This document shows positions 1 to 64,000 of a DNA stretch of 64,000 nt, one piece after another. How positions within the stretch are numbered: the stretch's first letter is position 1; each line of letters opens with the position of its first letter. The DNA comes from Tenacibaculum sp. SG-28 (GTDB lineage: Bacteria > Bacteroidota > Bacteroidia > Flavobacteriales > Flavobacteriaceae): contig NZ_MQVY01000003.1 of assembly GCF_002954385.1 (NCBI RefSeq), forward strand, positions 83,420 to 147,419. Reading direction: 5' to 3'. The notes under the pieces are model-generated. The model made no database searches. It saw nothing but the letters and a program-made list of their open reading frames with translations, and was not told the DNA's origin. The position numbers were made by a program, and so were the translations under genes.

Positions 1-16
1 TTATATAGCTAAGTTA

Positions 17-45
17 CAAGGAATATATACAATACCAATTAACAA
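17..45 (-). promoter_or_regulatory. Promoter of a small-RNA unit lying off the left edge
   Basis: On the minus strand the conserved TTTGTTAA (TTG complement at 43-45) lies upstream of TATTCCTTG (complement of 17-25). This is the same arrangement as in the units inside the window, with the -7-like element slightly diverged. Its transcript would end left of base 1. Confidence 0.45.
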
Positions 46-181
46 AAGTTTATCTGAAGTCCCATTTGGAATACTTTTTTGCTACTTAGGAAAAATCAAA
101 ATATTTTTAAAGCACTAGCAAAATAAAACAAGTAAAAAGGATACTCCATCTTAAAGTAATTACCAAAACAGATAGTATAAT

Positions 182-261
182 AAAAAATAAACTCGCATGT
201 AGTATTGCGAGTTTACCTTTAAGGGGAAGACTTATGGGGGATTGTTGTCTTATATATCTAA
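182..261 (-). ncRNA. Predicted small RNA, copy A
   Basis: The minus strand shows TTG (complement of 292-294), 17 bases, then TATTCTTA (complement of 267-274), close to the flavobacterial promoter TTG-N17-20-TAnnTTTG. The predicted transcript starts near 261. It contains a hairpin closed by AGAC/GTCT (228-250) whose loop includes ATCCCCCAT, then CTTCCCCTTAAAGG, and ends in a 9-bp stem AAACTCGCA/TGCGAGTTT (189-214) followed by ATTTTTTATT, which looks like an intrinsic terminator. The ends are estimates from the motifs. No homologous RNA family is recognised by eye. Confidence 0.6.
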
Positions 262-433
262 GTTACTAAGAATACAGAGAACACTAATTAACAAAGGTTT
301 ATCTGAAGATTCATTTGGAATACTTTTTTGCTATTTAGGAAAAAACCACATATTATTAAGGTGATAGCGAAATAAAACTAGTAAAAAAGGTTCGTCTTTA
401 TTAAAGTAATCACCATAACATATATAGGTATAA

Positions 434-516
434 TAAAAAATAAACTCGCATGTAGTATTGCGAGTTTACCTTTAAGGGGAAGACTTACGGGGGGATTGTT
501 GTCTTATAAATTTAAA
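434..516 (-). ncRNA. Predicted small RNA, copy B
   Basis: The promoter-like elements on the minus strand are TTG (complement of 547-549), 17 bases, and TATTTTCG (complement of 522-529), one mismatch from TAnnTTTG. The body is nearly identical to copy A, with a C-rich loop between AGAC and GTCT (481-504), CTTCCCCTTAAAGG, and the terminator-like stem 442-467 followed by ATTTTTTATT. The upstream conserved block (292-345 in the next unit to the left) matches in other copies, so whole units rather than only the RNA appear to have been duplicated. Confidence 0.6.
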
Positions 517-592
517 GATACCGAAAATAAATACTAGTTCCATTAACAAAGGTTTATAGGGATTCCAATATGCTTTCAAAAACAGCCCTGGT

Positions 593-672
593 AAAAAAAC
601 AAACTCGTAACGAGCGTTACGAGTTTTGTATAAGAGGAAGACTTACGGGGGGTATTGTCTTATACGTTAAAA
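593..672 (-). ncRNA. Predicted small RNA, copy C (diverged)
   Basis: This is the most diverged copy. Its terminator stem is a different 12-bp perfect inverted repeat (AAACTCGTAACG at 601-612 and CGTTACGAGTTT at 615-626). The pairing is kept although the bases differ from the other copies, and GTTTTTTT follows on the minus strand. The C-rich loop between AGAC and GTCT (639-660) is kept, as is CTTCCTCTT. The -33-like TTG (complement of 702-704) is present, but the -7 region reads TATTGTTTG with a one-base longer core and shorter spacing, so this promoter is less certain. Confidence 0.5.
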
Positions 673-841
673 ATACTTCAAACAATAAAGCCATAACTAA
701 ACAAAGGTTTACTTGAGCCTTTATTTGGAATACTTTTTAGCTATTTGGGAAAAAACAACATTTTTTAAAGCACTAGCAAAATGAAACCATAAAAAAAAGG
801 ACACTTCATCATAAAGTAATAACCAAAACAGATCGTATACC

Positions 842-921
842 AAATAAATAAACTCGCATGTAGTGTTGCGAGTTTACCTTAAAGGAGAAGACATATGGGA
901 GATATTGTCTAGTATATATGA
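842..921 (-). ncRNA. Predicted small RNA, copy D
   Basis: The best promoter match in the array lies upstream on the minus strand: TTG (complement of 952-954), 17 bases, TATTCTTG (complement of 927-934). The RNA has a hairpin AGACaATAT-CTCCC-ATATGTCT (889-910) exposing CTCCC, then TCTCCTTTAAGG, then the terminator-like stem 850-875 with a T-rich tail. TCTCCTTT resembles the anti-Shine-Dalgarno tail of 16S rRNA (CCUCCUUU). Beyond this copy, 965-1158 holds no further repeat and no gene that I can support. Confidence 0.6.
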
Positions 922-1158
922 GTTACCAAGAATACAAGAAATACCGATTAACAAAAGTTTATAAAATGTAAAACGTAGAACAATACTAAAATCTAAAACC
1001 ATATAAATGACTGTGATTTTCTGTGATAGGTTTTGATAAAATATCAAGAAAGTATTTTAATTAAAGAAACGATACACTCTTCAAATAAATAAAACAATAA
1101 TTATATTATCTAAGCAATGAATAAAAATCCATAATTTAGCATTCTAAATTTCAATTTC

Positions 1159-1893
1159 TTGAGATATTTTATTGAATTTTCATATAACGGAAAAAATTAT
1201 CATGGTTGGCAAATACAACCGAATGCCATTACCATTCAGGAAAAAATCAACAGTGGAATATCCACTATTTTACAAAAAGAGGTTTCCGTTGTAGGCGCAG
1301 GGAGAACAGATACCGGAGTTCATGCCATACAAATGTTTGCCCATTTTGATATTCCAAATGCATTACCCAAAGACTTTTGTTATAAGTTAAATGCAATTTT
1401 ACCAAATGATATTGTAATTCGGGATGTATTCTTAGTTTCTGATGAAGCCCATGCTCGTTTTGACGCAACCAGTAGAAGTTATGAGTATCGAATCTGGCTT
1501 GGAAGAAATCCATTTATGTTAGATACAACCTGGCAAATTCAGTATAAAAATATTAATTTCCACATGATGAATGAAGCGGCAAAAATACTGTATGAATACA
1601 AAGATTTCCAATGCTTTTCAAAAGTAAAAACAGACGTACATACCTTTATATGCTCTGTGAAAAAGGCAGAGTGGAAACTTGACCAAGACTCTCTTATTTT
1701 TTATATTACAGCAGACCGATTTTTAAGAAATATGGTTAGAGCCATTGTAGGTACCTTATTAGATGTTGGTCTAGGAAAAATTAGCTTGGTGAAATTTAGA
1801 GAAATAATAGAAAGTAAAAATAGAAGCAATGCTGGAGCTTCGGTACCTGCGAAAGGTTTATTTTTAACAAACGTAGCATATACATATTTATAG
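1159..1893 (+). CDS. truA: tRNA pseudouridine(38-40) synthase TruA
   Basis: This 244-residue protein isomerises uridines 38-40 of the tRNA anticodon stem to pseudouridine. The family core GRTDTGVHA is at residues 48-56, with the catalytic aspartate at 51. The N-terminus MRYFIEFSYNGKNYHGWQ is typical of the family and dictates the TTG start at 1159, because no in-frame ATG gives a family-length protein. The C-terminal DRFLRNMVRAIVGTL segment is also typical. The stop codon overlaps the GTG of the next gene by one base, so the two are probably cotranscribed. No clear promoter is visible in the AT-rich 965-1158 stretch. Confidence 0.95.
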   Translation: MRYFIEFSYNGKNYHGWQIQPNAITIQEKINSGISTILQKEVSVVGAGRTDTGVHAIQMFAHFDIPNALPKDFCYKLNAILPNDIVIRDVFLVSDEAHARFDATSRSYEYRIWLGRNPFMLDTTWQIQYKNINFHMMNEAAKILYEYKDFQCFSKVKTDVHTFICSVKKAEWKLDQDSLIFYITADRFLRNMVRAIVGTLLDVGLGKISLVKFREIIESKNRSNAGASVPAKGLFLTNVAYTYL

Positions 1894-3656
1894 TGAGTAC
1901 AAAATCAGGAAAAGCATTTGACATAAAAATTTTTTCAAGACTAATGAGTTTTGCAAAAAAGTATAGACTAAAGTTTGGGATAGCTATAGTTTCAACAATT
2001 TTGTTAGCAATTACTGCAGCAGCAGACCCGTACATATTAATTTATACCATAGATAATTTTACAGAAACTAAAAGTCTAAACAATCTTTTTAATAATATTA
2101 TACTACTTTTTGTGGTATTACTTGCACAAGTTCTACTACAATTTTTATTTATTTATTATGCAAACTGGGTTGGTCAGCACATCATTAAGGATTTAAGAGC
2201 AAAAACATTTCGAAAAATACTAGATTTCAAAATGGGGTATTTCGATAACAATTCTGTTGGTAAACTAGTAACAAGAGTTGTTTCTGATATTGAAACTATT
2301 GCTGCTTTTTTTACGCAGGGTGTTTTTATGATTGTTAGTGATATTTTAAAAATGCTTATTGTTACTGTTTTAATGTTCGTCATTAATTGGAAGTTGGCAT
2401 TAATTGCATTAGCTGTTTTACCGATTTTAATCTATGCAACGAAACTTTTTCAAATTGCCATTAAAGCAACATTTCAAGATGTAAGAAATCAAGTAGCGAA
2501 CCTCAATGGTTTTATTCAGGAAAGAGTTACAGGTATGAAAATCGTACAACTTTTTAACCGTGAAAAAATTGAATATGAGAATTTTATTAGCATCAACGAC
2601 AAACATAAAAAAGCACATATTAAAACTGTTTGGTACTACTCGATATTTTTTCCAATTGCTGAAATATTGTCCTCTATTGCTATTGGATTAATTGTTTGGT
2701 TTGGTGGTCTTATGGTCGTGGAAGGCAACAGTATTGAATTGGCTACTATTATCGGTTTTATAAAAATGGCACAAATGCTTTTTCGTCCTCTTCGACAGAT
2801 TGCCGATAAATTTAACCAACTACAAATGGGTATTGTTTCTGGTGAAAGAGTTTTTGCAATAATTGATACAGAAAGTTCCATAACTAAGCATGGTAATAAG
2901 GAAGCAGATACTATAAAAGGAAAAATTTCTTTTGAAGATGTTCATTTTAGCTACATCAAGGGAGACGAAGTATTGAAAGGAATTAACTTTTCCGTAGAAA
3001 AAGGAGAAACTGTTGCTATCGTTGGCGCAACCGGAGCAGGAAAGTCAACGATTATCAATCTAATTAGTAGATTCTACGAAATTGATAGTGGTACTATTAC
3101 GGTAGACGATGTTGAAGTATCTGAGTATAATGTCAATTCGCTTCGAAAAAAAGTAGCAATAGTACTGCAAGATGTCTTTCTATTTTCAGACAGTATCTTA
3201 AATAATATTACTTTAAACAATACTGATATTACTGAGGAGGAAGTAAAAAAAGCTGCCCAACAAATCGGAATTCACGACTTTATAATGACACTTCCTAATG
3301 GATATGATTATAATGTTAAAGAAAGAGGTGCTATGCTCTCCTCTGGGCAAAGACAATTAATTGCCTTTTTAAGAGCCTATGTTAGTAAACCGAGTATTCT
3401 TATTTTAGACGAGGCCACCTCTTCTGTAGATTCGCATGCCGAGCAAATGATTCAGTATGCAACAGACCAAATAACTAAAGATAGAACTTCCATTATTATT
3501 GCGCATAGACTTGCTACAATTCAAAAAGCGGATACCATTATTGTTATGGACAAGGGTACTATCGTTGAAAAAGGAAGTCATAAAGAATTACTTAAAAAAG
3601 AAAACGGATTCTACAAGAATCTTCATGACAAACAATTCAGCAAGGAAATTGTATGA
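1893..3656 (+). CDS. ABC exporter, MsbA/MdlB-like (fused TM and ATPase domains)
   Basis: A 587-residue half-transporter. The N-terminal part has about six hydrophobic segments (ABC_membrane fold). The ATPase has Walker A GATGAGKST near 378-386, signature LSSGQRQ near 481, Walker B ILILDEATS near 501 and the switch histidine in IIIAHRLAT. Such proteins homodimerise in the inner membrane and export lipids, drugs or peptides. The substrate cannot be told from sequence. The start is GTG at 1893, overlapping the truA stop by one base, which implies translational coupling. Confidence 0.92.
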   Translation: MSTKSGKAFDIKIFSRLMSFAKKYRLKFGIAIVSTILLAITAAADPYILIYTIDNFTETKSLNNLFNNIILLFVVLLAQVLLQFLFIYYANWVGQHIIKDLRAKTFRKILDFKMGYFDNNSVGKLVTRVVSDIETIAAFFTQGVFMIVSDILKMLIVTVLMFVINWKLALIALAVLPILIYATKLFQIAIKATFQDVRNQVANLNGFIQERVTGMKIVQLFNREKIEYENFISINDKHKKAHIKTVWYYSIFFPIAEILSSIAIGLIVWFGGLMVVEGNSIELATIIGFIKMAQMLFRPLRQIADKFNQLQMGIVSGERVFAIIDTESSITKHGNKEADTIKGKISFEDVHFSYIKGDEVLKGINFSVEKGETVAIVGATGAGKSTIINLISRFYEIDSGTITVDDVEVSEYNVNSLRKKVAIVLQDVFLFSDSILNNITLNNTDITEEEVKKAAQQIGIHDFIMTLPNGYDYNVKERGAMLSSGQRQLIAFLRAYVSKPSILILDEATSSVDSHAEQMIQYATDQITKDRTSIIIAHRLATIQKADTIIVMDKGTIVEKGSHKELLKKENGFYKNLHDKQFSKEIV

Positions 3657-3662
3657 TAAAAT

Positions 3663-3692
3663 TTGTTAATATCTGCCAAAGTATTACATTTG
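3663..3692 (+). promoter_or_regulatory. Flavobacterial promoter TTG-N19-TACATTTG
   Basis: TTG at 3663-3665, a 19-base spacer and TACATTTG at 3685-3692 match the Bacteroidota consensus TTG...TAnnTTTG. It lies about 30 bases upstream of the lipoprotein ATG at 3722 and just after the ABC exporter stop, so the lipoprotein gene has its own promoter. Confidence 0.7.
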
Positions 3693-3721
3693 TTTTTATT
3701 AACTATTAATTTTTGAAAAAC

Positions 3722-4155
3722 ATGAAAAACTAGTTTTATCTTTAGTGGTAGCTAGCTCTTTATTAGCAACTTCTTGTAAAAATGCAAAAGAAGAAACAAA
3801 AGAAGCCGTTGAAACAGTAAAAGAAGTAACTACTGATGCTGCTGAAGCTACAAGTGAGGCCGTTAAAGAAGCTGCTGATAAAACAGCTGAGGCTGTAGAA
3901 TCTGCCATAGAAGGCATTACGATTCCAAGTTTTGACAACGAAGAAGTGGATACATATTTAAAAGAGTACTCAGCATACGCTAGTGATTATATCGAAGCAA
4001 AAGGAGATGTTGTAAAAAATACTGATCTTGCTAAAAAAGGTGTAGAATTATCTAAAAAAGGAAGCGAAATTGTTAAGAATTTAGATGAGGAAACTGCTAA
4101 AAAATTCAATCAAGTAATGAGTGAAATTCAAGCAAAAATGGCACCTGCCAAATAA
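3722..4155 (+). CDS. Small lipoprotein, alanine/glutamate-rich (apparent frameshift at start)
   Basis: The open frame begins only at a GTG (3745) in the middle of a signal peptide. An ATG at 3722 followed by AAAAA (3725-3729) is out of frame by one base. One more A gives MKKLVLSLVVASSLLATSC, a classic lipoprotein signal with lipobox LATSC. The mature part is a long helical stretch rich in Ala, Glu, Lys and Thr (VKEAADKTAEAVES-like repeats), then a small domain ending QAKMAPAK. Corrected length is 144 residues. The function is unknown; it is probably a periplasm-facing lipoprotein. It is monocistronic, with a promoter upstream and a terminator downstream. Confidence 0.75.
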
Positions 4156-4176
4156 TTTTCACAAAAAAATTTTACA

Positions 4177-4204
4177 AAGAGTCTCTCCTTAGAGACTCTT
4201 TTTT
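4177..4204. terminator. Bidirectional intrinsic terminator
   Basis: A perfect 10-bp stem AAGAGTCTCT/AGAGACTCTT (4177-4186 and 4191-4200) with a CCTT loop is followed by T6 on the plus strand and a T-containing tail on the minus strand. It separates the convergent lipoprotein and dacA genes and ends both. Confidence 0.85.
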
Positions 4205-4985
4205 ATGCCATTGTATCTTCTTGAACCCTTTTCAGCAGGGCATCGGTAGATTCATACAAAACAAAACCGCCATCTTTGATATACGAAATCTCTCCGGTTT
4301 CCTCAGAGACACATAAACAAATAGCATCCGTCTTTTCAGTAACTCCAATTGCAGCGCGATGTCGTAACCCAAATCTTGAGGGAATCTGTGTATTATCGGA
4401 AATAGGTAAAATAACACGAGTGGCAATAATGTAATTATCGCGAATAATAGTTGCTCCGTCGTGCAAAGGGCTATTTTTATAAAATATACTTTGAATTATT
4501 GCCTGATTTAATAAAGCGTTCATGGCATCTCCCGTATTTACTAAAAAATCTAAGTTATTTGTTCTCTCAATGACAATTAATGCTCCTGTTTTGGTTTTAG
4601 ATAATTGCAAGCAAGAATTAATGATTGTTTCCGTATCCATTTCCGAAGTTATTTCAGATTTCAAAAATTTCAACTGGTTTAAAAAGCCGCTACGTGCAGA
4701 AAAATTAGTAGTCCCTATCATTAACAAGAACTTTCTTATTTCTTGCTGAAATACAATTATTAAGGCAATGACACCTCCGGAAAGTAAATATCCTAAAATC
4801 CCACTTAACATCTCCATATGCAATGCTTGTGTGATTTTCCAAATGATAAATATAAATGCAATTCCAATAAAAATATTGATGGCAACAGTTCCTTTTAACA
4901 ACTTATAAATGTAGTATAGCAAGGCAGCTACAAGTATAATATCCAATACATCAAGAAAAGAAAAATCAATAAAACTAAAATCCAT
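4203..4985 (-). CDS. dacA: Diadenylate cyclase, CdaA/DacA type
   Basis: A 260-residue membrane enzyme that makes c-di-AMP from two ATP. The N-terminal 90 residues contain about three transmembrane segments. The DisA_N catalytic domain follows, with DGA at 176-178 (in SPLHDGATI) and RHR at 208-210 (in GLRHRAAIG), both hallmark active-site motifs. It is the last gene of a minus-strand group (LOG protein, folP, small ORF, dacA). I see no CdaR-like regulator next to it, unlike in Firmicutes. Confidence 0.93.
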   Translation of the reverse strand: MDFSFIDFSFLDVLDIILVAALLYYIYKLLKGTVAINIFIGIAFIFIIWKITQALHMEMLSGILGYLLSGGVIALIIVFQQEIRKFLLMIGTTNFSARSGFLNQLKFLKSEITSEMDTETIINSCLQLSKTKTGALIVIERTNNLDFLVNTGDAMNALLNQAIIQSIFYKNSPLHDGATIIRDNYIIATRVILPISDNTQIPSRFGLRHRAAIGVTEKTDAICLCVSEETGEISYIKDGGFVLYESTDALLKRVQEDTMA

Positions 4986-4991
4986 GCAAAA

Positions 4992-5132
4992 TCAGGTATT
5001 TGTGTAAATGTACTCATTTTTAGAAACAAACTTCAACCAAAATGATTCTATCTGCCAAGTATACGACTCCGAAAAAACTCCTAGACCTAACAGGACAATA
5101 GATATTTTTCTTAAAAATATTTTGCGGTTCAT
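4992..5132 (-). CDS. Possible 46-residue membrane-anchored peptide between folP and dacA
   Basis: An ATG at 5132 opens 46 codons ending in TGA 6 bases before the dacA start and begins 15 bases after the folP stop, so the spacing is operon-like. The peptide starts MNRKIFLRKISIVLLGLGVF, with a basic N-terminus then a hydrophobic run, like a signal or single membrane anchor. The rest is aromatic-rich with no known motif. It could be a real small protein or a chance frame. Confidence 0.4.
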   Translation of the reverse strand: MNRKIFLRKISIVLLGLGVFSESYTWQIESFWLKFVSKNEYIYTNT

Positions 5133-5147
5133 TTTTTCAATCCAATT

Positions 5148-5966
5148 TTACAACTGGTTATATAAAGTTACAACTTCCACAGCTTCCTTAACATCATGTA
5201 CACGTAAAATATTAGCCCCATTAAGCACTGCCACAGTATTGGCAACACTGGTGGCATTTAATGCCTCTGCTGCTGTAATGTCTAGGGTTTTATACAGCAT
5301 CGATTTTCTAGAAAGACCAGCCAAAATAGGTACCTCTAGATTTTTAAATAAGTGTAGTTTTCTTAGAAGTTCAAAATTATGGGGAATTGTTTTTCCAAAA
5401 CCGAATCCTACATCGATAATTACATCGGCAACTTGAAGTTTCGATAACTTTTCGATTTGTGTAGAAAAAAAAGAAATCAGTTCTGTAACAACATTGGTAT
5501 ACGTTGGATTTATTTGCATGTTTTGTGGTGTTCCTTTCATGTGCATCAAAATATAAGGAACCTTAAGATGGGAAACGGTAGAGAACATATTTTCATCCAT
5601 ATTCCCACCTGAAATATCATTAATTATAGATGCTCCTACGCCAACCGTTTCAGAAGCTACTTTACTTCTAAATGTATCTACGGATAGTACCGTATTTGAA
5701 AACTCATCCGCTATTAATTTCACTACAGGAACAACTCGTTGTAATTCTTGCTCCTCGGAGACAAAAGACGCTCCAGGACGAGAGGAATATCCTCCTACAT
5801 CAATAAATGTAGCTCCTTCTCGCAGCATTTTTTCGGTTTGTTGCAGTATTTGCTTTGCACTTTTATAGCTACCTCCATCGTAAAAAGAATCTGGCGTTAT
5901 ATTTAAAACCCCCATTACCTTGGGTGTGCTCAAATCAATTAAATTACCGTTACAATTAATCGTCAT
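5148..5966 (-). CDS. folP: Dihydropteroate synthase
   Basis: A 272-residue TIM-barrel enzyme joining p-aminobenzoate to dihydropterin pyrophosphate in folate synthesis. Family signatures are visible: VMGVLNITPDSFYDGG near the N-terminus, FIDVGGYSSRPGA, SVDTFRSKVA, NDISGG, and the C-terminal GLSRKSML pterin/phosphate motif. Its ATG directly follows the stop of the upstream LOG-family gene with no gap, so the two are translationally coupled. Confidence 0.95.
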   Translation of the reverse strand: MTINCNGNLIDLSTPKVMGVLNITPDSFYDGGSYKSAKQILQQTEKMLREGATFIDVGGYSSRPGASFVSEEQELQRVVPVVKLIADEFSNTVLSVDTFRSKVASETVGVGASIINDISGGNMDENMFSTVSHLKVPYILMHMKGTPQNMQINPTYTNVVTELISFFSTQIEKLSKLQVADVIIDVGFGFGKTIPHNFELLRKLHLFKNLEVPILAGLSRKSMLYKTLDITAAEALNATSVANTVAVLNGANILRVHDVKEAVEVVTLYNQL

Positions 5967-6554
5967 TTATCGAACTACTTTATTTATAATATTTACCTTA
6001 TTTGGGCTCTTATACGAATTAATCTTTTTCATTAGGCCAGCTACAGTTTCTTCTGTAAGTACCAGGGCTCTACTTTCTGGTTTTAAAAACCCTTCTGTAA
6101 CCATTAGATCTAATTGTCTTAGCAAAGGGTTAAAAAAACCATTGACATTTAAAAGTCCTACTGGTTTTTGCTCAATTTGAAGCTGTTGTAATGTTAATAC
6201 TTCAAATATTTCATCTAAGGTTCCAAAGCCACCTGGCAAGGTTATGTATGCATCTACAATTTTACTCATTACTACTTTTCTCTCGCTCATGGTTTTGGTT
6301 ACAATAATTTCAGACAGTCCGTCATGAACAACTTCTTCTACCTTTAATAGATCCGGAATAACGCCAACAACTTTTCCTTTTTCAGCCAACATAGTATCTG
6401 CTAGAACTCCCATTAAACCTACTTTTCCACCGCCAAAAACCAACTGTATATTATGTGTCACAAAATATTTACCTAGTGCAACTGCCGCTTCCCCATATAC
6501 CGAATTATAGCCTTTACTGGAGCCACAAAAAACAACTATACTTTTACCTTTCAT
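5967..6554 (-). CDS. LOG-family Rossmann protein (TIGR00730)
   Basis: 195 residues. The motif PGGFGTLDE is at 107-115, with arginine 92 (MSERK) and the GGGKVGLMG phosphate-binding loop at 41-49. This is the signature of LOG-type phosphoribohydrolases, which cleave the N-glycosidic bond of nucleoside 5'-monophosphates. Many bacterial members are named cytokinin-activating enzymes without proof of that role, so I keep the family name. First gene of the minus-strand group running to dacA. Confidence 0.88.
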   Translation of the reverse strand: MKGKSIVVFCGSSKGYNSVYGEAAVALGKYFVTHNIQLVFGGGKVGLMGVLADTMLAEKGKVVGVIPDLLKVEEVVHDGLSEIIVTKTMSERKVVMSKIVDAYITLPGGFGTLDEIFEVLTLQQLQIEQKPVGLLNVNGFFNPLLRQLDLMVTEGFLKPESRALVLTEETVAGLMKKINSYKSPNKVNIINKVVR

Positions 6555-6640
6555 AAAATATCTAACTAAAATATTTAGTAAAAATAAAGGAAAACCTAAT
6601 TGAATTGTTATTTTTACCTTATTATTTCATAAAATTACCA

Positions 6641-7185
6641 ATGGAAAATACCTCAACGCAATACGATTCTGTCATTCATACTTGTAGAAGTTATTCGTTA
6701 AAAAAATGTCAGATTACGGAAGTGCATGGCGAATTTTACGATTGCCGTCGCTAACCGATCAGATTTTTATTAAAGCACAACGAATTAGGCAATTACAAGA
6801 AAATGAAGTACGAAAGGTAAATGAAGGAGAAAAGTCTGAATTTATTGGTATTATCAACTATGCAATAATGGCCCTAATTCAATTAGAGCTGGGCGTCGTA
6901 GAACAACCAGATCTTTCCACCGAGGAAGCTACAACTTTCTACGACAAACACATTAGTACAACCAAAGAATTAATGGAAAACAAAAATCACGATTATGGTG
7001 AAGCATGGAGAGAAATGCGGGTTTCATCTCTTACAGACTTAATTTTACAAAAACTATTGCGGGTTAAACAAATTGAAGACAACCAAGGAAAAACGATCGT
7101 TTCTGAAGGCATAGATGCAAATTACCAAGATATGATTAATTATGCGGTATTTGCACTTATACATCATCAAGAATCTACCCATTAA
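6641..7185 (+). CDS. DUF1599 protein (apparent frameshift near 6691)
   Basis: The uninterrupted frame begins at ATG 6706 (MSDYGSAWRILRLPSL), but the family has about 22 further residues before this. They are encoded from ATG 6641 (MENTSTQYDSVIHTCRS) in another frame. Adding one T to TT at 6691-6692 joins the parts as ...CRSLFVKKMSDYG, the expected family sequence, giving 181 residues. The protein contains two similar halves: DYGSAWRILRLPSLTD (from residue 25 of the corrected protein) and DYGEAWREMRVSSLTD. The function is unknown. It sits directly upstream of the DoxX gene, a common pairing in this phylum. Confidence 0.8.
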
Positions 7186-7209
7186 TTAATTCTAAAACAC
7201 CCCTTTTTT

Positions 7210-8211
7210 ATGTTTTTAAAAAATGTAACGCATATTTCAAGACTACTAGTTGGCTTATTATTTATTTATTCTGGTTTTGTAAAACTGATAGACCCCATTG
7301 GTTCGCAGTATAAATTTGAGGAATATTTCAACGAAGATGTGCTTAACTTAGAGTTTTTAATTCCGTTCGCTTTACCCTTTTCTGTGCTGTTAATTGTCGT
7401 AGAGTTAGCACTGGGGGTTATGCTTCTTGTGGGATACAAACCAAAATTAACCGTTTGGAGTTTATTTGGGCTCAATACTATTTTTCTTTTCCTAACCTGG
7501 TATTCGTATACCTACAATAAAGTGACCGATTGTGGATGCTTCGGAGATGCAATTAAACTAACTCCGGGAGAAACCTTCTACAAAAATATCGTTTTCATGA
7601 TATTCATTGTTGTTCTAATTCTTGGTCTCAAATATATAAAACCGATATTCTCTGTAAAATTCGCAAGTATTGCAACCTATGGTTCTGTATTTATTTCCTT
7701 AGGAATAGTGTATTATGTTTTAACCCATTTACCAATTATTGATTTTAGAGCTTATGCCGTTGGAACCAATATCGCTGAGGGTATGGAGTACCAAGAAAAC
7801 AGCGATGAAGCACCTCCTATTCACGATTTTGAAATTGGAACGGTAGACGGAGATAAATTGGAGGAAATGTTACAAAAAGAAAAAGCACTTTTGGTTTTCA
7901 TGACTACAATAAATAAAGCTAGCAAAGAGGGTTTACATGCGGTATCTAAAATTGCTAGTACTGCAAAAAATAAAGGATATAGCATCTATGTTTTAACCTC
8001 CGATATCATGATGGCTGATGTAATTTACGAGCAAAATTTTGAAGCGTTAAACAAATTCAAAAAAGAGTATAATTTACCGTATACCTTCGGAAGTTGTGAT
8101 GAAAAGGCTATAAAAACTGCCATTCGTGCCAACCCAGGAGTAATGACAGTTCATAAAGGTGTTATTTCGGGTAAATGGAATTGGACAGACGCAGAGGATG
8201 TGAGCCTTTAA
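7210..8211 (+). CDS. DoxX/MauE-like redox-associated membrane protein (BT_3928 family)
   Basis: 333 residues. The N-terminal half has four hydrophobic segments with VGLLFIYSGFVKLIDP at the start and a conserved DCGCFGD motif (CxC type), as in DoxX/MauE proteins. The C-terminal half, after about residue 200, is a periplasmic thioredoxin-fold-like domain without an obvious CxxC (it has FGSCDE). The family is thought to act in redox or thiol handling at the membrane; the exact role is unknown. It follows DUF1599 by 24 bases and precedes crcB by 20, so the genes probably form an operon. Confidence 0.82.
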   Translation: MFLKNVTHISRLLVGLLFIYSGFVKLIDPIGSQYKFEEYFNEDVLNLEFLIPFALPFSVLLIVVELALGVMLLVGYKPKLTVWSLFGLNTIFLFLTWYSYTYNKVTDCGCFGDAIKLTPGETFYKNIVFMIFIVVLILGLKYIKPIFSVKFASIATYGSVFISLGIVYYVLTHLPIIDFRAYAVGTNIAEGMEYQENSDEAPPIHDFEIGTVDGDKLEEMLQKEKALLVFMTTINKASKEGLHAVSKIASTAKNKGYSIYVLTSDIMMADVIYEQNFEALNKFKKEYNLPYTFGSCDEKAIKTAIRANPGVMTVHKGVISGKWNWTDAEDVSL

Positions 8212-8231
8212 TACTAAACCTTAATACAATA

Positions 8232-8603
8232 ATGAAACAATTATTTTTGATATTTGTAGGAGGCGGAACAGGTAGCATATTACGGTATGTATTGGGCAAA
8301 TTATTAAATAACTCGAAGACAGGAATTCCTTATGGGACTTTTGCTGCTAATATCTTAGGAAGTTTATTGATAGGTATTATTCTTGGGTTTGCAGCAAAAA
8401 GTGAATCTCTAACACAAAATCATACCTTATTACTAGCCACTGGATTTTGTGGAGGTTTTACTACTTTTTCTTCCTTTGCATACGAAAATCACGTTTTCTT
8501 AAAGTCTGGAGATTTTATGAGTTTTGCAATTTATACCGTGGCAAGTTTTATTATTGGATTCTTGGCAGTTTTTGGCGGTATATATCTAACAAAAATATTA
8601 TAA
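8232..8603 (+). CDS. crcB: Fluoride ion channel/exporter CrcB (Fluc)
   Basis: A 123-residue membrane protein with four hydrophobic helices. The family signatures GGGTGSILRY near the N-terminus, PYGTFAANILGSLLIG, and ATGFCGGFTTFSSFA (the Na+-site/Phe-box segment) are all present. Such dual-topology dimers expel fluoride. I chose ATG 8232 because the longer frame from 8175 overlaps the preceding gene and adds a non-family N-terminus. No fluoride riboswitch is visible; the gene lies inside an operon. Confidence 0.95.
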   Translation: MKQLFLIFVGGGTGSILRYVLGKLLNNSKTGIPYGTFAANILGSLLIGIILGFAAKSESLTQNHTLLLATGFCGGFTTFSSFAYENHVFLKSGDFMSFAIYTVASFIIGFLAVFGGIYLTKIL

Positions 8604-8604
8604 T

Positions 8605-9309
8605 ATGAATGCATTGATACACTACAAAGAAGAAGAAAATTACGTACTTCTTTCTTTACAAAATGGTAAGGCAAACGCTATATCTCACGATGTAGTTACG
8701 GAATTAAACCACTGTTTAGACAAGGTCGAGAAAGCTGGAAAACCCGTTATTATAACCGGACAAAAGGGTATATTTTCTGCAGGGTACGACTTAGCTAGTA
8801 TGACTAAATCTCCAGCATCTGCCTTAGAATTAGTAACCAAAGGCTCTACACTTTCTTTGCGAATGCTCTCGTTTCCATTACCCATAATTATTGCCTGTAA
8901 CGGCCATGCTATCGCGAAAGGTGCCTTTCTTTTGTTGTCTGCAGACTATCGACTTGGTGTTTCAGGAGATTTTAAAATAGGATTAAATGAAGTCATGATA
9001 GGGATGACCATGCATAACGCTGGTATTGCAATCGCAGAAGCTAGGTTAGCACCAGTATACGTCGAAAGATGTGTGAACAATGCAGAAATATTTTCTCCAA
9101 AAGAAGCAATTTCAGCAGGATTCCTCGATAAAACTGTGCCGGAAGAACAGCTACTCCCAACGGCGATTAAAATAGCTGGTTTGTTTGGTAAATTAAATGG
9201 TCGTGCACATGCAGAAACCAAAAGGAAAGTTAGAGCAAAGCATATAAATAAACTTGAAAAAGCTATCGCACAAGATATTCAAGAAGGCCTAACTCCGCCA
9301 TCGAAATAA
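8605..9309 (+). CDS. Enoyl-CoA hydratase/isomerase (crotonase) family protein
   Basis: 234 residues with the crotonase fold. The oxyanion-hole segments are GIFSAGYDLASM near 55-66 and ACNGHAIAKGAFLLLSADYRLG near 97-118. The usual acidic catalytic pair is not obvious by eye (the region reads MIGMTMHNAGIA), so hydratase activity is uncertain. It is one base after the crcB stop and so co-transcribed. Substrate unknown. Confidence 0.85.
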   Translation: MNALIHYKEEENYVLLSLQNGKANAISHDVVTELNHCLDKVEKAGKPVIITGQKGIFSAGYDLASMTKSPASALELVTKGSTLSLRMLSFPLPIIIACNGHAIAKGAFLLLSADYRLGVSGDFKIGLNEVMIGMTMHNAGIAIAEARLAPVYVERCVNNAEIFSPKEAISAGFLDKTVPEEQLLPTAIKIAGLFGKLNGRAHAETKRKVRAKHINKLEKAIAQDIQEGLTPPSK

Positions 9310-9315
9310 CTTAGA

Positions 9316-9929
9316 TTATTGTTGTTTTTTAAAATCTTTTACTCCTGCTAAAATTTCTGTAGCAATGTAATTTTCTTTTGGAGGAATAGGACAAGAATAC
9401 AAGTCATTATAGGCACAATATGGATTATACGCAGTATTAAAATCTATTTCTACAGTACCCGAAGGAGTTGTATCGCTTACTAAAACGTCAACATACCTTC
9501 CTCCTTGGTAAGTTGAAACACCATTAGATGCATCTAAAACGGTAAAAATAATTTATTTTTAGAGGTGGCACTTACAGCTTTATCTCTATAGATAACTAAA
9601 GAGAAACTCTGATTATCAATACGAAAGGTTACAATCCCATATTTTTCATATACCACAGTTCTTTTGGTAGTTGTGGGAAAATAATACAAGGGTGCATCAG
9701 GGGTTTTAGTTAGTATAGCAGTTACTTTATACTTAGGCTGAATTGGAAAAAAGTCTAGGGTTGTAAATTTTTTGAGATCTTTTTTTAACAATGGTGAGGT
9801 GCTGGCATCCTTAAACTCAGCATTTATTGCAATTTGAAAATCACTAGCACCGAGTACTTTTCTTTTTCCTCTTGAGGTATCACAAGAAACAAAAAGAATT
9901 ATAAACAGTAAAATATTTAAAAACTTCAT
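9316..9929 (-). CDS. DUF1684 lipoprotein (apparent frameshift at 9536-9539)
   Basis: The first frame (9929 to 9534) gives a lipoprotein signal MKFLNILLFIILFVSC and the DUF1684 N-terminal half, stopping at ...KLFLPF. The other half (9535 to 9316) lies in the next frame and encodes the conserved end: GRYVDVLVSD, NTAYNPYCAYNDLYSCPIPP and EILAGVKDF. One extra base in the A-run 9536-9539 joins them as LFLPFLDASNGV, giving about 204 residues, a normal family length. The family is of unknown function. Its 3' end faces the crotonase gene with only 6 bases between the stops. Confidence 0.82.
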
Positions 9930-9948
9930 TTACAAATTTTGATAAATA

Positions 9949-9981
9949 CAAATATAGAATACAAATAAATACGCCACACAA
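9949..9981 (-). promoter_or_regulatory. Likely promoter of the DUF1684 gene
   Basis: The plus strand reads CAAATATA at 9949-9956, so the minus strand has TATATTTG, a perfect TAnnTTTG. A TTG complement (CAA at 9979-9981) is 22 bases upstream, slightly longer than the usual 17-20. The predicted leader to the ATG at 9929 is short, about 15 bases. Confidence 0.5.
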
Positions 9982-10083
9982 AAAACTTACATACAAAGAA
10001 AACCAAAATCTTAAATTTAAACTTGCAATAGAAAATAACCTACAATAAATATTACTTTTAGCACTAAAAAAACTGGTATTTAC

Positions 10084-10114
10084 TTGATAAAAATTAAAAC
10101 GTTTGTTATATTTG
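10084..10114 (+). promoter_or_regulatory. Flavobacterial promoter TTG-N20-TATATTTG
   Basis: TTG at 10084-10086, a 20-base spacer and TATATTTG at 10107-10114 match the phylum consensus. It drives transcription toward the 76-codon gene at 10363, or an unrecognised short RNA before it. Confidence 0.65.
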
Positions 10115-10362
10115 AGTACAACACGTTTAGAATTTCAATTATTTTAACGAAATATTCAATCGTTAATTAATTAAATTTATAAGTAAATAATATATTTTGA
10201 TTGTTTTTTAACACAATAACATTCAAATTAAGCTATATTTGACCCCGTTTTTGGCACATATAATACAAAAACAGACGTTTGTGAATCATCTTCACAATAA
10301 GAAAAATTTTTCGATGTACTGCATGGAATTAGAAGATTAAAAAAATAAGAAAGGAGAATTAT

Positions 10363-10593
10363 ATGAATTTAGAATTAATTAGTAAAGCGGAAGAATTTGA
10401 ACACAGAAAATTCAAATTTGTTACCACTAGTGATAGGATCCTGGCCTCAAGAGAAGCAAAGGCACTTATCCTTGAAATTAACGAGGTTTATAAAAAAACC
10501 AAAGACACCAATTTAATGGACATCATGAAACGTTTAACCGTAGTAAAACAACGTATCGACAAACGTTTAAAAGGAAAACCATTAACCGCCTAA
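10363..10593 (+). CDS. Small conserved hypothetical protein, 76 residues
   Basis: The protein is charged and mainly helical, starting MNLELISKAEEFEHRKFKF and ending KRLKGKPLTA, with no membrane segment or signal peptide. It looks like a small cytosolic protein widespread in Flavobacteriaceae, but I know no function for it. It has a strong Shine-Dalgarno AAAGGAG at 10350-10356, 6 bases before the ATG, which is unusual in this group and points to high or regulated expression. It is a single gene with its own promoter and terminator. Confidence 0.8.
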   Translation: MNLELISKAEEFEHRKFKFVTTSDRILASREAKALILEINEVYKKTKDTNLMDIMKRLTVVKQRIDKRLKGKPLTA

Positions 10594-10670
10594 ACCTATC
10601 TAATAAAAACTAAACCTTACTTATGAGCATCAGTAAAATCAATTACTGTTCTTTTAAAATATTTATTTGT

Positions 10671-10700
10671 AAAAAATCTAGGAATATTCCTAGATTTTTT
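10671..10700. terminator. Intrinsic terminator, perfect 30-base palindrome
   Basis: AAAAAATCTAGGAAT at 10671-10685 is followed directly by its exact reverse complement at 10686-10700, ending in T6. It ends the 76-codon gene and immediately precedes the tRNA promoter element. Confidence 0.85.
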
Positions 10701-10708
10701 TAGTTTTG
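10701..10708 (+). promoter_or_regulatory. -7 element TAGTTTTG of the tRNA-Pro gene
   Basis: TAGTTTTG fits TAnnTTTG and ends 6 bases before the 5' end of the tRNA. The -33 position falls inside the upstream terminator palindrome and is not a TTG. Confidence 0.45.
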
Positions 10709-10714
10709 CCCCAT

Positions 10715-10789
10715 CGGGATGTAGCTTAGTCCGGTTAAAGTGCTGGTCTGGGGGACCAGAGATCGAAGGTTCGAATCCTTTCATCCCGA
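10715..10789 (+). tRNA. tRNA-Pro (anticodon GGG)
   Basis: The acceptor stem CGGGATG/CATCCCG closes at 10715-10721 and 10782-10788, with discriminator A. The anticodon arm is CTGGT-CTGGGGG-ACCAG, giving anticodon GGG. The T arm is GAAGG-TTCGAAT-CCTTT. The first base C is typical of bacterial tRNA-Pro. CCA is not encoded. Confidence 0.93.
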
Positions 10790-10851
10790 CTCTTTCTTCA
10801 AAAGAAATCTATTCCAAAAATAAACGAGACTAATCGATTATTTTTAAATAA

Positions 10852-11733
10852 TTATCGCACGACATTATCTAAAAAAGCAACATCCTCTTTAAGAGTCTCA
10901 ATAAAGGCAGTTAAAGGTCTTCTAATAAAGTTTTCGGGAGACTGCAACCCTCTTTTGGCTAATTCTGATGTTATGATATCTCTAGCATGATACCCAATTG
11001 AACCTATAAAATATAAAGGTACAGCTTCCAATTCATTTTTGTATTGTAGTAGTTGCCTGTCAATAAATTCAGAAATACACCCGGTAACAATTTTTTTTGC
11101 AAAAGGATGTTCTAAATTCTCAAACAAAAATCGGGCATATTTTGCCAAATACCTATTGGGTAATTTGGAACCATATAGCTTCCCAAGAACTTTATCGTCA
11201 TGCAAATTAAATTCCTTTTCAAGAGAAAATTTAAGATCCTCTGGAAGTTCTCTGTAATAATAACTCTTTAATACTTCCTTCCCTAAATGGTTACCACTTC
11301 CCTCGTCCATTAAAATATACCCCATTGCTTTAACCCGCTGCTCCACGGAATCTCCGTTGTAGTAACAACAATTCGATCCTGTTCCTAAAATACAAACCAC
11401 AGAAGGATCTTTGGAAGCCGCGAAAACCGCTAGCATTAGGTCTTCTTGAATAATCATCGAAGACACGTTAGGGAAAAAACCTTGAAAAGCACTTTCAATC
11501 TTTTGTTCCCCTTTCTTGTTGTTACAGCCTGCTCCAAAAAAGTATATAGAAGAAACAGCATCTTTATAATGGAGCATTTCCTTACAGTCATCAAGAATAG
11601 AATCGATATTTTTCTTTTTAAGAACCGAAGGATTGACACCTTTGGTTCGAATTCGTGTTACAATACTTTTATCTTCCTTTTTTAAAAGAATCCAGTCACA
11701 TTTTGTGGATCCACTATCGGCAATTAAAATCAT
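10852..11733 (-). CDS. N-acetylglucosamine kinase, BadF/BadG ATPase family
   Basis: 293 residues of the ASKHA (sugar kinase/HSP70/actin) fold. The first phosphate loop ADSGSTKCDW is at 4-13, the second VCILGTGSNCCYY near 113, then MDEGSGNHLGKEVL. This type phosphorylates N-acetylglucosamine in Bacteroidota. Placed after the hexosaminidase gene and within a GlcNAc locus, it should make GlcNAc-6-phosphate for the NagB-like protein. The glucosamine-kinase alternative cannot be excluded. Confidence 0.85.
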   Translation of the reverse strand: MILIADSGSTKCDWILLKKEDKSIVTRIRTKGVNPSVLKKKNIDSILDDCKEMLHYKDAVSSIYFFGAGCNNKKGEQKIESAFQGFFPNVSSMIIQEDLMLAVFAASKDPSVVCILGTGSNCCYYNGDSVEQRVKAMGYILMDEGSGNHLGKEVLKSYYYRELPEDLKFSLEKEFNLHDDKVLGKLYGSKLPNRYLAKYARFLFENLEHPFAKKIVTGCISEFIDRQLLQYKNELEAVPLYFIGSIGYHARDIITSELAKRGLQSPENFIRRPLTAFIETLKEDVAFLDNVVR

Positions 11734-11927
11734 GATTTTTTATAACTATATTTTTGAATACAAAACGTTAGGGTTAAAATTAAATCAATACACCTCTATC
11801 TTGAATAATATTTACACACATTAAAAGAACAGCGATACAAAGACAAAAGCTTAGCATTGTAATTATTTCGCTCTTTAAAAAGATACAATATCGTTCGCAA
11901 CAGCCATTAGTAGCGAAATATCAATAA

Positions 11928-13966
11928 TTATTTGGCTTTAGCAATTAGACGTTCGAGGCCAGGAACAATAACTAATTCGGTATCTACAAGAGGCTCTTTC
12001 AATACGTCTAAATAAGCTTCCACTTGTTGTACATTTTTTGTTGAAATAGTTCCTTTAGAAAGCATCTCTACATAAAGTAATGATAGCTGCTCTAGGGTTT
12101 TGTAGTGCTCTGTAATATTGGAAACTATTGGATTTTGTGGAATAGCGCTAAAGTTCTGATAACCGTTTATCCAAGCGTTAAAATACTGTAATAATTTCTC
12201 TTTGGTTTCTTTGTTTGGTGCAGTTGTAAATGTTTCTGCTAATTTATTGAACAAATAGGCATCGGAGGCATCCGAAGAACAAGCGTCTGCAAAAAGTGTA
12301 AAAGGAGAAAAGGTTTGGTATTCTGTACCTCCTTTATTTCTAGTATAAATTTTTAGCGGTTCGTATATTTTCGTCAAAAGTAGCAACGAACTGATATCTC
12401 CTGACTTTGCTATATTTCGTAAGATGACATCCCTGTTTCTGTAATGGGTAATTCCAAATTCCTCTAACTGCATACTAATTGGTTCTAACCTAATACGCAT
12501 GCTAGCAATATCGATAACCTCTTCAGGAGACCAAAATCGCTCAGCGATTGCAGCAGTTCTAGGCCATATTCTCGAATCAATAGTTAATGGCGTAACCAAT
12601 TCTGACCACATCGTAACTTCACCTCCTAAAACACGTTTCTTTTCCTCGCTGGTTAAAGACTCTCCTCCTGTGGGATCATAAAGGTAATGATGGTTTACGG
12701 ACTGCATTCGATCGATATAATAATCGTTAGACAAAACCGCATTATACCCTTCTTTAACTGCTTTAATTAAAGTTCCTTTTTCAAAACCTTCATTAACACC
12801 CCTCCAAGAGTGAATAACAGCTGTTTTTGGCATGTTTTTGGTCATGATTTCGTCCCAACCCATTAACTTTTTACCATATTTACTTAATATTTTTTGAAGT
12901 TTAATATTAAAATACGTCTGCAGCTCATGGTTGTTTTCGATTCCTTCTTTTTTCATAAACTTTTGAATCTCCTTATTTTGATCCAATGTTTACCTGCATT
13001 TTCATCACCTCCAATATGGAAATAAGCATCCGGGAATAAGGGAGCAAGTTCCCCAAAAAGAGTATCCAAAAAGTCATACACTTTTGGATTGATAGGGTTC
13101 AATGTTGGATGAAAAATACCAGAATTACGTTCGATGTTATACGTATATCCCGCTTTGCTTCCTAACTCTGGATAGGCCGTTAGTATCGCAGTTGCATGTC
13201 CGGGAACGTCAATCTCAGGAACTACTCTAATTCCTAAATTGTTCGCATAGGCTACGACCTCTTTAATTTGGTCATGGGTATAAAACAAGCCATCGGAAGC
13301 CGCTTCGTGTAGTTTTGGAAAAACATCAGACTGCACGCGATATCCTTGATCATCGGAAAGATGCCAATGAAAAACATTCATCTTCATAAAAGACATCGCA
13401 TCCAAATTTCTTTTTAACACATCGATCGGATGAAAATGTCGTGAAACATCAATCATTAAACCTCTCCAAACAAAACGAGGGTTATCTTTAATAGCAACTC
13501 CCGGAATGTAGAAAGAATTTTTATCGAAACTTACCAACTGTAATAACGTTTGCAAGGCATGCATAGCTCCTAAATCCGTTTTGGCCGTAATTAAAACTTT
13601 TGAGTTTTCAACCGATAACGTGTATGACTCATCTACCTGTAAACCCAATTCCGCAACCGTATCAAAAGTAATACGAACGGTAGCGTCTTTGGTGTAAGCA
13701 ATAGGAAATCCATTCGTAAGAAAAACCCCTGTTGAATTAGATATATTTCTAATAAATTTAGTCGAAGCCTTTAATAAGCGTTCAGAAGATTTATTGTACG
13801 TAACCGTAAAATCATTTGCAATAGTTACTTTATTATTATTTTTTACTATTTCTTTAGGCCAAGGCATTAAATTTAGGCCTTCTAAGGTTGTATCTTGGCC
13901 TTGTAGCTTTACAAAAAAGCATACAAAGAAAACAGTTAGTATTTTAAGAATGTTTGTATTCATCAT
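11928..13966 (-). CDS. Beta-N-acetylhexosaminidase, GH20 (apparent frameshift at 12983)
   Basis: Two overlapping frames encode one enzyme. The first (13966 to 12953) has a signal peptide ending about LQGQ, the GH20b domain, FHWHLSDDQGYR and the catalytic pair D321-E322 in HIGGDENAGKHW. The second (from about 12986 to 11928) continues DQNKEIQKFMKKEG. One added C in CC at 12983-12984 (G on the coding strand) joins them as GKHWDQNKEI, giving 679 residues, a normal length. It releases terminal GlcNAc from chito-oligosaccharides or glycans, probably in the periplasm. Confidence 0.88.
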
Positions 13967-13978
13967 AATCTTACATCT

Positions 13979-14416
13979 TTAAAGCCTTTTATAGACCTCA
14001 ATAATTTTGTGGTCGACACCTAATTCTTCTATTTTTTCTATCCCAGAAATCGTAAGTGTGTCGTTGGCTATAGTTGCGTTAAATTCGAAAACTTTACCTT
14101 CCCATTCTCGGTAATTGAGAAATTCAACATATTCGGTATAGGTACCATTTTCAAAAGTATATTCCCCTCCACCTGCTACAAAAACAGGTAGGGAATCTTT
14201 TCCTTTATGCACATCATGCCGCAGGAATGCAAAATGTGTTCTATTAAAAATTTTAATTAATTTTTCATTTGCATGAACCGAAGAATAACTAGAATCTCCT
14301 TTATAAATACGGGCAGACAGTAATTCCCAAGAGCCAACAATAGTTTGTTTTTTTGTTTTTTCAACACAAGAAAAACACAGAGAAAACACTAAAACACACA
14401 AGAAACAGCTTCTCAT
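13979..14416 (-). CDS. Lipocalin-like small lipoprotein
   Basis: 145 residues with a signal and lipobox ending about LCFSC (residue 16). The body (IVGSWELLSARIYKGD ... YTFENGTYTEYVEF ... NDTLTISG) is predicted mostly beta, with the GSWEL start common in lipocalin-like and DUF4488-type lipoproteins. It lies 2 bases after the NagB-like gene stop and 12 bases before the hexosaminidase start, so it belongs to the GlcNAc operon. The role is unknown; it may bind a ligand in the periplasm. Confidence 0.65.
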   Translation of the reverse strand: MRSCFLCVLVFSLCFSCVEKTKKQTIVGSWELLSARIYKGDSSYSSVHANEKLIKIFNRTHFAFLRHDVHKGKDSLPVFVAGGGEYTFENGTYTEYVEFLNYREWEGKVFEFNATIANDTLTISGIEKIEELGVDHKIIEVYKRL

Positions 14417-14418
14417 CC

Positions 14419-16341
14419 CTAGAAGTAATAGCGCTTAAAAGCCTCAATTGCAGCATATTCTGCCATTCCTAAACTACGGTACTTTTCTGCAGTAAGTCGA
14501 TTTCTATCCTCTGCACGAACCCAAAACTCTCTTGCATCATTCCCTTGGAACATTACATTATCCTTTTGCGATTGGTGGTAGAAAATAGCATGACGCTTTT
14601 TCAAAACCTGATCAGGACTCATAGGAACCGCCATGTCTATTTCATGCGGTTGCCATTCAAACCAAGCACCTCGATACAACCAAACCCAACAATCTTTCAT
14701 ATAAGATTCGGTCTTTAAAGCTTTTAAAGCCTCAAAAACGGCATCCAAGCATACTTTGTGTGTACCGTGAGGATCTGCCAAATCACCAGCAGCATAAATT
14801 TGATGCGGCTTAACAGACGCAATAAGCTCCGACATAATATCGATATCCATTTTGGATAAATTGTCTTTTTTAACTCTACCAGTTTCATAAAACGGTAGAT
14901 TCAAGAAATGAACATTTTCATCCGGAACACCTAAATATCTGGTTGCTCCTAAAGATTCCGCTTTACGAATTTGCCCTTTGAGTTTTCGAACTTCATCTGT
15001 ATCAATTTCATTGGGTTCCTTTGCAAGAATGGAAGCAATAATCGTATCGGTGAGATCTGAATTTGGTGCTAAAGTTTTAGAAACCTCTGCATAACGCAAC
15101 GCATTATCATCGGAAACGGCAATATTTCCAGAAGTTTGGTACGCTATGTGTACTTCATGACCTTGCTCTACCAAACGATCAAAAGTACCTCCCATAGAAA
15201 TAACATCATCGTCTGGATGCGGACTAAAAATAATAACGCGTTTCTTTTCTGGTGTCGCTCGTTCCGGACGATTGGAATCGTCGGCATTTGGCTTTCCTCC
15301 AGGCCATCCAGTAATCGTATGTTGTAACTCGTTAAACATTTTTATATTCAACTCGTAAGCACTTCCTTCTTCTACCAAAAGACTTGCCATACCATATTCG
15401 TTGTAATCTTTGTCCGTTAGTTTTAAAATAGGCTTACAAACCTTTTCACTCAACCAAAAAATAGCATTCTTTTTTAATTCATGCGTCCACACACAAGAAG
15501 TAACTAACCACGGGGTTTTAATTCTTGTTAATGCACTTGCAGCTTCTCTATCTAAAACAAAAGTTGCGTTTTGGTGATCCTGTAAATACGTAGCAGGAAC
15601 CTGTGCAGAAATTTCTCCCTCAATGGTACGTTGTACTATTGGAGCTTTTCCTTCACCCCATGCAAGTAAAACAACTCGTTTCGCCTTTTTGATGGTACTA
15701 ATACCCATAGTAATGGCTTTTTTAGGAACATTATCGATACCTAAAAAACTAGAAGCAGCATCTTCACGAGTAATATGGTCTAAGGTAATACTTCGCGTAC
15801 TAGAATTAAAATGAGAACCAGGTTCGTTAAAACCAATATGCCCTGTTCGGCCAATTCCCAATAATTGAAAATCTAAGCCTCCTGCTTCCTTTATCTTTAA
15901 TTCGTAATCGACACAATATTGGTAGACATCCTGTGGTAGAATTGTCCCGTCGGGAACGTGAACATTCTCTGGCAAAATATCAATATGATTAAACAAATGA
16001 TCGTGCATGAAGTAATGGTAACTTTGAATATCTTCTGGCTGCATAGGCCAATACTCATCCAAGTTAAACGTAACTACATTGGCAAAACTCAAACCTTCTT
16101 CTCTGTGCATGCGCACCAGTTCTTCGTATACTTTTATAGGAGAAGACCCAGTTGCAAGACCCAACACACATTGTTGGTTATTTTTAGCTTTATCTCGAAT
16201 TAAATCCGCAATTTCAGAAGCTACAATTTTAGAGGCTATTAGAGAATTATTAAAGATAACGTTGTGATTTTTTTCAAAACGAGTCTCCTCAAACTGCCCT
16301 ATTGGTTGATATTTTATTTCTTTAAATTTTGACATAGTCAT
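14419..16341 (-). CDS. nagB: Glucosamine-6-phosphate deaminase fused to a PIG-L/LmbE deacetylase domain
   Basis: 640 residues. Residues about 20-290 are NagB-like: CVLGLATGSSPIKVY at 58-72, FNLDEYW at 92-98 and GIGRTGHIGFNEPGS at 162-176. Where E. coli NagB has Asp141 before Gly-His143, this protein has Thr166, while the His (168) and Glu (173) are kept. Residues about 365-640 form a PIG-L/LmbE domain with the zinc motif HPDDD at 375-379 and a downstream DPHGTH. The long form is common in Bacteroidota. It is expected to turn GlcN-6-P into fructose-6-P; the extra domain could deacetylate GlcNAc-6-P. The start could be Met1 or Met3. Confidence 0.85.
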   Translation of the reverse strand: MTMSKFKEIKYQPIGQFEETRFEKNHNVIFNNSLIASKIVASEIADLIRDKAKNNQQCVLGLATGSSPIKVYEELVRMHREEGLSFANVVTFNLDEYWPMQPEDIQSYHYFMHDHLFNHIDILPENVHVPDGTILPQDVYQYCVDYELKIKEAGGLDFQLLGIGRTGHIGFNEPGSHFNSSTRSITLDHITREDAASSFLGIDNVPKKAITMGISTIKKAKRVVLLAWGEGKAPIVQRTIEGEISAQVPATYLQDHQNATFVLDREAASALTRIKTPWLVTSCVWTHELKKNAIFWLSEKVCKPILKLTDKDYNEYGMASLLVEEGSAYELNIKMFNELQHTITGWPGGKPNADDSNRPERATPEKKRVIIFSPHPDDDVISMGGTFDRLVEQGHEVHIAYQTSGNIAVSDDNALRYAEVSKTLAPNSDLTDTIIASILAKEPNEIDTDEVRKLKGQIRKAESLGATRYLGVPDENVHFLNLPFYETGRVKKDNLSKMDIDIMSELIASVKPHQIYAAGDLADPHGTHKVCLDAVFEALKALKTESYMKDCWVWLYRGAWFEWQPHEIDMAVPMSPDQVLKKRHAIFYHQSQKDNVMFQGNDAREFWVRAEDRNRLTAEKYRSLGMAEYAAIEAFKRYYF

Positions 16342-16434
16342 ATTTTCAATACCTTAAAATGAATTGCATATGTAAATATAAATCCGAAGCAATTTTATCT
16401 CTATTTTTTTCGACTAAACGCTTTAAAAGAACTA

Positions 16435-16473
16435 CTAAAAACAATCGAGAATGACGGAACATCACTCTCGATT
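16435..16473 (-). terminator. Terminator or attenuator between susD and nagB
   Basis: On the minus strand AATCGAGAGTGA pairs with TCATTCTCGATT (positions 16473-16462 and 16454-16443, one G-T pair) across a 7-base loop, followed by GTTTTTAG. It would reduce read-through from susCD into nagB and so allow higher susCD expression. Confidence 0.65.
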
Positions 16474-16500
16474 ATTACAAGTTAAATAAACTTCATGAAA

Positions 16501-18084
16501 TTAAAAGTTTGAGGCTCCAGTATCCCACCAAAGTCTTGTTCCTCCGTTATCAGGACCACCTAATAGCGTTATTGCTTTTTGAACATTAGAAGAATTTGTA
16601 GCATTTTCACTATCTACAAAAGGAATTCTTCTAATCTGGATATCGGTATCAATTGTACCACCACTTTGGTTGCTTACTACAGGGAAAATCTTAGGATATC
16701 CTGTTCTTCGGTATTCACTCCAGGCTTCTTGCCCTTCTGGGAACATAGCCAACCATTTTTGGGTAATGATTTTCTCTAATTTCTCCTCGTTGGTCCCGCC
16801 TGCATTCCAAGCAATAGTAACATCTGTCATTGCAGCAATATTATTGCTCGCATTCACTGGGTCTACATAATCTGCTGGTGTTGAAGTATTGTCTGCAATA
16901 TAATCTGATACACCGCTCGCACCGTGTTGTTGGAAAGATAAAGAAATGCCTTCTTCGTAATTTGCCTGTGCATCACCTGCTCCTGCCCAACCGCGTAAAG
17001 CAGCTTCTGCTTTTAAGAAAGCTACCTCTGCCGCAGTCATTAACTGCACTCTTGGTGTATGAATAGCATCATTAATAGCAGAAAAACCGATATAATCTGC
17101 TTTTTGCGCCAATTCATCATCGTACCCATCTAACAATGGTAGTCCACCACGAACACCTTTAACAGAGCCAGTAACACCCGTTGGCGCATCAAAATACTTT
17201 TCAGTACGAGGGTCATTGTACCCTACTAAAATAGACTCCATAGAGGCATTCATTCGAATATCTCCCCATGAATTATCAATCGTAGCTAATGGGTGATCCA
17301 AGCCTCCATTAATAAAGAAACCATCTTCATTTGATACCATTAGCCCTACAGATTGGCTTAGTGCCTTTTCTCCTTCCATTTTAGCTTTAGCCGCATCCAC
17401 TTTAGAGATACGTATCGCCAGGCGTAAACGCAATGAATTCGCTAATTTTACCCAATTGGTATACTCGCCTCCGTAGGCCAAATCATACGCAGTAAATCTT
17501 TGACTATCTAAATCGGCTGTCAAATTAGCAACTGCAACATCTAACTCTTCAAAAAATTTATTGTAAACAGTTTGTTGATCATCATACACTGCTGGATTAT
17601 CTAAATCAGCATAATACTGATAAATTATAGGACCAAAAACATCCGTAACCCTATGCATTGCTGCTACTTTAAGAATTAAATTAACTCCATATAAGGTTGG
17701 ATAGTCTTCTTTTGTGTTTTCAGATATAAAATCTACGTTATTCATTACGTTTTGATAAGGAACTGACCATATAAAGTTATTCCATCCGCTAACTAAATTA
17801 TAAGTCGTATTATTTGCTCCTGCAATGAAAGGCCTTGGATTGGTCATGTAACCTGAATAGACATCCGCATTCAAATTTTGTTGCAATTGGTACGACCATG
17901 CTGGATTATACTGGTAGATATTTTGAAAAATAGGTTTGTATCTCGAACCTACATGTTGAAAATCTATCTCTAGCTGCTCTTGTGTGATATTTCTATCATT
18001 TACATTGTATTGCTCCAAGTCGCTGCAACCAATTAGAAACATACTAGCTACAACCAAAGGAATATATTTTTTAATATTTCTCAT
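16501..18084 (-). CDS. SusD/RagB-family outer-membrane nutrient-binding lipoprotein
   Basis: 527 residues with lipoprotein signal MRNIKKYIPLVVASMFLIGC. It matches the SusD-like_2 type by its NVNDRNITQEQL start, the TPR-like helices (LAYGGEYTNWVKLANSLRLRLAIRIS) and the C-terminal EEKLEKIITQKWLAMFPEGQEAWSEYRRTGYP. The protein caps the SusC channel and binds the oligosaccharide. It is 10 bases downstream of susC. The locus suggests chito-oligosaccharide or GlcNAc-containing glycan as ligand. Confidence 0.92.
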   Translation of the reverse strand: MRNIKKYIPLVVASMFLIGCSDLEQYNVNDRNITQEQLEIDFQHVGSRYKPIFQNIYQYNPAWSYQLQQNLNADVYSGYMTNPRPFIAGANNTTYNLVSGWNNFIWSVPYQNVMNNVDFISENTKEDYPTLYGVNLILKVAAMHRVTDVFGPIIYQYYADLDNPAVYDDQQTVYNKFFEELDVAVANLTADLDSQRFTAYDLAYGGEYTNWVKLANSLRLRLAIRISKVDAAKAKMEGEKALSQSVGLMVSNEDGFFINGGLDHPLATIDNSWGDIRMNASMESILVGYNDPRTEKYFDAPTGVTGSVKGVRGGLPLLDGYDDELAQKADYIGFSAINDAIHTPRVQLMTAAEVAFLKAEAALRGWAGAGDAQANYEEGISLSFQQHGASGVSDYIADNTSTPADYVDPVNASNNIAAMTDVTIAWNAGGTNEEKLEKIITQKWLAMFPEGQEAWSEYRRTGYPKIFPVVSNQSGGTIDTDIQIRRIPFVDSENATNSSNVQKAITLLGGPDNGGTRLWWDTGASNF

Positions 18085-18094
18085 CGTGAAATTT

Positions 18095-21087
18095 TTAAAA
18101 TGTTAAATTAATATTTAATCCCAAGCTTCTTGTAGATGGTAAACCTAAGATATCTACTCCTTGTAATGCATTACCTGTACTCAAAGACACGTTAGGATCG
18201 TGTGGTGCATCTTTGTAGAAAAAGAATAGATTAGACCCAACTAAAGAGGCTTTTGCCATCTTAAAGAATGAATTTTCTCCAAGATTAAAACTGTATCCTA
18301 AGGCAAGCTCAGCTAATCTTACATTGGTGGCACTATACACATACTCTCCTAAAAAACCGTTTCTTCCTCCAACTGCGCCATAATACTCCTGTGCAGACAA
18401 AGTAGATGTATTACCATTTAAATCAACTACAGTTACATCTCGATTAGCAGTTTCTCTAGCAGAATTGTTACTAAATCCTTCCACAACAGCTTCGGTCATA
18501 CTTACCGTCTCTCCGCCAAATTTCCCGTCAATTAAGAAATCTAAAGATAGGTTTTTATATTGGAAAGAGTTACTCCATCCTAAAGTCCAGTCAGGATTTG
18601 GATTACCTACTTTTGTCAAAGCAATGTCATTACTGTCATCTGTTTTTATAATGAAACTATCATTATCATATATCGGCACACCATTATCATCCCTAACTAA
18701 TTCTTGTACATAAATATCTCCAAAAGCACCACCTTCTACCAAATAAGCTCCAAAAGTATTTACCCCTGCAGGACTAATTTCAAAAAAAGATTCCTCTACC
18801 CCTTCAATTAAATTTTCAGTAGTTAAGGATTTAACTTCATTTTTATTAGTAGCAAAGTTAAACATGGTAGTCCATCTGAAATTTTCAGATCTAATAGGCT
18901 TAAAATACACGGAAGCTTCTATACCGGAATTAGTAATGTCACCAGCATTTAGCCCAGCCAATCCAATACCTCGAACTAAAGAATCTGGTATTCCAAATGA
19001 AAAATATTGATTAATAGTACTGGTGTAGTAATATCCTATATCAAAACCAAAGTTATCAAATTTCCATTCCGTACCAATTTCAAACGAACGTTGTCTCTCA
19101 GGTTTTGGTATTGTACCGGGTAATGGTCTGATTGGATCATTGGGGTTTATACCATTTGCAAAAAGAATAGATCGGTTCGGACTATATGTATCAGTCCCAA
19201 CACCACTTCCTACCTCACCATACGAAGCCCTTACCTTAGCAAATGGAACATTGAAGGTTTCGCTTAAGATTCCTGTTATACCAAAAGAAGGGTAGAAAAA
19301 TGAATTACTAGATTTAGGTAAGGTAGAAGTCCAGTCATTTCTTCCAGTAATATCAAAGAAAATTTTGTCTTTATACCCGATAGTAGCACTAGAAAAAATA
19401 GAATTTGTGCGAGATTCAAAAGAATTTTGTTGAAAAGTAGTAGCAGCATTTCCATTAAAATTTTGTAGAGCAAACACATTAGCAAACTGTAAGTCCCCAT
19501 TGGTACCAGAGTCTGCAACAAATAATTCTGCTGTATTTCGCTGTGTACTAACCCCTACTATGGCTGAGATTGAAAAATCCTCTCCTAAATTCGTATTAAT
19601 ATTAGCGATAAGATCGCCATACATTTGTGTATAGTCATTTTCGTTTAATATATACCTACCGTTAAGCGGTGCCAGAGTAGCTTCTGTTGTGGCATATATT
19701 TTCTTTTCAAAATTTACATAACTCTGGTCATAGGTACCTCTAGTTTGTAACGACAACCAATCGTTTACTTTAAATTTAAGATTTAAAGAGGCTACTAATT
19801 TCTTGTTTTCGTCTTCGGATGTATTTCTATTTAAAATCCAATACGGGTTTTGTTCTATATCATAAGTAGGTCTAAACCATCGTTGCTTCATTAGGTTTCT
19901 ATTCGAGTCATACTCTTCAAACACACTGTAATCCGATAATTTTTCTGTATCCGATTGAAAACCGTATACTCCAACCAAAGGGTTAAAATACAATCCTGAA
20001 ACTGGTCGGTTTCGGATACTTTGTACCGTACCTATGACACTGGCATTTAACGTTAATTTATCCTCAAAAAATTTAGCAGTTTCTCTAATGTTAAAAGTAT
20101 GTTGCTTTAAGCTATTTGTTGGCAATATACCCTCGGAAAAAGTATTACTATACGAAAAGTAGGTTTGTGCTTTTTCCGTACCTCCTGAAAAAGAAAGTGA
20201 GTTAATATTGGTGGTTCCCGTACTAAAAAAATCATCTACATTAGCTTGTGCAGTATCGTTAAAATCCATGTAATACGCGGCACTATCTACGGTAAGATTA
20301 GAAGAGAAATTCACTTTAAAGTTTCCTTCTTTTCCTTTTTTAGTTGTAATTAAAATAACCCCATTCAAACCAGCGCTACCGTATAAAGCAGAAGCCGAAG
20401 CACCTTTAAGAACGGTAAGCGACTCTACGTCATCTGGGTTCAACAATGATAAGGCATCTCCACCATCACGGTTACCTCCATTAATTTCTCCAAATGTATC
20501 GCTTGGTTGAGATGAAGATATATTATTTAAAGGAATTCCATCAATAACATACAAAGGCTGATTATTGCCAAAAGAGGCAACACCCCTTAGAAGCACCTTT
20601 ACAGAACCACCAGCTCCAGAAGCACTTCTCGTAATTGTTAAACCAGAGACCTTACCGGATAAACTATTAATTGGGTTTGTTTGTTTAACCCTACTAATTT
20701 CTTCAGCTTTTACATCTTGTGCTGCATACGTTAATGACTTACGAGTCTTTTTTATACCTAAGGCAGTTACCACTACCTCATCTAAAAGGCTGTCGTCCTC
20801 AAGAGAAACGTTAATGGTGGTTTGGTTTAATACCGTAACCGTTTTTGTTTTCATCCCTACATAAGAAAACTGTAGTACATCACCTTCCGAAACTTGAATT
20901 TGATATTTTCCATCAAAATCAGTTTCTGTTCCTCTAACTGTTCCTTTAACTAAAATACCAACTCCGGGTATCGGCCCATTGTCTGACGCAGAGGTCACCA
21001 CTCCAGAAATGGTTCTTTCTTGGGCATTTGCGAATTGCACCAATAAGAAAGAAAAACAAAACAGTAATAAAATTTTATGTTTTTCAT
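18095..21087 (-). CDS. SusC/RagA TonB-linked outer-membrane transporter (apparent frameshift in signal peptide)
   Basis: The main frame opens at a GTG (21043), giving MVQFANAQERTISG, which is only the end of a signal peptide. ATG 21087 starts MKNIK in another frame. One extra base within AAAATTTT (21069-21076) restores a full signal ending LLVQFANAQ and gives 997 residues. The CarboxypepD_reg-like domain (ISGVVTSASDNGPIPGVGI ... VSEGDVLQFSYVGMKT) is followed by the plug (LDEVVVTALGIKKTRKSL ... PLYVIDGIPLNN ... GLNGVILITTKKG) and a beta-barrel ending LGLNINLTF. It imports sugar oligomers with SusD, powered by TonB. Confidence 0.9.
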
Positions 21088-21197
21088 GAATAAGTTAATT
21101 AATTGTTTCCTTAAAGTTATGCGTATTGCAAAAGAAGAAAAAAAAATTATATCTAAACAACACAAAAAACGGGATGAATAGCTCATATTACCGGACT

Positions 21198-21216
21198 ATG
21201 TTAAAAAATTTAACAT
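21198..21216. promoter_or_regulatory. Inverted repeat between susC and lytS, candidate operator
   Basis: ATGTTAAA (21198-21205), three A, then TTTAACAT (21209-21216) form a perfect 8-bp dyad in the 211-base divergent gap. The site lies 111 bases from the susC ATG and 82 from lytS. LytTR-type regulators usually bind repeated sites with a GTT core, which is present in each arm. The role is inferred from position only. Confidence 0.4.
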
Positions 21217-21298
21217 TCCTATTTTTTTTTATTTTTGGAGCAACAAAAAATTACTTATAAATTGCCACTTTTAGTTTTTATTATAAATTTACAATATA

Positions 21299-22354
21299 TT
21301 GATTTTCAGTAAAATAGTTCAAAATAACAAAACAATCAAAACAAAGTACCACATCTACTTTTGGTTGGGGTATTTCTTATTTAATGTAATCCGTTGGGGA
21401 AGTTATTTTGACGATTATTGGTATTCTCTAAAATCAAATTTAGTGGAATTCCCACTACATATACTAATTGTATATTTTAATATCTACATTCTTATTCCGA
21501 AATTTTTACTACTAAAAAAGTACAAACAATACATTCTCTCCTTAGCTTTCAGCCTCCTGCTAATTTACATTTTCAGAACAGGGTTAAATTACCTCCTTGT
21601 AACTAAAAATATTTGGCCAGAAGCAGAGGGAATTCAGGAAGCATTTACATTTAACCACATTATCGCAGTTACTCTTGGAGAGTTATATGTGGTAGCACTA
21701 GCAACGGCAATAAAACTCACCATTGATTGGGCAAACCAAAAAGACCGAATTGAAACCTTAAAAAAAGAACGCTTAAAAAGTGAGTTGAACTTTTTAAAAA
21801 CACAAATACAACCTCATTTCTTTTTTAATACACTAAATAACTTATATGCCCTAACTCTAGAAAAGTCGAAAAAAGCACCAGAAGTAGTATTGAAGTTGTC
21901 GGAGATCATGCAATATGTAATCTACGATATCAAACAACAAAAAGTTTCACTTTTAAAAGAAATTGAATACATCCAAAACTACATAGACCTGCAACAGCTT
22001 CGATGTCATAAAAATGCTACAATTAACATTGCTATCGATGGAGATATCAGTAAAGCGAAAGTTCCTCCATTAATTTTCTTATCTTTCGTAGAAAATTGCT
22101 TTAAACATGGCGATAGAAACAGTAATAATTTCTATATTTATATCCTATTTAAAAAGACAAAACAAAATAATCTAGTTTTTACGGTTAAAAACAGCTATGA
22201 AACCAAAGAAATCACTAGTGTAAAAAAGGGAATAGGGAATACAAACACAAAACGTAGACTTGATTTAATTTATGAGAACAAGTACAAACTAAACATTTCT
22301 AAATCGAATAGTGTTCATGCAGTTGACTTAGAAATTCCTTTAACAAAAAACTAA
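21299..22354 (+). CDS. LytS-type sensor histidine kinase (His_kinase PF06580)
   Basis: 351 residues. Four hydrophobic segments occupy about 15-145, followed by a short coiled segment and the kinase core. The phospho-acceptor histidine is H173 in TQIQPHFFFNTLNNLYAL, and an ATP-binding segment reads FLSFVENCFKHG ... GIGNTNTKRRLDL. No periplasmic sensor domain is evident, so the signal is probably sensed in or at the membrane. The start is TTG at 21299, as no ATG precedes the first membrane segment. It is followed 4 bases later by its response regulator. Confidence 0.9.
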   Translation: MIFSKIVQNNKTIKTKYHIYFWLGYFLFNVIRWGSYFDDYWYSLKSNLVEFPLHILIVYFNIYILIPKFLLLKKYKQYILSLAFSLLLIYIFRTGLNYLLVTKNIWPEAEGIQEAFTFNHIIAVTLGELYVVALATAIKLTIDWANQKDRIETLKKERLKSELNFLKTQIQPHFFFNTLNNLYALTLEKSKKAPEVVLKLSEIMQYVIYDIKQQKVSLLKEIEYIQNYIDLQQLRCHKNATINIAIDGDISKAKVPPLIFLSFVENCFKHGDRNSNNFYIYILFKKTKQNNLVFTVKNSYETKEITSVKKGIGNTNTKRRLDLIYENKYKLNISKSNSVHAVDLEIPLTKN

Positions 22355-22358
22355 AACA

Positions 22359-23072
22359 GTGAAAATTAATTGTGTAATAATTGATGATGAACCGCTTGCA
22401 ATAAAGGTAATACAAAATCATTTGCAAGAATTCCAAAACATTACCGTTGTAGATACCTTTAATAACCCTCTAGAAGCAATTCAGACGTTAGAAAACGAAA
22501 AAGTAGACGTCGTATTTTTAGACATTAACATGCCCAAAATGAGTGGGCTTGATTTTCTTAAAAATATGTCATTAAAACCAAACGTCATTATCACGACCGC
22601 CTATCGTGAATTTGCCGCAGACAGCTATGATTTGGATGTTTTGGATTATCTGGTAAAACCAATTCCTTTTCCAAGGTTTTTAAAATCCATCAATAAGCTT
22701 ACACAAAAAATGCACGTTAACCAAAAAGCAAATACTGCATCGGTAAGTGAAGAATCTTATATTTTTCTGAAGGTTGATAAAAAGCTAATGAAAGTAAAGT
22801 ACGATGAAATACTATACATAGAGAGTTTGAAAGACTACATCAAGGTATGTACACTTACAGACAATCATATTGTACACAAATCGCTTACTAGTATTACCGA
22901 AGAGTTACCGGAAAAAAACTTTCTTAGAATTCACAGGTCCTACACTATTTCTATTAATAAGGTTAATTCTATGGAAGGAAATTCCGTTGAAATCAACAAC
23001 AAAAGAATTCCAATTGGTAGAAAATACATCAATAACACCAAACAAATTATTCTTAAAACACCACAAGTTTAG
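22359..23072 (+). CDS. LytTR-family response regulator
   Basis: 237 residues. Receiver domain 1-120 with acidic pair D9/D10, phospho-acceptor D55 (VVFLDINMPKMSG) and K100 (YLVKP). The LytTR DNA-binding domain runs from about 135 (FLKVDKKLMKVKYDEILYIES) to 235 (NFLRIHRSYTISINKV ... IPIGRKY). GTG start at 22359. It is the partner of the LytS kinase and, by position between susCD and the permease genes, the likely regulator of the GlcNAc locus. Confidence 0.92.
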   Translation: MKINCVIIDDEPLAIKVIQNHLQEFQNITVVDTFNNPLEAIQTLENEKVDVVFLDINMPKMSGLDFLKNMSLKPNVIITTAYREFAADSYDLDVLDYLVKPIPFPRFLKSINKLTQKMHVNQKANTASVSEESYIFLKVDKKLMKVKYDEILYIESLKDYIKVCTLTDNHIVHKSLTSITEELPEKNFLRIHRSYTISINKVNSMEGNSVEINNKRIPIGRKYINNTKQIILKTPQV

Positions 23073-23251
23073 TAGTGTTATTCTTCCTTTTTTAATGTTC
23101 AGCATCTTTTTTAATATGTTGGTACTAAAAAATGCGTTACTAGTAGAAATTTAAAGACACTTTTGTTTTGAATTAAGTATATTGGGCATCGGTTTTTTTC
23201 TAAAACCAAGAACTTACAATACCAAATTACTTAATTTCTTAACACAAAATT

Positions 23252-24580
23252 ATGTCGCAAAAACCTAAAGAAACTTCTAGCAGCAATAGCATGTTGGTGC
23301 CAATTATGATTATTGCAGGATTATTTTTCATCTTTGGATTTGTTACCTGGATTAATGGTGCATTAATTCCATTTATGAAAACAATAAATGAATTAACGGA
23401 TGCACAATCTTACCTAGTAGCATCTGCCTCATACATCTCTTTTGTGGTAATGGCGTTACCTTCCTCTTATGTCATTAATAAAGTAGGATACAAAAAGGGG
23501 ATGTCTTTAGGATTGCTAATTATGGCTGTTGGGGCATTAATTTTCATTCCAGCTGCAGGAGCAAGAACTTATTGGGTTTTTCTTTTAGGCATTTTCGTAC
23601 AAGGAATGGGCATGACGCTATTACAAACCGCCTCAAACCCATACATTACCATCCTTGGTCCTATTGAAAGTGCTGCAAAACGAATTGCCATTATGGGAAT
23701 CGCGAATAAAGTTGCAGGAGGTTTAGGTTCGGTTATTTTTGGCGCAATCTTACTTTCAGGAATCGATAGCATCAAAGAAAAGTTAGCTACCGTAAGTGGT
23801 ACAGAAAAAGAAACACTTTTAAATACCATGGCAGATAGCGTTGTTACTCCTTATATAATAATGGCCGTTGTTTTATTTCTCTTAGGAATCTTAATTCGAT
23901 TTGCTCCTTTACCACATGTAGAGGCAGCATCGGATGAAAAGACCATGGAGAACAATGCCGATAAAAAAAGTGTTTTCCATTTTCCACATTTATGGTTAGG
24001 AGTGGCTACCTTATTTGTGTATGTAGGTGCAGAGGTAATTGCGGGAGATACGATAATAGCCTATGGAATTTCCTTAGGAATACCAGGCGCAGATGCCAAG
24101 TTCTTCACTATGTTTACCTTATCGGCAATGGTAGCAACCTACGCCTTAGGGGTAGTACTTATTCCTAAATACTTGAGCCAAGCATTAGCCTTACGCATAA
24201 GTGCTATTCTCGGAATTATCCTTACGGCGTGCATTATTTTCACTACCGGATTTACTTCTGTGTTATTTGTGGCAGCTTTGGGTATCGCGAATGCATTAGT
24301 ATGGCCAGCTGTTTGGCCACTTACCTTAAAAGGATTAGGTAAATTCACCAAAACAGCTTCTGCCTTATTAATCATGGCAATTGCGGGTGGTGCGATTATT
24401 CCACCTTTGTACGGATATTTAGTAGACCATCAAAAAGTAAGTCTTATGCAAGAAGGCATGGAAGAATCTTTAGCACTTGCAAACGCTTCAACTTCTAGCT
24501 ACTGGATTTTATTTCCGTGTTATGCCTTAATACTATATTACGCAGTAGCAGGCCACAAATTAGGGCTTAAAAAAGACTAA
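23252..24580 (+). CDS. Sugar MFS transporter, FucP/GluP/NagP type
   Basis: 442 residues with 12 predicted membrane segments. FGFVTWINGALIPFMK in the first helix is typical of the FucP/glucose-galactose porter family, whose NagP members carry N-acetylglucosamine. QGMGMTLLQTASNPYITILGP, also characteristic, is in the fourth to fifth helix region. In this locus it probably moves GlcNAc from periplasm to cytoplasm using a cation gradient. A 179-base gap upstream may hold a promoter, but no good TAnnTTTG is seen. The next gene starts 12 bases later. Confidence 0.9.
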   Translation: MSQKPKETSSSNSMLVPIMIIAGLFFIFGFVTWINGALIPFMKTINELTDAQSYLVASASYISFVVMALPSSYVINKVGYKKGMSLGLLIMAVGALIFIPAAGARTYWVFLLGIFVQGMGMTLLQTASNPYITILGPIESAAKRIAIMGIANKVAGGLGSVIFGAILLSGIDSIKEKLATVSGTEKETLLNTMADSVVTPYIIMAVVLFLLGILIRFAPLPHVEAASDEKTMENNADKKSVFHFPHLWLGVATLFVYVGAEVIAGDTIIAYGISLGIPGADAKFFTMFTLSAMVATYALGVVLIPKYLSQALALRISAILGIILTACIIFTTGFTSVLFVAALGIANALVWPAVWPLTLKGLGKFTKTASALLIMAIAGGAIIPPLYGYLVDHQKVSLMQEGMEESLALANASTSSYWILFPCYALILYYAVAGHKLGLKKD

Positions 24581-24592
24581 ATACACAAGAAG

Positions 24593-25684
24593 ATGGGAAG
24601 AATTGCTTCGGTAGATACTTTAAGAGGTATTACTATTATTGCCATGATCTTGGTAAACAACCCTGGATCTTGGAGTAAAGTATACCCTCCATTACTACAT
24701 GCTTCATGGCATGGTATCACCCCGACAGATTTAATTTTTCCTTTTTTCTTATTTATTGTTGGCATATCGATAGCCTTAGCCTATCAAAATAAAAAACCAT
24801 CTAAAAGTACCTATAAGAAAATAGTTATCCGCAGTGCCAAATTGATTGGCTTAGGATTGTTTATCAATATATTTACGCCAATCTTTCCTTTTTTCGAAAA
24901 CTTACAAGAATTTAGAATTCCAGGTGTATTGCAACGAATTGGATTAGTGTTCTTAGTTGCTTCTGTTTTATTTTTAAACAGTTCAGAAAAAACAATTGTT
25001 CTCGCTACCATAATATTGTTGCTTGGCTACTTTTTTCTCATGGGTTTTGTAGCACTTCCAAATGGAAGTATGCCTTCGTACGACAACAACCTAAACAACT
25101 GGGCTAATTATATAGATTATACGATTCTAGGAAAACACATGTGGCAAGAACTGTATGACCCAGAAGGGTTATTGAGTACGATTCCTTCTGTTGCTACTTG
25201 TCTTTTGGGAATACTGGCAGGACTTATTTTAACGAGAAATACCAAGATGAAAAAAGAGTATATACTCGTTATTTTCGGAGTTACACTCTTACTTTTAGGA
25301 TACGTATGGAATATCTGGTTCCCAATCAATAAAACATTTTGGTCTAGTAGTTACGTTTTGGTTACCGCAGGATATGCTTTTTTCATTTTGAGTATTGCCT
25401 ATTATTTTAATGACGTTAAAAATATAAATCCTAGCAAGATTTTCACCTATGTTAGTAGAAATGCAATTACCGTATATTTCTTGTCGATGGTCGTTGCCAA
25501 ATCTTTTTATAGTATTAAAGTAAACGAAACAGAAAACCTTCATACTTGGCTATATCATACCTTTTTTACCAATTTTTTAGGCGATGTACAATTAGCGTCT
25601 TTCTTATATGCGGTAACGGTAGTTACTTTCTACGTTTTACTCAGTAGATATCTGTTTAAAAAACAAATATTCTTTAAAGTATAG
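24593..25684 (+). CDS. HGSNAT/DUF5009-like membrane acyltransferase (NagX-like)
   Basis: 363 residues with about 10 membrane helices. The start RIASVDTLRGITIIAMILVN then GITPTDLIFPFFLFIVGIS is the signature of the heparan-alpha-glucosaminide N-acetyltransferase-like family. Relatives named NagX are repeatedly found in bacterial GlcNAc loci, with no firmly known reaction. The conserved histidine of the human enzyme probably corresponds to HASWHGITPTD. Co-transcribed with the permease gene. Confidence 0.85.
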   Translation: MGRIASVDTLRGITIIAMILVNNPGSWSKVYPPLLHASWHGITPTDLIFPFFLFIVGISIALAYQNKKPSKSTYKKIVIRSAKLIGLGLFINIFTPIFPFFENLQEFRIPGVLQRIGLVFLVASVLFLNSSEKTIVLATIILLLGYFFLMGFVALPNGSMPSYDNNLNNWANYIDYTILGKHMWQELYDPEGLLSTIPSVATCLLGILAGLILTRNTKMKKEYILVIFGVTLLLLGYVWNIWFPINKTFWSSSYVLVTAGYAFFILSIAYYFNDVKNINPSKIFTYVSRNAITVYFLSMVVAKSFYSIKVNETENLHTWLYHTFFTNFLGDVQLASFLYAVTVVTFYVLLSRYLFKKQIFFKV

Positions 25685-25691
25685 CAGATTC

Positions 25692-26021
25692 ATGTTTGTT
25701 GCCAAAAAAATATTAGAAGAAACAATGGTTCCTAATCTTGCTTATGACAGTAGGTTTTACCATCTTAATTTATCGGAAGCTTGTACCTTCAAAAACTACG
25801 ATAGTTTTAAAAACTGGCTAGTATTTGAATTTGATTTGTACTTTCAAGAAGAAATAAACAACAGGCTTATCATTTATACCCCAAATGGATCCATAGAAAT
25901 TGCCGCCGAAACACCAAAAAGCATTGCTATTTCGGTAAGAAATAAAAATAGCAAAGCTTGTTACAACACCATGTTAAAGGTCTATAAACTTTATATACTT
26001 CACAAAATAAAAAAGCTCTAA
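25692..26021 (+). CDS. Hypothetical protein, 109 residues
   Basis: I do not recognise a family. The protein is soluble, rich in aromatic residues and mixed alpha/beta, with no signal peptide or membrane segment. It contains FKNWLVFEFDLYFQEEINN and IYTPNGSIEIAAETPKSIA. It starts 7 bases after the acyltransferase gene and is the last gene of that plus-strand group, before tRNA-Thr. A link to GlcNAc use is suggested only by position. Confidence 0.6.
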   Translation: MFVAKKILEETMVPNLAYDSRFYHLNLSEACTFKNYDSFKNWLVFEFDLYFQEEINNRLIIYTPNGSIEIAAETPKSIAISVRNKNSKACYNTMLKVYKLYILHKIKKL

Positions 26022-26108
26022 ACTCCTGAATTACAATACCGATTTATTCGTGCGAAAAGTAAGCTTAAAAAAAATAAAAATTTCTTTTTTCAGTTTCAAA
26101 AAACATTT

Positions 26109-26116
26109 TATATTTG
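26109..26116 (+). promoter_or_regulatory. -7 element TATATTTG of the tRNA-Thr gene
   Basis: TATATTTG is a perfect TAnnTTTG, 20 bases before the mature tRNA 5' end. The -33 position, 18 bases upstream, is a T-tract (26085-26090) rather than TTG. Confidence 0.55.
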
Positions 26117-26135
26117 CCACGCTTTTGAGGTAAAG

Positions 26136-26212
26136 GCCGATGTAGCTCAGCTGGCTAGAGCAGCTGATTTGTAATCAGCAGGTCGTGGGTTCGAGTCCCT
26201 CCATCGGCTCCA
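26136..26212 (+). tRNA. tRNA-Thr (anticodon TGT)
   Basis: The acceptor stem GCCGATG/CATCGGC is at 26136-26142 and 26202-26208, with discriminator T and an encoded CCA at 26210-26212. The anticodon arm GCTGA-TTTGTAA-TCAGC gives anticodon TGT. The T arm is GTGGG-TTCGAGT-CCCTC. All arms pair well. Confidence 0.95.
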
Positions 26213-26215
26213 AGC

Positions 26216-26249
26216 AAAAAGTGCTAACAATTACGTTAGCACTTTTTTT
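26216..26249 (+). terminator. Intrinsic terminator after tRNA-Thr
   Basis: A 13-bp stem AAAAAGTGCTAAC/GTTAGCACTTTTT (26216-26228 and 26235-26247) with a 6-base loop ends in T7. Confidence 0.88.
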
Positions 26250-26264
26250 ATGCCGTATTTTTTC

Positions 26265-26272
26265 TAAATTTG
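26265..26272 (+). promoter_or_regulatory. -7 element TAAATTTG of the udk operon
   Basis: TAAATTTG fits TAnnTTTG and lies 26 bases before the udk ATG. The -33 region is the T-tract of the preceding terminator, so terminator and promoter are fused end to end. Confidence 0.5.
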
Positions 26273-26298
26273 TTATTTGTAAAACGATATAACGTATA

Positions 26299-26913
26299 AT
26301 GAAAAATATTTTTGTAATCGGTATTGCCGGTGGTACTGGAAGTGGGAAAACAACCGTTGTAAATCAAATAATTAATGAACTTCCTTCGGAAGAGATTTGT
26401 GTTATATCGCAAGATTCTTATTATCGAAAAACGGATAATTTAACCTACGAAGAACGAACAAAAATAAATTTTGATCATCCGAGAGCTATTGATTTTGAGC
26501 TATTAGTTTCACATTTAGAAACGCTAAAAAAAGGAAAAATCATCGAGCAACCTATCTATTCTTTTGTAGCCCACAACAGAACGAAAGACACTTTAAAAAC
26601 ACACCCAAGGAAAGTTATCATTATTGAAGGAATCTTAATTTTTAACAGTAAAGAATTACGAGAGTTGTGCGACATAAAGGTCTTTGTGCATGCAGATGCG
26701 GATGAAAGACTCATCCGAAGAGTTCGGAGAGATATTAAAGAAAGAGGGAGAGACATCAATGAAGTATTAGATCGATACCAAGATACGCTAAAACCCATGC
26801 ACGAACAATTTATAGAGCCTACGAAAAACTTTGCCGATATCATTATCCCTGGCGGAGGACATAATAAAGTAGCCATAGATGTTGTAAGGACAGTAATTAA
26901 CGATCGACTCTAA
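26299..26913 (+). CDS. udk: Uridine kinase
   Basis: A 204-residue P-loop kinase phosphorylating uridine and cytidine in pyrimidine salvage. The P-loop GGTGSGKTT is at 11-19. ISQDSYYRKTDNLTYEER and FDHPRAIDFELL are the nucleoside-binding segments, and IIEGILIF and RRVRRDIKERGRD are typical of the family. It begins an apparent operon: divIC follows one base after its stop. Confidence 0.95.
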   Translation: MKNIFVIGIAGGTGSGKTTVVNQIINELPSEEICVISQDSYYRKTDNLTYEERTKINFDHPRAIDFELLVSHLETLKKGKIIEQPIYSFVAHNRTKDTLKTHPRKVIIIEGILIFNSKELRELCDIKVFVHADADERLIRRVRRDIKERGRDINEVLDRYQDTLKPMHEQFIEPTKNFADIIIPGGGHNKVAIDVVRTVINDRL

Positions 26914-26914
26914 G

Positions 26915-27232
26915 ATGAATTTTAAATCGTTATTACATAAGCCTCTCGTTAAAGTACTCACCAACAAATACGTCATCATTATATGCGTTTTTGTAGTTTG
27001 GATGTTGTTTCTTGATGGAAACTCCTACCTGATTCATAGAGAATACAACAAGGAAGTAGAAGAGTTGGAAACTTGGATTGACTTTCACGAGAAAAAAATT
27101 GCCGAAGACAAGAAAACAATTCAGAGCCTAGAGGATAGTGTGGCGATAGAGAGATACGCTCGAGAAAAATACCTGATGAAGAAGAAAAACGAAGACATAT
27201 ATATTATCGAATTTGATACGATTAGAAAATAA
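26915..27232 (+). CDS. Septum formation initiator, DivIC/FtsB-like
   Basis: 105 residues: a short cytoplasmic start, one membrane helix (VIIICVFVVWMLFLDG near 20-35), then a coiled coil rich in Glu and Lys (EVEELETWIDFHEKKIAEDKKTIQSLED) and the ending YAREKYLMKKKNEDIYIIE, characteristic of DivIC/FtsB. It acts with FtsL and FtsQ-like proteins at the division septum. It overlaps mutA by the TAATG junction. Confidence 0.88.
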   Translation: MNFKSLLHKPLVKVLTNKYVIIICVFVVWMLFLDGNSYLIHREYNKEVEELETWIDFHEKKIAEDKKTIQSLEDSVAIERYAREKYLMKKKNEDIYIIEFDTIRK

Positions 27233-28578
27233 TGAATGATTTTTTATTTAACGAATTTCAAAAAGTAACTGCGCAAGCATGGAAAGCTAAAATTCAAGTA
27301 GACCTCAAAGGAGCAGACTATAACGATACCCTTTTGTGGAAATCAAATTCTGGCATTACCGTGAAGCCCTTCTACACCAAAGGAGATAGAACCAAACACA
27401 AAATCAAGCTCCCAAGGAAAGGCTTTTCAATTTGTCAATCTATTCCTGTGGAGCAAGAAGCCGAAGCAAATCGTTTGGCAGTAGACGCGCTGCAAAGAGG
27501 TGCTAATAGCATAGAGTTTGTCGTATCTAAAAAATTCAATCCCGAGATCTTAACAGCTGGTTTACAAGAAACAGCGGTTTATTTTCGCTTCCAGTTCTTT
27601 TCTGAAGATTTCATGAAGGAGTTATTGGTACTCTTACCAAGCAAAAACTTCTACTTTAATATAGATGTTGTTGGGAATTTAGCAAAAACAGGGAACTGGT
27701 TTAACAACCTGCAATCCGATTTTGCAAGTATTCAAAGTCTTAACAAACTGCATCCGAATAGCATTTGCGTTAACGGCGCTTTGTACCAAAATGCCGGTGC
27801 CAACATTCCACAACAATTGGCCTACACCTTAGCTCATGCAAACGAATACCTTAACCATCTGGGGAAAGATTGCGCTAATAACATCCACATCACTTTGGCG
27901 GTTGGTAGTAATTACTTTTTTGAAATCGCTAAGTTAAGAGCCATCCGATTACTTTGGGAAGCACTTTTAGAAGAGTACAATATACAAAACCAGCCTGCGC
28001 TGCATTTATTTGTAACCCCTAGTCTTAGAAATAAAACCTTATACGATTACAATGTAAACATGCTTCGAACTACTTCAGAATGCATGAGTGCAGTTATCGG
28101 TGGTTGTGATACGGTTGCCAATGTACCGTACGACAGATTATTTCATGAACCCAACGAATTTGGAGAGCGTATCGCAAGAAACCAATTGTTAATCCTTCAA
28201 AAAGAAGCCGAACTTTCGCAAGCACAGCACACAGCAGATGGTGCCTACTATATCGAGGCAATTACGAAACAAATCGCAAATAAAGCCTTAGAAATATTCA
28301 AACAAATTGAAAATGGAGGTGGTTTTCTCAACCAACTAAAAGAAGGAACCCTACAACGTAAGATTGATGAGGCCGCAAAAAAAGAACAAGAACAGTTTGA
28401 TAAAGGAGAACTCATTTTATTAGGTACCAATAGTATTCAAAATGAGAAAGATCGCATGAAAAATGACATCCAAGTGTCTCCTTTCCTAACAATGCGTAAC
28501 GAAAAAACACTTCTTAGACCGATTATTCAGAAAAGGTTAGCAGAAAGCCTAGAACAAGAACGACTCGACAATGAATAG
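27232..28578 (+). CDS. mutA: Methylmalonyl-CoA mutase, small (beta) subunit
   Basis: 448 residues. It has the mutase TIM-barrel fold with degenerate active site, as in other small subunits: [22 protein letters not shown] at the start, [18 protein letters not shown] and [17 protein letters not shown] later. It lacks a full cobalamin-binding domain. Together with MutB it interconverts methylmalonyl-CoA and succinyl-CoA. It overlaps mutB by 8 bases, so the subunits are translationally coupled. Confidence 0.92.
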
Positions 28579-30634
28579 AAAAGACATATCCAACATAAAG
28601 ATAGCAACAAATACAACCGAAAACAAACAAAATTTTCCGCATGAAGATTTTGTTGCCGGAATAGCACCTAACCTGCGGGGCCCGTATTCTACCATGTACG
28701 TGCGAAGACCTTGGACGATACGCCAATATGCTGGGTTTTCAACCGCTGAGGAGAGCAATGCTTTTTATCGCAGAAATTTAGCGGCAGGACAGAAGGGCTT
28801 GTCTGTAGCTTTTGATTTGGCCACACATAGAGGCTACGATTCGGATCATGAGCGAGTACAAGGAGATGTTGGAAAAGCAGGTGTTGCAATAGATTCTGTT
28901 GAGGATATGAAGGTTTTGTTCGATCAGATACCACTCGATAAAATGTCGGTGTCCATGACGATGAATGGGGCTGTATTACCTATTTTGGCATTCTATATCA
29001 TTGCAGCAGAAGAACAAGGGGTTGCACCAGAATTACTCTCAGGTACGATACAAAATGATATTCTTAAGGAGTTTATGGTTCGCAATACCTATATATACCC
29101 TCCTACTCCGTCGATGAAAATAATTGCGGATATTTTTAAATACACCAGTAAAAACATGCCTAAATTTAACTCAATTTCCATCTCTGGCTATCATATGCAA
29201 GAGGCCGGTGCCACACCAGAAATTGAGTTAGCATACACCTTAGCAGATGGTTTAGAATACATCCGTAAAGGAATTGAAGCAGGTATGGATATTGATAGTT
29301 TTGCTCCTCGCCTTTCTTTTTTCTGGGCCATAGGAATGAATCACTTTACGGAAATTGCAAAAATGCGAGCTGGAAGAATGCTTTGGGCTAAAATAGTTTC
29401 CCAATTTAATCCCAAAAATCAAAAGTCTTTGGCGTTGCGAACCCACTGCCAAACTAGTGGTTGGAGCTTAACAGAGCAAGATCCATTTAACAATGTGGCT
29501 AGAACTGCTGTAGAAGCTATGGCTGCTGCTTTTGGAGGAACACAAAGTTTGCATACCAATGCATTGGATGAAGCAATTGCATTACCAACCGATTTTTCAG
29601 CAAGAATTGCTAGAAATACACAAATTTATCTACAGCAAGAAACCCATATCACGAAAACCGTAGACCCTTGGGCAGGAAGTTACCACGTGGAAGAATTAAC
29701 CCAAGAAATCGCCGACAAAGCTTGGAAACTGATGGAAGAGGTGGAAGAATTAGGGGGTATGACAAAAGCTATCGAAAAAGGTATTCCTAAAATGAGGATT
29801 GAAGAAGCTGCAGCGAAGAAACAGGCTAAAATAGACAGTGGACAGGACATCATTGTGGGAGTAAACGAATACCAATTACAAGAAGAAGATCCTTTACATA
29901 TCTTAGAGGTAGACAACGAAGCAGTAAGACAGTCACAAATAGACCGCTTACAAGATGTGAAGGCAAAAAGAGATGCCAACAAGGTAGCAGCTTCACTACA
30001 TGCCTTAACCGATTGTGCAAAAACCGGTAACGGCAATTTACTAGACTTGGCCGTAAAAGCTGCAAGAAACCGAGCCACTCTTGGAGAAATCTCGGATGCT
30101 TTGGAGAGTGAATTCGGAAGACATAAAGCGGTTCACAAAACAATATCAGGAGTGTATAGTAAAGAAATAAAAAATGACGCCTTGTTTCAAAAGGCATCCA
30201 AACTAGCAGATACCTTCGCAGAGCTAGAAGGAAGACGTCCTAGAATAATGATTGCTAAGCTAGGACAAGATGGGCACGACAGAGGTGCGAAGGTAGTAGC
30301 GACAGGTTACGCCGACCTTGGCTTTGACGTAGACATAGGCCCTCTTTTTCAAACGCCACAAGAGGCTACGAAACAAGCCGTTGAAAACGATGTACACATT
30401 TTAGGAATTTCTTCCTTAGCAGCAGGACACAAAACTTTAGTGCCGCAAGTAATTTCTGCCTTGAAAAAATACGGTAGAGAGGATATTATGGTTATTGTTG
30501 GTGGTGTAATACCCGCGCAAGACTACGAATTTTTATTCGAACAAGGAGCGGTTGGCGTCTTTGGCCCGGGAACTAAAATAGCCCAAGCAGCCATTGACAT
30601 GCTTACCATATTAATTGAAAGTATCGCTGAATAA
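28571..30634 (+). CDS. mutB: Methylmalonyl-CoA mutase, large (alpha) subunit
   Basis: 687 residues. The catalytic barrel ([28 protein letters not shown], then [13 protein letters not shown] and [11 protein letters not shown]) is followed by a C-terminal B12-binding domain with the axial histidine in [11 protein letters not shown] (H569). It uses adenosylcobalamin in propionate and branched-chain metabolism. The meaB GTPase gene often found nearby is not in this window. Confidence 0.95.
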
Positions 30635-30644
30635 TGTAAACGCT

Positions 30645-31523
30645 ATGAAAATAGAATTCATCCATAGAAAAAAAGGTATAAAACAATCCGAAACTCCTCC
30701 TGGGGAAGGATTTCTAAAATTGCTATACCATAATCCGTTTGGTAAAATGGCGTTATTACCATTGGTAAAACGAAAGTTTTTATCCGAATACTACGGAAGG
30801 CTTATGGATAAACCCAACTCTGTTTCTAAGATACCTAGTTTTGTGAAAGAGCTCCAAATCAACATGGAAGAGTCGGAAAAATCACTGGAAGATTTTATTT
30901 CGTTCAACGATTTTTTCTATCGCAAACTAAAACCGAATGCTCGCACAATTGAAGAAGGATTAGTTTCTCCTGGAGATGGTAAAATGCTTGCTTTCGAGAA
31001 TATTAAAGATCTCGAAAAATTCTTTGTCAAAGGACAAGACTTCACCCTAGAAGCTTTTTTAGCCGATAAAAAACTAGCCAAAGCTTACGCTAATACTTCG
31101 CTGATAATTTTAAGACTAGCACCAAACGATTACCATCGCTATCATTTTCCGTATTCGGGAACGCCATCGCCAATTCAAAAGATTGACGGTTCGTATTTAT
31201 CGGTTTCCCCGTATGCATTAGCGTCGCATTTCACAGAGGTATTCTGTGGAAATAAAAGAGAATATTGCCTTTTAAAAACACAAAATAAAGGAGACATACT
31301 TATCGCACCAGTTGGAGCAACCATGGTTGGCAGTATAATAGAAACCTATACGCCAAACCAGGCTGTGGAAAAAGGCGCCGAAATGGGGTATTTTGCCTTT
31401 GGTGGTTCTAGTGTGGTATTACTAGTAGATCGTGAAAAATTTACCATTGCCCCAGACATTATTGCCAACACGAAAAACAAAATTGAAACTTTTGTGCAAA
31501 TGGGGGAAAAAATTGGTAGTTAA
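30645..31523 (+). CDS. psd: Phosphatidylserine decarboxylase proenzyme
   Basis: 292 residues converting phosphatidylserine to phosphatidylethanolamine at the inner membrane. The autocleavage motif, LGST in E. coli, is GGSS here (about 253-256, in FAFGGSSVVLL), the usual form in the longer Bacteroidota/eukaryote-like enzymes. Residues such as LAPNDYHRYHFPYSG carry the family histidines. I use ATG 30645, 10 bases after mutB; the longer frame from a TTG at 30615 runs into mutB and adds a non-family start. Confidence 0.93.
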   Translation: MKIEFIHRKKGIKQSETPPGEGFLKLLYHNPFGKMALLPLVKRKFLSEYYGRLMDKPNSVSKIPSFVKELQINMEESEKSLEDFISFNDFFYRKLKPNARTIEEGLVSPGDGKMLAFENIKDLEKFFVKGQDFTLEAFLADKKLAKAYANTSLIILRLAPNDYHRYHFPYSGTPSPIQKIDGSYLSVSPYALASHFTEVFCGNKREYCLLKTQNKGDILIAPVGATMVGSIIETYTPNQAVEKGAEMGYFAFGGSSVVLLVDREKFTIAPDIIANTKNKIETFVQMGEKIGS

Positions 31524-31722
31524 AACCTAGCAATCAGAATACTACTGAATTCTTTTTAATCAAAATTTAACAATACTTTAAGAATCTATTTGTTATAGCA
31601 GTAGCTATAGGTAAATTACTCTATTTTTAATGATTCTACACAAAAAAAAAGCTAACTAACCTAAGAAAAAGTCTGTGAATAATACGTAAATTTGCGGTGT
31701 TTTATACATATCGCATTTTCAC

Positions 31723-34700
31723 ATGAAGAAAATCTTAGACTTCCTTTATTCTACCAGACTTACCGCAGTATTGTTTTTTTTATTTGCTTTAGCCATGGGT
31801 ATTGCAACCTTTATTGAAAACGACTTTGGTACGCAAACCTCTAAAGCCCTCGTTTACAATTCTTGGTGGTTTGAATTAATTATGGTGTTTTTCGTTATCA
31901 ATTTCTTTGGAAATATTTTTCGATATCGCTTGTACAAAAGAGAAAAATGGTCTGTATTAGTATTCCATTTGGCTTTTTTATTGGTATTGATTGGTGCCGG
32001 AATTACCAGATATATAAGTTATGAGGGAATCATGATTATAGACGAAGGAGAAACTACCAATACTTTTTTCTCCGATACAAATTACCTTAACGTAACCATA
32101 GACGACAATCAATTTCAAAAGGTTACCGCCAATAAATTATTGCTTTCTGCATGGGGAGACAACACTGTTTCTTTTTCAGAAAAATTCCAACCCAACCCCA
32201 ATAGTAAACCACATCAAGTAGAATTCAACCTCGTGGATTACATCCCCTGGTCGGAACAAAAATTAGTACCAGACGAAAATGGCGTAGAACACTTATTTTT
32301 AGTAGAAAGTTCTGGAGGAACAAGACACGAGCACTATATCAAAAGAGGAACCATAGAAAATATCCACAATATTTTAGTAGGTTTTGATGCGCCGAATCGC
32401 AATGCTTCTGTTAACTTCTTTTACGAAGGAGATGCCTTAAAATTATCGTCACAGAACGATGGGGATTGGCTACGCATGGCAGATCAAAAAAGAGGAGCTA
32501 TCGTTAAAGACAGTGTACAACATTTACAATTATTAACCCTACACAATATCGGAGGTCTTCAATTTGTAGTTCCAAAAACCCCTGAAAAAGGAGCGGTAAG
32601 AACGGTTCGAGGAAAAAAAGACGATAAAAAATACGATACGGTAATTTTTGACATCACTGCAGATGGTGCTACGGAAAGAGTAGAATTCCTTGGAGGACAA
32701 TTTAACGTAGATAACCAGCAAAGTTTTAGCATTGGCGATTTAAACTTTAGAGCTTGGTATGGTGCTAAAAAATTAGAAACGCCATTTCAGGTTAAATTAA
32801 ACGACTTTCAACTAGAGAAATATCCAGGTTCGGAAAATGCCTCTGCCTATGCGAGTGAAATAACCGTCATTGATCCAAAAGAAACCTTTGATTTTAGAAT
32901 ATTTATGAACAATATCTTAGACTACAGAGGCTATAAATTATTCCAATCTAGCTACAAAATTGAAAACGGCAAAGAACAAACGCACTTGTCAGTAAACCAC
33001 GATTTTTGGGGCACTTGGATTACCTATATAGGGTATATACTTCTATTTACTGCAATGACGATTGGTCTTTTTGCCAAAGGAACTCGTTTTGATGCGCTTA
33101 AAAAATCCTTAGATAAATTACGAAAGAAAAAAGCTTCTTTGAGTATTTGCCTCCTACTATTCTCTTTAGTAAGTTACGGACAAGAGTCACATAGTTCGCA
33201 TGCTCCAAGCAGAATAACCGAAACTCAAATAGATTCTATTTTAGTTGCTAATAAAGTAGCTAAAGCGCATGCAGACTTATTTAGTACACTAGTTATTCAA
33301 GACGAAGGAGGAAGAATGAAACCGGCCCACACGTTTGCTTCAGAACTAGTGCGAAAAGTAGCACATACCGATACCTTTAAAGGAATGGATGCGAGCCAAG
33401 TATTGTTATCGATTACAGAAAACCCAATGTTTTGGCTTAACGTTCCTTTTATATATTTAGAAAAAGGAAACACCCAAATTAGAGAAATTTTAGAATTACC
33501 AGAGGATGCCAAATACGCAAGATTCATCGATTTTTACGATGAAAACCAAACCTCTAAAATTGGAAATTTAGTACAGGAGGCACAAAAAAAACGCATTCAA
33601 AATAAATTTGAAACCGATATCATAAAAATTGAACAGCGTGTTTGGTTGTTATCAAAAGCTTTGGGTGGTGGTATTCTTCGCATCTATCCAATACCCGGAG
33701 ACGAAAACAACAAATGGGTATCGCAACCAGAAACCGCGCAAGCAAATTTTACCGGTACAGACTCTGTTTTTGTGCGACAATCGCTCCCTGTATACCTGCG
33801 TATGTTGCAAGATTCGAAACAATCAAACGATTATACCGAAACGGATAAGATACTAAATGGTATTAAAAAATTTCAAACTAAATACGGTAGTGCCGTAATA
33901 CCTTCTACCGATAAGATTAAGGCAGAAATTGCCTATAACAATTTTAATGTTTTCGGAAAACTGATTAAATACTTTGGGCTCACTAGTGTCGTTTTGATTA
34001 TTTTCTTTGTAATCTCTATTTTCAATGCAAAGAAGTGGCCGGTATTAGTCATGAAAGCACTCATAGGGTTAATTATTGCCTTTTTTGTATTACAAACTCT
34101 GGGCTTGGCAGCAAGATGGTATATCAGTGGTATCCCACCATGGAGTAACGCCTACGAGTCTATCTTATTTGTGGCTTGGGCTACTATGCTTTTTGGTTTG
34201 ATCTTAGGAAAAAACTCTACGCTTACCATTGCCGCGGCAACCTTTATTACCGCTATAACGTTATTTTTTGCAAGCCAAAACTGGCTGGACCCGGAAATAG
34301 CTAATCTAGTACCAGTATTAAACTCTTGGTGGCTAAAAGTACACGTATCTATTATCGTAGCTAGTTACGGGCCCTTTTCTCTAGGAATGATTTTGGGTGT
34401 TTTTGTGCTGTTTTTGATGTTGTTTACTACCAAAAAGAACAAAAAGAAAATGACCCTCTACATAAAAGAGCTTACCATTATTAACGAAATGACCTTAACG
34501 GTTGGGCTTGTTCTGCTTACCATAGGAACCTTTTTAGGTGGTATGTGGGCCAATGAAAGCTGGGGTCGTTACTGGGGTTGGGATCCTAAAGAAACGTGGG
34601 CACTCATTTCTGTTATGGTATACGCCTTTGTTTTGCACATGCGACTAATACCAGGTTTACGAGGACCATTGGCGTTTAACGTCGCCTCTGCTATTTCCTA

Positions 34701-34872
34701 TTTATCGATTATGATGACCTATTTTGGCGTTAACTTTTACCTTTCAGGTTTACATTCCTACGCGAGTGGTGACCAAGCCGTTACACCAAAAGAAGCCTAT
34801 ATTTTTATTGCATTTATTTTTGTGTTAACGCTTTTGGCAAGGTTTAAAAACCAAAAACTTCAAAAGAAATAA
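31723..34872 (+). CDS. Cytochrome c biogenesis protein, ResB-CcsA fusion (CcsBA)
   Basis: A 1049-residue system II cytochrome c synthase. The N-terminal ResB part has membrane segments near 5-25, 45-65 and 85-105 and a large periplasmic domain to about 430. The C-terminal CcsA part has multiple helices and the heme-handling WWD motif WGRYWGWDPKETWA near 946-959. An internal segment (about 470-490, ASLSICLLLFSLVSYGQ) resembles a signal anchor, marking the join. It carries heme across the membrane and attaches it to apocytochromes. A TAAATTTG at 31687-31694 may be its promoter. Confidence 0.93.
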   Translation: MKKILDFLYSTRLTAVLFFLFALAMGIATFIENDFGTQTSKALVYNSWWFELIMVFFVINFFGNIFRYRLYKREKWSVLVFHLAFLLVLIGAGITRYISYEGIMIIDEGETTNTFFSDTNYLNVTIDDNQFQKVTANKLLLSAWGDNTVSFSEKFQPNPNSKPHQVEFNLVDYIPWSEQKLVPDENGVEHLFLVESSGGTRHEHYIKRGTIENIHNILVGFDAPNRNASVNFFYEGDALKLSSQNDGDWLRMADQKRGAIVKDSVQHLQLLTLHNIGGLQFVVPKTPEKGAVRTVRGKKDDKKYDTVIFDITADGATERVEFLGGQFNVDNQQSFSIGDLNFRAWYGAKKLETPFQVKLNDFQLEKYPGSENASAYASEITVIDPKETFDFRIFMNNILDYRGYKLFQSSYKIENGKEQTHLSVNHDFWGTWITYIGYILLFTAMTIGLFAKGTRFDALKKSLDKLRKKKASLSICLLLFSLVSYGQESHSSHAPSRITETQIDSILVANKVAKAHADLFSTLVIQDEGGRMKPAHTFASELVRKVAHTDTFKGMDASQVLLSITENPMFWLNVPFIYLEKGNTQIREILELPEDAKYARFIDFYDENQTSKIGNLVQEAQKKRIQNKFETDIIKIEQRVWLLSKALGGGILRIYPIPGDENNKWVSQPETAQANFTGTDSVFVRQSLPVYLRMLQDSKQSNDYTETDKILNGIKKFQTKYGSAVIPSTDKIKAEIAYNNFNVFGKLIKYFGLTSVVLIIFFVISIFNAKKWPVLVMKALIGLIIAFFVLQTLGLAARWYISGIPPWSNAYESILFVAWATMLFGLILGKNSTLTIAAATFITAITLFFASQNWLDPEIANLVPVLNSWWLKVHVSIIVASYGPFSLGMILGVFVLFLMLFTTKKNKKKMTLYIKELTIINEMTLTVGLVLLTIGTFLGGMWANESWGRYWGWDPKETWALISVMVYAFVLHMRLIPGLRGPLAFNVASAISYLSIMMTYFGVNFYLSGLHSYASGDQAVTPKEAYIFIAFIFVLTLLARFKNQKLQKK

Positions 34873-34892
34873 GATTTTAGGCACAAAAACTG

Positions 34893-34900
34893 TACTTTTG
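34893..34900 (+). promoter_or_regulatory. -7 element TACTTTTG
   Basis: TACTTTTG fits TAnnTTTG and lies 25 bases before the ATG at 34926, just after the ccsBA stop. No TTG is seen at the -33 position. Confidence 0.4.
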
Positions 34901-34925
34901 TCGCGCAAAAAAAGAATATAACGGT

Positions 34926-35441
34926 ATGTTTAATAAGAATATAAAATTAGTTTTAGCAGTACTTACAGCTGCATGGTCGGTGTATGAATTTAGCCAAGGT
35001 CACATCATGAACGGAATTTCCATACTGCTGCTTGCAGGGATTTTCGTATTATTCTACTTTAAAAACGAATTTATATTATTAGCATTTTTACAACTTCGCA
35101 AGCAAAACTTCGATGGAGCCAAAAAATGGTTGGGGTACATCAAAAACCCAAGCACTGCCTTAACTAAAAAGCAAGAAGGATACTACAACTACCTGCAAGG
35201 CATCATGCTATCACAAACCAACATTACACAAGCAGAAAAATTCTTAAAAAAAGCGGTGAAACTAGGGTTGTCGATGGATCACGATTTGGCTATGGCAAAA
35301 TTACAATTGGCTGGAATTGCAATGACCAAAAGAAGAAAACGTGAGGCTACAACACTTATGGCAGAAGCAAAAAAACTAGACAAGCACGGCATGTTGAAGG
35401 AGCAAATGCAAATGATGAAACAACAAATGAAGAAGATATAA
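34926..35441 (+). CDS. Membrane protein with TPR-like C-terminal domain
   Basis: 171 residues. Two hydrophobic segments (about 5-20 and 30-60) precede a helical part: QEGYYNYLQGIMLSQTNITQAEKFLKKAVKLGLSMDHDLAMAKLQLAGIAM reads like TPR repeats. The end is rich in Lys and Met (KEQMQMMKQQMKKI). The function is unknown; it is a conserved type of protein in Flavobacteriaceae by appearance. A 7-bp inverted repeat AATTGTA/TACAATT straddles its stop (35440-35459) and may be a weak terminator. Confidence 0.7.
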   Translation: MFNKNIKLVLAVLTAAWSVYEFSQGHIMNGISILLLAGIFVLFYFKNEFILLAFLQLRKQNFDGAKKWLGYIKNPSTALTKKQEGYYNYLQGIMLSQTNITQAEKFLKKAVKLGLSMDHDLAMAKLQLAGIAMTKRRKREATTLMAEAKKLDKHGMLKEQMQMMKQQMKKI

Positions 35442-35501
35442 TTGTATAAAAGTACAATTCATAAAATATAAGTACATTTCTATTAATAGCGCATATTCAT
35501 C

Positions 35502-37406
35502 ATGATTAAGAACTTACTTTTTAAGCTAATAGATCGCTACGCCTCCAACGTAGTAGTTCTGGTAGTAGATATATTTCTCGTATGTCTTGCCTTTGTTTTA
35601 GCTTATACCGTTCGCTTCAACGCAAGTTTGAACTTTGAAACTGAGTTATTACTCTACCAAATTCCATTGATTGGAGTTGTTGCTTTGGTGAGTTTTGTAA
35701 CCGTAGGTTCGTATCGCGGCATCATACGACATACCGGTACAAGAGATGCCTTTAATGTATTTGTTGGGGTTACTCTAATGTCTATAATAACTGCAGTTTT
35801 TGTATTACTGAATAGCGCGTTTGGACTATTTTCGTGGTTTACCATTCCAAAATCTATTGTTATCATCCACTATTTAATTTCGGTTATTCTATTGGTAACT
35901 AGTCGCTTTGTTTTTAAGGCTTTTTATGAAATTATATCTTCCGATATCGATGAGATTATCAATGTATTGATTTATGGCGCAGGAGACTCTGGGATGATTA
36001 CTTATGGAGCTTTAAACCGAGATACGAAGAACAACTACCAGGTAGTAGGTTTCATGGACGATGACCGAAGAAAGGTAGGAAAGAAAATTGATAGGATTGA
36101 GATTTACTACAGTGAAAAAATTACCAGAGAGTTTATAGCCAAACATGAAATTGATGAAATAATTATTTCGATTCAAAACCTAAAATCTGAAAAATTACTA
36201 TACCTAACCGATAAACTTTTAGCACTTGGTGTACAAATCAAAATTGTTCCACCACTAACCAAATGGATTGGAAATGACTTTGAGGCCAACCAAATTAAAC
36301 AAGTGAAAATTGAGGACTTACTCGATAGAAAACCAATTCGCATAGACAATCCTATTATTAATAGAGATGTTAAAAACAAAGTGATTTTAGTAACTGGAGC
36401 TGCGGGTTCCATAGGTTCAGAAATCTCAAGACAGTTGAGTAACTACGAATACGAGCAGCTTATTTTGGTAGACCAGGCAGAATCTGCACTCTACGACCTG
36501 CAACAAGAATTGGTACATAAAAATAAAAGTAACTTTATCGCTATTGTTGCCGATGTACGAGATTTCACTAGAATGCAAGACATCTTTAGCACGTATAAGC
36601 CTAGTAAGGTATACCATGCAGCAGCCTACAAACACGTGCCTTTGATGGAGGTCAGCCCATATGAAGCAGTAAAGATAAATATAGGAGGCACCAAAAACAT
36701 CGCTGATTTGGCCGTGGCACATGAAGTAGATCGTTTTGTGATGGTTTCTACCGATAAAGCCGTAAATCCTACCAATGTAATGGGAGCTACCAAACGGGTC
36801 GCCGAAATGTATATTAGTTGTTTGAGTAATAACAAGGAGCATACTACTAAATTTACCACCACACGCTTTGGTAATGTTTTAGGGTCTAACGGATCGGTAA
36901 TTCCATTGTTTAAAAAACAAATTGAAAATGGAGGACCGTTAACCGTTACCCACAAAGATATTACCCGTTATTTTATGACCATCCCGGAAGCATGCCAATT
37001 GGTATTAGAAGCCGGAACCATGGGTAATGGCGGGGAAATTTATATTTTTGATATGGGGAAATCGGTAAAGATTTATAATATCGCCAAACGAATGATTCAC
37101 CTCTCTGGCTTGCGCTACCCAGAAGATATCGACATTAAAATAACTGGCCTACGCCCTGGAGAAAAATTATACGAAGAATTGCTTGCTAATGGCGAGAATA
37201 CCACGGCAACGTACCATGAAAAGATTATGATTGCTGCTACACAAGCGATTAACCCTGAAAAAATAGGTAAAAAGATAGAGGAGTTGTGTACTCAAAACGA
37301 TGCCACTGATAATGCTATGGTAGTGAGGTTACTCAAAGATATCGTTCCCGAATATATTTCTAACAATTCCATTTTTGAAAATTTAGACACGCCAATAAAA
37401 AATTAA
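35502..37406 (+). CDS. Nucleotide-sugar 4,6-dehydratase, PglF/WbpM/CapD type, membrane-bound
   Basis: 634 residues. Four N-terminal membrane helices (about 15-130), a CoA-binding-like Rossmann domain (VLIYGAGDSGMITYGAL), then an SDR domain starting VILVTGAAGSIGSEISRQ near 290 with STDKAVNPTNVMGATK. Such enzymes turn UDP-GlcNAc into UDP-4-keto-6-deoxy sugars for surface glycans. It is followed directly by wza- and wzc-like genes, so it probably serves the same exported polysaccharide. Confidence 0.92.
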   Translation: MIKNLLFKLIDRYASNVVVLVVDIFLVCLAFVLAYTVRFNASLNFETELLLYQIPLIGVVALVSFVTVGSYRGIIRHTGTRDAFNVFVGVTLMSIITAVFVLLNSAFGLFSWFTIPKSIVIIHYLISVILLVTSRFVFKAFYEIISSDIDEIINVLIYGAGDSGMITYGALNRDTKNNYQVVGFMDDDRRKVGKKIDRIEIYYSEKITREFIAKHEIDEIIISIQNLKSEKLLYLTDKLLALGVQIKIVPPLTKWIGNDFEANQIKQVKIEDLLDRKPIRIDNPIINRDVKNKVILVTGAAGSIGSEISRQLSNYEYEQLILVDQAESALYDLQQELVHKNKSNFIAIVADVRDFTRMQDIFSTYKPSKVYHAAAYKHVPLMEVSPYEAVKINIGGTKNIADLAVAHEVDRFVMVSTDKAVNPTNVMGATKRVAEMYISCLSNNKEHTTKFTTTRFGNVLGSNGSVIPLFKKQIENGGPLTVTHKDITRYFMTIPEACQLVLEAGTMGNGGEIYIFDMGKSVKIYNIAKRMIHLSGLRYPEDIDIKITGLRPGEKLYEELLANGENTTATYHEKIMIAATQAINPEKIGKKIEELCTQNDATDNAMVVRLLKDIVPEYISNNSIFENLDTPIKN

Positions 37407-37436
37407 TTTAGTACTTTCGCAAAAAATAGTTTTCAA

Positions 37437-38204
37437 ATGCAAAAAGTTACCAAGATTGTCCTGCTTTTAGCAGTAACAATTCTAGCCTCCTGTGTTGCTA
37501 AAAAAGACATCGTTTACTTTCAATACGATCAAGTAGACCAAACCAATGTAACTAACAGTTACAAGACTATCTTTAAATCAGATGATTTGTTAGAGATTAC
37601 AGTATCTGCATTAGACATTGAAGCTACAAAACCCTTTAATTTACCGGCGGTTAACTTTGCTACAACAACGAATAATGTAGCAGGACCGCCACAGCAGCAA
37701 TCTTACCTTGTAGATAATGAAGGTAATATTGATTTTCCGGTATTAGGAAAACTAAAAATAGCAGGGCTAACACGTGCAGAAACCATAGCAATGCTGAAAG
37801 CCAAATTAGATCCCGATTATGTTAAAAACCCTACAATAAATATTCGTATTGCCAATTATACCGTAACCATTTTAGGAGACGTAAAAAATCCTGGAACCTA
37901 TACCATTCCAAACGAACGTATTACGGTATTAGAGGCTGTTGGATTGGCTGGGGATTTAAATATTTCAGGAGTCCGTTATATCGAGGTGAAAAGAGAGGAA
38001 GGAAAACAAATTACTAGCTATAAACTTGATCTACGCTCTAACCAATTATTTACCTCTCCGGTATATTATTTACAACAAAACGATGTGGTATACGTACAAC
38101 CCAACAAGGCTCGCTATCAATCAGCCTCTGCGAACCAAAACACCGGTTTATTTATTTCAATCGCTGGTTTGATAATTTCCATTTTAGCAATAGTTTCCCG
38201 ATAG
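37437..38204 (+). CDS. Polysaccharide export lipoprotein, Wza-like
   Basis: 255 residues with lipoprotein signal MQKVTKIVLLLAVTILASC. It contains the Poly_export domain (FKSDDLLEITVSALD ... YLVDNEGNIDFPVLGKLKIAGLTRAE), a SLBB domain (YTVTILGDVKNPGTYTIPNERITVLEAVGLAGDL) and a C-terminal hydrophobic helix (GLFISIAGLIISILAIV). It forms the outer-membrane export channel. The next gene (wzc-like) starts 2 bases after its stop. Confidence 0.93.
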   Translation: MQKVTKIVLLLAVTILASCVAKKDIVYFQYDQVDQTNVTNSYKTIFKSDDLLEITVSALDIEATKPFNLPAVNFATTTNNVAGPPQQQSYLVDNEGNIDFPVLGKLKIAGLTRAETIAMLKAKLDPDYVKNPTINIRIANYTVTILGDVKNPGTYTIPNERITVLEAVGLAGDLNISGVRYIEVKREEGKQITSYKLDLRSNQLFTSPVYYLQQNDVVYVQPNKARYQSASANQNTGLFISIAGLIISILAIVSR

Positions 38205-38206
38205 TT

Positions 38207-40579
38207 ATGAATAGAGAAGATTTAAATGCTCCTTTACAGGAGCAAGACACCATTAACATCAGAGCAGAACTAGAAAAATACCTATTTCATTGGAAATGGT
38301 TTATACTTGGTGTACTGTTAGCATTATTAGGTGCCTATACCTACTTACGCTATGCAACCCCAAAATATAACGTTACAAGCACCATCTTAATTAAAGACGA
38401 TAAACAAGGAGGAATCTCCGGGGAGTTAGCCGCCTTTGAAGACCTTGGAATCGTTGGAGGATCTGGTCAAAATCTCGAAAATGAAATTGAAGTAATTAAA
38501 TCTCGAAAATTACTAGGAGATGTAATAACCAATTTAAATTTAAACACATCCTATTATAAAGAGGGAAGGTTAAAAGAGAGTGAACTATATACAAATTCCC
38601 CCATAAAAGTTCTTTTTGCAAAATCTAATCAAGATTTAAATATTAAATTTAGTATACAGCCAAAAGACAGGAATTCTTTTGTCATATTCAATGCCGAAGG
38701 CTCACAAGTAGGTTCTGGGACTTTTGGTGCAGTGACAAAAAATTCTTCTATTGATAGCCTTGTAGTTTACAAAACGGAAAAGTTTACAAAAGAGACTGTA
38801 AACAAAAAAATAAAAGTAAGTATTACACCTTTTAATACCTTAATTGACGGTTTAAGAGTAACAATATCTGTCGCTCCAATTAGTAAGAAATCAAGTGTTT
38901 TAAAACTAAGTATGCAAAGCACCATTATCGAAAAAGCCGAAGACATAGTAAACGAATTAGTAACACAATACAACAACGATGCTATATCGGATAAAAGACT
39001 AGTGTCGGAAAAAACAAATGAATTTATAGCTGAGCGTTTAACCACCATTAGTAAAGAGCTAGCGAAACTAGACGATAACATAAAAGATTTTAAAAATAAA
39101 AATAATATTACAGATATCTCTTCTGAAGCTGAATTAATCTTGCAAACCAACGCAACCAATAGACAAGCAGTAATTCAAGCTACTACAGAATTAAGCTTGG
39201 TAAAGGCTTTAAAAAACGAAATTGGTAGTAAAGAAGAGTTACTTCCGGCCAATCTTGGGTTAGAAGACCCGAACATTGCCAAATCTATCGCGGAGTACAA
39301 TCAATTGTTAATTCAAAAGAAACGTTTACTAAAGAGTGCAGGGCTAAAAAATACCGTCGTCATTGAGGTACAAGAAAATATCGACAATATTCGGTCTTCG
39401 TTACAACGTAGTTTGAGCAACCGCGAGCGTTTACTAGAGATTAACCTAAATACCTTACAAAAAGAAGCAGGCCGCTACAATGCTAAAATAGCTGCCATAC
39501 CTACCCAAGAAAGAGCTTTTTTAGACATTGCACGTTCACAAGAAATCATCGCTGGTTTATACTCGTATTTACTAAAGAAGAAAGAAGAAACCGCCATCTC
39601 TCTTACGGCTAGCGCAGTACCTAATGCGAAAATAATCGATACTGCTTATGGATCTGAAATACCAGTAAGCCCAAAGAAAAACATCATTTACTTGGCGGCA
39701 TTATTATTAGGTTTAATCCTTCCATTTATTTTTATTTACCTAAGAGACCTATTGGATACCAAGGTACATACCAAAAAAGATATCGAAGAGCATACGACTA
39801 TACCGTTTTTGGGAGATATCCCACATTCAGAGGTAAAACAAAAAGTAGTAATTAGTGCGAACGCTCGCTCGAGCGCCGCAGAAGCCTTCCGTCTTATACG
39901 AACGAACTTGGACTTTATGTTACTAAATAATAGTTCGAATCAGGGAGGTAATACCATATTTGTGACTTCTACGACAAGTGGAGAAGGAAAGTCTTTTAGT
40001 TCCATAAACTTGGCAGCTTCGTTATGTTTATCGGGTAAGAAAACCATATTAATTGGTATGGACCTTCGTGCTCCGAAGATCACGGAGTATCTTGAGATAC
40101 CCGATCGTAAAGGAGTAACGAACTACCTAACCAACGATAGTGTAACTTTAGACTCCTTAAAGTTTGGAATTCCAGAGATTCCGAATTTAGACATAATAGC
40201 CTCGGGGGCAATACCTCCGAACCCTGCAGAATTATTAATGAGTGCTAAAATAGAGGTACTATTTAAAACCTTGGCACGAGATTACGATTATGTAATTGTA
40301 GATACCGCACCAACAAACTTGGTAACGGATACCTTACTTATTTCTAAATATGCAGATTTGGTATTCTATGTGGTTCGTGCCAACTACCTAGACAAACGCA
40401 TGCTTGTAGTTCCGCAAACCTTATACCGCGACCAAAAACTCAAAAATATCGCCATCGTACTAAACGACACGGATATGAGTAGAGGTTATGGTTATGGTTA
40501 CGGCTATGGTTATGGTTATGGTTACGGGATACAAGAAGAAACTTCATCGCCATGGTACAAACGAATTTTCAATAGATAA
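38207..40579 (+). CDS. Wzc-like tyrosine autokinase / chain-length regulator
   Basis: 790 residues. N-terminal Wzz domain with flanking membrane helices (near 30-50 and 490-515) and a long coiled-coil periplasmic region. The cytoplasmic BY-kinase has Walker A SGEGKS near 591-596, Walker A' MDLRAPKI and Walker B DYVIVDTAP. The C-terminus is an extreme tyrosine cluster, RGYGYGYG repeated, then EETSSPWYKRIFNR. Autophosphorylation of such clusters controls polymer length and export. The cognate phosphatase gene is convergent, just downstream. Confidence 0.94.
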   Translation: MNREDLNAPLQEQDTINIRAELEKYLFHWKWFILGVLLALLGAYTYLRYATPKYNVTSTILIKDDKQGGISGELAAFEDLGIVGGSGQNLENEIEVIKSRKLLGDVITNLNLNTSYYKEGRLKESELYTNSPIKVLFAKSNQDLNIKFSIQPKDRNSFVIFNAEGSQVGSGTFGAVTKNSSIDSLVVYKTEKFTKETVNKKIKVSITPFNTLIDGLRVTISVAPISKKSSVLKLSMQSTIIEKAEDIVNELVTQYNNDAISDKRLVSEKTNEFIAERLTTISKELAKLDDNIKDFKNKNNITDISSEAELILQTNATNRQAVIQATTELSLVKALKNEIGSKEELLPANLGLEDPNIAKSIAEYNQLLIQKKRLLKSAGLKNTVVIEVQENIDNIRSSLQRSLSNRERLLEINLNTLQKEAGRYNAKIAAIPTQERAFLDIARSQEIIAGLYSYLLKKKEETAISLTASAVPNAKIIDTAYGSEIPVSPKKNIIYLAALLLGLILPFIFIYLRDLLDTKVHTKKDIEEHTTIPFLGDIPHSEVKQKVVISANARSSAAEAFRLIRTNLDFMLLNNSSNQGGNTIFVTSTTSGEGKSFSSINLAASLCLSGKKTILIGMDLRAPKITEYLEIPDRKGVTNYLTNDSVTLDSLKFGIPEIPNLDIIASGAIPPNPAELLMSAKIEVLFKTLARDYDYVIVDTAPTNLVTDTLLISKYADLVFYVVRANYLDKRMLVVPQTLYRDQKLKNIAIVLNDTDMSRGYGYGYGYGYGYGYGIQEETSSPWYKRIFNR
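40484..40530 (+). repeat. Hexanucleotide repeat (GGTTAT)n coding for Gly-Tyr
   Basis: About eight copies of GGTTAT or one-base variants (GGTTAC, GGCTAT) encode the Gly-Tyr tail of the Wzc-like kinase. The unit is two codons, so gain or loss of copies changes the number of tyrosines and keeps the frame. Confidence 0.85.
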
Positions 40580-40602
40580 ATAGATTCATTAGAATATATA
40601 GC

Positions 40603-40630
40603 AAACGCATACAAAATGTATGGCGTTTTT
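40603..40630. terminator. Intrinsic terminator between wzc-like and phosphatase genes
   Basis: AAACGCATAC pairs with GTATGGCGTTT (one bulged G) around AAAAT and ends in T5 on the plus strand. It ends the wzc-like gene, convergent with the phosphatase gene. Confidence 0.7.
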
Positions 40631-40693
40631 AGTTTATTAAAATAGAATTGAAAACAACAATTCTCTTTTGGGCTTAATATTTAAATTTAACTA

Positions 40694-41440
40694 TTATTCT
40701 GTTTTATAAAAAACAGCATTATTAGCAGCTAAATTCTGTACCATTTGAATCGCTTTTTGACTTCCTATTTTAGGTAATAATCGCAGGTGGTTTTGGTGGT
40801 GGGTGTCGGTACCTACAAAATCGTATAAACTTTTTTTTAGTAACTTTTGCGCAGTTTTTTGCACCCCTTTTCCGTATTGTTCAGTTAAGGATAATAAATT
40901 CAACTGGAATACACAGCCTGCTTTTTTTAATTTGTAATACATATTAAAATCGTTGTGGTAAAAATGGTAGCGCTCTGGATGTGCTAAAACAGGCTTATAT
41001 CCTTTTAACTGGATTTGAAACAAAACATCCATCAGATTATACGGTGCATTAAAGTAAGACATTTCTACCAAGATATACTTTCCAGAAAGGGTAAGAATAT
41101 CGTCTGCTTCTAATCGCGCTACAAACTGTTCGTCTAGCATGTATTCTGCTGCAGCACGAAAAGAGATATCGTTAAAGCCTGTCTTTTCCAATTCCAATCT
41201 AACCAAAGCTGCCTTTTCTTGAATGATTTTGGAAGAGTTTGGGTACACGTCGCCCAGAACATGTGGTGTAGTAATAAAATTCTTGATTCCATAGGAATGC
41301 ATTTTTGCAATCAGGGCAATGCTGTCTTCGATATCTTTAGCACCATCATCAATACCTGGCAACAAATGCGAATGTATATCCACAAAGCTATCGGTGAAAA
41401 TTTCGGTTAATGGAACTTCTTTCTTCTTAAGGAAAAACAT
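40694..41440 (-). CDS. PHP-type tyrosine-protein phosphatase, CpsB/YwqE family
   Basis: 248 residues. The metal-binding PHP motifs are visible: FVDIHSHLLPGIDDGAKD near 18-35, TTPHVLGD near 59, AAEYMLD, and FVGTDTHHQNHL near 213. This manganese-dependent enzyme removes phosphate from BY-kinases such as Wzc. It faces the wzc-like gene convergently, which supports a kinase-phosphatase pair controlling capsule or exopolysaccharide synthesis. Confidence 0.92.
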   Translation of the reverse strand: MFFLKKKEVPLTEIFTDSFVDIHSHLLPGIDDGAKDIEDSIALIAKMHSYGIKNFITTPHVLGDVYPNSSKIIQEKAALVRLELEKTGFNDISFRAAAEYMLDEQFVARLEADDILTLSGKYILVEMSYFNAPYNLMDVLFQIQLKGYKPVLAHPERYHFYHNDFNMYYKLKKAGCVFQLNLLSLTEQYGKGVQKTAQKLLKKSLYDFVGTDTHHQNHLRLLPKIGSQKAIQMVQNLAANNAVFYKTE

Positions 41441-41536
41441 ATCAATTAAATTTAAAGTATATAAATATTCAAAATAAGACTATTTTAATAGATATTAATA
41501 TAAAAAACTATTCTATATCAAAAACTACTCCAAAAC

Positions 41537-42790
41537 TTACAAAAAAGAAACTAACTTTTCCAAGGCCATCCCTCTAGATCCTTTTATAAGAATACTCCTA
41601 TTGCTATAGTGCTTACTTTTTAAATACACCATAAGTGCCTCTGTATTCGGAAACTTTTGTAATGGCGACGAAACTTTAGAAAAATGCGTTCCTACCAATA
41701 TGGAATCCTTCAACTTGTAAGCTAGGATCTTTTCTGCTAGATCTTGATGCTCTTGTGCACTATCCGATCCTAATTCAAACATATCGCCGAAAATAACCAA
41801 TTTATTAGCTGCTTCTTGTACAGCAAAACTATCTAGTGCATGCTGCATACTGGTAGGATTGGCATTATAGGCATCTAAAATTATGGTTAACGAATCTTTC
41901 TTTATAATTTGAGAACGATTGTTGGTGGGAACATAGTTGCTAATAGCAGAACAAATCGAAGGCTCTGGAACTTCAAAAGTTACCCCTATTGTAATTGCCG
42001 CAGCAATATTTGTATAGTTATACCCCCCTATGAGTTGAGACGTAATTAAATGGTCATTAAATGTAAGTTGCACAAAAGGCTTGGCTGTTTTGTATATAAT
42101 ATCCGAACTAAAAAAGATACGATTAATCTCTTTTGTACGGGCAACTTGTTTAGCATCTTCCGGGTTGACAATGGCAATTTTATGGTTCTTTCGAAGGTAA
42201 TCGTATAGTTCTGATTTTGCCCGCACTACCCCTTCCAGCGAACCAAAACCTTCTAGATGTGCTTTTCCAAAGTTGGTAATATAGCCATAATCGGGCTGTA
42301 CCAAATCGGATAAAAAAGCAATTTCTTTTGGATGGTTTGCCCCCATCTCTACCACTGCAATTTCCGTGGTAGGGCACATCGATAGTAAGGTTAACGGAAC
42401 ACCAATATGGTTATTAAGGTTCCCTTTGGTGGCCACAACGACATACTTTTTCCTTAAAACGGCATGTATTAATTCTTTACTAGTCGTTTTTCCGTTACTT
42501 CCTGTTAAAGCTACAATAGGAATACCCAATACATTTCGATGGTGTTTCGCGAGTGCTTGCAAGGTTGCTAAAACATCGGATACATGAAAAATATTTGGCG
42601 CGGTAGCATATTTTTCTTCATCAACTACAGCATAAGCAGCACCTTTAGCAATGGCCTCAGCAGCAAAGACATTCCCATTAAAATTAACACCTCTTAAAGC
42701 GAAAAACATGGTGTTTTTACGAATCGAACGGGTGTCGGTGTCTACCAAATAGTGCTCCTGATAAGCAATGTATATTTTTTCTATATTCAT
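41537..42790 (-). CDS. murF: UDP-N-acetylmuramoyl-tripeptide--D-alanyl-D-alanine ligase
   Basis: 417 residues. It adds D-Ala-D-Ala to the peptidoglycan precursor. ATP loop LTGSNGKTTSKEL near 97-109, VVEMGANHPKEIAFL, and the C-terminal YNANPTSMQHALDSF and FGDMFELG are Mur-ligase signatures. I use ATG 42790 (MNIEKIYIAY); the longer frame to 42835 would run through the terminator hairpin at 42805-42830 and adds a non-family start. It lies downstream of gldJ on the same strand. Confidence 0.94.
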   Translation of the reverse strand: MNIEKIYIAYQEHYLVDTDTRSIRKNTMFFALRGVNFNGNVFAAEAIAKGAAYAVVDEEKYATAPNIFHVSDVLATLQALAKHHRNVLGIPIVALTGSNGKTTSKELIHAVLRKKYVVVATKGNLNNHIGVPLTLLSMCPTTEIAVVEMGANHPKEIAFLSDLVQPDYGYITNFGKAHLEGFGSLEGVVRAKSELYDYLRKNHKIAIVNPEDAKQVARTKEINRIFFSSDIIYKTAKPFVQLTFNDHLITSQLIGGYNYTNIAAAITIGVTFEVPEPSICSAISNYVPTNNRSQIIKKDSLTIILDAYNANPTSMQHALDSFAVQEAANKLVIFGDMFELGSDSAQEHQDLAEKILAYKLKDSILVGTHFSKVSSPLQKFPNTEALMVYLKSKHYSNRSILIKGSRGMALEKLVSFL

Positions 42791-42804
42791 AGTATAAAAA
42801 TAAG

Positions 42805-42830
42805 AAACCTCATTGTAAACAATGAGGTTT
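42805..42830 (-). terminator. Terminator between gldJ and murF
   Basis: A perfect 10-bp stem AAACCTCATT/AATGAGGTTT (42805-42814 and 42821-42830) is followed on the minus strand by CTTATTTTT. It reduces read-through from gldJ into murF. Confidence 0.75.
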
Positions 42831-42852
42831 GCCAATATTTTAAAATTTAGAG

Positions 42853-44562
42853 CTACTTGTTTACGTAACGAGGAGTAGCTGTTTTGCTTTTGTTCATCAT
42901 CATAGGCCCCATCTTATCGGTAGCACATCTAAAACCAATATAATTGGTAGCCATGTACTCCGGAAAATAGCGACGCTGCGCAGGGTCTAACCAGTATTCT
43001 CTATCCGCCCAAGAGCCACCTTTATACACACGAGAATTATCACTAATTAAGGTAGTACGGCGTTTCCCATCGTATTTATAGTCATTGATCGTTCTTCCTA
43101 AAGAATCCTTTTCTGCCTCCGGACGTTGGGGTGAATTGTACATACGTGGTTGCCCAATTAACTGGTCTTTGTCTAAATCGTACAATTTAGAAGAAGCCTG
43201 GTCACCATCGTTTAAACTAGAGTTATCTGCTAGGTTATAATTTCTACGCATGTAGGTATCTTCTTTGGTTACCGGGATGTATTTTACGCTACCTGGTAGA
43301 TCCTTAGGAATAATTCTACCACTTTCTAAGGTATCGTATTCAATATCTCCAATTTGATCGCCTACGATAACTACTTTTCCGTCTTCGTTGATTAACTTTT
43401 TAGTAAAAATATTTCCTCTAAAATAATTAAAATCGTTTGCTTCGGCATCGATGATTGGTCGGTACACATCCGATACCCATTCCGCCACGTTGCCAGACAT
43501 ATCGTACAACCCAAAGGCATTTGGTGGATAACTTCTTACAGCATTTGGGATATCTGAACCATCACTACTCCAGCCAGCAATACCACTATAGTTTCCTTTC
43601 CCTTGTTTAAAGTTTGCCAATTGGTCGCCTCGGTTACGCTTATCTCTGTTTCTAGTATACTTACTGCTCCAAGCGTATTTCTTTCTACCACGAATGTTGT
43701 TATACTCTCTGTTTTCAAAAACTGCCTTTGCTGCATATTCCCACTCCACTTCGGTAGGTAGTCTAAACTTTTGGGAAAGAATACCATCGGTAGAGGTAAC
43801 TTGTCTACCGGTGAATTGGCCTTTGGCTGGTTTAGGAGAACCCTTGGTTCTTGCTACTGGTAATCCTTTTTTATAAATAGTTGAATCCCCATCAAAAAGG
43901 GCGTATGGATTGGTTAAATACGCATCGGTATCAAAGTTATTTTTTCCTTTAAAAGAAAGGGAATCGTCTTTGAAAATATTTTTGATAACCCCTTTATCCA
44001 TCAAAATTTTAAGGTTTACGGCATTCGTTCGCCACTTACAGTATTTATTGGCCTGGATCCAGCTTACCCCAACTACAGGGTATTCCGAGTAGGAAGGATG
44101 ACGTAAATAACTTTCGGATAAAAGATTGGTGTTCCCTAAACCTTTACGCCATACTAGCGTATCTGGTAAAATGGAAGAATAAATATGCTTGAATTGTGGT
44201 TCGTCTGGCGGAAATACATCTTTAGTATACTGCATGAACAGCAAGTATTCCGAGTTAGTTACCTCCGTTTCATCCATGTAGAACGAACGAACGTGCATTT
44301 GTCTTGGGGTAGTATTCCAGTCGAACATTACGTCGTCTTGTACTAAACCCATAGTAAAGGTACCTCCTTCAATGTGAATCATTCCTGGGGGAACATTCTT
44401 ACCTGCTTTGTACTCACCCTTTAAGTATCCTCCGTAATTAGGATCGTTAAAGTTCCATCCAGTAAGGGATGACTTTCCTGAGCTTCCATTTTTACTGCTA
44501 CAAGCACTGAGTAAAAATACCGCAATGGTAAAAAAACTAAATAATTTCACTGTACTTTTCAT
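42853..44562 (-). CDS. gldJ: Gliding motility lipoprotein GldJ
   Basis: 569 residues with lipoprotein signal (LLSACSSKNGSS). The FGE-sulfatase-like fold is shown by PPGMIHIEGGTFTMGLVQDD, FYMDETEVTNSEYLLFM, RLPTEVEWEYAAKAVF, YDMSGNVAEWVSDVYRP and the end SRVYKGGSWADREYWLDPAQRRYF ... YIGFRCA. GldJ is an outer-membrane lipoprotein needed for gliding and for type IX secretion in Flavobacterium. Its start faces porU across 148 bases, a usual flavobacterial arrangement. Confidence 0.94.
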   Translation of the reverse strand: MKSTVKLFSFFTIAVFLLSACSSKNGSSGKSSLTGWNFNDPNYGGYLKGEYKAGKNVPPGMIHIEGGTFTMGLVQDDVMFDWNTTPRQMHVRSFYMDETEVTNSEYLLFMQYTKDVFPPDEPQFKHIYSSILPDTLVWRKGLGNTNLLSESYLRHPSYSEYPVVGVSWIQANKYCKWRTNAVNLKILMDKGVIKNIFKDDSLSFKGKNNFDTDAYLTNPYALFDGDSTIYKKGLPVARTKGSPKPAKGQFTGRQVTSTDGILSQKFRLPTEVEWEYAAKAVFENREYNNIRGRKKYAWSSKYTRNRDKRNRGDQLANFKQGKGNYSGIAGWSSDGSDIPNAVRSYPPNAFGLYDMSGNVAEWVSDVYRPIIDAEANDFNYFRGNIFTKKLINEDGKVVIVGDQIGDIEYDTLESGRIIPKDLPGSVKYIPVTKEDTYMRRNYNLADNSSLNDGDQASSKLYDLDKDQLIGQPRMYNSPQRPEAEKDSLGRTINDYKYDGKRRTTLISDNSRVYKGGSWADREYWLDPAQRRYFPEYMATNYIGFRCATDKMGPMMMNKSKTATPRYVNK

Positions 44563-44758
44563 CTATGTCTAATTGTTTTTAAGGGTGCTGCAATTTACAT
44601 AATTTAAATATTCTACCAAGAAATATGAATTATAAAAGGCAGCAGAAACAAAAATATTCGTCATTACGTATAAGCTAACGGAACATTTTTATAAATATTA
44701 TTACGAATCTATGAAAAAGATTAAAATAACTCGCGTTAAAATTCGTTATTTTGTGGGA

Positions 44759-47700
44759 ATGATAAAAAAATACAGTAGTCTTTTTTGTTTACTTTTTGCC
44801 TCGGTGGTACTAAGTCAGTCAGAATCAGTTTTATCGCAAGGTGATTGGTATAAATTTTCTATTGATACAACCGGAGTTTTTAAAATAGACAAAGCTTTTT
44901 TGTCGCAATTGGGAGTAAATACCAGTGGCCTCGACCCAAAAAAAATAAAAATCTACGGGAACGGTGGAAAAATGTTACCGCAAAAAATTAGCGATACAAG
45001 AGCCGAAGACTTGCAAGAATGTGCCATCTATGTTAGTGGAGAGCAAGACGGACGATTTGACAACGAAGACTATCTGTTATTTTACGGAGTAGGACCCCAC
45101 GATTGGAAAGTTACCCCAGCTACCGGGGTTGTTGCACATCGACAAAATATTTACAGTGATACCGCGTATTATTTCCTTACCATCGGAGATACCAATGGAA
45201 AGAGAATAAATACCTACACAGCCCCTTCACAACCAAGCACAACCACCATTAGCACCTACAATGACTATATCTTTTATGAAAAAGAAGCAATTAATCTATT
45301 TGCGGTAGGACGTAAATGGTTTGGCGAAGATTTTAATTTTGAAAACGTACAAAACTTTCGCATTCCTTTTCCGAAGCAAGAAGCAAATAGTGCCCTAACA
45401 GTGCGAGTAAGTGGTGTTACCATATCTTCTTTAAACTCAACCATGAGCGTTACTGCCAACGGAACGAACATAACTACCTTAAATTTCCCGCCCGTCTCTG
45501 GTTCAGGGATAAGTTCCTTAGCGATACAGAGAATCGGAGAAGGTAGGCTTAACAGCAATGCTTCCGATTATGTAGAAGTTTCCATTAGTTATAACAACAA
45601 TGGTTTGCCTTCTGCTAGAGCCTATCTAGATTACATAGAAATTATAGGTACCAAACAATTGTTAGCCACTGGTAAGCAATTTGGTTTTCGAAGTTTTACA
45701 GCAATCAATTCGGGAGAAATCGTTAGCTACAGCATTCAAAACCCAGACAACATCGACCAAGTTTGGCGAGTAACAAATGCCATAGAACCGCAACAAATAG
45801 CAAACAATACTTCTGGTGGAGATTTTCGCTTTGCAGCAGACTCGAATACTTTAGAGGAATTCGTCGTAGTTAATTATTCCGACACCTACCAACCAACGGC
45901 CGTAAATTCTGGTAAAATTGAAAATCAGAACTTACATAACCTCAGCGATATTCAATACCTTATTATTACCGATCAAAGTCTTGTTACCCAAGCCAATCGA
46001 TTAGCGGTCTATCATAGCCAAAATTCGAACCTCAGTACCCAAGTGGTAACTTTAGATCAAATTTACAATGAATTCGCTTCAGGAGTACCCGACATAACCG
46101 GAATTCGAGATTTTATCAAACACCTGAACAATAATTCTACTGGAAATAAAGCACTGCGCTATGTTTGTTTTTTTGGCGACTCCTCTTACGATTACAAAGA
46201 TCGTATAACCGACAATAATAATCTTGTACCTACTTACCATGCGGCACAAAGTTTTGATTTGGTAAATTCGTATGTTACCGACGATTACTTCGTAATGTTA
46301 GACGATGAGGATGGTGAAATGCTAACCTCGGACGCAATTAATATCGCTTCAGGGAGAATTCCAGTAACCACGGCGCTAGAAGCTAAAGAGGTAGTAGATA
46401 AAATACTTAGCTATTACGACACGAATTCCTTTGGAGATTGGCGTAATACTGTTACCTTGCTTGCAGATGACATTGACGTCGTTTCTGACAAATCACTGCA
46501 AACTGGGCTAGAGGGTGTTGCAGACTCTATCAAAAAATACCAACCAATTTTTAACGTTAGGAAAATTTATGCCGATGCCTACAAACAGGAAAATTCTTCT
46601 GGAGGAGAACGCTACCCGGAGGTAAATACCGCCCTAAATAATGCCGTGGAAACAGGCACCCTAGTGTTCAATTATTTTGGCCATGGTGGAGAAGATGGTC
46701 TCGGAGAAGAACGATATTTAGAGACCCCACAAATTGAAGCCTTTAACAACCCTAATACCCTACCACTTTTTATCACGGTTACCTGTGAGTTTTCACGATT
46801 TGACAATCCATTGCGAGAAACTGCAGGAGAGCGTTTGTTTCTCAATAGAAACGGAGGAGCGGTTAGTATGATTACCACTACCCGCGATGTTTTTATATCT
46901 ACTGGTGAACAATTCAACAAAAATTTAAGCCAATACGTATTAGCCTTCGACAATAATAGCAGTAGCATCGCTGAAAATTTGGTAAAAGCAAAAAACACCA
47001 CAAGCAGCGCCCAAAAGTTCTTTATCTATTTCTTTGGAGACCCAGCCATGCGTTTGGCAATTCCCGAACCCAACATTCGTATTACCAAAATGAATGGGGT
47101 AGACATTAGCCAATCGATAGATACGCTTAAAGCACTTTCGAGAGTTTCTTTTTCCGGAACAGTTACTGATACTAATAATGCAGTTTTAAACAATTTTAAC
47201 GGAAAGTTATCGACCATTATTTTCGATAAATCTATCGACAAGCAAACCCTAGATAACGATGGTTTTGGAGTTATCAATACCTTCGACACCCAAGAGAGTA
47301 AATTATTTCGCGGGCAGGCATCGGTAAGCAATGGCCAATTTACCTTTGAATTTATTGTTCCTAAAGACATAAAAATTGCATATGGTACTGGTAAAATTAG
47401 TATGTACGCATCGAATAATAGTACCGATAAAGGAGGCGCTAATTTTGATATTGTCGTTGGAGGAATTAATGAAAATGCTCCTGAAGACAATACTGGCCCG
47501 GAAATTAGTGCATTTCTCAACGACCTATCCTTCGTAGATGGTGGCAACACCAACAGCTCTCCAAATTTAATTGTTAAACTAGCAGACCAAAGTGGCATCA
47601 ATACTTCCATCACTGCCGTAGACCACGATATCGTGGCCATTTTAGACGACAATGCTGCTGAACCTATTATATTAAACGACTTCTACCAAACAGAACTAGA

Positions 47701-48148
47701 CGATTTTACTAAAGGTGAAGTTAGCTACAAACTGAGAAATCTTTCCACAGGGATGCACACCTTAAAAATAAAAGCTTGGGACACCTACAATAATTCATCC
47801 GAAACCTCGTTAAGCTTTATGGTTGTTAGCGATGCTACCTTAAGCCTAACAAACGTGTTAAACTACCCCAACCCGTTTGTAAATTACACGGAGTTTTGGT
47901 TTAACCACAATAGGCCCAATGAACCGTTAGAAGTTCAGGTACAAGTTTTTACCGTGGCAGGAAAATTAGTAAAAACCCTCAATCAATTGGTAGAAACTAC
48001 GGGTAATTTATCGCGAGAAATTCAATGGAACGGTTTAGACGATTTTGGGAATAAACTGGCCAAAGGAGTTTATGTGTACAAGCTAAGTGTGCGGTCTAAC
48101 ACCACCAATATCGTTGCTGAAAAGTATGAAAAACTGGTCATTTTATAA
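44759..48148 (+). CDS. porU: Type IX secretion C-terminal signal peptidase PorU
   Basis: 1129 residues from ATG 44759 (MIKKYSSLFCLLFASVVLSQ signal); a longer start at 44711 adds a basic segment before the signal. The gingipain-like C25 peptidase domain has the catalytic histidine in NYFGHGGEDG (about 641) and cysteine in TVTCEFSRFD (about 676). The C-terminus (VLNYPNPFVNYTEFWFNH ... KLAKGVYVYKLSV) is itself a type IX sorting-like domain. PorU cleaves C-terminal signals of secreted proteins and attaches them to A-LPS. porV follows. Confidence 0.93.
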   Translation: MIKKYSSLFCLLFASVVLSQSESVLSQGDWYKFSIDTTGVFKIDKAFLSQLGVNTSGLDPKKIKIYGNGGKMLPQKISDTRAEDLQECAIYVSGEQDGRFDNEDYLLFYGVGPHDWKVTPATGVVAHRQNIYSDTAYYFLTIGDTNGKRINTYTAPSQPSTTTISTYNDYIFYEKEAINLFAVGRKWFGEDFNFENVQNFRIPFPKQEANSALTVRVSGVTISSLNSTMSVTANGTNITTLNFPPVSGSGISSLAIQRIGEGRLNSNASDYVEVSISYNNNGLPSARAYLDYIEIIGTKQLLATGKQFGFRSFTAINSGEIVSYSIQNPDNIDQVWRVTNAIEPQQIANNTSGGDFRFAADSNTLEEFVVVNYSDTYQPTAVNSGKIENQNLHNLSDIQYLIITDQSLVTQANRLAVYHSQNSNLSTQVVTLDQIYNEFASGVPDITGIRDFIKHLNNNSTGNKALRYVCFFGDSSYDYKDRITDNNNLVPTYHAAQSFDLVNSYVTDDYFVMLDDEDGEMLTSDAINIASGRIPVTTALEAKEVVDKILSYYDTNSFGDWRNTVTLLADDIDVVSDKSLQTGLEGVADSIKKYQPIFNVRKIYADAYKQENSSGGERYPEVNTALNNAVETGTLVFNYFGHGGEDGLGEERYLETPQIEAFNNPNTLPLFITVTCEFSRFDNPLRETAGERLFLNRNGGAVSMITTTRDVFISTGEQFNKNLSQYVLAFDNNSSSIAENLVKAKNTTSSAQKFFIYFFGDPAMRLAIPEPNIRITKMNGVDISQSIDTLKALSRVSFSGTVTDTNNAVLNNFNGKLSTIIFDKSIDKQTLDNDGFGVINTFDTQESKLFRGQASVSNGQFTFEFIVPKDIKIAYGTGKISMYASNNSTDKGGANFDIVVGGINENAPEDNTGPEISAFLNDLSFVDGGNTNSSPNLIVKLADQSGINTSITAVDHDIVAILDDNAAEPIILNDFYQTELDDFTKGEVSYKLRNLSTGMHTLKIKAWDTYNNSSETSLSFMVVSDATLSLTNVLNYPNPFVNYTEFWFNHNRPNEPLEVQVQVFTVAGKLVKTLNQLVETTGNLSREIQWNGLDDFGNKLAKGVYVYKLSVRSNTTNIVAEKYEKLVIL

Positions 48149-48163
48149 TCATTTTTAAAAGTA

Positions 48164-48171
48164 TATATTTG
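48164..48171 (+). promoter_or_regulatory. -7 element TATATTTG before porV
   Basis: A perfect TAnnTTTG lies 25 bases before the ATG at 48196 and just after the porU stop. No TTG is found at -33. It supports the start at 48196 over the longer frame from 48169, which overlaps the motif. Confidence 0.5.
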
Positions 48172-48195
48172 CAAACGTCAACAATAAAACCTTAC

Positions 48196-49272
48196 ATGAA
48201 AAAATTAACGTCCCTTCTGTTATTTTTAAGTATCTCCTTCAATGCCAAGGCACAACAGGGAATTACTACCGCTATGCCATTTTTACTTATTACCACCGAT
48301 GCTCGCGCCGGAGGTATGGGTGATATCGGAGTCGGAACCTCGTCGGATGCCTATGCTATTTTTCACAACCCGGCCAAAACAGCTTTTAACGAAAACCAAA
48401 TTAGTATTGGTTTAAATTATACTCCTTGGTTACGGAACCTTACCGATGATATTTTTGTCGGAAATTTATCCTATGTCAATCGTTTTAAAGAAAACGCAGC
48501 TTGGGGAGTAGACATCAAATATTTTTCTTTAGGAGAAATAGAACTTACCAGTGATGTTGCCCAAAATTTAGGATATGAAAATCCAAATGAATTTGCAATC
48601 ACAGGAATTTACTCTTTAAAATTAAGTGAAACCTTCTCTATGGGAGTTGGTTTGAAATATATAAACTCTAACTTAGACGTAGACAATACTTTAAAAGCAG
48701 TGAACTCTTTTGGTGTAGACGTATCGGCGTATTATCGCTCGGAAGAAGACAATTACGGTACTTTTAATGGACGATACCGCTTTGGAGTAAACATAACCAA
48801 TATAGGACCCAAAGTAAGCTATACTCCGGGCACCGAAAACTTCATTCCGACCAACCTTAAATTGGGTGGTGGTTTTGATTTTATCTTCGACGATTACAAC
48901 CTCTTAGGCTTAAACCTAGAGTTTACCAAATTACTGGTTCCTTCCGATCCTAATTCTACCAAAGGATGGTTTGAAGGCATGTTTACTTCTTTGGGAGATC
49001 GCAGTTTTAGCGAAGAAATGCAAGAAATCACTTGGGCCTTAGGCGCAGAGTATCTGTACAATGAAGCTTTTGCATTACGTGCTGGATATTTTCACGAAAG
49101 CGAAAACAAAGGAAACAGACAATATTTTACCTTGGGTGCTGGTTTTAAAGCGCGTTCTTTTTCTCTAGACCTTTCTTATTTAATGAATACTTCAGACGTA
49201 AACAATCCGTTAGAAAACACCTTACGTTTCTCTCTAGCCTTTGACTTAGGAGAAATTTACGACGATTACTAG
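48196..49272 (+). CDS. porV: Type IX secretion outer-membrane protein PorV
   Basis: 358 residues with signal peptide MKKLTSLLLFLSISFNAKAQ. It is a FadL-like beta-barrel: PFLLITTDARAGGMGDIGVGTSSDAYAIFHNPAK is the family signature after the signal. PorV shuttles cargo from the translocon to PorU in the attachment complex. Placed right after porU, as expected in this family. Confidence 0.94.
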   Translation: MKKLTSLLLFLSISFNAKAQQGITTAMPFLLITTDARAGGMGDIGVGTSSDAYAIFHNPAKTAFNENQISIGLNYTPWLRNLTDDIFVGNLSYVNRFKENAAWGVDIKYFSLGEIELTSDVAQNLGYENPNEFAITGIYSLKLSETFSMGVGLKYINSNLDVDNTLKAVNSFGVDVSAYYRSEEDNYGTFNGRYRFGVNITNIGPKVSYTPGTENFIPTNLKLGGGFDFIFDDYNLLGLNLEFTKLLVPSDPNSTKGWFEGMFTSLGDRSFSEEMQEITWALGAEYLYNEAFALRAGYFHESENKGNRQYFTLGAGFKARSFSLDLSYLMNTSDVNNPLENTLRFSLAFDLGEIYDDY

Positions 49273-49306
49273 TATTGTTTTTTTCGTAAATTAGCCATAG
49301 AAATAT

Positions 49307-49333
49307 AAAGCTGTCATTTTTGGCGGCTTTTTT
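49307..49333 (+). terminator. Intrinsic terminator after porV
   Basis: AAAGCTGTC pairs with GGCGGCTTT (49307-49315 and 49322-49330, two G-T pairs) with a 6-base loop, and T6 spans the end of the stem. Confidence 0.75.
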
Positions 49334-49349
49334 CGACTTGATATTATTT

Positions 49350-49831
49350 ATGGAAAAATTACTATTTCAACGGCTGCCACAGTTTACGAAACAATGTCGG
49401 AGCTTTCTGCAGAAGACATTCAGCTCATGAAGCAAGCTATTGCAGCTAGAGATCTTGCCTATGCCCCCTACTCTAAGTTTAGTGTAGGTGCTGCTCTTTT
49501 ACTAGATAACGGCACCATAATCACAGGTAATAATCAAGAAAATGCTGCCTACCCGTCAGGTATGTGTGCAGAGCGAGTTGCTATATGGAAAGCGGGTTCA
49601 GAGCACCCAAACATGGTCGTTAAAAAAATAGCCATCACTGCCTCTTCAAGTACAAGTACCGTAGACAAACCCGTGGGGCCATGTGGCGCCTGCAGACAAA
49701 CCCTTTCTGAATATGAAATCAATCAAAAAGAACCAATAACCCTGATTTTTATGGGGGAAGTTGGAAAAATTGTAAAAATTAAATCGCTGTTATCCCTACT
49801 TCCATTTTCCTTTGATAGCTCATATCTATAA
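49350..49831 (+). CDS. cdd: Cytidine deaminase (apparent frameshift at 49354-49358)
   Basis: The frame from ATG 49394 gives 145 residues but lacks the usual first strand. ATG 49350 followed by GGAAAAATT is out of frame by one; with one more A the protein starts MEKITISTAATVYETMSELS, which is family-typical, and has 160 residues. The zinc site is complete: CAE (C73, E75 in corrected numbering) and PCGAC (C112, C115). It deaminates cytidine and deoxycytidine to uridines in salvage. Confidence 0.88.
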
Positions 49832-49854
49832 AAAACAAGAGTTTTTTTTATCAT

Positions 49855-49875
49855 AATCGTAAAAATTTTACGATT
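49855..49875. other. Perfect inverted repeat, 10 bp arms
   Basis: AATCGTAAAA and TTTTACGATT flank a single A. With almost no loop it is a poor hairpin but a good dyad. It lies 70 bases before the KAS III gene and 24 after the cdd stop; it could be an operator or a weak terminator. Function unknown. Confidence 0.4.
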
Positions 49876-49944
49876 CTTTTGGAAGTTCCCGTTCTTGTAA
49901 ATTTAAATCCTTTTATTTATGGGATGTAATATGAGAAATCCCTT

Positions 49945-51009
49945 ATGATGAATGCAGTAATAACAGGCACAGGTACCTATATCCCTCCAGTTACCAAAGT
50001 AAACGACCAATTTAATACAAATACCTTTTTACATACTAATGGAGTCGCTTTTGAAAATGAAAATCCGGTAATTATTGAAAAATTCAAATCGATAACTGGT
50101 ATTGAGGAACGTCGGTATGCGATTTCCGATCACCTTGCCTCCGACCTTGGTTTTTTCGCTGCGCAAAAGGCCATTGAAGATGCTAAAATCGATAAAGAAA
50201 TTATAGACTATATCATATTTGCGCACAATTTTGGGGATGTGCGGCACCAAACTACCCAAACCGATATTTTACCGAGTTTAGGAACACGAGTGAAGCATTT
50301 ACTTCAGATAGACAACCCAAATTGTATTGCATACGATATCCTTTTTGGTTGCCCTGGCTGGGTACAGGGCGTAATCCAGGCACAGGCTTTTATTCAAGCT
50401 GGTATTGCTCAAAAAGTATTGGTTATTGGCGGAGAAACACTCTCGAGAGTTATAGACCACCACGATAGAGATAGCATGATCTACAGCGATGGTGCGGGTG
50501 CCTGCATCGTAGAGGCAAAAAAAACTTCGTCTAAGGGTATTCTTAGTCATGCATCCCAGACCTTTGCGAAAGAGGAAGCTTACCATTTATTTTTTGGAAA
50601 ATCATACAACCTCGCTTTAGATCAAGATACCAGATATATCAAAATGCATGGTCGTAAAATATACGAATTCGCTCTAAATAAGGTACCCATGGCCATGAAA
50701 ACTGCGCTAGATAAAAGCGGTGTTCCTGTGGCAAAGCTAAAGAAAATACTCATCCATCAGGCTAATGAAAAAATGGACGAAGCGATAATTAAGCGTTTTT
50801 ATCGTCTCTACAAAAAACCAATTCCGGAGAATATTATGCCTATGAGCATTGGAAAACTAGGGAACAGCTCCGTAGCAACGGTGCCGACCCTTCTCGATTT
50901 AATTCTCAAGGGAAAACTTCCAAACCATGAAATTGAAAAGGGCGATGTAATTATGCTTGCTTCGGTTGGTGCCGGAATGAATATAAATGCCATTATCTAT
51001 CAATATTAA
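49945..51009 (+). CDS. 3-oxoacyl-ACP synthase III (FabH-like)
   Basis: 354 residues of the thiolase fold with the KAS III catalytic triad visible: Cys136 in DILFGCPGWVQG, His271 in ILIHQANEK and Asn307 in KLGNSSVAT. It condenses an acyl-CoA starter with malonyl-ACP. The sequence is longer than E. coli FabH (317), and no fab genes are next to it, so it may act in branched or special lipid synthesis rather than as the main FabH. Confidence 0.88.
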   Translation: MMNAVITGTGTYIPPVTKVNDQFNTNTFLHTNGVAFENENPVIIEKFKSITGIEERRYAISDHLASDLGFFAAQKAIEDAKIDKEIIDYIIFAHNFGDVRHQTTQTDILPSLGTRVKHLLQIDNPNCIAYDILFGCPGWVQGVIQAQAFIQAGIAQKVLVIGGETLSRVIDHHDRDSMIYSDGAGACIVEAKKTSSKGILSHASQTFAKEEAYHLFFGKSYNLALDQDTRYIKMHGRKIYEFALNKVPMAMKTALDKSGVPVAKLKKILIHQANEKMDEAIIKRFYRLYKKPIPENIMPMSIGKLGNSSVATVPTLLDLILKGKLPNHEIEKGDVIMLASVGAGMNINAIIYQY

Positions 51010-51065
51010 TCAAAAAATAAAGCTACAAAATAGGAAAATCTAAAATCTAAATATTATTTTTGCGG

Positions 51066-52601
51066 ATGCAACAACACCACGTACTTATAATAGATTTCGG
51101 ATCGCAATACACGCAATTAATTGCGCGCCGTGTAAGAGAATTAAACATTTATTGTGAAATTCATCCATTCCATAAAATCCCTAAAAACCTAAACGATTTT
51201 AAAGCGGTAATTCTTTCGGGAAGTCCTTCTTCCGTAAGAGCAGAAGAAGCACCACACCCCGACCTAACGGAAATTAGAGGGAAAAAACCGATGCTAGCTG
51301 TTTGCTATGGAGCGCAATATCTCGCCCATTTTTCGGGAGGTTTGGTAGCACCTTCTAATACCAGAGAGTATGGAAGAGCTAACCTTTCATACATCAAAGA
51401 TAACGAACCTTTCTTTGCTGCCATAAACACCGGAAGTCAAGTATGGATGAGCCATTCTGATACTATTAAAGAATTACCAACCAATGCGGTACTTTTAGCA
51501 AGTACACATGATGTGGCCAATGCTGCCTATAAAATTGAGGGAGAGACTACCTATGCCATACAATTTCACCCAGAGGTTTATCATTCTACCGATGGCAAAC
51601 AACTACTAGAGAACTTTTTAGTAAACATCGCTGGAATTACACAAAACTGGACACCGGCCTCTTTTGTAGACGAAACAGTAAGTGGTTTGCGTGAAAAAAT
51701 TGGAAACGACAAAGTAGTTTTAGGCTTATCGGGTGGTGTAGACTCTACCGTTGCAGCAGTGCTACTGCACAAAGCAATTGGCAGTAATTTGCATTGTATT
51801 TTTGTAAACAATGGCTTGTTGCGTAAAAATGAATTTACCGATGTACTGCTACAATACGAAGGTATGGGGTTAAATGTGAAAGGAGTTGATGCTTCCTCTC
51901 GTTTTTTAGATGCCTTAGCAGGGTTATCCGACCCGGAAGCAAAACGCAAGGCAATTGGCAAGGTATTCATCGATGTTTTCGACGACGAAGCAAATCAAAT
52001 TAAAGATGCTAAATGGTTAGCACAAGGAACAATATACCCAGATGTAATCGAATCCGTATCGGTAAACGGAGGACCTTCGGCAACAATAAAAAGTCATCAT
52101 AATGTTGGTGGTTTACCCGATTTTATGAAATTAAAAGTGGTAGAGCCCTTACGTATGATTTTTAAAGATGAAGTACGACGTGTCGGTGCCTCTATGGGAA
52201 TTGATAAAGAATTATTAGGAAGACATCCTTTTCCGGGACCTGGTTTGGCCATTCGTATTCTCGGTGACATTACTGCCGAAAAAGTTCGTATCTTACAAGA
52301 AGTAGATGCCATCTTTATTCAAGGCTTAAAAGAAGACGGTCTCTACGATAGTGTTTGGCAGGCGGGAGCAATTTTACTACCTGTAAATTCTGTTGGTGTT
52401 ATGGGCGACGAGCGAACCTATGAAAAAGTAGTAGCATTGCGCGCTGTGGAAAGTACGGATGGTATGACAGCCGATTGGGTAAATTTACCCTATGCATTTT
52501 TACAAAAGACCTCTAATAAAATAATTAACAACGTTAAAGGCGTGAACAGAGTGGTTTACGACATCAGTTCAAAACCACCAGCAACAATTGAGTGGGAATA
52601 A
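51066..52601 (+). CDS. guaA: GMP synthase (glutamine-hydrolysing)
   Basis: 511 residues. The class I amidotransferase domain starts [22 protein letters not shown], with the nucleophile cysteine in [14 protein letters not shown], followed by the ATP-pyrophosphatase domain with [16 protein letters not shown] and the dimerisation domain ending [12 protein letters not shown]. It turns XMP into GMP. I use ATG 51066; a TTG two codons upstream is in frame but unlikely. Confidence 0.96.
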
Positions 52602-52641
52602 CGTTGTATTTCTAATTGGTTACATTAACAGGAGAAAATAC

Positions 52642-54486
52642 ATGAGAAAATTACAGTTTTTAATCGTAGCAGGAGTTTTATCTTTTACCATATCGTGCGG
52701 ACAACAAAAGCGATATATATCCTATAAAGTACAAGAAGGCGAAACCATAGCAGAGATTGCCAAGCGTTTGCAGATTTCTGAGGGTGATTTGCTACGTTTG
52801 AATCCGGATATAAACGCATCCTTAGAAGGTAACTATGTAATTGTAATTCCAAATCCTGCCATTGCGAAAAGTAATTTAGGAGATGAACCAAGCTATGCTG
52901 TGGTTACTCCTGATGAAAAAGACACAAAAGGGCAAGTAGAGTCTACTGACGAAGATGCTACTTCTACAGAGGAAGAAGAAGTATATGAAACTACCGTTAT
53001 TACCAATTACGAAACTCATGAAGTGCAAGCCGGAGAAACGGTTTATCGAATTACCAAAATGTATGGTATTTCTAAAACCGATTTAATGGCCTTAAACCCA
53101 GAATATCCTGGTATTAAAAGTAACACATTAAGTATTGGACAGGTTCTAAAAGTAAAGGCGAATCGGGAAACGATAACGCTGAACAAAAAAGAAATTGTAG
53201 CACAATTTGTTACGCATGAAGTACAGCCAAAAGAGACGGTATACAGCATAACGCGTTTTTACAATATTAGCAAACCAGATCTTGTTGCGTTAAATCCGGA
53301 ATATCCAGAGATTCAGAACGACGCTATTTCCGCAGGACAATTGTTGAAAATAAAACGCAAAGACGCCGATAGTACAGATGAAAATCGTAGCTTTTATCAA
53401 GACGTAATAGCAGAAAACACATCTATTAATGTTGCCTTTTTATTGCCATTTAAAGCTACCGAATACGATACTTTAGCACCTGCTGCAATTTTCAAAAAAA
53501 ATACGCTAGCAAATATGGTTACTGACTTCTATCTAGGAGCTACCATCGCTATGGATTCGATTCGTACCCAAGGAATTTCAGTAAACGAATCGGTTTTTGA
53601 CACCGGAAATCGAGGAAATCAAGTAGAACGTATTCTAGCAGAAGATCGTTTGGATGCGGTAGATGTAGTTATCGGACCTTTTTATTCCGATAAAGTTAGC
53701 ATGGTTACCAAAAAAGTAGATGTGCCAGTTATTTTCCCTCATTTTTCGAGCAAGCAAAGTAATTTATCGTCGTCTAAATTAGTAAAAGCAGCGCCTGAAA
53801 AGAAAACCTATGCAGCTTACTTAACCGCATACCTAAAAGAGAATTACCAAGGCGAGACTATTTTTGTTGTAGGAGATAACAAAACCAATTCCAAAAGTAT
53901 CGGTAAGGAAATCGTTGCAGATCTTAAAAAACACGATTCTATTGGTGATATTCATGTTTTAAACCCCAAAGATGGGTATATTAAAAAGTCGCGTTTTACG
54001 GAAAAAATGAGTATCACACATCGCAACTGGATCATTATAACAGCAGAGAATGAGGTGGCAATTGCGGACGCTCTAAATAGCATGATTGGGCTTCCAGAAG
54101 GGGTTACGGTACAGGTTTTTGCAATTCATAAGAGTAAAGGATACGATAAAATAGACAACAACAAATTGGCTGCTATGGATTTCACCTATGTAGCACCTTA
54201 TTTTGCCGATGAGAACTCTCCAGAACTAAACGCCTTTTACAAAACCTACCGAGTGAAAAACAATGCCTTACCATCGGAATATGCCATTAGGGGTTTTGAT
54301 GTTACTTATGATATCTTAATGCGTATGGCTTCTGGAAATGAATTAAGTAGTACCTTTAAAGACGGTGTATCTTTCCGCTTAGAAAATAAATTTGACTACC
54401 GTAAAAAAATGTTTGGTGCAGCCACCAATACAGGATTATTTATCATCCAATACAACCCGGATTTGAGCTTGCGAAGACTGAAATAA
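52642..54486 (+). CDS. LysM-repeat lipoprotein with periplasmic-binding-protein-like domain
   Basis: 614 residues from ATG 52642, chosen because AGGAG at 52630-52634 lies 7 bases upstream and the protein then begins with a lipoprotein signal, VAGVLSFTISC. There are three LysM domains: YKVQEGETIAEIAKRLQIS, THEVQAGETVYRITKMYGIS and THEVQPKETVYSITRFYNIS. The rest (INVAFLLPFKATEYDTLAP ... VVIGPFYSDKVSMVTKK ... AIRGFDVTYDIL) resembles type 1 periplasmic binding proteins. It probably binds peptidoglycan; the ligand of the other domain is unknown. Confidence 0.88.
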   Translation: MRKLQFLIVAGVLSFTISCGQQKRYISYKVQEGETIAEIAKRLQISEGDLLRLNPDINASLEGNYVIVIPNPAIAKSNLGDEPSYAVVTPDEKDTKGQVESTDEDATSTEEEEVYETTVITNYETHEVQAGETVYRITKMYGISKTDLMALNPEYPGIKSNTLSIGQVLKVKANRETITLNKKEIVAQFVTHEVQPKETVYSITRFYNISKPDLVALNPEYPEIQNDAISAGQLLKIKRKDADSTDENRSFYQDVIAENTSINVAFLLPFKATEYDTLAPAAIFKKNTLANMVTDFYLGATIAMDSIRTQGISVNESVFDTGNRGNQVERILAEDRLDAVDVVIGPFYSDKVSMVTKKVDVPVIFPHFSSKQSNLSSSKLVKAAPEKKTYAAYLTAYLKENYQGETIFVVGDNKTNSKSIGKEIVADLKKHDSIGDIHVLNPKDGYIKKSRFTEKMSITHRNWIIITAENEVAIADALNSMIGLPEGVTVQVFAIHKSKGYDKIDNNKLAAMDFTYVAPYFADENSPELNAFYKTYRVKNNALPSEYAIRGFDVTYDILMRMASGNELSSTFKDGVSFRLENKFDYRKKMFGAATNTGLFIIQYNPDLSLRRLK

Positions 54487-54674
54487 GATAATTCTTATTA
54501 TGTGCTTTAATTGGTTGGGTATTCGTAATTGCATGTAGAATTACCGTTTTATATCTTTAATAATCTCTATATAAATAAGATTTTATAGTTAACTGAATCG
54601 AATAAAAGTTTATCTATATGCGTTCCTGTTACAATAGATTCCATACTTTATTGGTTGCTTATAAAAATTACTGT

Positions 54675-55724
54675 TTACTTCCCATACATGTCTTTGTAGT
54701 ATTGTTGGTAACTTCCGGAAGTTATGTTAAGAACCCATGCTTCATTGTTTAAGTACCATTGTACTGTTTTCTCGATTCCTTCTTGAAACTGTAAAGATGG
54801 CTCCCAACCTAGTTCATCCTTTAATTTAGACGAATCGATAGCATAACGATAATCGTGCCCGGGTCTATCATTAACATAGGTGATTAAATCTAAAGACTGG
54901 CCTTTTTTACGCCCTAAAAGTCTATCTACGGTACGAATTAAAACTTTTATTACATCTATATTTCTCCACTCGTTAAAACCTCCAATGTTGTAAGTATCTC
55001 CTCGTTTTCCTTTATGAAAAATAGTGTCTATAGCACGAGCATGATCTTCTACAAACAACCAATCTCGAATGTTTTCCCCTTTTCCATAGACTGGCAAAGG
55101 TTTATTACTAGAAATATTATGTATAAAAAGTGGAATTAATTTTTCTGGAAACTGATACGAACCATAGTTATTGGAACAGTTCGAAATCACTGTTGGTAAG
55201 CCATAGGTATCCTGGAAAGCTCTTACAAAATGATCGGAAGAAGCTTTTGAGGCGGAATATGGCGAATGTGGGTCATACGGAGTTGTTTCTGTAAAGAGCC
55301 CATCATCACCAAGAGTTCCATAAACCTCATCGGTGGAAACATGGTAAAATAATTTACCTGTAAAATTACCATCCCATTGCTGTTTAGCTGCCTCTAACAA
55401 ACTTAAGGTTCCCATAATATTGGTCTTCGCAAAGGAAAACGGATCTTTAATAGACCGATCCACATGCGATTCGGCTGCTAAATGTATCACAGCATCAATG
55501 CTAAACTCACTAAAGATCTTTACCATGTTCTGGTAATCACAAATATCTGCCTTTACAAAAGTATAATTCGGTTTATGCTCAATATCTTTTAAATTTGCCA
55601 GATTTCCTGCATAGGTGAGCACATCTAAATTAATAATGTTATAGTTTGGATAGTTATTCACAAACAAACGTACGACATGCGAACCAATAAACCCAGCACC
55701 TCCTGTTACCAAAATATTTTTCAT
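54675..55724 (-). CDS. rfbB: dTDP-glucose 4,6-dehydratase
   Basis: 349 residues, extended SDR. NAD-binding TGGAGFIGSHVVRLF is at 7-21, then LAAESHVDRSI, HVSTDEVYGTLG and the YSASKASSDH catalytic Tyr-Lys pair, as in RfbB/RmlB. It converts dTDP-glucose to dTDP-4-keto-6-deoxyglucose. It is the last gene of the minus-strand surface-sugar cluster; rfbC and rfbD are not adjacent. Confidence 0.95.
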   Translation of the reverse strand: MKNILVTGGAGFIGSHVVRLFVNNYPNYNIINLDVLTYAGNLANLKDIEHKPNYTFVKADICDYQNMVKIFSEFSIDAVIHLAAESHVDRSIKDPFSFAKTNIMGTLSLLEAAKQQWDGNFTGKLFYHVSTDEVYGTLGDDGLFTETTPYDPHSPYSASKASSDHFVRAFQDTYGLPTVISNCSNNYGSYQFPEKLIPLFIHNISSNKPLPVYGKGENIRDWLFVEDHARAIDTIFHKGKRGDTYNIGGFNEWRNIDVIKVLIRTVDRLLGRKKGQSLDLITYVNDRPGHDYRYAIDSSKLKDELGWEPSLQFQEGIEKTVQWYLNNEAWVLNITSGSYQQYYKDMYGK

Positions 55725-55822
55725 GGAATACTTTCTTCTTAACTAATACCTAAAACTATAAAAACAAACCTACGAAAAAAATAGAAGTAACACCGTAAAT
55801 AAAATTGTTTAAACAAAAACAT

Positions 55823-55915
55823 TCTCAGTTCAAGCTCGAGTCAAGAAAATGTCAGTTCGAGTGTTTCGACTACTGCTCAAGATAAACTCCGTCGAGAACA
55901 ACCCTTCGACTGACT
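55823..55915. repeat. Imperfect repeat element between rfbA and rfbB
   Basis: This non-coding stretch contains repeated TCAGTT, TTCGA and CTCGAG-like words (TCAGTTCAAG, GTCAGTTCGAG, TTCGAC, GTCGAGAAC, TTCGACTGAC) in both orientations, so it can fold on itself. Higher in G+C than its surroundings, it resembles the short dispersed intergenic TCGAG elements common in Flavobacteriaceae genomes. Only one copy is in this window. Confidence 0.45.
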
Positions 55916-55928
55916 TCATGATAATAGT

Positions 55929-56801
55929 TTACAAATACAAACGAGAAAGGTACTGTCCGTAATCACTTTTAAGTAAAGGTTTCGTGATTTTTTCTAGTTG
56001 TACTTTGTCAATATACCCCATGTTATAGGCTATTTCTTCCAAACACGCTACTTTTAAGCCTTGACGTTTTTCGATGGTTTCAATAAATTGCCCAGCCTCC
56101 ATTAAGGAGTCGTGTGTTCCGGTATCCAACCACGCAAAACCACGTCCCATTAGAGAAACTTTTAACCTGTTTTGTGTAAGATAGCTTTGGTTTACTGAAG
56201 TAATTTCTAACTCCCCTCTATTAGAAGGTTTTACTTTTTCTGCTATACCAACAACATCATTAGGATAAAAATACAGACCTACTACGGCATAATTTGAAGC
56301 GGGTACTTTTGGCTTTTCTTCGATAGAAATAGCATTTCCTTCTGTATCTAAAGAAACTACCCCATAGCGTTGTGGATCCTTTACCATATACCCAAAAATG
56401 GCAGCTTTTTGTTCTTCTTGTACTATCCGTATCGAATTTTGTAACATTTTTGAAAAGCCATGCCCATAAAAAATATTATCGCCAAGAATCAAACACACAT
56501 CATCATTACCAATAAATTCTTTCCCTATGATAAATGCCTGTGCTAAACCATCTGGTGTAGATTGTTCTTTAAAGTGTAAGGCAATTCCCAAATCGGAACC
56601 GTCTCCTAAAAGTTTTTTAAAATTTGGCAAATCTTGTGGCGTAGAAATAATTAAAATCTCCCGAATACCAGCCAGCATTAAAACCGATAAAGGGTAATAA
56701 ATCATGGGTTTGTCATAAATCGGTAATAACTGTTTAGAAACCCCTTTTGTTAAAGGGTAAAGCCTTGTTCCTGAACCGCCTGCTAAGATGATGCCTTTCA
56801 T
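55929..56801 (-). CDS. rfbA: Glucose-1-phosphate thymidylyltransferase
   Basis: 290 residues. It starts [18 protein letters not shown] with the nucleotide-binding GGSGTR and [42 protein letters not shown] and [10 protein letters not shown] are RmlA signatures. It makes dTDP-glucose for RfbB, which is encoded 204 bases downstream. Confidence 0.96.
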
Positions 56802-56851
56802 AAATTATCTATAGAGTTCTAAAGTTAACCAAATAAGTTAGATTTATATAA

Positions 56852-57436
56852 TTATCCTGATAAGATCGTACCTGAACTAATAACAGTATCATCTGGAATA
56901 TTTACATAATAATCAATTTTTGCACCATTACCTATGTAAACTCTTTCTCCTATTTCACCTCCAGCAGAAATAGAAACTGTAGGCATTATCATACTGAAGT
57001 CATTAATACAAGTATCATGGGCTATTACTGAGGAAGTATTTATATAAACAAAATTACCTATCTTAATGTTTACAGTGAAAACAACATTAGCAGCAATTAC
57101 TACCCCTTCTCCAAAAGTGACATTATCACTAGAATAAATCTCGACTGATGGATGAATAATATTTGGGAAAATAATATTTTGATTGTTAATTTTATTTTTA
57201 ATTATACTTTTGACTCTTGGATTTCCAATGGCTATAACTACACTTATTTCCTCTCTAATATCATTTAATTCTTTAATTTTGCCTATTATCGGATAACCAT
57301 TAATTTTTTCACTTATTAAATTATCATCATAAAATCCTAAAATATCCCATGTTTCAATTTTACGATTAATAGATTGAATTATACCAAGTAACTCACGTCC
57401 TAATCCTCCTGATCCTACAATTGCAATTTTTTTCAT
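56852..57436 (-). CDS. Sugar O-acyltransferase, NeuD/PglD family
   Basis: 194 residues. The N-terminal Rossmann-like part (KKIAIVGSGGLGRELLGII) binds the UDP-sugar. The C-terminal left-handed beta-helix has hexapeptide repeats (VTFGEGVVIAANVVFTVNIKIGNFVYINTSSVIAHDTCIND). It acetylates an amino sugar on the nucleotide, for example in bacillosamine-type pathways. The start overlaps the end of the WecA-like gene by 4 bases. Confidence 0.85.
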   Translation of the reverse strand: MKKIAIVGSGGLGRELLGIIQSINRKIETWDILGFYDDNLISEKINGYPIIGKIKELNDIREEISVVIAIGNPRVKSIIKNKINNQNIIFPNIIHPSVEIYSSDNVTFGEGVVIAANVVFTVNIKIGNFVYINTSSVIAHDTCINDFSMIMPTVSISAGGEIGERVYIGNGAKIDYYVNIPDDTVISSGTILSG

Positions 57437-58410
57437 TTTAATTTTTTTTGAGTCTTTTCAACGTACTTAAATATCATAATATATAATGAGATCGAAAAAC
57501 CTATTGCCAAGAAAATTATAAATAATTGCGTATTTAAATCTGCATTATAAAATTTAAAAACAACCAAATTGATTAAAATTTGCAACAAAGCATATACCAT
57601 CGAAACCTTCATATGAGATAGCTTAAGTTCATGTACCATCTTCTGGTAAATATGTTTTCTGTGTGGCTCTGTTATTTTTTCTCCTATCGATTTTCGATAA
57701 ATAAGTGTAAGAATAGAATCAGTGCCATATAGAAGCATCGATAGTATCAAAATAGGTGCATTAAGCTCTTTTATTAAGATAACCCCTGTAAAAAAAACAA
57801 CTATTGCTATACTAATACTTCCAATATCACCAGAAAACATTCTTGCTTTTGTTCGAAAATTATAAAAACCAAAGATTATTACAGACATTAATACGTATAA
57901 ATTAAGTCTAGCGTCTAAAATATCTTCTTGTAGATTTATGAAATAAAATAAGACCAATGTAACAACACTATACAAGCCTGTTATTCCATTAATTCCATCC
58001 ATAAAATTATAAATATTTATAAATCCAACGCCCACAATTAATAGAGGTAGAAATATGAATAAATCATCAATTGAAATGCCAATTTGGTATATACACAACC
58101 CTACTGCTATAAATTGAAAAGGCAGCCTGAGATTAGAACTTAATGTAATTATATCATCTACAAAACTAACTATAGCTATCAAAGACACTCCTAAAACAAA
58201 ATAAGGATATTGAAATCCAGAAATAAAAAAATACAATAAAATTGCAACATAAAATAAAATACCTCCACCTCTAATAGTTGGAATAGTATGAGAACTTCTA
58301 TGATTAGGTTTATCGATTATATTGTATTTGTCAGCAAATCTTATATATAACACTGACGATGAATATAAAACTATCGTAATTATTATATTAAGAAATTGAG
58401 TAGATGACAT
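57433..58410 (-). CDS. Undecaprenyl-phosphate sugar-1-phosphate transferase, WecA/WbpL-like
   Basis: 325 residues with about 10 membrane helices. Family motifs: SFVDDIITL (the DD motif), NIYNFMDGINGITG, MFSGDIGS, and the cytoplasmic HRKHIYQKM. It starts glycan assembly by loading the first sugar phosphate on undecaprenyl phosphate. It overlaps the preceding glycosyltransferase gene by 23 bases. Confidence 0.92.
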   Translation of the reverse strand: MSSTQFLNIIITIVLYSSSVLYIRFADKYNIIDKPNHRSSHTIPTIRGGGILFYVAILLYFFISGFQYPYFVLGVSLIAIVSFVDDIITLSSNLRLPFQFIAVGLCIYQIGISIDDLFIFLPLLIVGVGFINIYNFMDGINGITGLYSVVTLVLFYFINLQEDILDARLNLYVLMSVIIFGFYNFRTKARMFSGDIGSISIAIVVFFTGVILIKELNAPILILSMLLYGTDSILTLIYRKSIGEKITEPHRKHIYQKMVHELKLSHMKVSMVYALLQILINLVVFKFYNADLNTQLFIIFLAIGFSISLYIMIFKYVEKTQKKLK

Positions 58411-59497
58411 TCTTATAGTGTTTTATTATTATATTTTGATCAAAAACCTTAACCGCTCTTTCTCTTGCTTTCGTTCCCATTTTAATTCTATCTTCTTGTG
58501 GAAGTAAAATCATTCTTTTCATTTGAGAATAGAGACTGTCTACACTTTTAACTTCTGCTAAAAAACCTGTAATATTATCAACTACTACATCCCTACATCC
58601 AGGAACATCTGTAGTTACAATAGGAATTCCCATACTAGAAGCTTCGATAAGCACTTTTGATAACCCTTCTCTATAAGATGGTAAAACAATACTATCTACC
58701 TTTTCCATCTCCAAATGAACAGAGTCACTTTCTCCCAGATAGTTAACTAATCCCAAATCGCACCATCTATCCAATTCCTCTTGTTTTATCGCTGTTTCAT
58801 TTTTATGATAAATTCCGCCTAAAATGTCGAACTGCACTTCAGCAAACTCTTCTTTGATTATTTTAGCGGCCTCTATATACTCTCTGATTCCTTTATCATA
58901 AATTAACCTACCAACAAATAAAAAGCGGAAACCATCTTCTTGCTTTATATCTCTTTTAACTGGTCTAAATTTACTCGTATCAACACCTGAGCCAGGTATA
59001 ATTATACATTTATCATCTCTTATTAGTTTACTATTGATGAATAGTTCTAAATCATCTTGATTTTGAAAGAATACTTTAGTCGCACTCCTTTGCGATATTC
59101 TGTATAAAAATTTTGCAATTTTCGTTGAAATACTTTGTTTAATAAACAATGTTCCTAATCCAGAAATATTATTTACAACAGGAATACCTAATAATCCTGC
59201 TGCTATAGTTCCATAAATATTTGGTTTTATCGCATTATGGCAGATGACATTTGGTTTTATACGCTTATAAATTTTATAATATTGTAAAACCAGTTTTATA
59301 TCTTCAATAGGATTTTTAGAGTTATTATTAATATTTATATGATTAAAATTAAAACCTAAATCTGTCAGTTTTTGCGAGTAATCATCTTTTGCAGCAACCG
59401 TGAAGATCTCATGACCATCATTTTGTAAGGATTTTAACAATCCTTTTCTAAAATTATATATACTCCAAGAGATATTGGAAGAAAAAACAATTTTCAT
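58388..59497 (-). CDS. Glycosyltransferase family 4 (GT-B)
   Basis: 369 residues. The N-terminal domain starts MKIVFSSNISWSIYNFRKGLLKSLQ. The C-terminal donor-binding domain has RFLFVGRLIYDKGIREYIEAAKII and LPSYREGLSKVLIEASSMGIPIVTTDVPG, the GT4 EX7E-type motif. It probably adds a second sugar, for example to a FucNAc residue, after the WecA-like step. This pairing is seen in O-antigen clusters of the WbpL type. Confidence 0.9.
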   Translation of the reverse strand: MKIVFSSNISWSIYNFRKGLLKSLQNDGHEIFTVAAKDDYSQKLTDLGFNFNHININNNSKNPIEDIKLVLQYYKIYKRIKPNVICHNAIKPNIYGTIAAGLLGIPVVNNISGLGTLFIKQSISTKIAKFLYRISQRSATKVFFQNQDDLELFINSKLIRDDKCIIIPGSGVDTSKFRPVKRDIKQEDGFRFLFVGRLIYDKGIREYIEAAKIIKEEFAEVQFDILGGIYHKNETAIKQEELDRWCDLGLVNYLGESDSVHLEMEKVDSIVLPSYREGLSKVLIEASSMGIPIVTTDVPGCRDVVVDNITGFLAEVKSVDSLYSQMKRMILLPQEDRIKMGTKARERAVKVFDQNIIIKHYKNVIYSIS

Positions 59498-59500
59498 TTG

Positions 59501-60637
59501 CTAATTTTTATTCCAAACCACACGGTTAATATAATCTGTATAGGATAATATAATTCGCACCATTTTTTCACTAACATTGGGCATCGAATAATCATAAACC
59601 TCTCTAAAATTCCTATTAGGGCTTCTTTCTTGACTATTCAAGGCTACTAAACCTTGCATTACTCTTTCCGGATTTAAACCAACCATCATAACCGAAGTTT
59701 CTTCCATTGCCTCAGGTCTTTCATGAGCTTCTCTAATATTTAGAGCCCAAAAATTAAGAATAGACGACTCTTCAGAAATAGTCCCTGAATCCGATAAAAC
59801 TGCATACGAATACATTTGTAGTGCATTATAATCACTAAATCCTAAAGGCTTTAAAAATTGAATGTTTTTATGAGTTTTCATCTCTTTGCTATTCAGCATG
59901 TTTCTTGTACGTGGATGTGTCGAGACAATTACAGGATAATCATATTTTTCAGCAATCAAATTTAAAGACTCAATTAGTCCATTAAAGTTTTTTGGATTGC
60001 TAATATTTTCCTCCCTATGAGATGAAACTACAAAAAATTTATTCTTCTCAAGATTCAATTTTTCAAGTATCTCAGAGCTTTCTATTTTAGATTTAAATTT
60101 ATGAAGTACTTCACACATAGGGCTTCCAGTTTTAATTACTCTATCTGGAGATAATCCCTCTCTCAATAAATACTCTCTTGCTATCGAACTATATGTTAAA
60201 TTTATATCGGCAACGTGATCAACAATTTTTCTATTTGTTTCTTCAGGCACTCTTTGGTCAAAACAACGATTACCTGCCTCCATATGAAATACAGGAATTT
60301 TTCTCTTTTTAGCAGGAATAGCACATAAACAAGAATTTGTGTCTCCCAAAACTAAAAACGCATCAGGGTTTTCTTTTTCTAAAATAGGATCTATTTTAAT
60401 AAGAATATTCCCAACCGTTTCAGTTGCATTTTTCCCAGCAGCTTCCAAAAAATAATCCGGTTTCCTTAAACCTAAATCTTCAAAAAATATTTCATTTAAT
60501 TCATAATCATAATTTTGACCTGTATGAACCAAAATATGATCTATTGCTTCGTTCTTATCTAAGGCTATAAGGGTGCAAGATAACCTGATAATTTCAGGTC
60601 TTGTTCCAACTACCGTAACTACTTTTAATTTCTTCAT
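59501..60637 (-). CDS. capG: UDP-N-acetylglucosamine 2-epimerase family, CapG/FnlC-like
   Basis: 378 residues of the non-hydrolysing epimerase fold: VVTVVGTRPEIIRLS at the start, HTGQNYDYELNEIFFEDLGL, LGDTNSCLCA, HMEAGNRCFDQRVPEETNRKI and SDSGTISEE. Alone this could be WecB, but directly after CapF and CapE homologues it fits the last step of UDP-L-FucNAc synthesis. It follows capF by 9 bases. Confidence 0.88.
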   Translation of the reverse strand: MKKLKVVTVVGTRPEIIRLSCTLIALDKNEAIDHILVHTGQNYDYELNEIFFEDLGLRKPDYFLEAAGKNATETVGNILIKIDPILEKENPDAFLVLGDTNSCLCAIPAKKRKIPVFHMEAGNRCFDQRVPEETNRKIVDHVADINLTYSSIAREYLLREGLSPDRVIKTGSPMCEVLHKFKSKIESSEILEKLNLEKNKFFVVSSHREENISNPKNFNGLIESLNLIAEKYDYPVIVSTHPRTRNMLNSKEMKTHKNIQFLKPLGFSDYNALQMYSYAVLSDSGTISEESSILNFWALNIREAHERPEAMEETSVMMVGLNPERVMQGLVALNSQERSPNRNFREVYDYSMPNVSEKMVRIILSYTDYINRVVWNKN

Positions 60638-60646
60638 TTTTATATT

Positions 60647-61777
60647 TTAAACTTCTACAAAATAAGTATCTGCATCATCAGGATTATATGGCTCATTTAT
60701 CCAAAACAATGTTACTAATTCTTCTTCACCGATATTCGTGATATTATGGGTATACCAAATTGGCATGTCTACATACGACGGTTTATCTCCATCTAAAAAG
60801 TACTCTATAACTTCGTCACTATCAACTTTCCTCAATTTAATTGAGGCTTTACCCTTGATAACAGCAAAGCGTTCCACTTTTCTAGTATGATAATGATTTC
60901 CTCTTGTTATACCGGGAACCGTTGTTGAATATGAAGATTGTCCAGAAACACCTGCTCTCATAATTTCAACAAATGCTCCTCTATTATCAGTATGTTTAAT
61001 GAAACTCCTAGGAAAATAGGATTTAGGAATAAAACTTGTAAATGTATTAAACAAGTTCAATTCAAAAGATTTCATAGGAACATTTGGAACCTCTCCTTTG
61101 TCCATATAAGCTTCTTTGTATTGGTAGAGTAAACTTAAAATTTCTGAAACCTTGTTACTAGATGTATGTTCAACTAATTTGGAACTGATACTTCTCGTAT
61201 TTCTTTTTATTTCTTCATAAAATGACTCACACAACTCATTAATATAAATAATATTAACCGTACTATCATTAATTATTTTAGGCTCTTCTCCATTTGTAAT
61301 TTGGTAACAAAATGTAGCTATAAATGAGTTATAAAATGGTTTTCCAAAAGGTCCAAAGACATTTGGAATTACTAAAGACGCTATTGAAGCCTCATTCTTT
61401 TCTGCCCATTTTTCTAGTAAATTTCTACCATCTCTTTTGGATTTTCCATATAAGTTATCTCTTTCTTCTTGTGTTGAAGACGAGAAAACAATTTTAGGTT
61501 TAGAATCAGTCTTTTCACATGCAGAAATTAATTTATTAACTAAACCTACATTTGTTTCATAAATAAATTCCTGACTCTCATGCCTGTTAATTGCCGCTAT
61601 GTGTACAATTACATCACATGATTTTACAAATTCTTCAAGTCTTTCTGTGTTTTCAAAAAAAGAACGATCAAAATTAACTAGATTTAATTCTTCTTTTAAG
61701 GATAGATAATTATATAAGTGTCTACCCATAAATCCTGATTGGCCTGTGATTCCAACTTTTAACTCCATGTTGTCCAT
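60647..61777 (-). CDS. capF: UDP-sugar epimerase/reductase CapF (SDR plus cupin)
   Basis: 376 residues. An SDR domain begins VGITGQSGFMGRHLYNYL. A cupin domain starts near 275 (DNRGAFVEIMRAGVSGQSSYSTTVPGITRGNHYHTRKVERFAVIKG), where the metal-binding histidines sit in GNHYH. This two-domain design is that of Cap5F/FnlB, which epimerises and reduces the CapE product. The start may be ATG 61777 or ATG 61768; both overlap the upstream cupin gene. Confidence 0.9.
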   Translation of the reverse strand: MDNMELKVGITGQSGFMGRHLYNYLSLKEELNLVNFDRSFFENTERLEEFVKSCDVIVHIAAINRHESQEFIYETNVGLVNKLISACEKTDSKPKIVFSSSTQEERDNLYGKSKRDGRNLLEKWAEKNEASIASLVIPNVFGPFGKPFYNSFIATFCYQITNGEEPKIINDSTVNIIYINELCESFYEEIKRNTRSISSKLVEHTSSNKVSEILSLLYQYKEAYMDKGEVPNVPMKSFELNLFNTFTSFIPKSYFPRSFIKHTDNRGAFVEIMRAGVSGQSSYSTTVPGITRGNHYHTRKVERFAVIKGKASIKLRKVDSDEVIEYFLDGDKPSYVDMPIWYTHNITNIGEEELVTLFWINEPYNPDDADTYFVEV

Positions 61778-62187
61778 TTATTTTTATCAAATCTTACTTG
61801 ATCATCAGGATTTACTCCAAATGCGTAATCAGAAAAAATCATCATCTTAGAATTCTCTTTTTTTGCTTGAAAACCATTTGCAAATCCTTCTGGAATAAAT
61901 AACACTTGAGGATCTTCGGCCTTTAGTAAAAACTCGTAAACTTCAAGCTCTTCAGAGGGACTTTTAAAATCATCAATTTTAACTAACTTTACCATGAATT
62001 CTCCTTCGATGCATAAAAACCATCTTTTCTCGACAATGTGAGCTTGCCAAGCTCTAACAACATCAGTAGAAAAATGTTCTGTATAATAAAGTCTTTTGAT
62101 ATTAGACATGTCAAAAACATTTACAAAATTGATACGACCTCTTTCATCGATATGTTTACCTCCTTCTATTATATATGGCTGATTCAT
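61759..62187 (-). CDS. Cupin, WxcM-like sugar epimerase family
   Basis: 142 residues, a single beta-barrel: HIDERGRINFVNVFDMSNIKRLYYTEHF, then VRAWQAHIVEKRWFLCIEGEFMVKLVKIDD and VLFIPEGFANGFQAKKE. It resembles FdtA/WxcM-like and RmlC-related proteins that act on keto-sugars. It sits between capE and capF and overlaps the capE stop by one base, so it is probably part of the same sugar pathway. Confidence 0.82.
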   Translation of the reverse strand: MNQPYIIEGGKHIDERGRINFVNVFDMSNIKRLYYTEHFSTDVVRAWQAHIVEKRWFLCIEGEFMVKLVKIDDFKSPSEELEVYEFLLKAEDPQVLFIPEGFANGFQAKKENSKMMIFSDYAFGVNPDDQVRFDKNKWTTWS

Positions 62188-63194
62188 TACTTTTTTATTT
62201 CTTTCTTAATAAACTCAAGCTTTAAAAGTAATTTCTTCATTCCGTCTATGTCTAATCTTTCCGTATTATGGGAATGATAATCTTCAATAGAATTCATATC
62301 GATTTCTCCTTCTGAAAAGTAGTTAGCATAATTTAAATCTCTATTATCTGCTGGAATTCTGTAATAGTCTCCCATATCCTCAGATTTAACTCTTTCTTCT
62401 CTTGTCAATAAAGATTCATATAACTTCTCACCATGACGTGTGCCAATAACTTTTAATTGGCTTGAGCTATCAAACATTTCTATTAAAGCTTTGGCTAGTG
62501 TTTCAATGGTTGCTGCCGGTGCCTTTTGTACAAACATATCTCCAGGATTTGCATTTTCAAAAGCAAATAAAACCAAATCTACTGCATCCTCTAAAGTCAT
62601 CATGAACCTCGTCATATTCGGATCTGTCAAAGTTAAATCTTTTCCTAATTTCATTTGCTCAACAAATAATGGTATTACTGAACCTCTAGAAGCCATTACA
62701 TTTCCGTATCTAGTTCCACTTATTATGGTATTACCAGCATTTCTAGATTTAGCTACTAACACTTTCTCCATCATAGCCTTAGAAATACCCATAGCATTAA
62801 TTGGATATACTGCTTTATCTGTGCTTAAAACAACAACATTTTTAACATTATTTCTTATTGCTGCTTCTAATACATTTTCTGTTCCTATTACATTAGTTTT
62901 AACCGCTTCGATTGGGAAAAACTCACAAGATGGCACTTGTTTTAAAGCTGCTGCGTGAAAAATATAATCAACACCTCTCACAGCCACTTCAACAGAAAGA
63001 GAATCTCTTACATCACCAATATAAAATTTCACTTTTGGACTTGATAATTTTCTTCTTAAATCATCCTGCTTTTTTTCATCTCTAGAAAAGATTCTTATTT
63101 CACTGAAATGATCTGTACTTAAAAATCTATTAAGAACTGCCTTACCGAAGGAACCTGTGCCTCCTGTTATTAGTAATATTTTTTTTCTAAACAT
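62187..63194 (-). CDS. capE: UDP-GlcNAc 4,6-dehydratase/5-epimerase CapE-like
   Basis: 335 residues, soluble SDR: KKILLITGGTGSFGKAVLNRFL, GVDYIFHAAALKQVPSCEFFP, VLSTDKAVYPINAMGISKAMMEKV and SGTRYGNVMASRGSVIPLF. The STDKA and MxxxK active-site pattern is that of CapE/FnlA, which makes UDP-4-keto-6-deoxy-L-talo-type sugars, the first step to UDP-L-FucNAc. It overlaps the polymerase gene end by 8 bases. Confidence 0.9.
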   Translation of the reverse strand: MFRKKILLITGGTGSFGKAVLNRFLSTDHFSEIRIFSRDEKKQDDLRRKLSSPKVKFYIGDVRDSLSVEVAVRGVDYIFHAAALKQVPSCEFFPIEAVKTNVIGTENVLEAAIRNNVKNVVVLSTDKAVYPINAMGISKAMMEKVLVAKSRNAGNTIISGTRYGNVMASRGSVIPLFVEQMKLGKDLTLTDPNMTRFMMTLEDAVDLVLFAFENANPGDMFVQKAPAATIETLAKALIEMFDSSSQLKVIGTRHGEKLYESLLTREERVKSEDMGDYYRIPADNRDLNYANYFSEGEIDMNSIEDYHSHNTERLDIDGMKKLLLKLEFIKKEIKK

Positions 63195-64000
63195 TTTTTA
63201 CTTTATTAAGTTCAATCAAGGTTGGATATATAAAAAATACAGCCAAACCAATTGAAGGTGTAACATTATTTAAAACTGATATAGTGAAAAAAGAAATTAA
63301 CATTGATAAACTCAGTGAGTTAACATAAATTCTTTCCTTTATTAATCTATTTAAAATTGGTTTAAAATATATAAACAATTGAATTATACCTACAAAAAAT
63401 CCAAAAAGTGCAAAAGTATCTATGATTTGAGAATGTTGACCAAAAGAGTTTAATTCTCCATAATTATTCTTTCCCAATTTATTTTGAATACCACCAAAAA
63501 TAGGGTATTCTCCAAATAAGGCAATACTCTTGTTATAAGCAGTAAATCTCGCACTAATCGATTCTCCTGATTGACTATTTTGCAAAAGGTTTCTCAATTC
63601 TATTAACCTTTTTGTATTTAAACTATTTCCAAAATTGGCAACAAAATAATCTACAATAAAGTTTAAAATAAAATCTGATACTAAATAGAGAAAAAAGAAT
63701 AAAACTGAATAAAATATCAGCCTAATAATGGATATTTTTTTCCAAGAAATCTCAAAAAAATAGCAAGAGAAATTAAAAGAAAAGCTGTCGAAAAGTTTGA
63801 GAGAAAAATGTTTGTTGTGAAAAGTAATAAGGTAAAAAAGTAAAATACAGAGGTAATGGCTTTATTTTTAAACTTTATGAGTCTTTTGTTAAAAATTAAA
63901 ATGCTACAAAAAAACACTAAAAAATAAATAAAATCATAGCCTCCAACTCCCTTTAAAAGTTTATCTGTCCCTATACCTTTACTTGATTTTAAAGCTCTTG
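63187..64000 (-). CDS. O-antigen polymerase/ligase-like membrane protein, partial (apparent frameshift at 63735-63741)
   Basis: Truncated by the right edge; only the C-terminal part is present. Two frames encode it: 64000 to 63717 (hydrophobic, ending GKKYPLLG) and a frame read through 63734 to 63187. One added T in the T7 run 63735-63741 joins them as FLGKKISIIRLIFYSVLFFFLYLVSDF. Several membrane helices flank a loop with SARFTAYNKSIALFGEYPIFGGIQNKLG, the Wzy_C/O-antigen ligase style motif, then HSQIIDTFALFG. It probably polymerises the repeat unit made by this cluster. Confidence 0.75.

Follow-up and report, generated by a model that had tools for sequence, protein, structure and literature searches.

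Predicted C-rich small RNA genes in tandem beside truA of Tenacibaculum sp. SG-28 and predicted complementary G-rich RNAs upstream of glpK

Described small RNA systems and the locus beside truA

The RoxS/RosA pair of Bacillus subtilis and the RsaE/RsaI pair of Staphylococcus aureus are single-copy systems. In each of them a C-rich small RNA is accompanied by a stand-alone, complementary G-rich small RNA that is under different transcriptional control; both pairs belong to the Firmicutes and are described in PMC8216469 as acting on the ribosome binding sites of mRNAs. Shine-Dalgarno sites, the targets of C-rich RNAs in Firmicutes, are reported to be absent in Flavobacteriia, where small RNA regulation is little charted. 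As far as was searched, C-rich/G-rich pairing has been described for a few Gram-positive bacteria and no description was found for the Bacteroidota group. No report of the C-rich or G-rich RNAs presented below was found in open-access PMC papers.

The C-rich RNAs are predicted from a tandem array on the minus strand at positions 1-963 of the window, i.e. the stretch of 64,000 nucleotides of Tenacibaculum sp. SG-28 that was analysed, and the G-rich RNAs from a second array upstream of glpK. RoxS/RosA, RsaE/RsaI and LhrC are the closest working analogues, and the CcsR RNAs are less close. As in RoxS/RosA, unpaired C motifs are predicted in the C-rich RNA, here in all four complete RNAs of the window (unpaired probability of the C-runs 0.89-1.0 in the predicted fold), and a separate G-rich small RNA with a complementary unpaired motif is indicated by sequence and predicted fold. 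The Tenacibaculum case differs in that both partners are tandem and multicopy, in that it is found in Bacteroidota and in that the pairing is predicted. Moreover, G-rich ribosome-binding-site targets were not recovered, GGGG enrichment being absent before the starts of 724 predicted ORFs.

The LhrC1-5 RNAs of Listeria are present in five nearly identical copies, including the lhrC1-4 locus, and in this they resemble the array, but they are 111-114 nt long, are controlled by the LisRK two-component system and bind the Shine-Dalgarno region, as described in PMC4132741. The window units, too, are copies that resemble one another and repeat C-rich motifs. Rfam includes an LhrC model, and LhrC was absent among the 8 hits up to E 10 obtained with Rfam 15 for window positions 1-1200, all of which were far below gathering scores and were treated as chance. 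Fifteen related loci gave no match to Rfam 15 at gathering. The CcsR/cuckoo RNAs of alphaproteobacteria have C-rich loops and CCUCCUCCC anti-Shine-Dalgarno loops. Loops of the latter type were not found in the window RNAs, in which the C-run loops read CCCCC or CCCCCC, or CUCCC in unit 5. The initial annotation had cited CcsR/cuckoo as an example of tandem multicopy small RNAs, and both sets consist of several adjacent small RNAs; however, according to PMC10253847, RNase E releases the CcsR/cuckoo RNAs from a single transcript that they share with a DUF1127 gene, and they are not the closest analogue. No such cotranscription was found for the array, the neighbours of which are truA and a YfcE-like gene and each unit of which has its own predicted terminator.

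Within the Bacteroidota, the FopS RNAs of Bacteroides thetaiotaomicron also form a multicopy paralogous family, but its 14 members are intergenic, antisense or 3'UTR-derived, their seed represses susC mRNAs, and no G-rich partner family figures in the part of PMC11697453 that describes them. Rfp18 of Flavobacterium psychrophilum, compared here by its description only, is a conserved small RNA of the Flavobacteriaceae. It differs in being one RNA, for which pairing of the third stem-loop with protease mRNAs is predicted, and the passages on Rfp18 in PMC9723704 mention neither an array nor a C-rich motif.

Organization of the array

The array comprises four complete units plus a promoter that belongs to a fifth. 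On the right it is flanked by truA (1159-1893, plus strand; tRNA pseudouridine synthase TruA, TIGR00071), a neighbour that is conserved in relatives, and on the left, beyond the window edge, by the YfcE-like phosphoesterase gene. The sequence left of the window reads N, and the copy number is given as at least four units plus one promoter. On the minus strand a 14-nt box is separated by 22 nt from a -7 element, after which a unit contains, in this order, a small stem close to a C-run, a second C-rich stretch, a terminator and a T tail. The box resembles the palindrome TTAACATATGTTAA that usually precedes the units of relatives, 22 nt before TAnnTTTG.

In unit 5 the box is TAAACTTTTGTTAA (948-961, 11/14 to the palindrome) and the predicted -7 element is TAACTCAT (918-925), a weak match to TAnnTTTG that was placed by the N22 spacing from the box. 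The predicted C-rich RNA of about 72 nt (842-913), the start of which was inferred from the -7 box and which has syntenic units in relatives, contains a terminator hairpin of 13 pairs (846-879). Unit 4 has the box TAAACCTTTGTTTA (698-711, 10/14), the predicted -7 element TATTTTTA (668-675), a predicted RNA of about 71 nt (593-663) with CCCCCC at 647-652 and a hairpin at 601-626. For unit 3 these elements are TAAACCTTTGTTAA (543-556, 11/14), TATCTTTA (513-520) and a predicted RNA of about 75 nt (434-508) with a CCCCCC loop at 489-494, UUCCCCUUAAA around 476-479 and a hairpin with T tail at 434-467, the stem of which has 9/9 pairs. Unit 2 shares the box TAAACCTTTGTTAA (288-301, 11/14), which is followed by the predicted -7 element TAACTTAG (258-265) and a predicted RNA of about 73 nt (181-253) with a CCCCC loop at 236-240, UUCCCCUUAAA around 223-226 and a hairpin with T tail at 181-214. 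Unit 1 is represented by the box TAAACTTTTGTTAA (39-52, 11/14) and the predicted -7 element TAACTTAG (9-16), from which its RNA would leave the window leftward. All of these features are on the minus strand. The starts predicted from the -7 elements lie at about 913, 663, 508, 253 and 4 for units 5 to 1. An RNA length of about 80 nt, as annotated initially, was thereby corrected to about 72 nt, and the promoter of unit 1 was placed at 9-52.

The small stem is AAGAC/GUCUU in units 2 and 3, and units 4 and 5 are predicted to fold somewhat differently. The second C-rich stretch is an intact UUCCCCUUAAA in units 2 and 3 and is degenerate in units 4 and 5. On the minus strand the terminator scan gave three sites, one of them nested in another, versus 0.5 expected in shuffles, and these cover units 4 and 5. 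The hairpins of units 2 and 3 were missed by this simple scan and are visible in sequence and fold.

A repeat of about 250 bases had been noted for this region. The repetition was confirmed, but a constant period was not, the unit spacing being about 250, 155 and 250 nt. Over the RNA part, units 2 and 3 are 98% identical in the best 66 nt, and all RNA parts from -7 box to tail show 69-93% pairwise identity. The three comparable spacers are 73-81% identical, with 83% over 138 nt in the nearest spacer pair. Accordingly, only in units 2 and 3 does conservation of the RNA clearly exceed that of the spacers, which are themselves repeated. Tandem Repeats Finder reported no array, probably because the copies are too diverged. 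Reading frames within the RNAs are short and none is common to all units. When the genome itself was searched with the R1 model, 7 matches were obtained at E<=1: the four window units scored 94-108 bits and the remaining three had E above 0.09. The units are therefore not fragments of a dispersed repeat, a case that the initial annotation had named as a refutation.

Units and promoters in relatives

Related loci were collected by means of TruA. Among the best 80 of 194 named loci, in which the highest TruA identity was 74% (a Tenacibaculum), a phosphoesterase gene adjoins truA in 78. A script that required a -7 box, CCCC and a hairpin with T tail found a unit in 11 of these 78 loci, ten from Tenacibaculum and one from a Flavobacteriaceae MAG (L085). 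One more unit (L046) was seen by eye, having been missed by the script owing to its -7 box. A unit is therefore present in the gap between truA and the phosphoesterase gene at 11 of the 17 Tenacibaculum-titled loci (L046 and ten found by script), the six without being L039, L060, L068, L081, L083 and L084. No unit was found in any Polaribacter-titled locus among the best 80 of 194. The Tenacibaculum-titled gaps hold one or two copies (two in T. holothuriorum, L041), and in genomes one copy was counted in G003, one in G144 and four in G002. Of the terminator stems, 14 with 12 distinct arm pairs were selected by eye, and all of them keep their pairs although the sequence differs; the C-runs also change sequence among relatives. 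Genus-wide, the R1 model matched 133 of 166 genomes at E<=1. However, matches that scored under about 40 bits, several of which were reported on both strands, resemble AT-rich terminators arising by chance, and only the matches of G000, G144, G003 and G002 were used.

Synteny, variation in copy number, promoter spacing and terminator stems that keep their pairing all support the initial reading of the array as tandem small RNA genes. With each gene having its own predicted promoter and terminator, this is the best reading of the sequence.

The promoter pattern TTAACNTANGTTAA-N20..24-TANNTTTG gave 76 matches in 49 of 166 genus genomes, versus 2 when the pattern was reversed. The five boxes of the window, with 11, 10, 11, 11 and 11 of 14 matches, all stand at exactly N22 from the -7 element. 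The chance per 14-mer is 1.5e-4 for at least 11 matches and 1.2e-3 for at least 10; as the window boxes are paralogous copies, they amount to about one independent observation, with a chance near 1.5e-4. A recognisable box was not present at the truA units of G003 (L004), G144 (L010) and L085. In F. psychrophilum the -7 box lies at -12 to -5 (PMC9723704). With the same placement, and hence with inferred start sites, the palindrome is centred near -41.5, both in relatives (exact N22 spacing in 67 of the 76 matches) and at the window boxes (10-11 of 14). This is presumably the position of a class II activator, and TTAACATATGTTAA equals the PrfA box, a site of the Crp/Fnr family.

The promoters annotated earlier were retained in part. 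Their -7 element was reassigned; by reading of the sequence, the -7 box of the initial annotation fits TAnnTTTG better than the reassigned one in unit 5, equally in unit 3 and worse in the remaining three, so that the start is uncertain by 8 nt. A scan for sigma-70 promoters gave 3 promoter-like sites versus 7.4 in shuffles, a low number that is to be expected of TAnnTTTG promoters. The strict box-promoter scan of 864 kb of the SG-28 genome yielded no N22 match. It gave three weak matches at N21, and no C-rich RNA follows any of them; owing to their -7 boxes, the promoters of the window are not captured by this strict scan.

What follows the box promoters was determined for 32 of them that have 120 nt downstream (loci L119-L148, duplicates and shorter ones dropped). 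CCCC occurred within 120 nt in 30 of these 32, versus 23 of 179 other TAnnTTTG sites of the same loci (Fisher p ~1e-19), and CCCC together with a hairpin in 27 of 32 versus 17 of 179 (Fisher p ~1e-17). The RNAs concerned fall into several classes, and the promoters are sometimes tandem (four in G047; pairs in G060, G075, G077 and G168). Outside the genus, the box promoter had 19 matches in 15 of 397 family genomes versus 2 in the control, two of the 19 being in the genus member G020. Few of the matches from this search that were inspected have CCCC (L151, L160, L163 and the genus member L165).

The G-rich family and its complementarity to the C-rich RNAs

The SG-28 genome contains 38 sites of TTAAGGGG, versus 59 control sites. 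Thirty of them were inspected, and in no case did an ORF of at least 60 aa start within the following 60 nt. Two sites, 406 nt apart, precede terminators upstream of glpK, which points to a second predicted small RNA family that is tandem and carries a GGGG motif. The two G-rich RNAs predicted there occupy C2 561059-561152 and 561476-561561. In a unit of this family a TAYATTTG-like -7 box is followed by a 5' hairpin, by UUUAAGGGGAAA and by a ACCTTCTAGA-type terminator. From genus loci 42 such units were collected, often in tandem at a spacing of about 180-520 nt, and they share a near-invariant core. A model built from 26 of the 42 matched 56 of 166 genus genomes at E<=1e-3 and 30 of 166 at 1.2e-6 or better, with up to 9 matches per genome and 2 in SG-28. 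Among 397 family genomes, three of which are genus members, G358 alone outside the genus matched at E<=1e-4. AAGGGG lies between the 5' hairpin and the terminator and is unpaired with probability 0.86-0.98 in 7 of 8 predicted folds, one sequence being counted twice; in one of the SG-28 units the motif is predicted to fold into a stem (0.27 unpaired). The DNA element upstream of the G-rich RNAs is GCGGAAATCCCCTTTT-like and differs from the box of the C-rich RNAs, which suggests that the two families are probably controlled differently.

The G-rich RNA sequence UUUAAGGGGAA is the perfect complement, over 11 nt, of UUCCCCUUAAA in units 2 and 3. A search of the SG-28 assembly with TTTAAGGGGAA gave 4 sites, versus 2 for the reversed control. 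Two of the 4 belong to the G array, and the others are the antisense strand of window units 2 and 3. UUUAAGGGGAA has no further site in this assembly; the 11-mer was picked with the match already known. At least 8 contiguous nucleotides complementary to the G motif were present in 19 of 25 C-rich RNAs from 14 genomes, versus 2.6 expected from dinucleotide shuffles. When all C-rich RNAs of a genome were shuffled 200 times, a longest match as good was reached in none of the shuffles for G055, G065 and G084, in 1 for G049, in 2 for G000 and in 4 for G086. In these six genomes the complementarity runs for 11-13 nt, past the C-run into its flanks. It is weak in five of the 11 genomes, the numbers for the others being 14 (G075), 15 (G042), 32 (G003), 73 (G002) and 77 (G144) of 200. 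As for duplex energy, calculated with accessibility ignored, none of 200 shuffles was as good in G000, G003 and G002, where the best of 8, 16 and 12 pairs, respectively, was set against shuffles of one pair. In G055, 7/200 were as good with the C-rich RNA shuffled and 1/200 with the G-rich RNA shuffled, and in the other seven genomes 16-121/200 and 9-112/200, respectively.

G-rich RNAs and box promoters tend to occur in the same genomes, an association that is confounded by ancestry. At the strict cut 23 of 166 genomes have both, 7 the G-rich RNA only, 26 the box only and 110 neither (Fisher p 3e-9, ancestry ignored); at E<=1e-3 the numbers are 31 with both, 25 with the G-rich RNA only and 18 with the box only (p 5e-7, ancestry ignored). 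G000 and G144, both counted as G-rich only at the strict cut, carry truA-type C-rich RNAs with promoters outside the strict pattern. Many box-only genomes carry other RNA classes.

Proposed circuit, alternatives and candidate regulator

We propose, with a probability of roughly 0.5, that the C-rich RNAs of the array are under Crp/Fnr-type control and titrate the G-rich RNAs of the array upstream of glpK. Each unit would be transcribed leftward from its own promoter into a C-rich RNA of about 72 nt, and a Crp/Fnr-type regulator bound to the box at the class II position of about -41.5 would switch these promoters on. The perfect 11-nt match with units 2 and 3 may then seed a duplex between C-rich and G-rich RNA, which could inactivate or destabilise both. 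Promoter input together with gene copy number would set the ratio of the two pools and thereby decide which RNA is set free to act. Judged by sequence, this would be a two-sided titration circuit between small RNAs in Bacteroidota that resembles RoxS/RosA and is multicopy on both sides. More tentatively, at somewhat short of even odds, Tenacibaculum and its relatives would thus possess a reciprocal, independently controlled and tandemly amplified RNA switch in which copy number sets the threshold; as far as was searched, Bacteroidota would thereby gain their first C-rich/G-rich sponge circuit, and no such circuit with an array for each partner would have been described before. If this is true, a multiple origin of the C-rich/G-rich sponge design would be suggested, along with the possibility of tuning it through array copy number. 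Further outcomes of the analysis are a promoter code, a single candidate regulator in the SG-28 genome and, for the two RNA families, an exactly specified predicted pairing site. The 724 ORFs predicted in 864 kb, which is 31% of the SG-28 genome, show no enrichment of CCCC or GGGG around their starts, and this start-region test found no mRNA targets for either motif.

In one alternative, the G-rich RNAs might be the regulators of mRNAs and the C-rich RNAs their Crp/Fnr-controlled decoys, a direction opposite to that of RoxS/RosA. The near-invariant core common to the G-rich units would fit such a role, as would the CCCC just before some starts, e.g. of a short ORF in L172 and of the BT_3928-family gene at window position 7210, but with CCCC not enriched before starts overall this arrangement seems rather unlikely. 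Alternatively, the C-rich RNAs could pair directly with G-rich ribosome binding sites, in the mode of LhrC and RsaE, and the G-rich RNAs would be sponges at most. Unpaired C-runs, often several per RNA, are found as in LhrC (PMC4132741), and GGGG partners exist as predicted small RNAs, comparable to RosA for RoxS (PMC8216469). However, the mRNAs of F. psychrophilum are stated in PMC9723704 to be without Shine-Dalgarno sequences, GGGG is not enriched before the starts in the 864 kb, and the 11-nt complement UUUAAGGGGAA has no further site in the SG-28 assembly; direct action on mRNAs is considered unlikely.

A protein could also be the target: like CsrB, which titrates CsrA, the RNAs might sequester an RNA-binding protein by means of their repeated CCCC, in which case their complementarity to the G-rich RNAs would be secondary. 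Indeed, the motifs recur in loops and linkers and genomes hold several copies; in some relatives a single RNA has as many as four or five C-runs. In addition, a Bacteroidota RNA-binding protein that binds a multicopy small RNA family has been described, namely RbpB with FopS (PMC11697453). Binding of CCCC would nevertheless leave the 11-13-nt match into the C-run flanks in six genomes unexplained, and this possibility appears decidedly improbable. Lastly, the small RNA genes are predicted ones and the spacers are repeated too, so the repeats might be untranscribed DNA, or terminators of the neighbouring genes amplified by slippage. Given that promoter spacing, C-motifs and pairing stems are conserved in single-copy relatives without any repeat, such an explanation is very unlikely.

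For titration under Crp/Fnr-type control, a candidate regulator is at hand. The SG-28 genome (93% complete) encodes one HTH_Crp_2 protein, of 211 aa with a cNMP-binding and a Crp-like HTH domain (L167:1051-1686). It is the only candidate named and most likely the regulator of the C-rich RNA box promoters, as far as its domains and distribution suggest. It has matches at E<=1e-3 in 144 of 166 genus genomes (121 of 128 high-quality ones), 20 of which have only distant Crp-type proteins; by count, a close homolog (at least 54% identity, E<=1e-70) is present in 124 of 166. Close homologs were found in 44 of 49 box genomes versus 80 of 117 others (Fisher p 0.003, ancestry and completeness ignored), so that 80 genomes have one without a strict box and five box genomes (G076, G099, G124, G152 and G160) are without one. 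The recognition helix is near-invariant in the 30 best matches, the SG-28 protein included. Many genomes carry several Crp-type proteins.

Further predicted transcripts behind box promoters

The box/N22 promoter, in which a palindrome that is a candidate Crp/Fnr-type site (the box) lies 22 nt before a TAnnTTTG-like -7 element, was found ahead of a different predicted RNA in loci of other Flavobacteriaceae. In about half of those read (approximately 9 of 18) it is followed by a AATAGCTAACTAAC-like sequence and a terminator, near position 1501 in L150, L152, L153, L156-L159 and L162, and near 897 in L161. CCCC is missing from most of these AATAGCTAACTAAC-like RNAs, which possibly represent a second box-controlled small RNA family.

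Another predicted RNA class, with AGTA(G/T)ATAGAAG and a single CCCC, is located downstream of box promoters within the genus (L136, L140 and L148, near 1501), where it carries a similar distal element, AACTTAAC..TTCTATAAG..TACAATTAACA. At the genus loci L120, L122, L138, L142, L143 and L145 (near 1501) the box promoter precedes UUUCCCC and then a AAGGCUUAUU-type terminator, with an ORF immediately downstream. The product of this ORF looks like a small membrane protein, and the UUUCCCC/AAGGCUUAUU-type element could be either a separate sRNA or the leader of the ORF.

Surroundings of the predicted small RNA arrays

Signal-transduction genes are present near both tandem arrays: a response regulator (L189, 93-767) upstream of the glpK array of predicted G-rich RNAs (G-RNAs), and a TPR histidine kinase with a LuxR-type regulator (both in L002, the pair covering 1112-1798 and 2905-4686) to the left of the truA array of predicted C-rich RNAs. 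Many G-rich units (L229-L246) have a pair of direct repeats, one CGGAAAnnnACA-like and the other GCGGATATCCCC-like, ahead of the -7 box; a different regulator may bind there.

Possible G-RNA targets

The ATG of a BT_3928-family gene (start at window position 7210) is immediately preceded by ACACCCCTTTTTT (window 7170-7212), and this gene is a possible target of the G-RNAs. A short ORF in L172 (around 1500) has AAATCCCCTTAAAATG at its start; reading of the sequence revealed that one of the genome's own G-rich RNAs has an 11-nt complement to this region, extending into the start codon.
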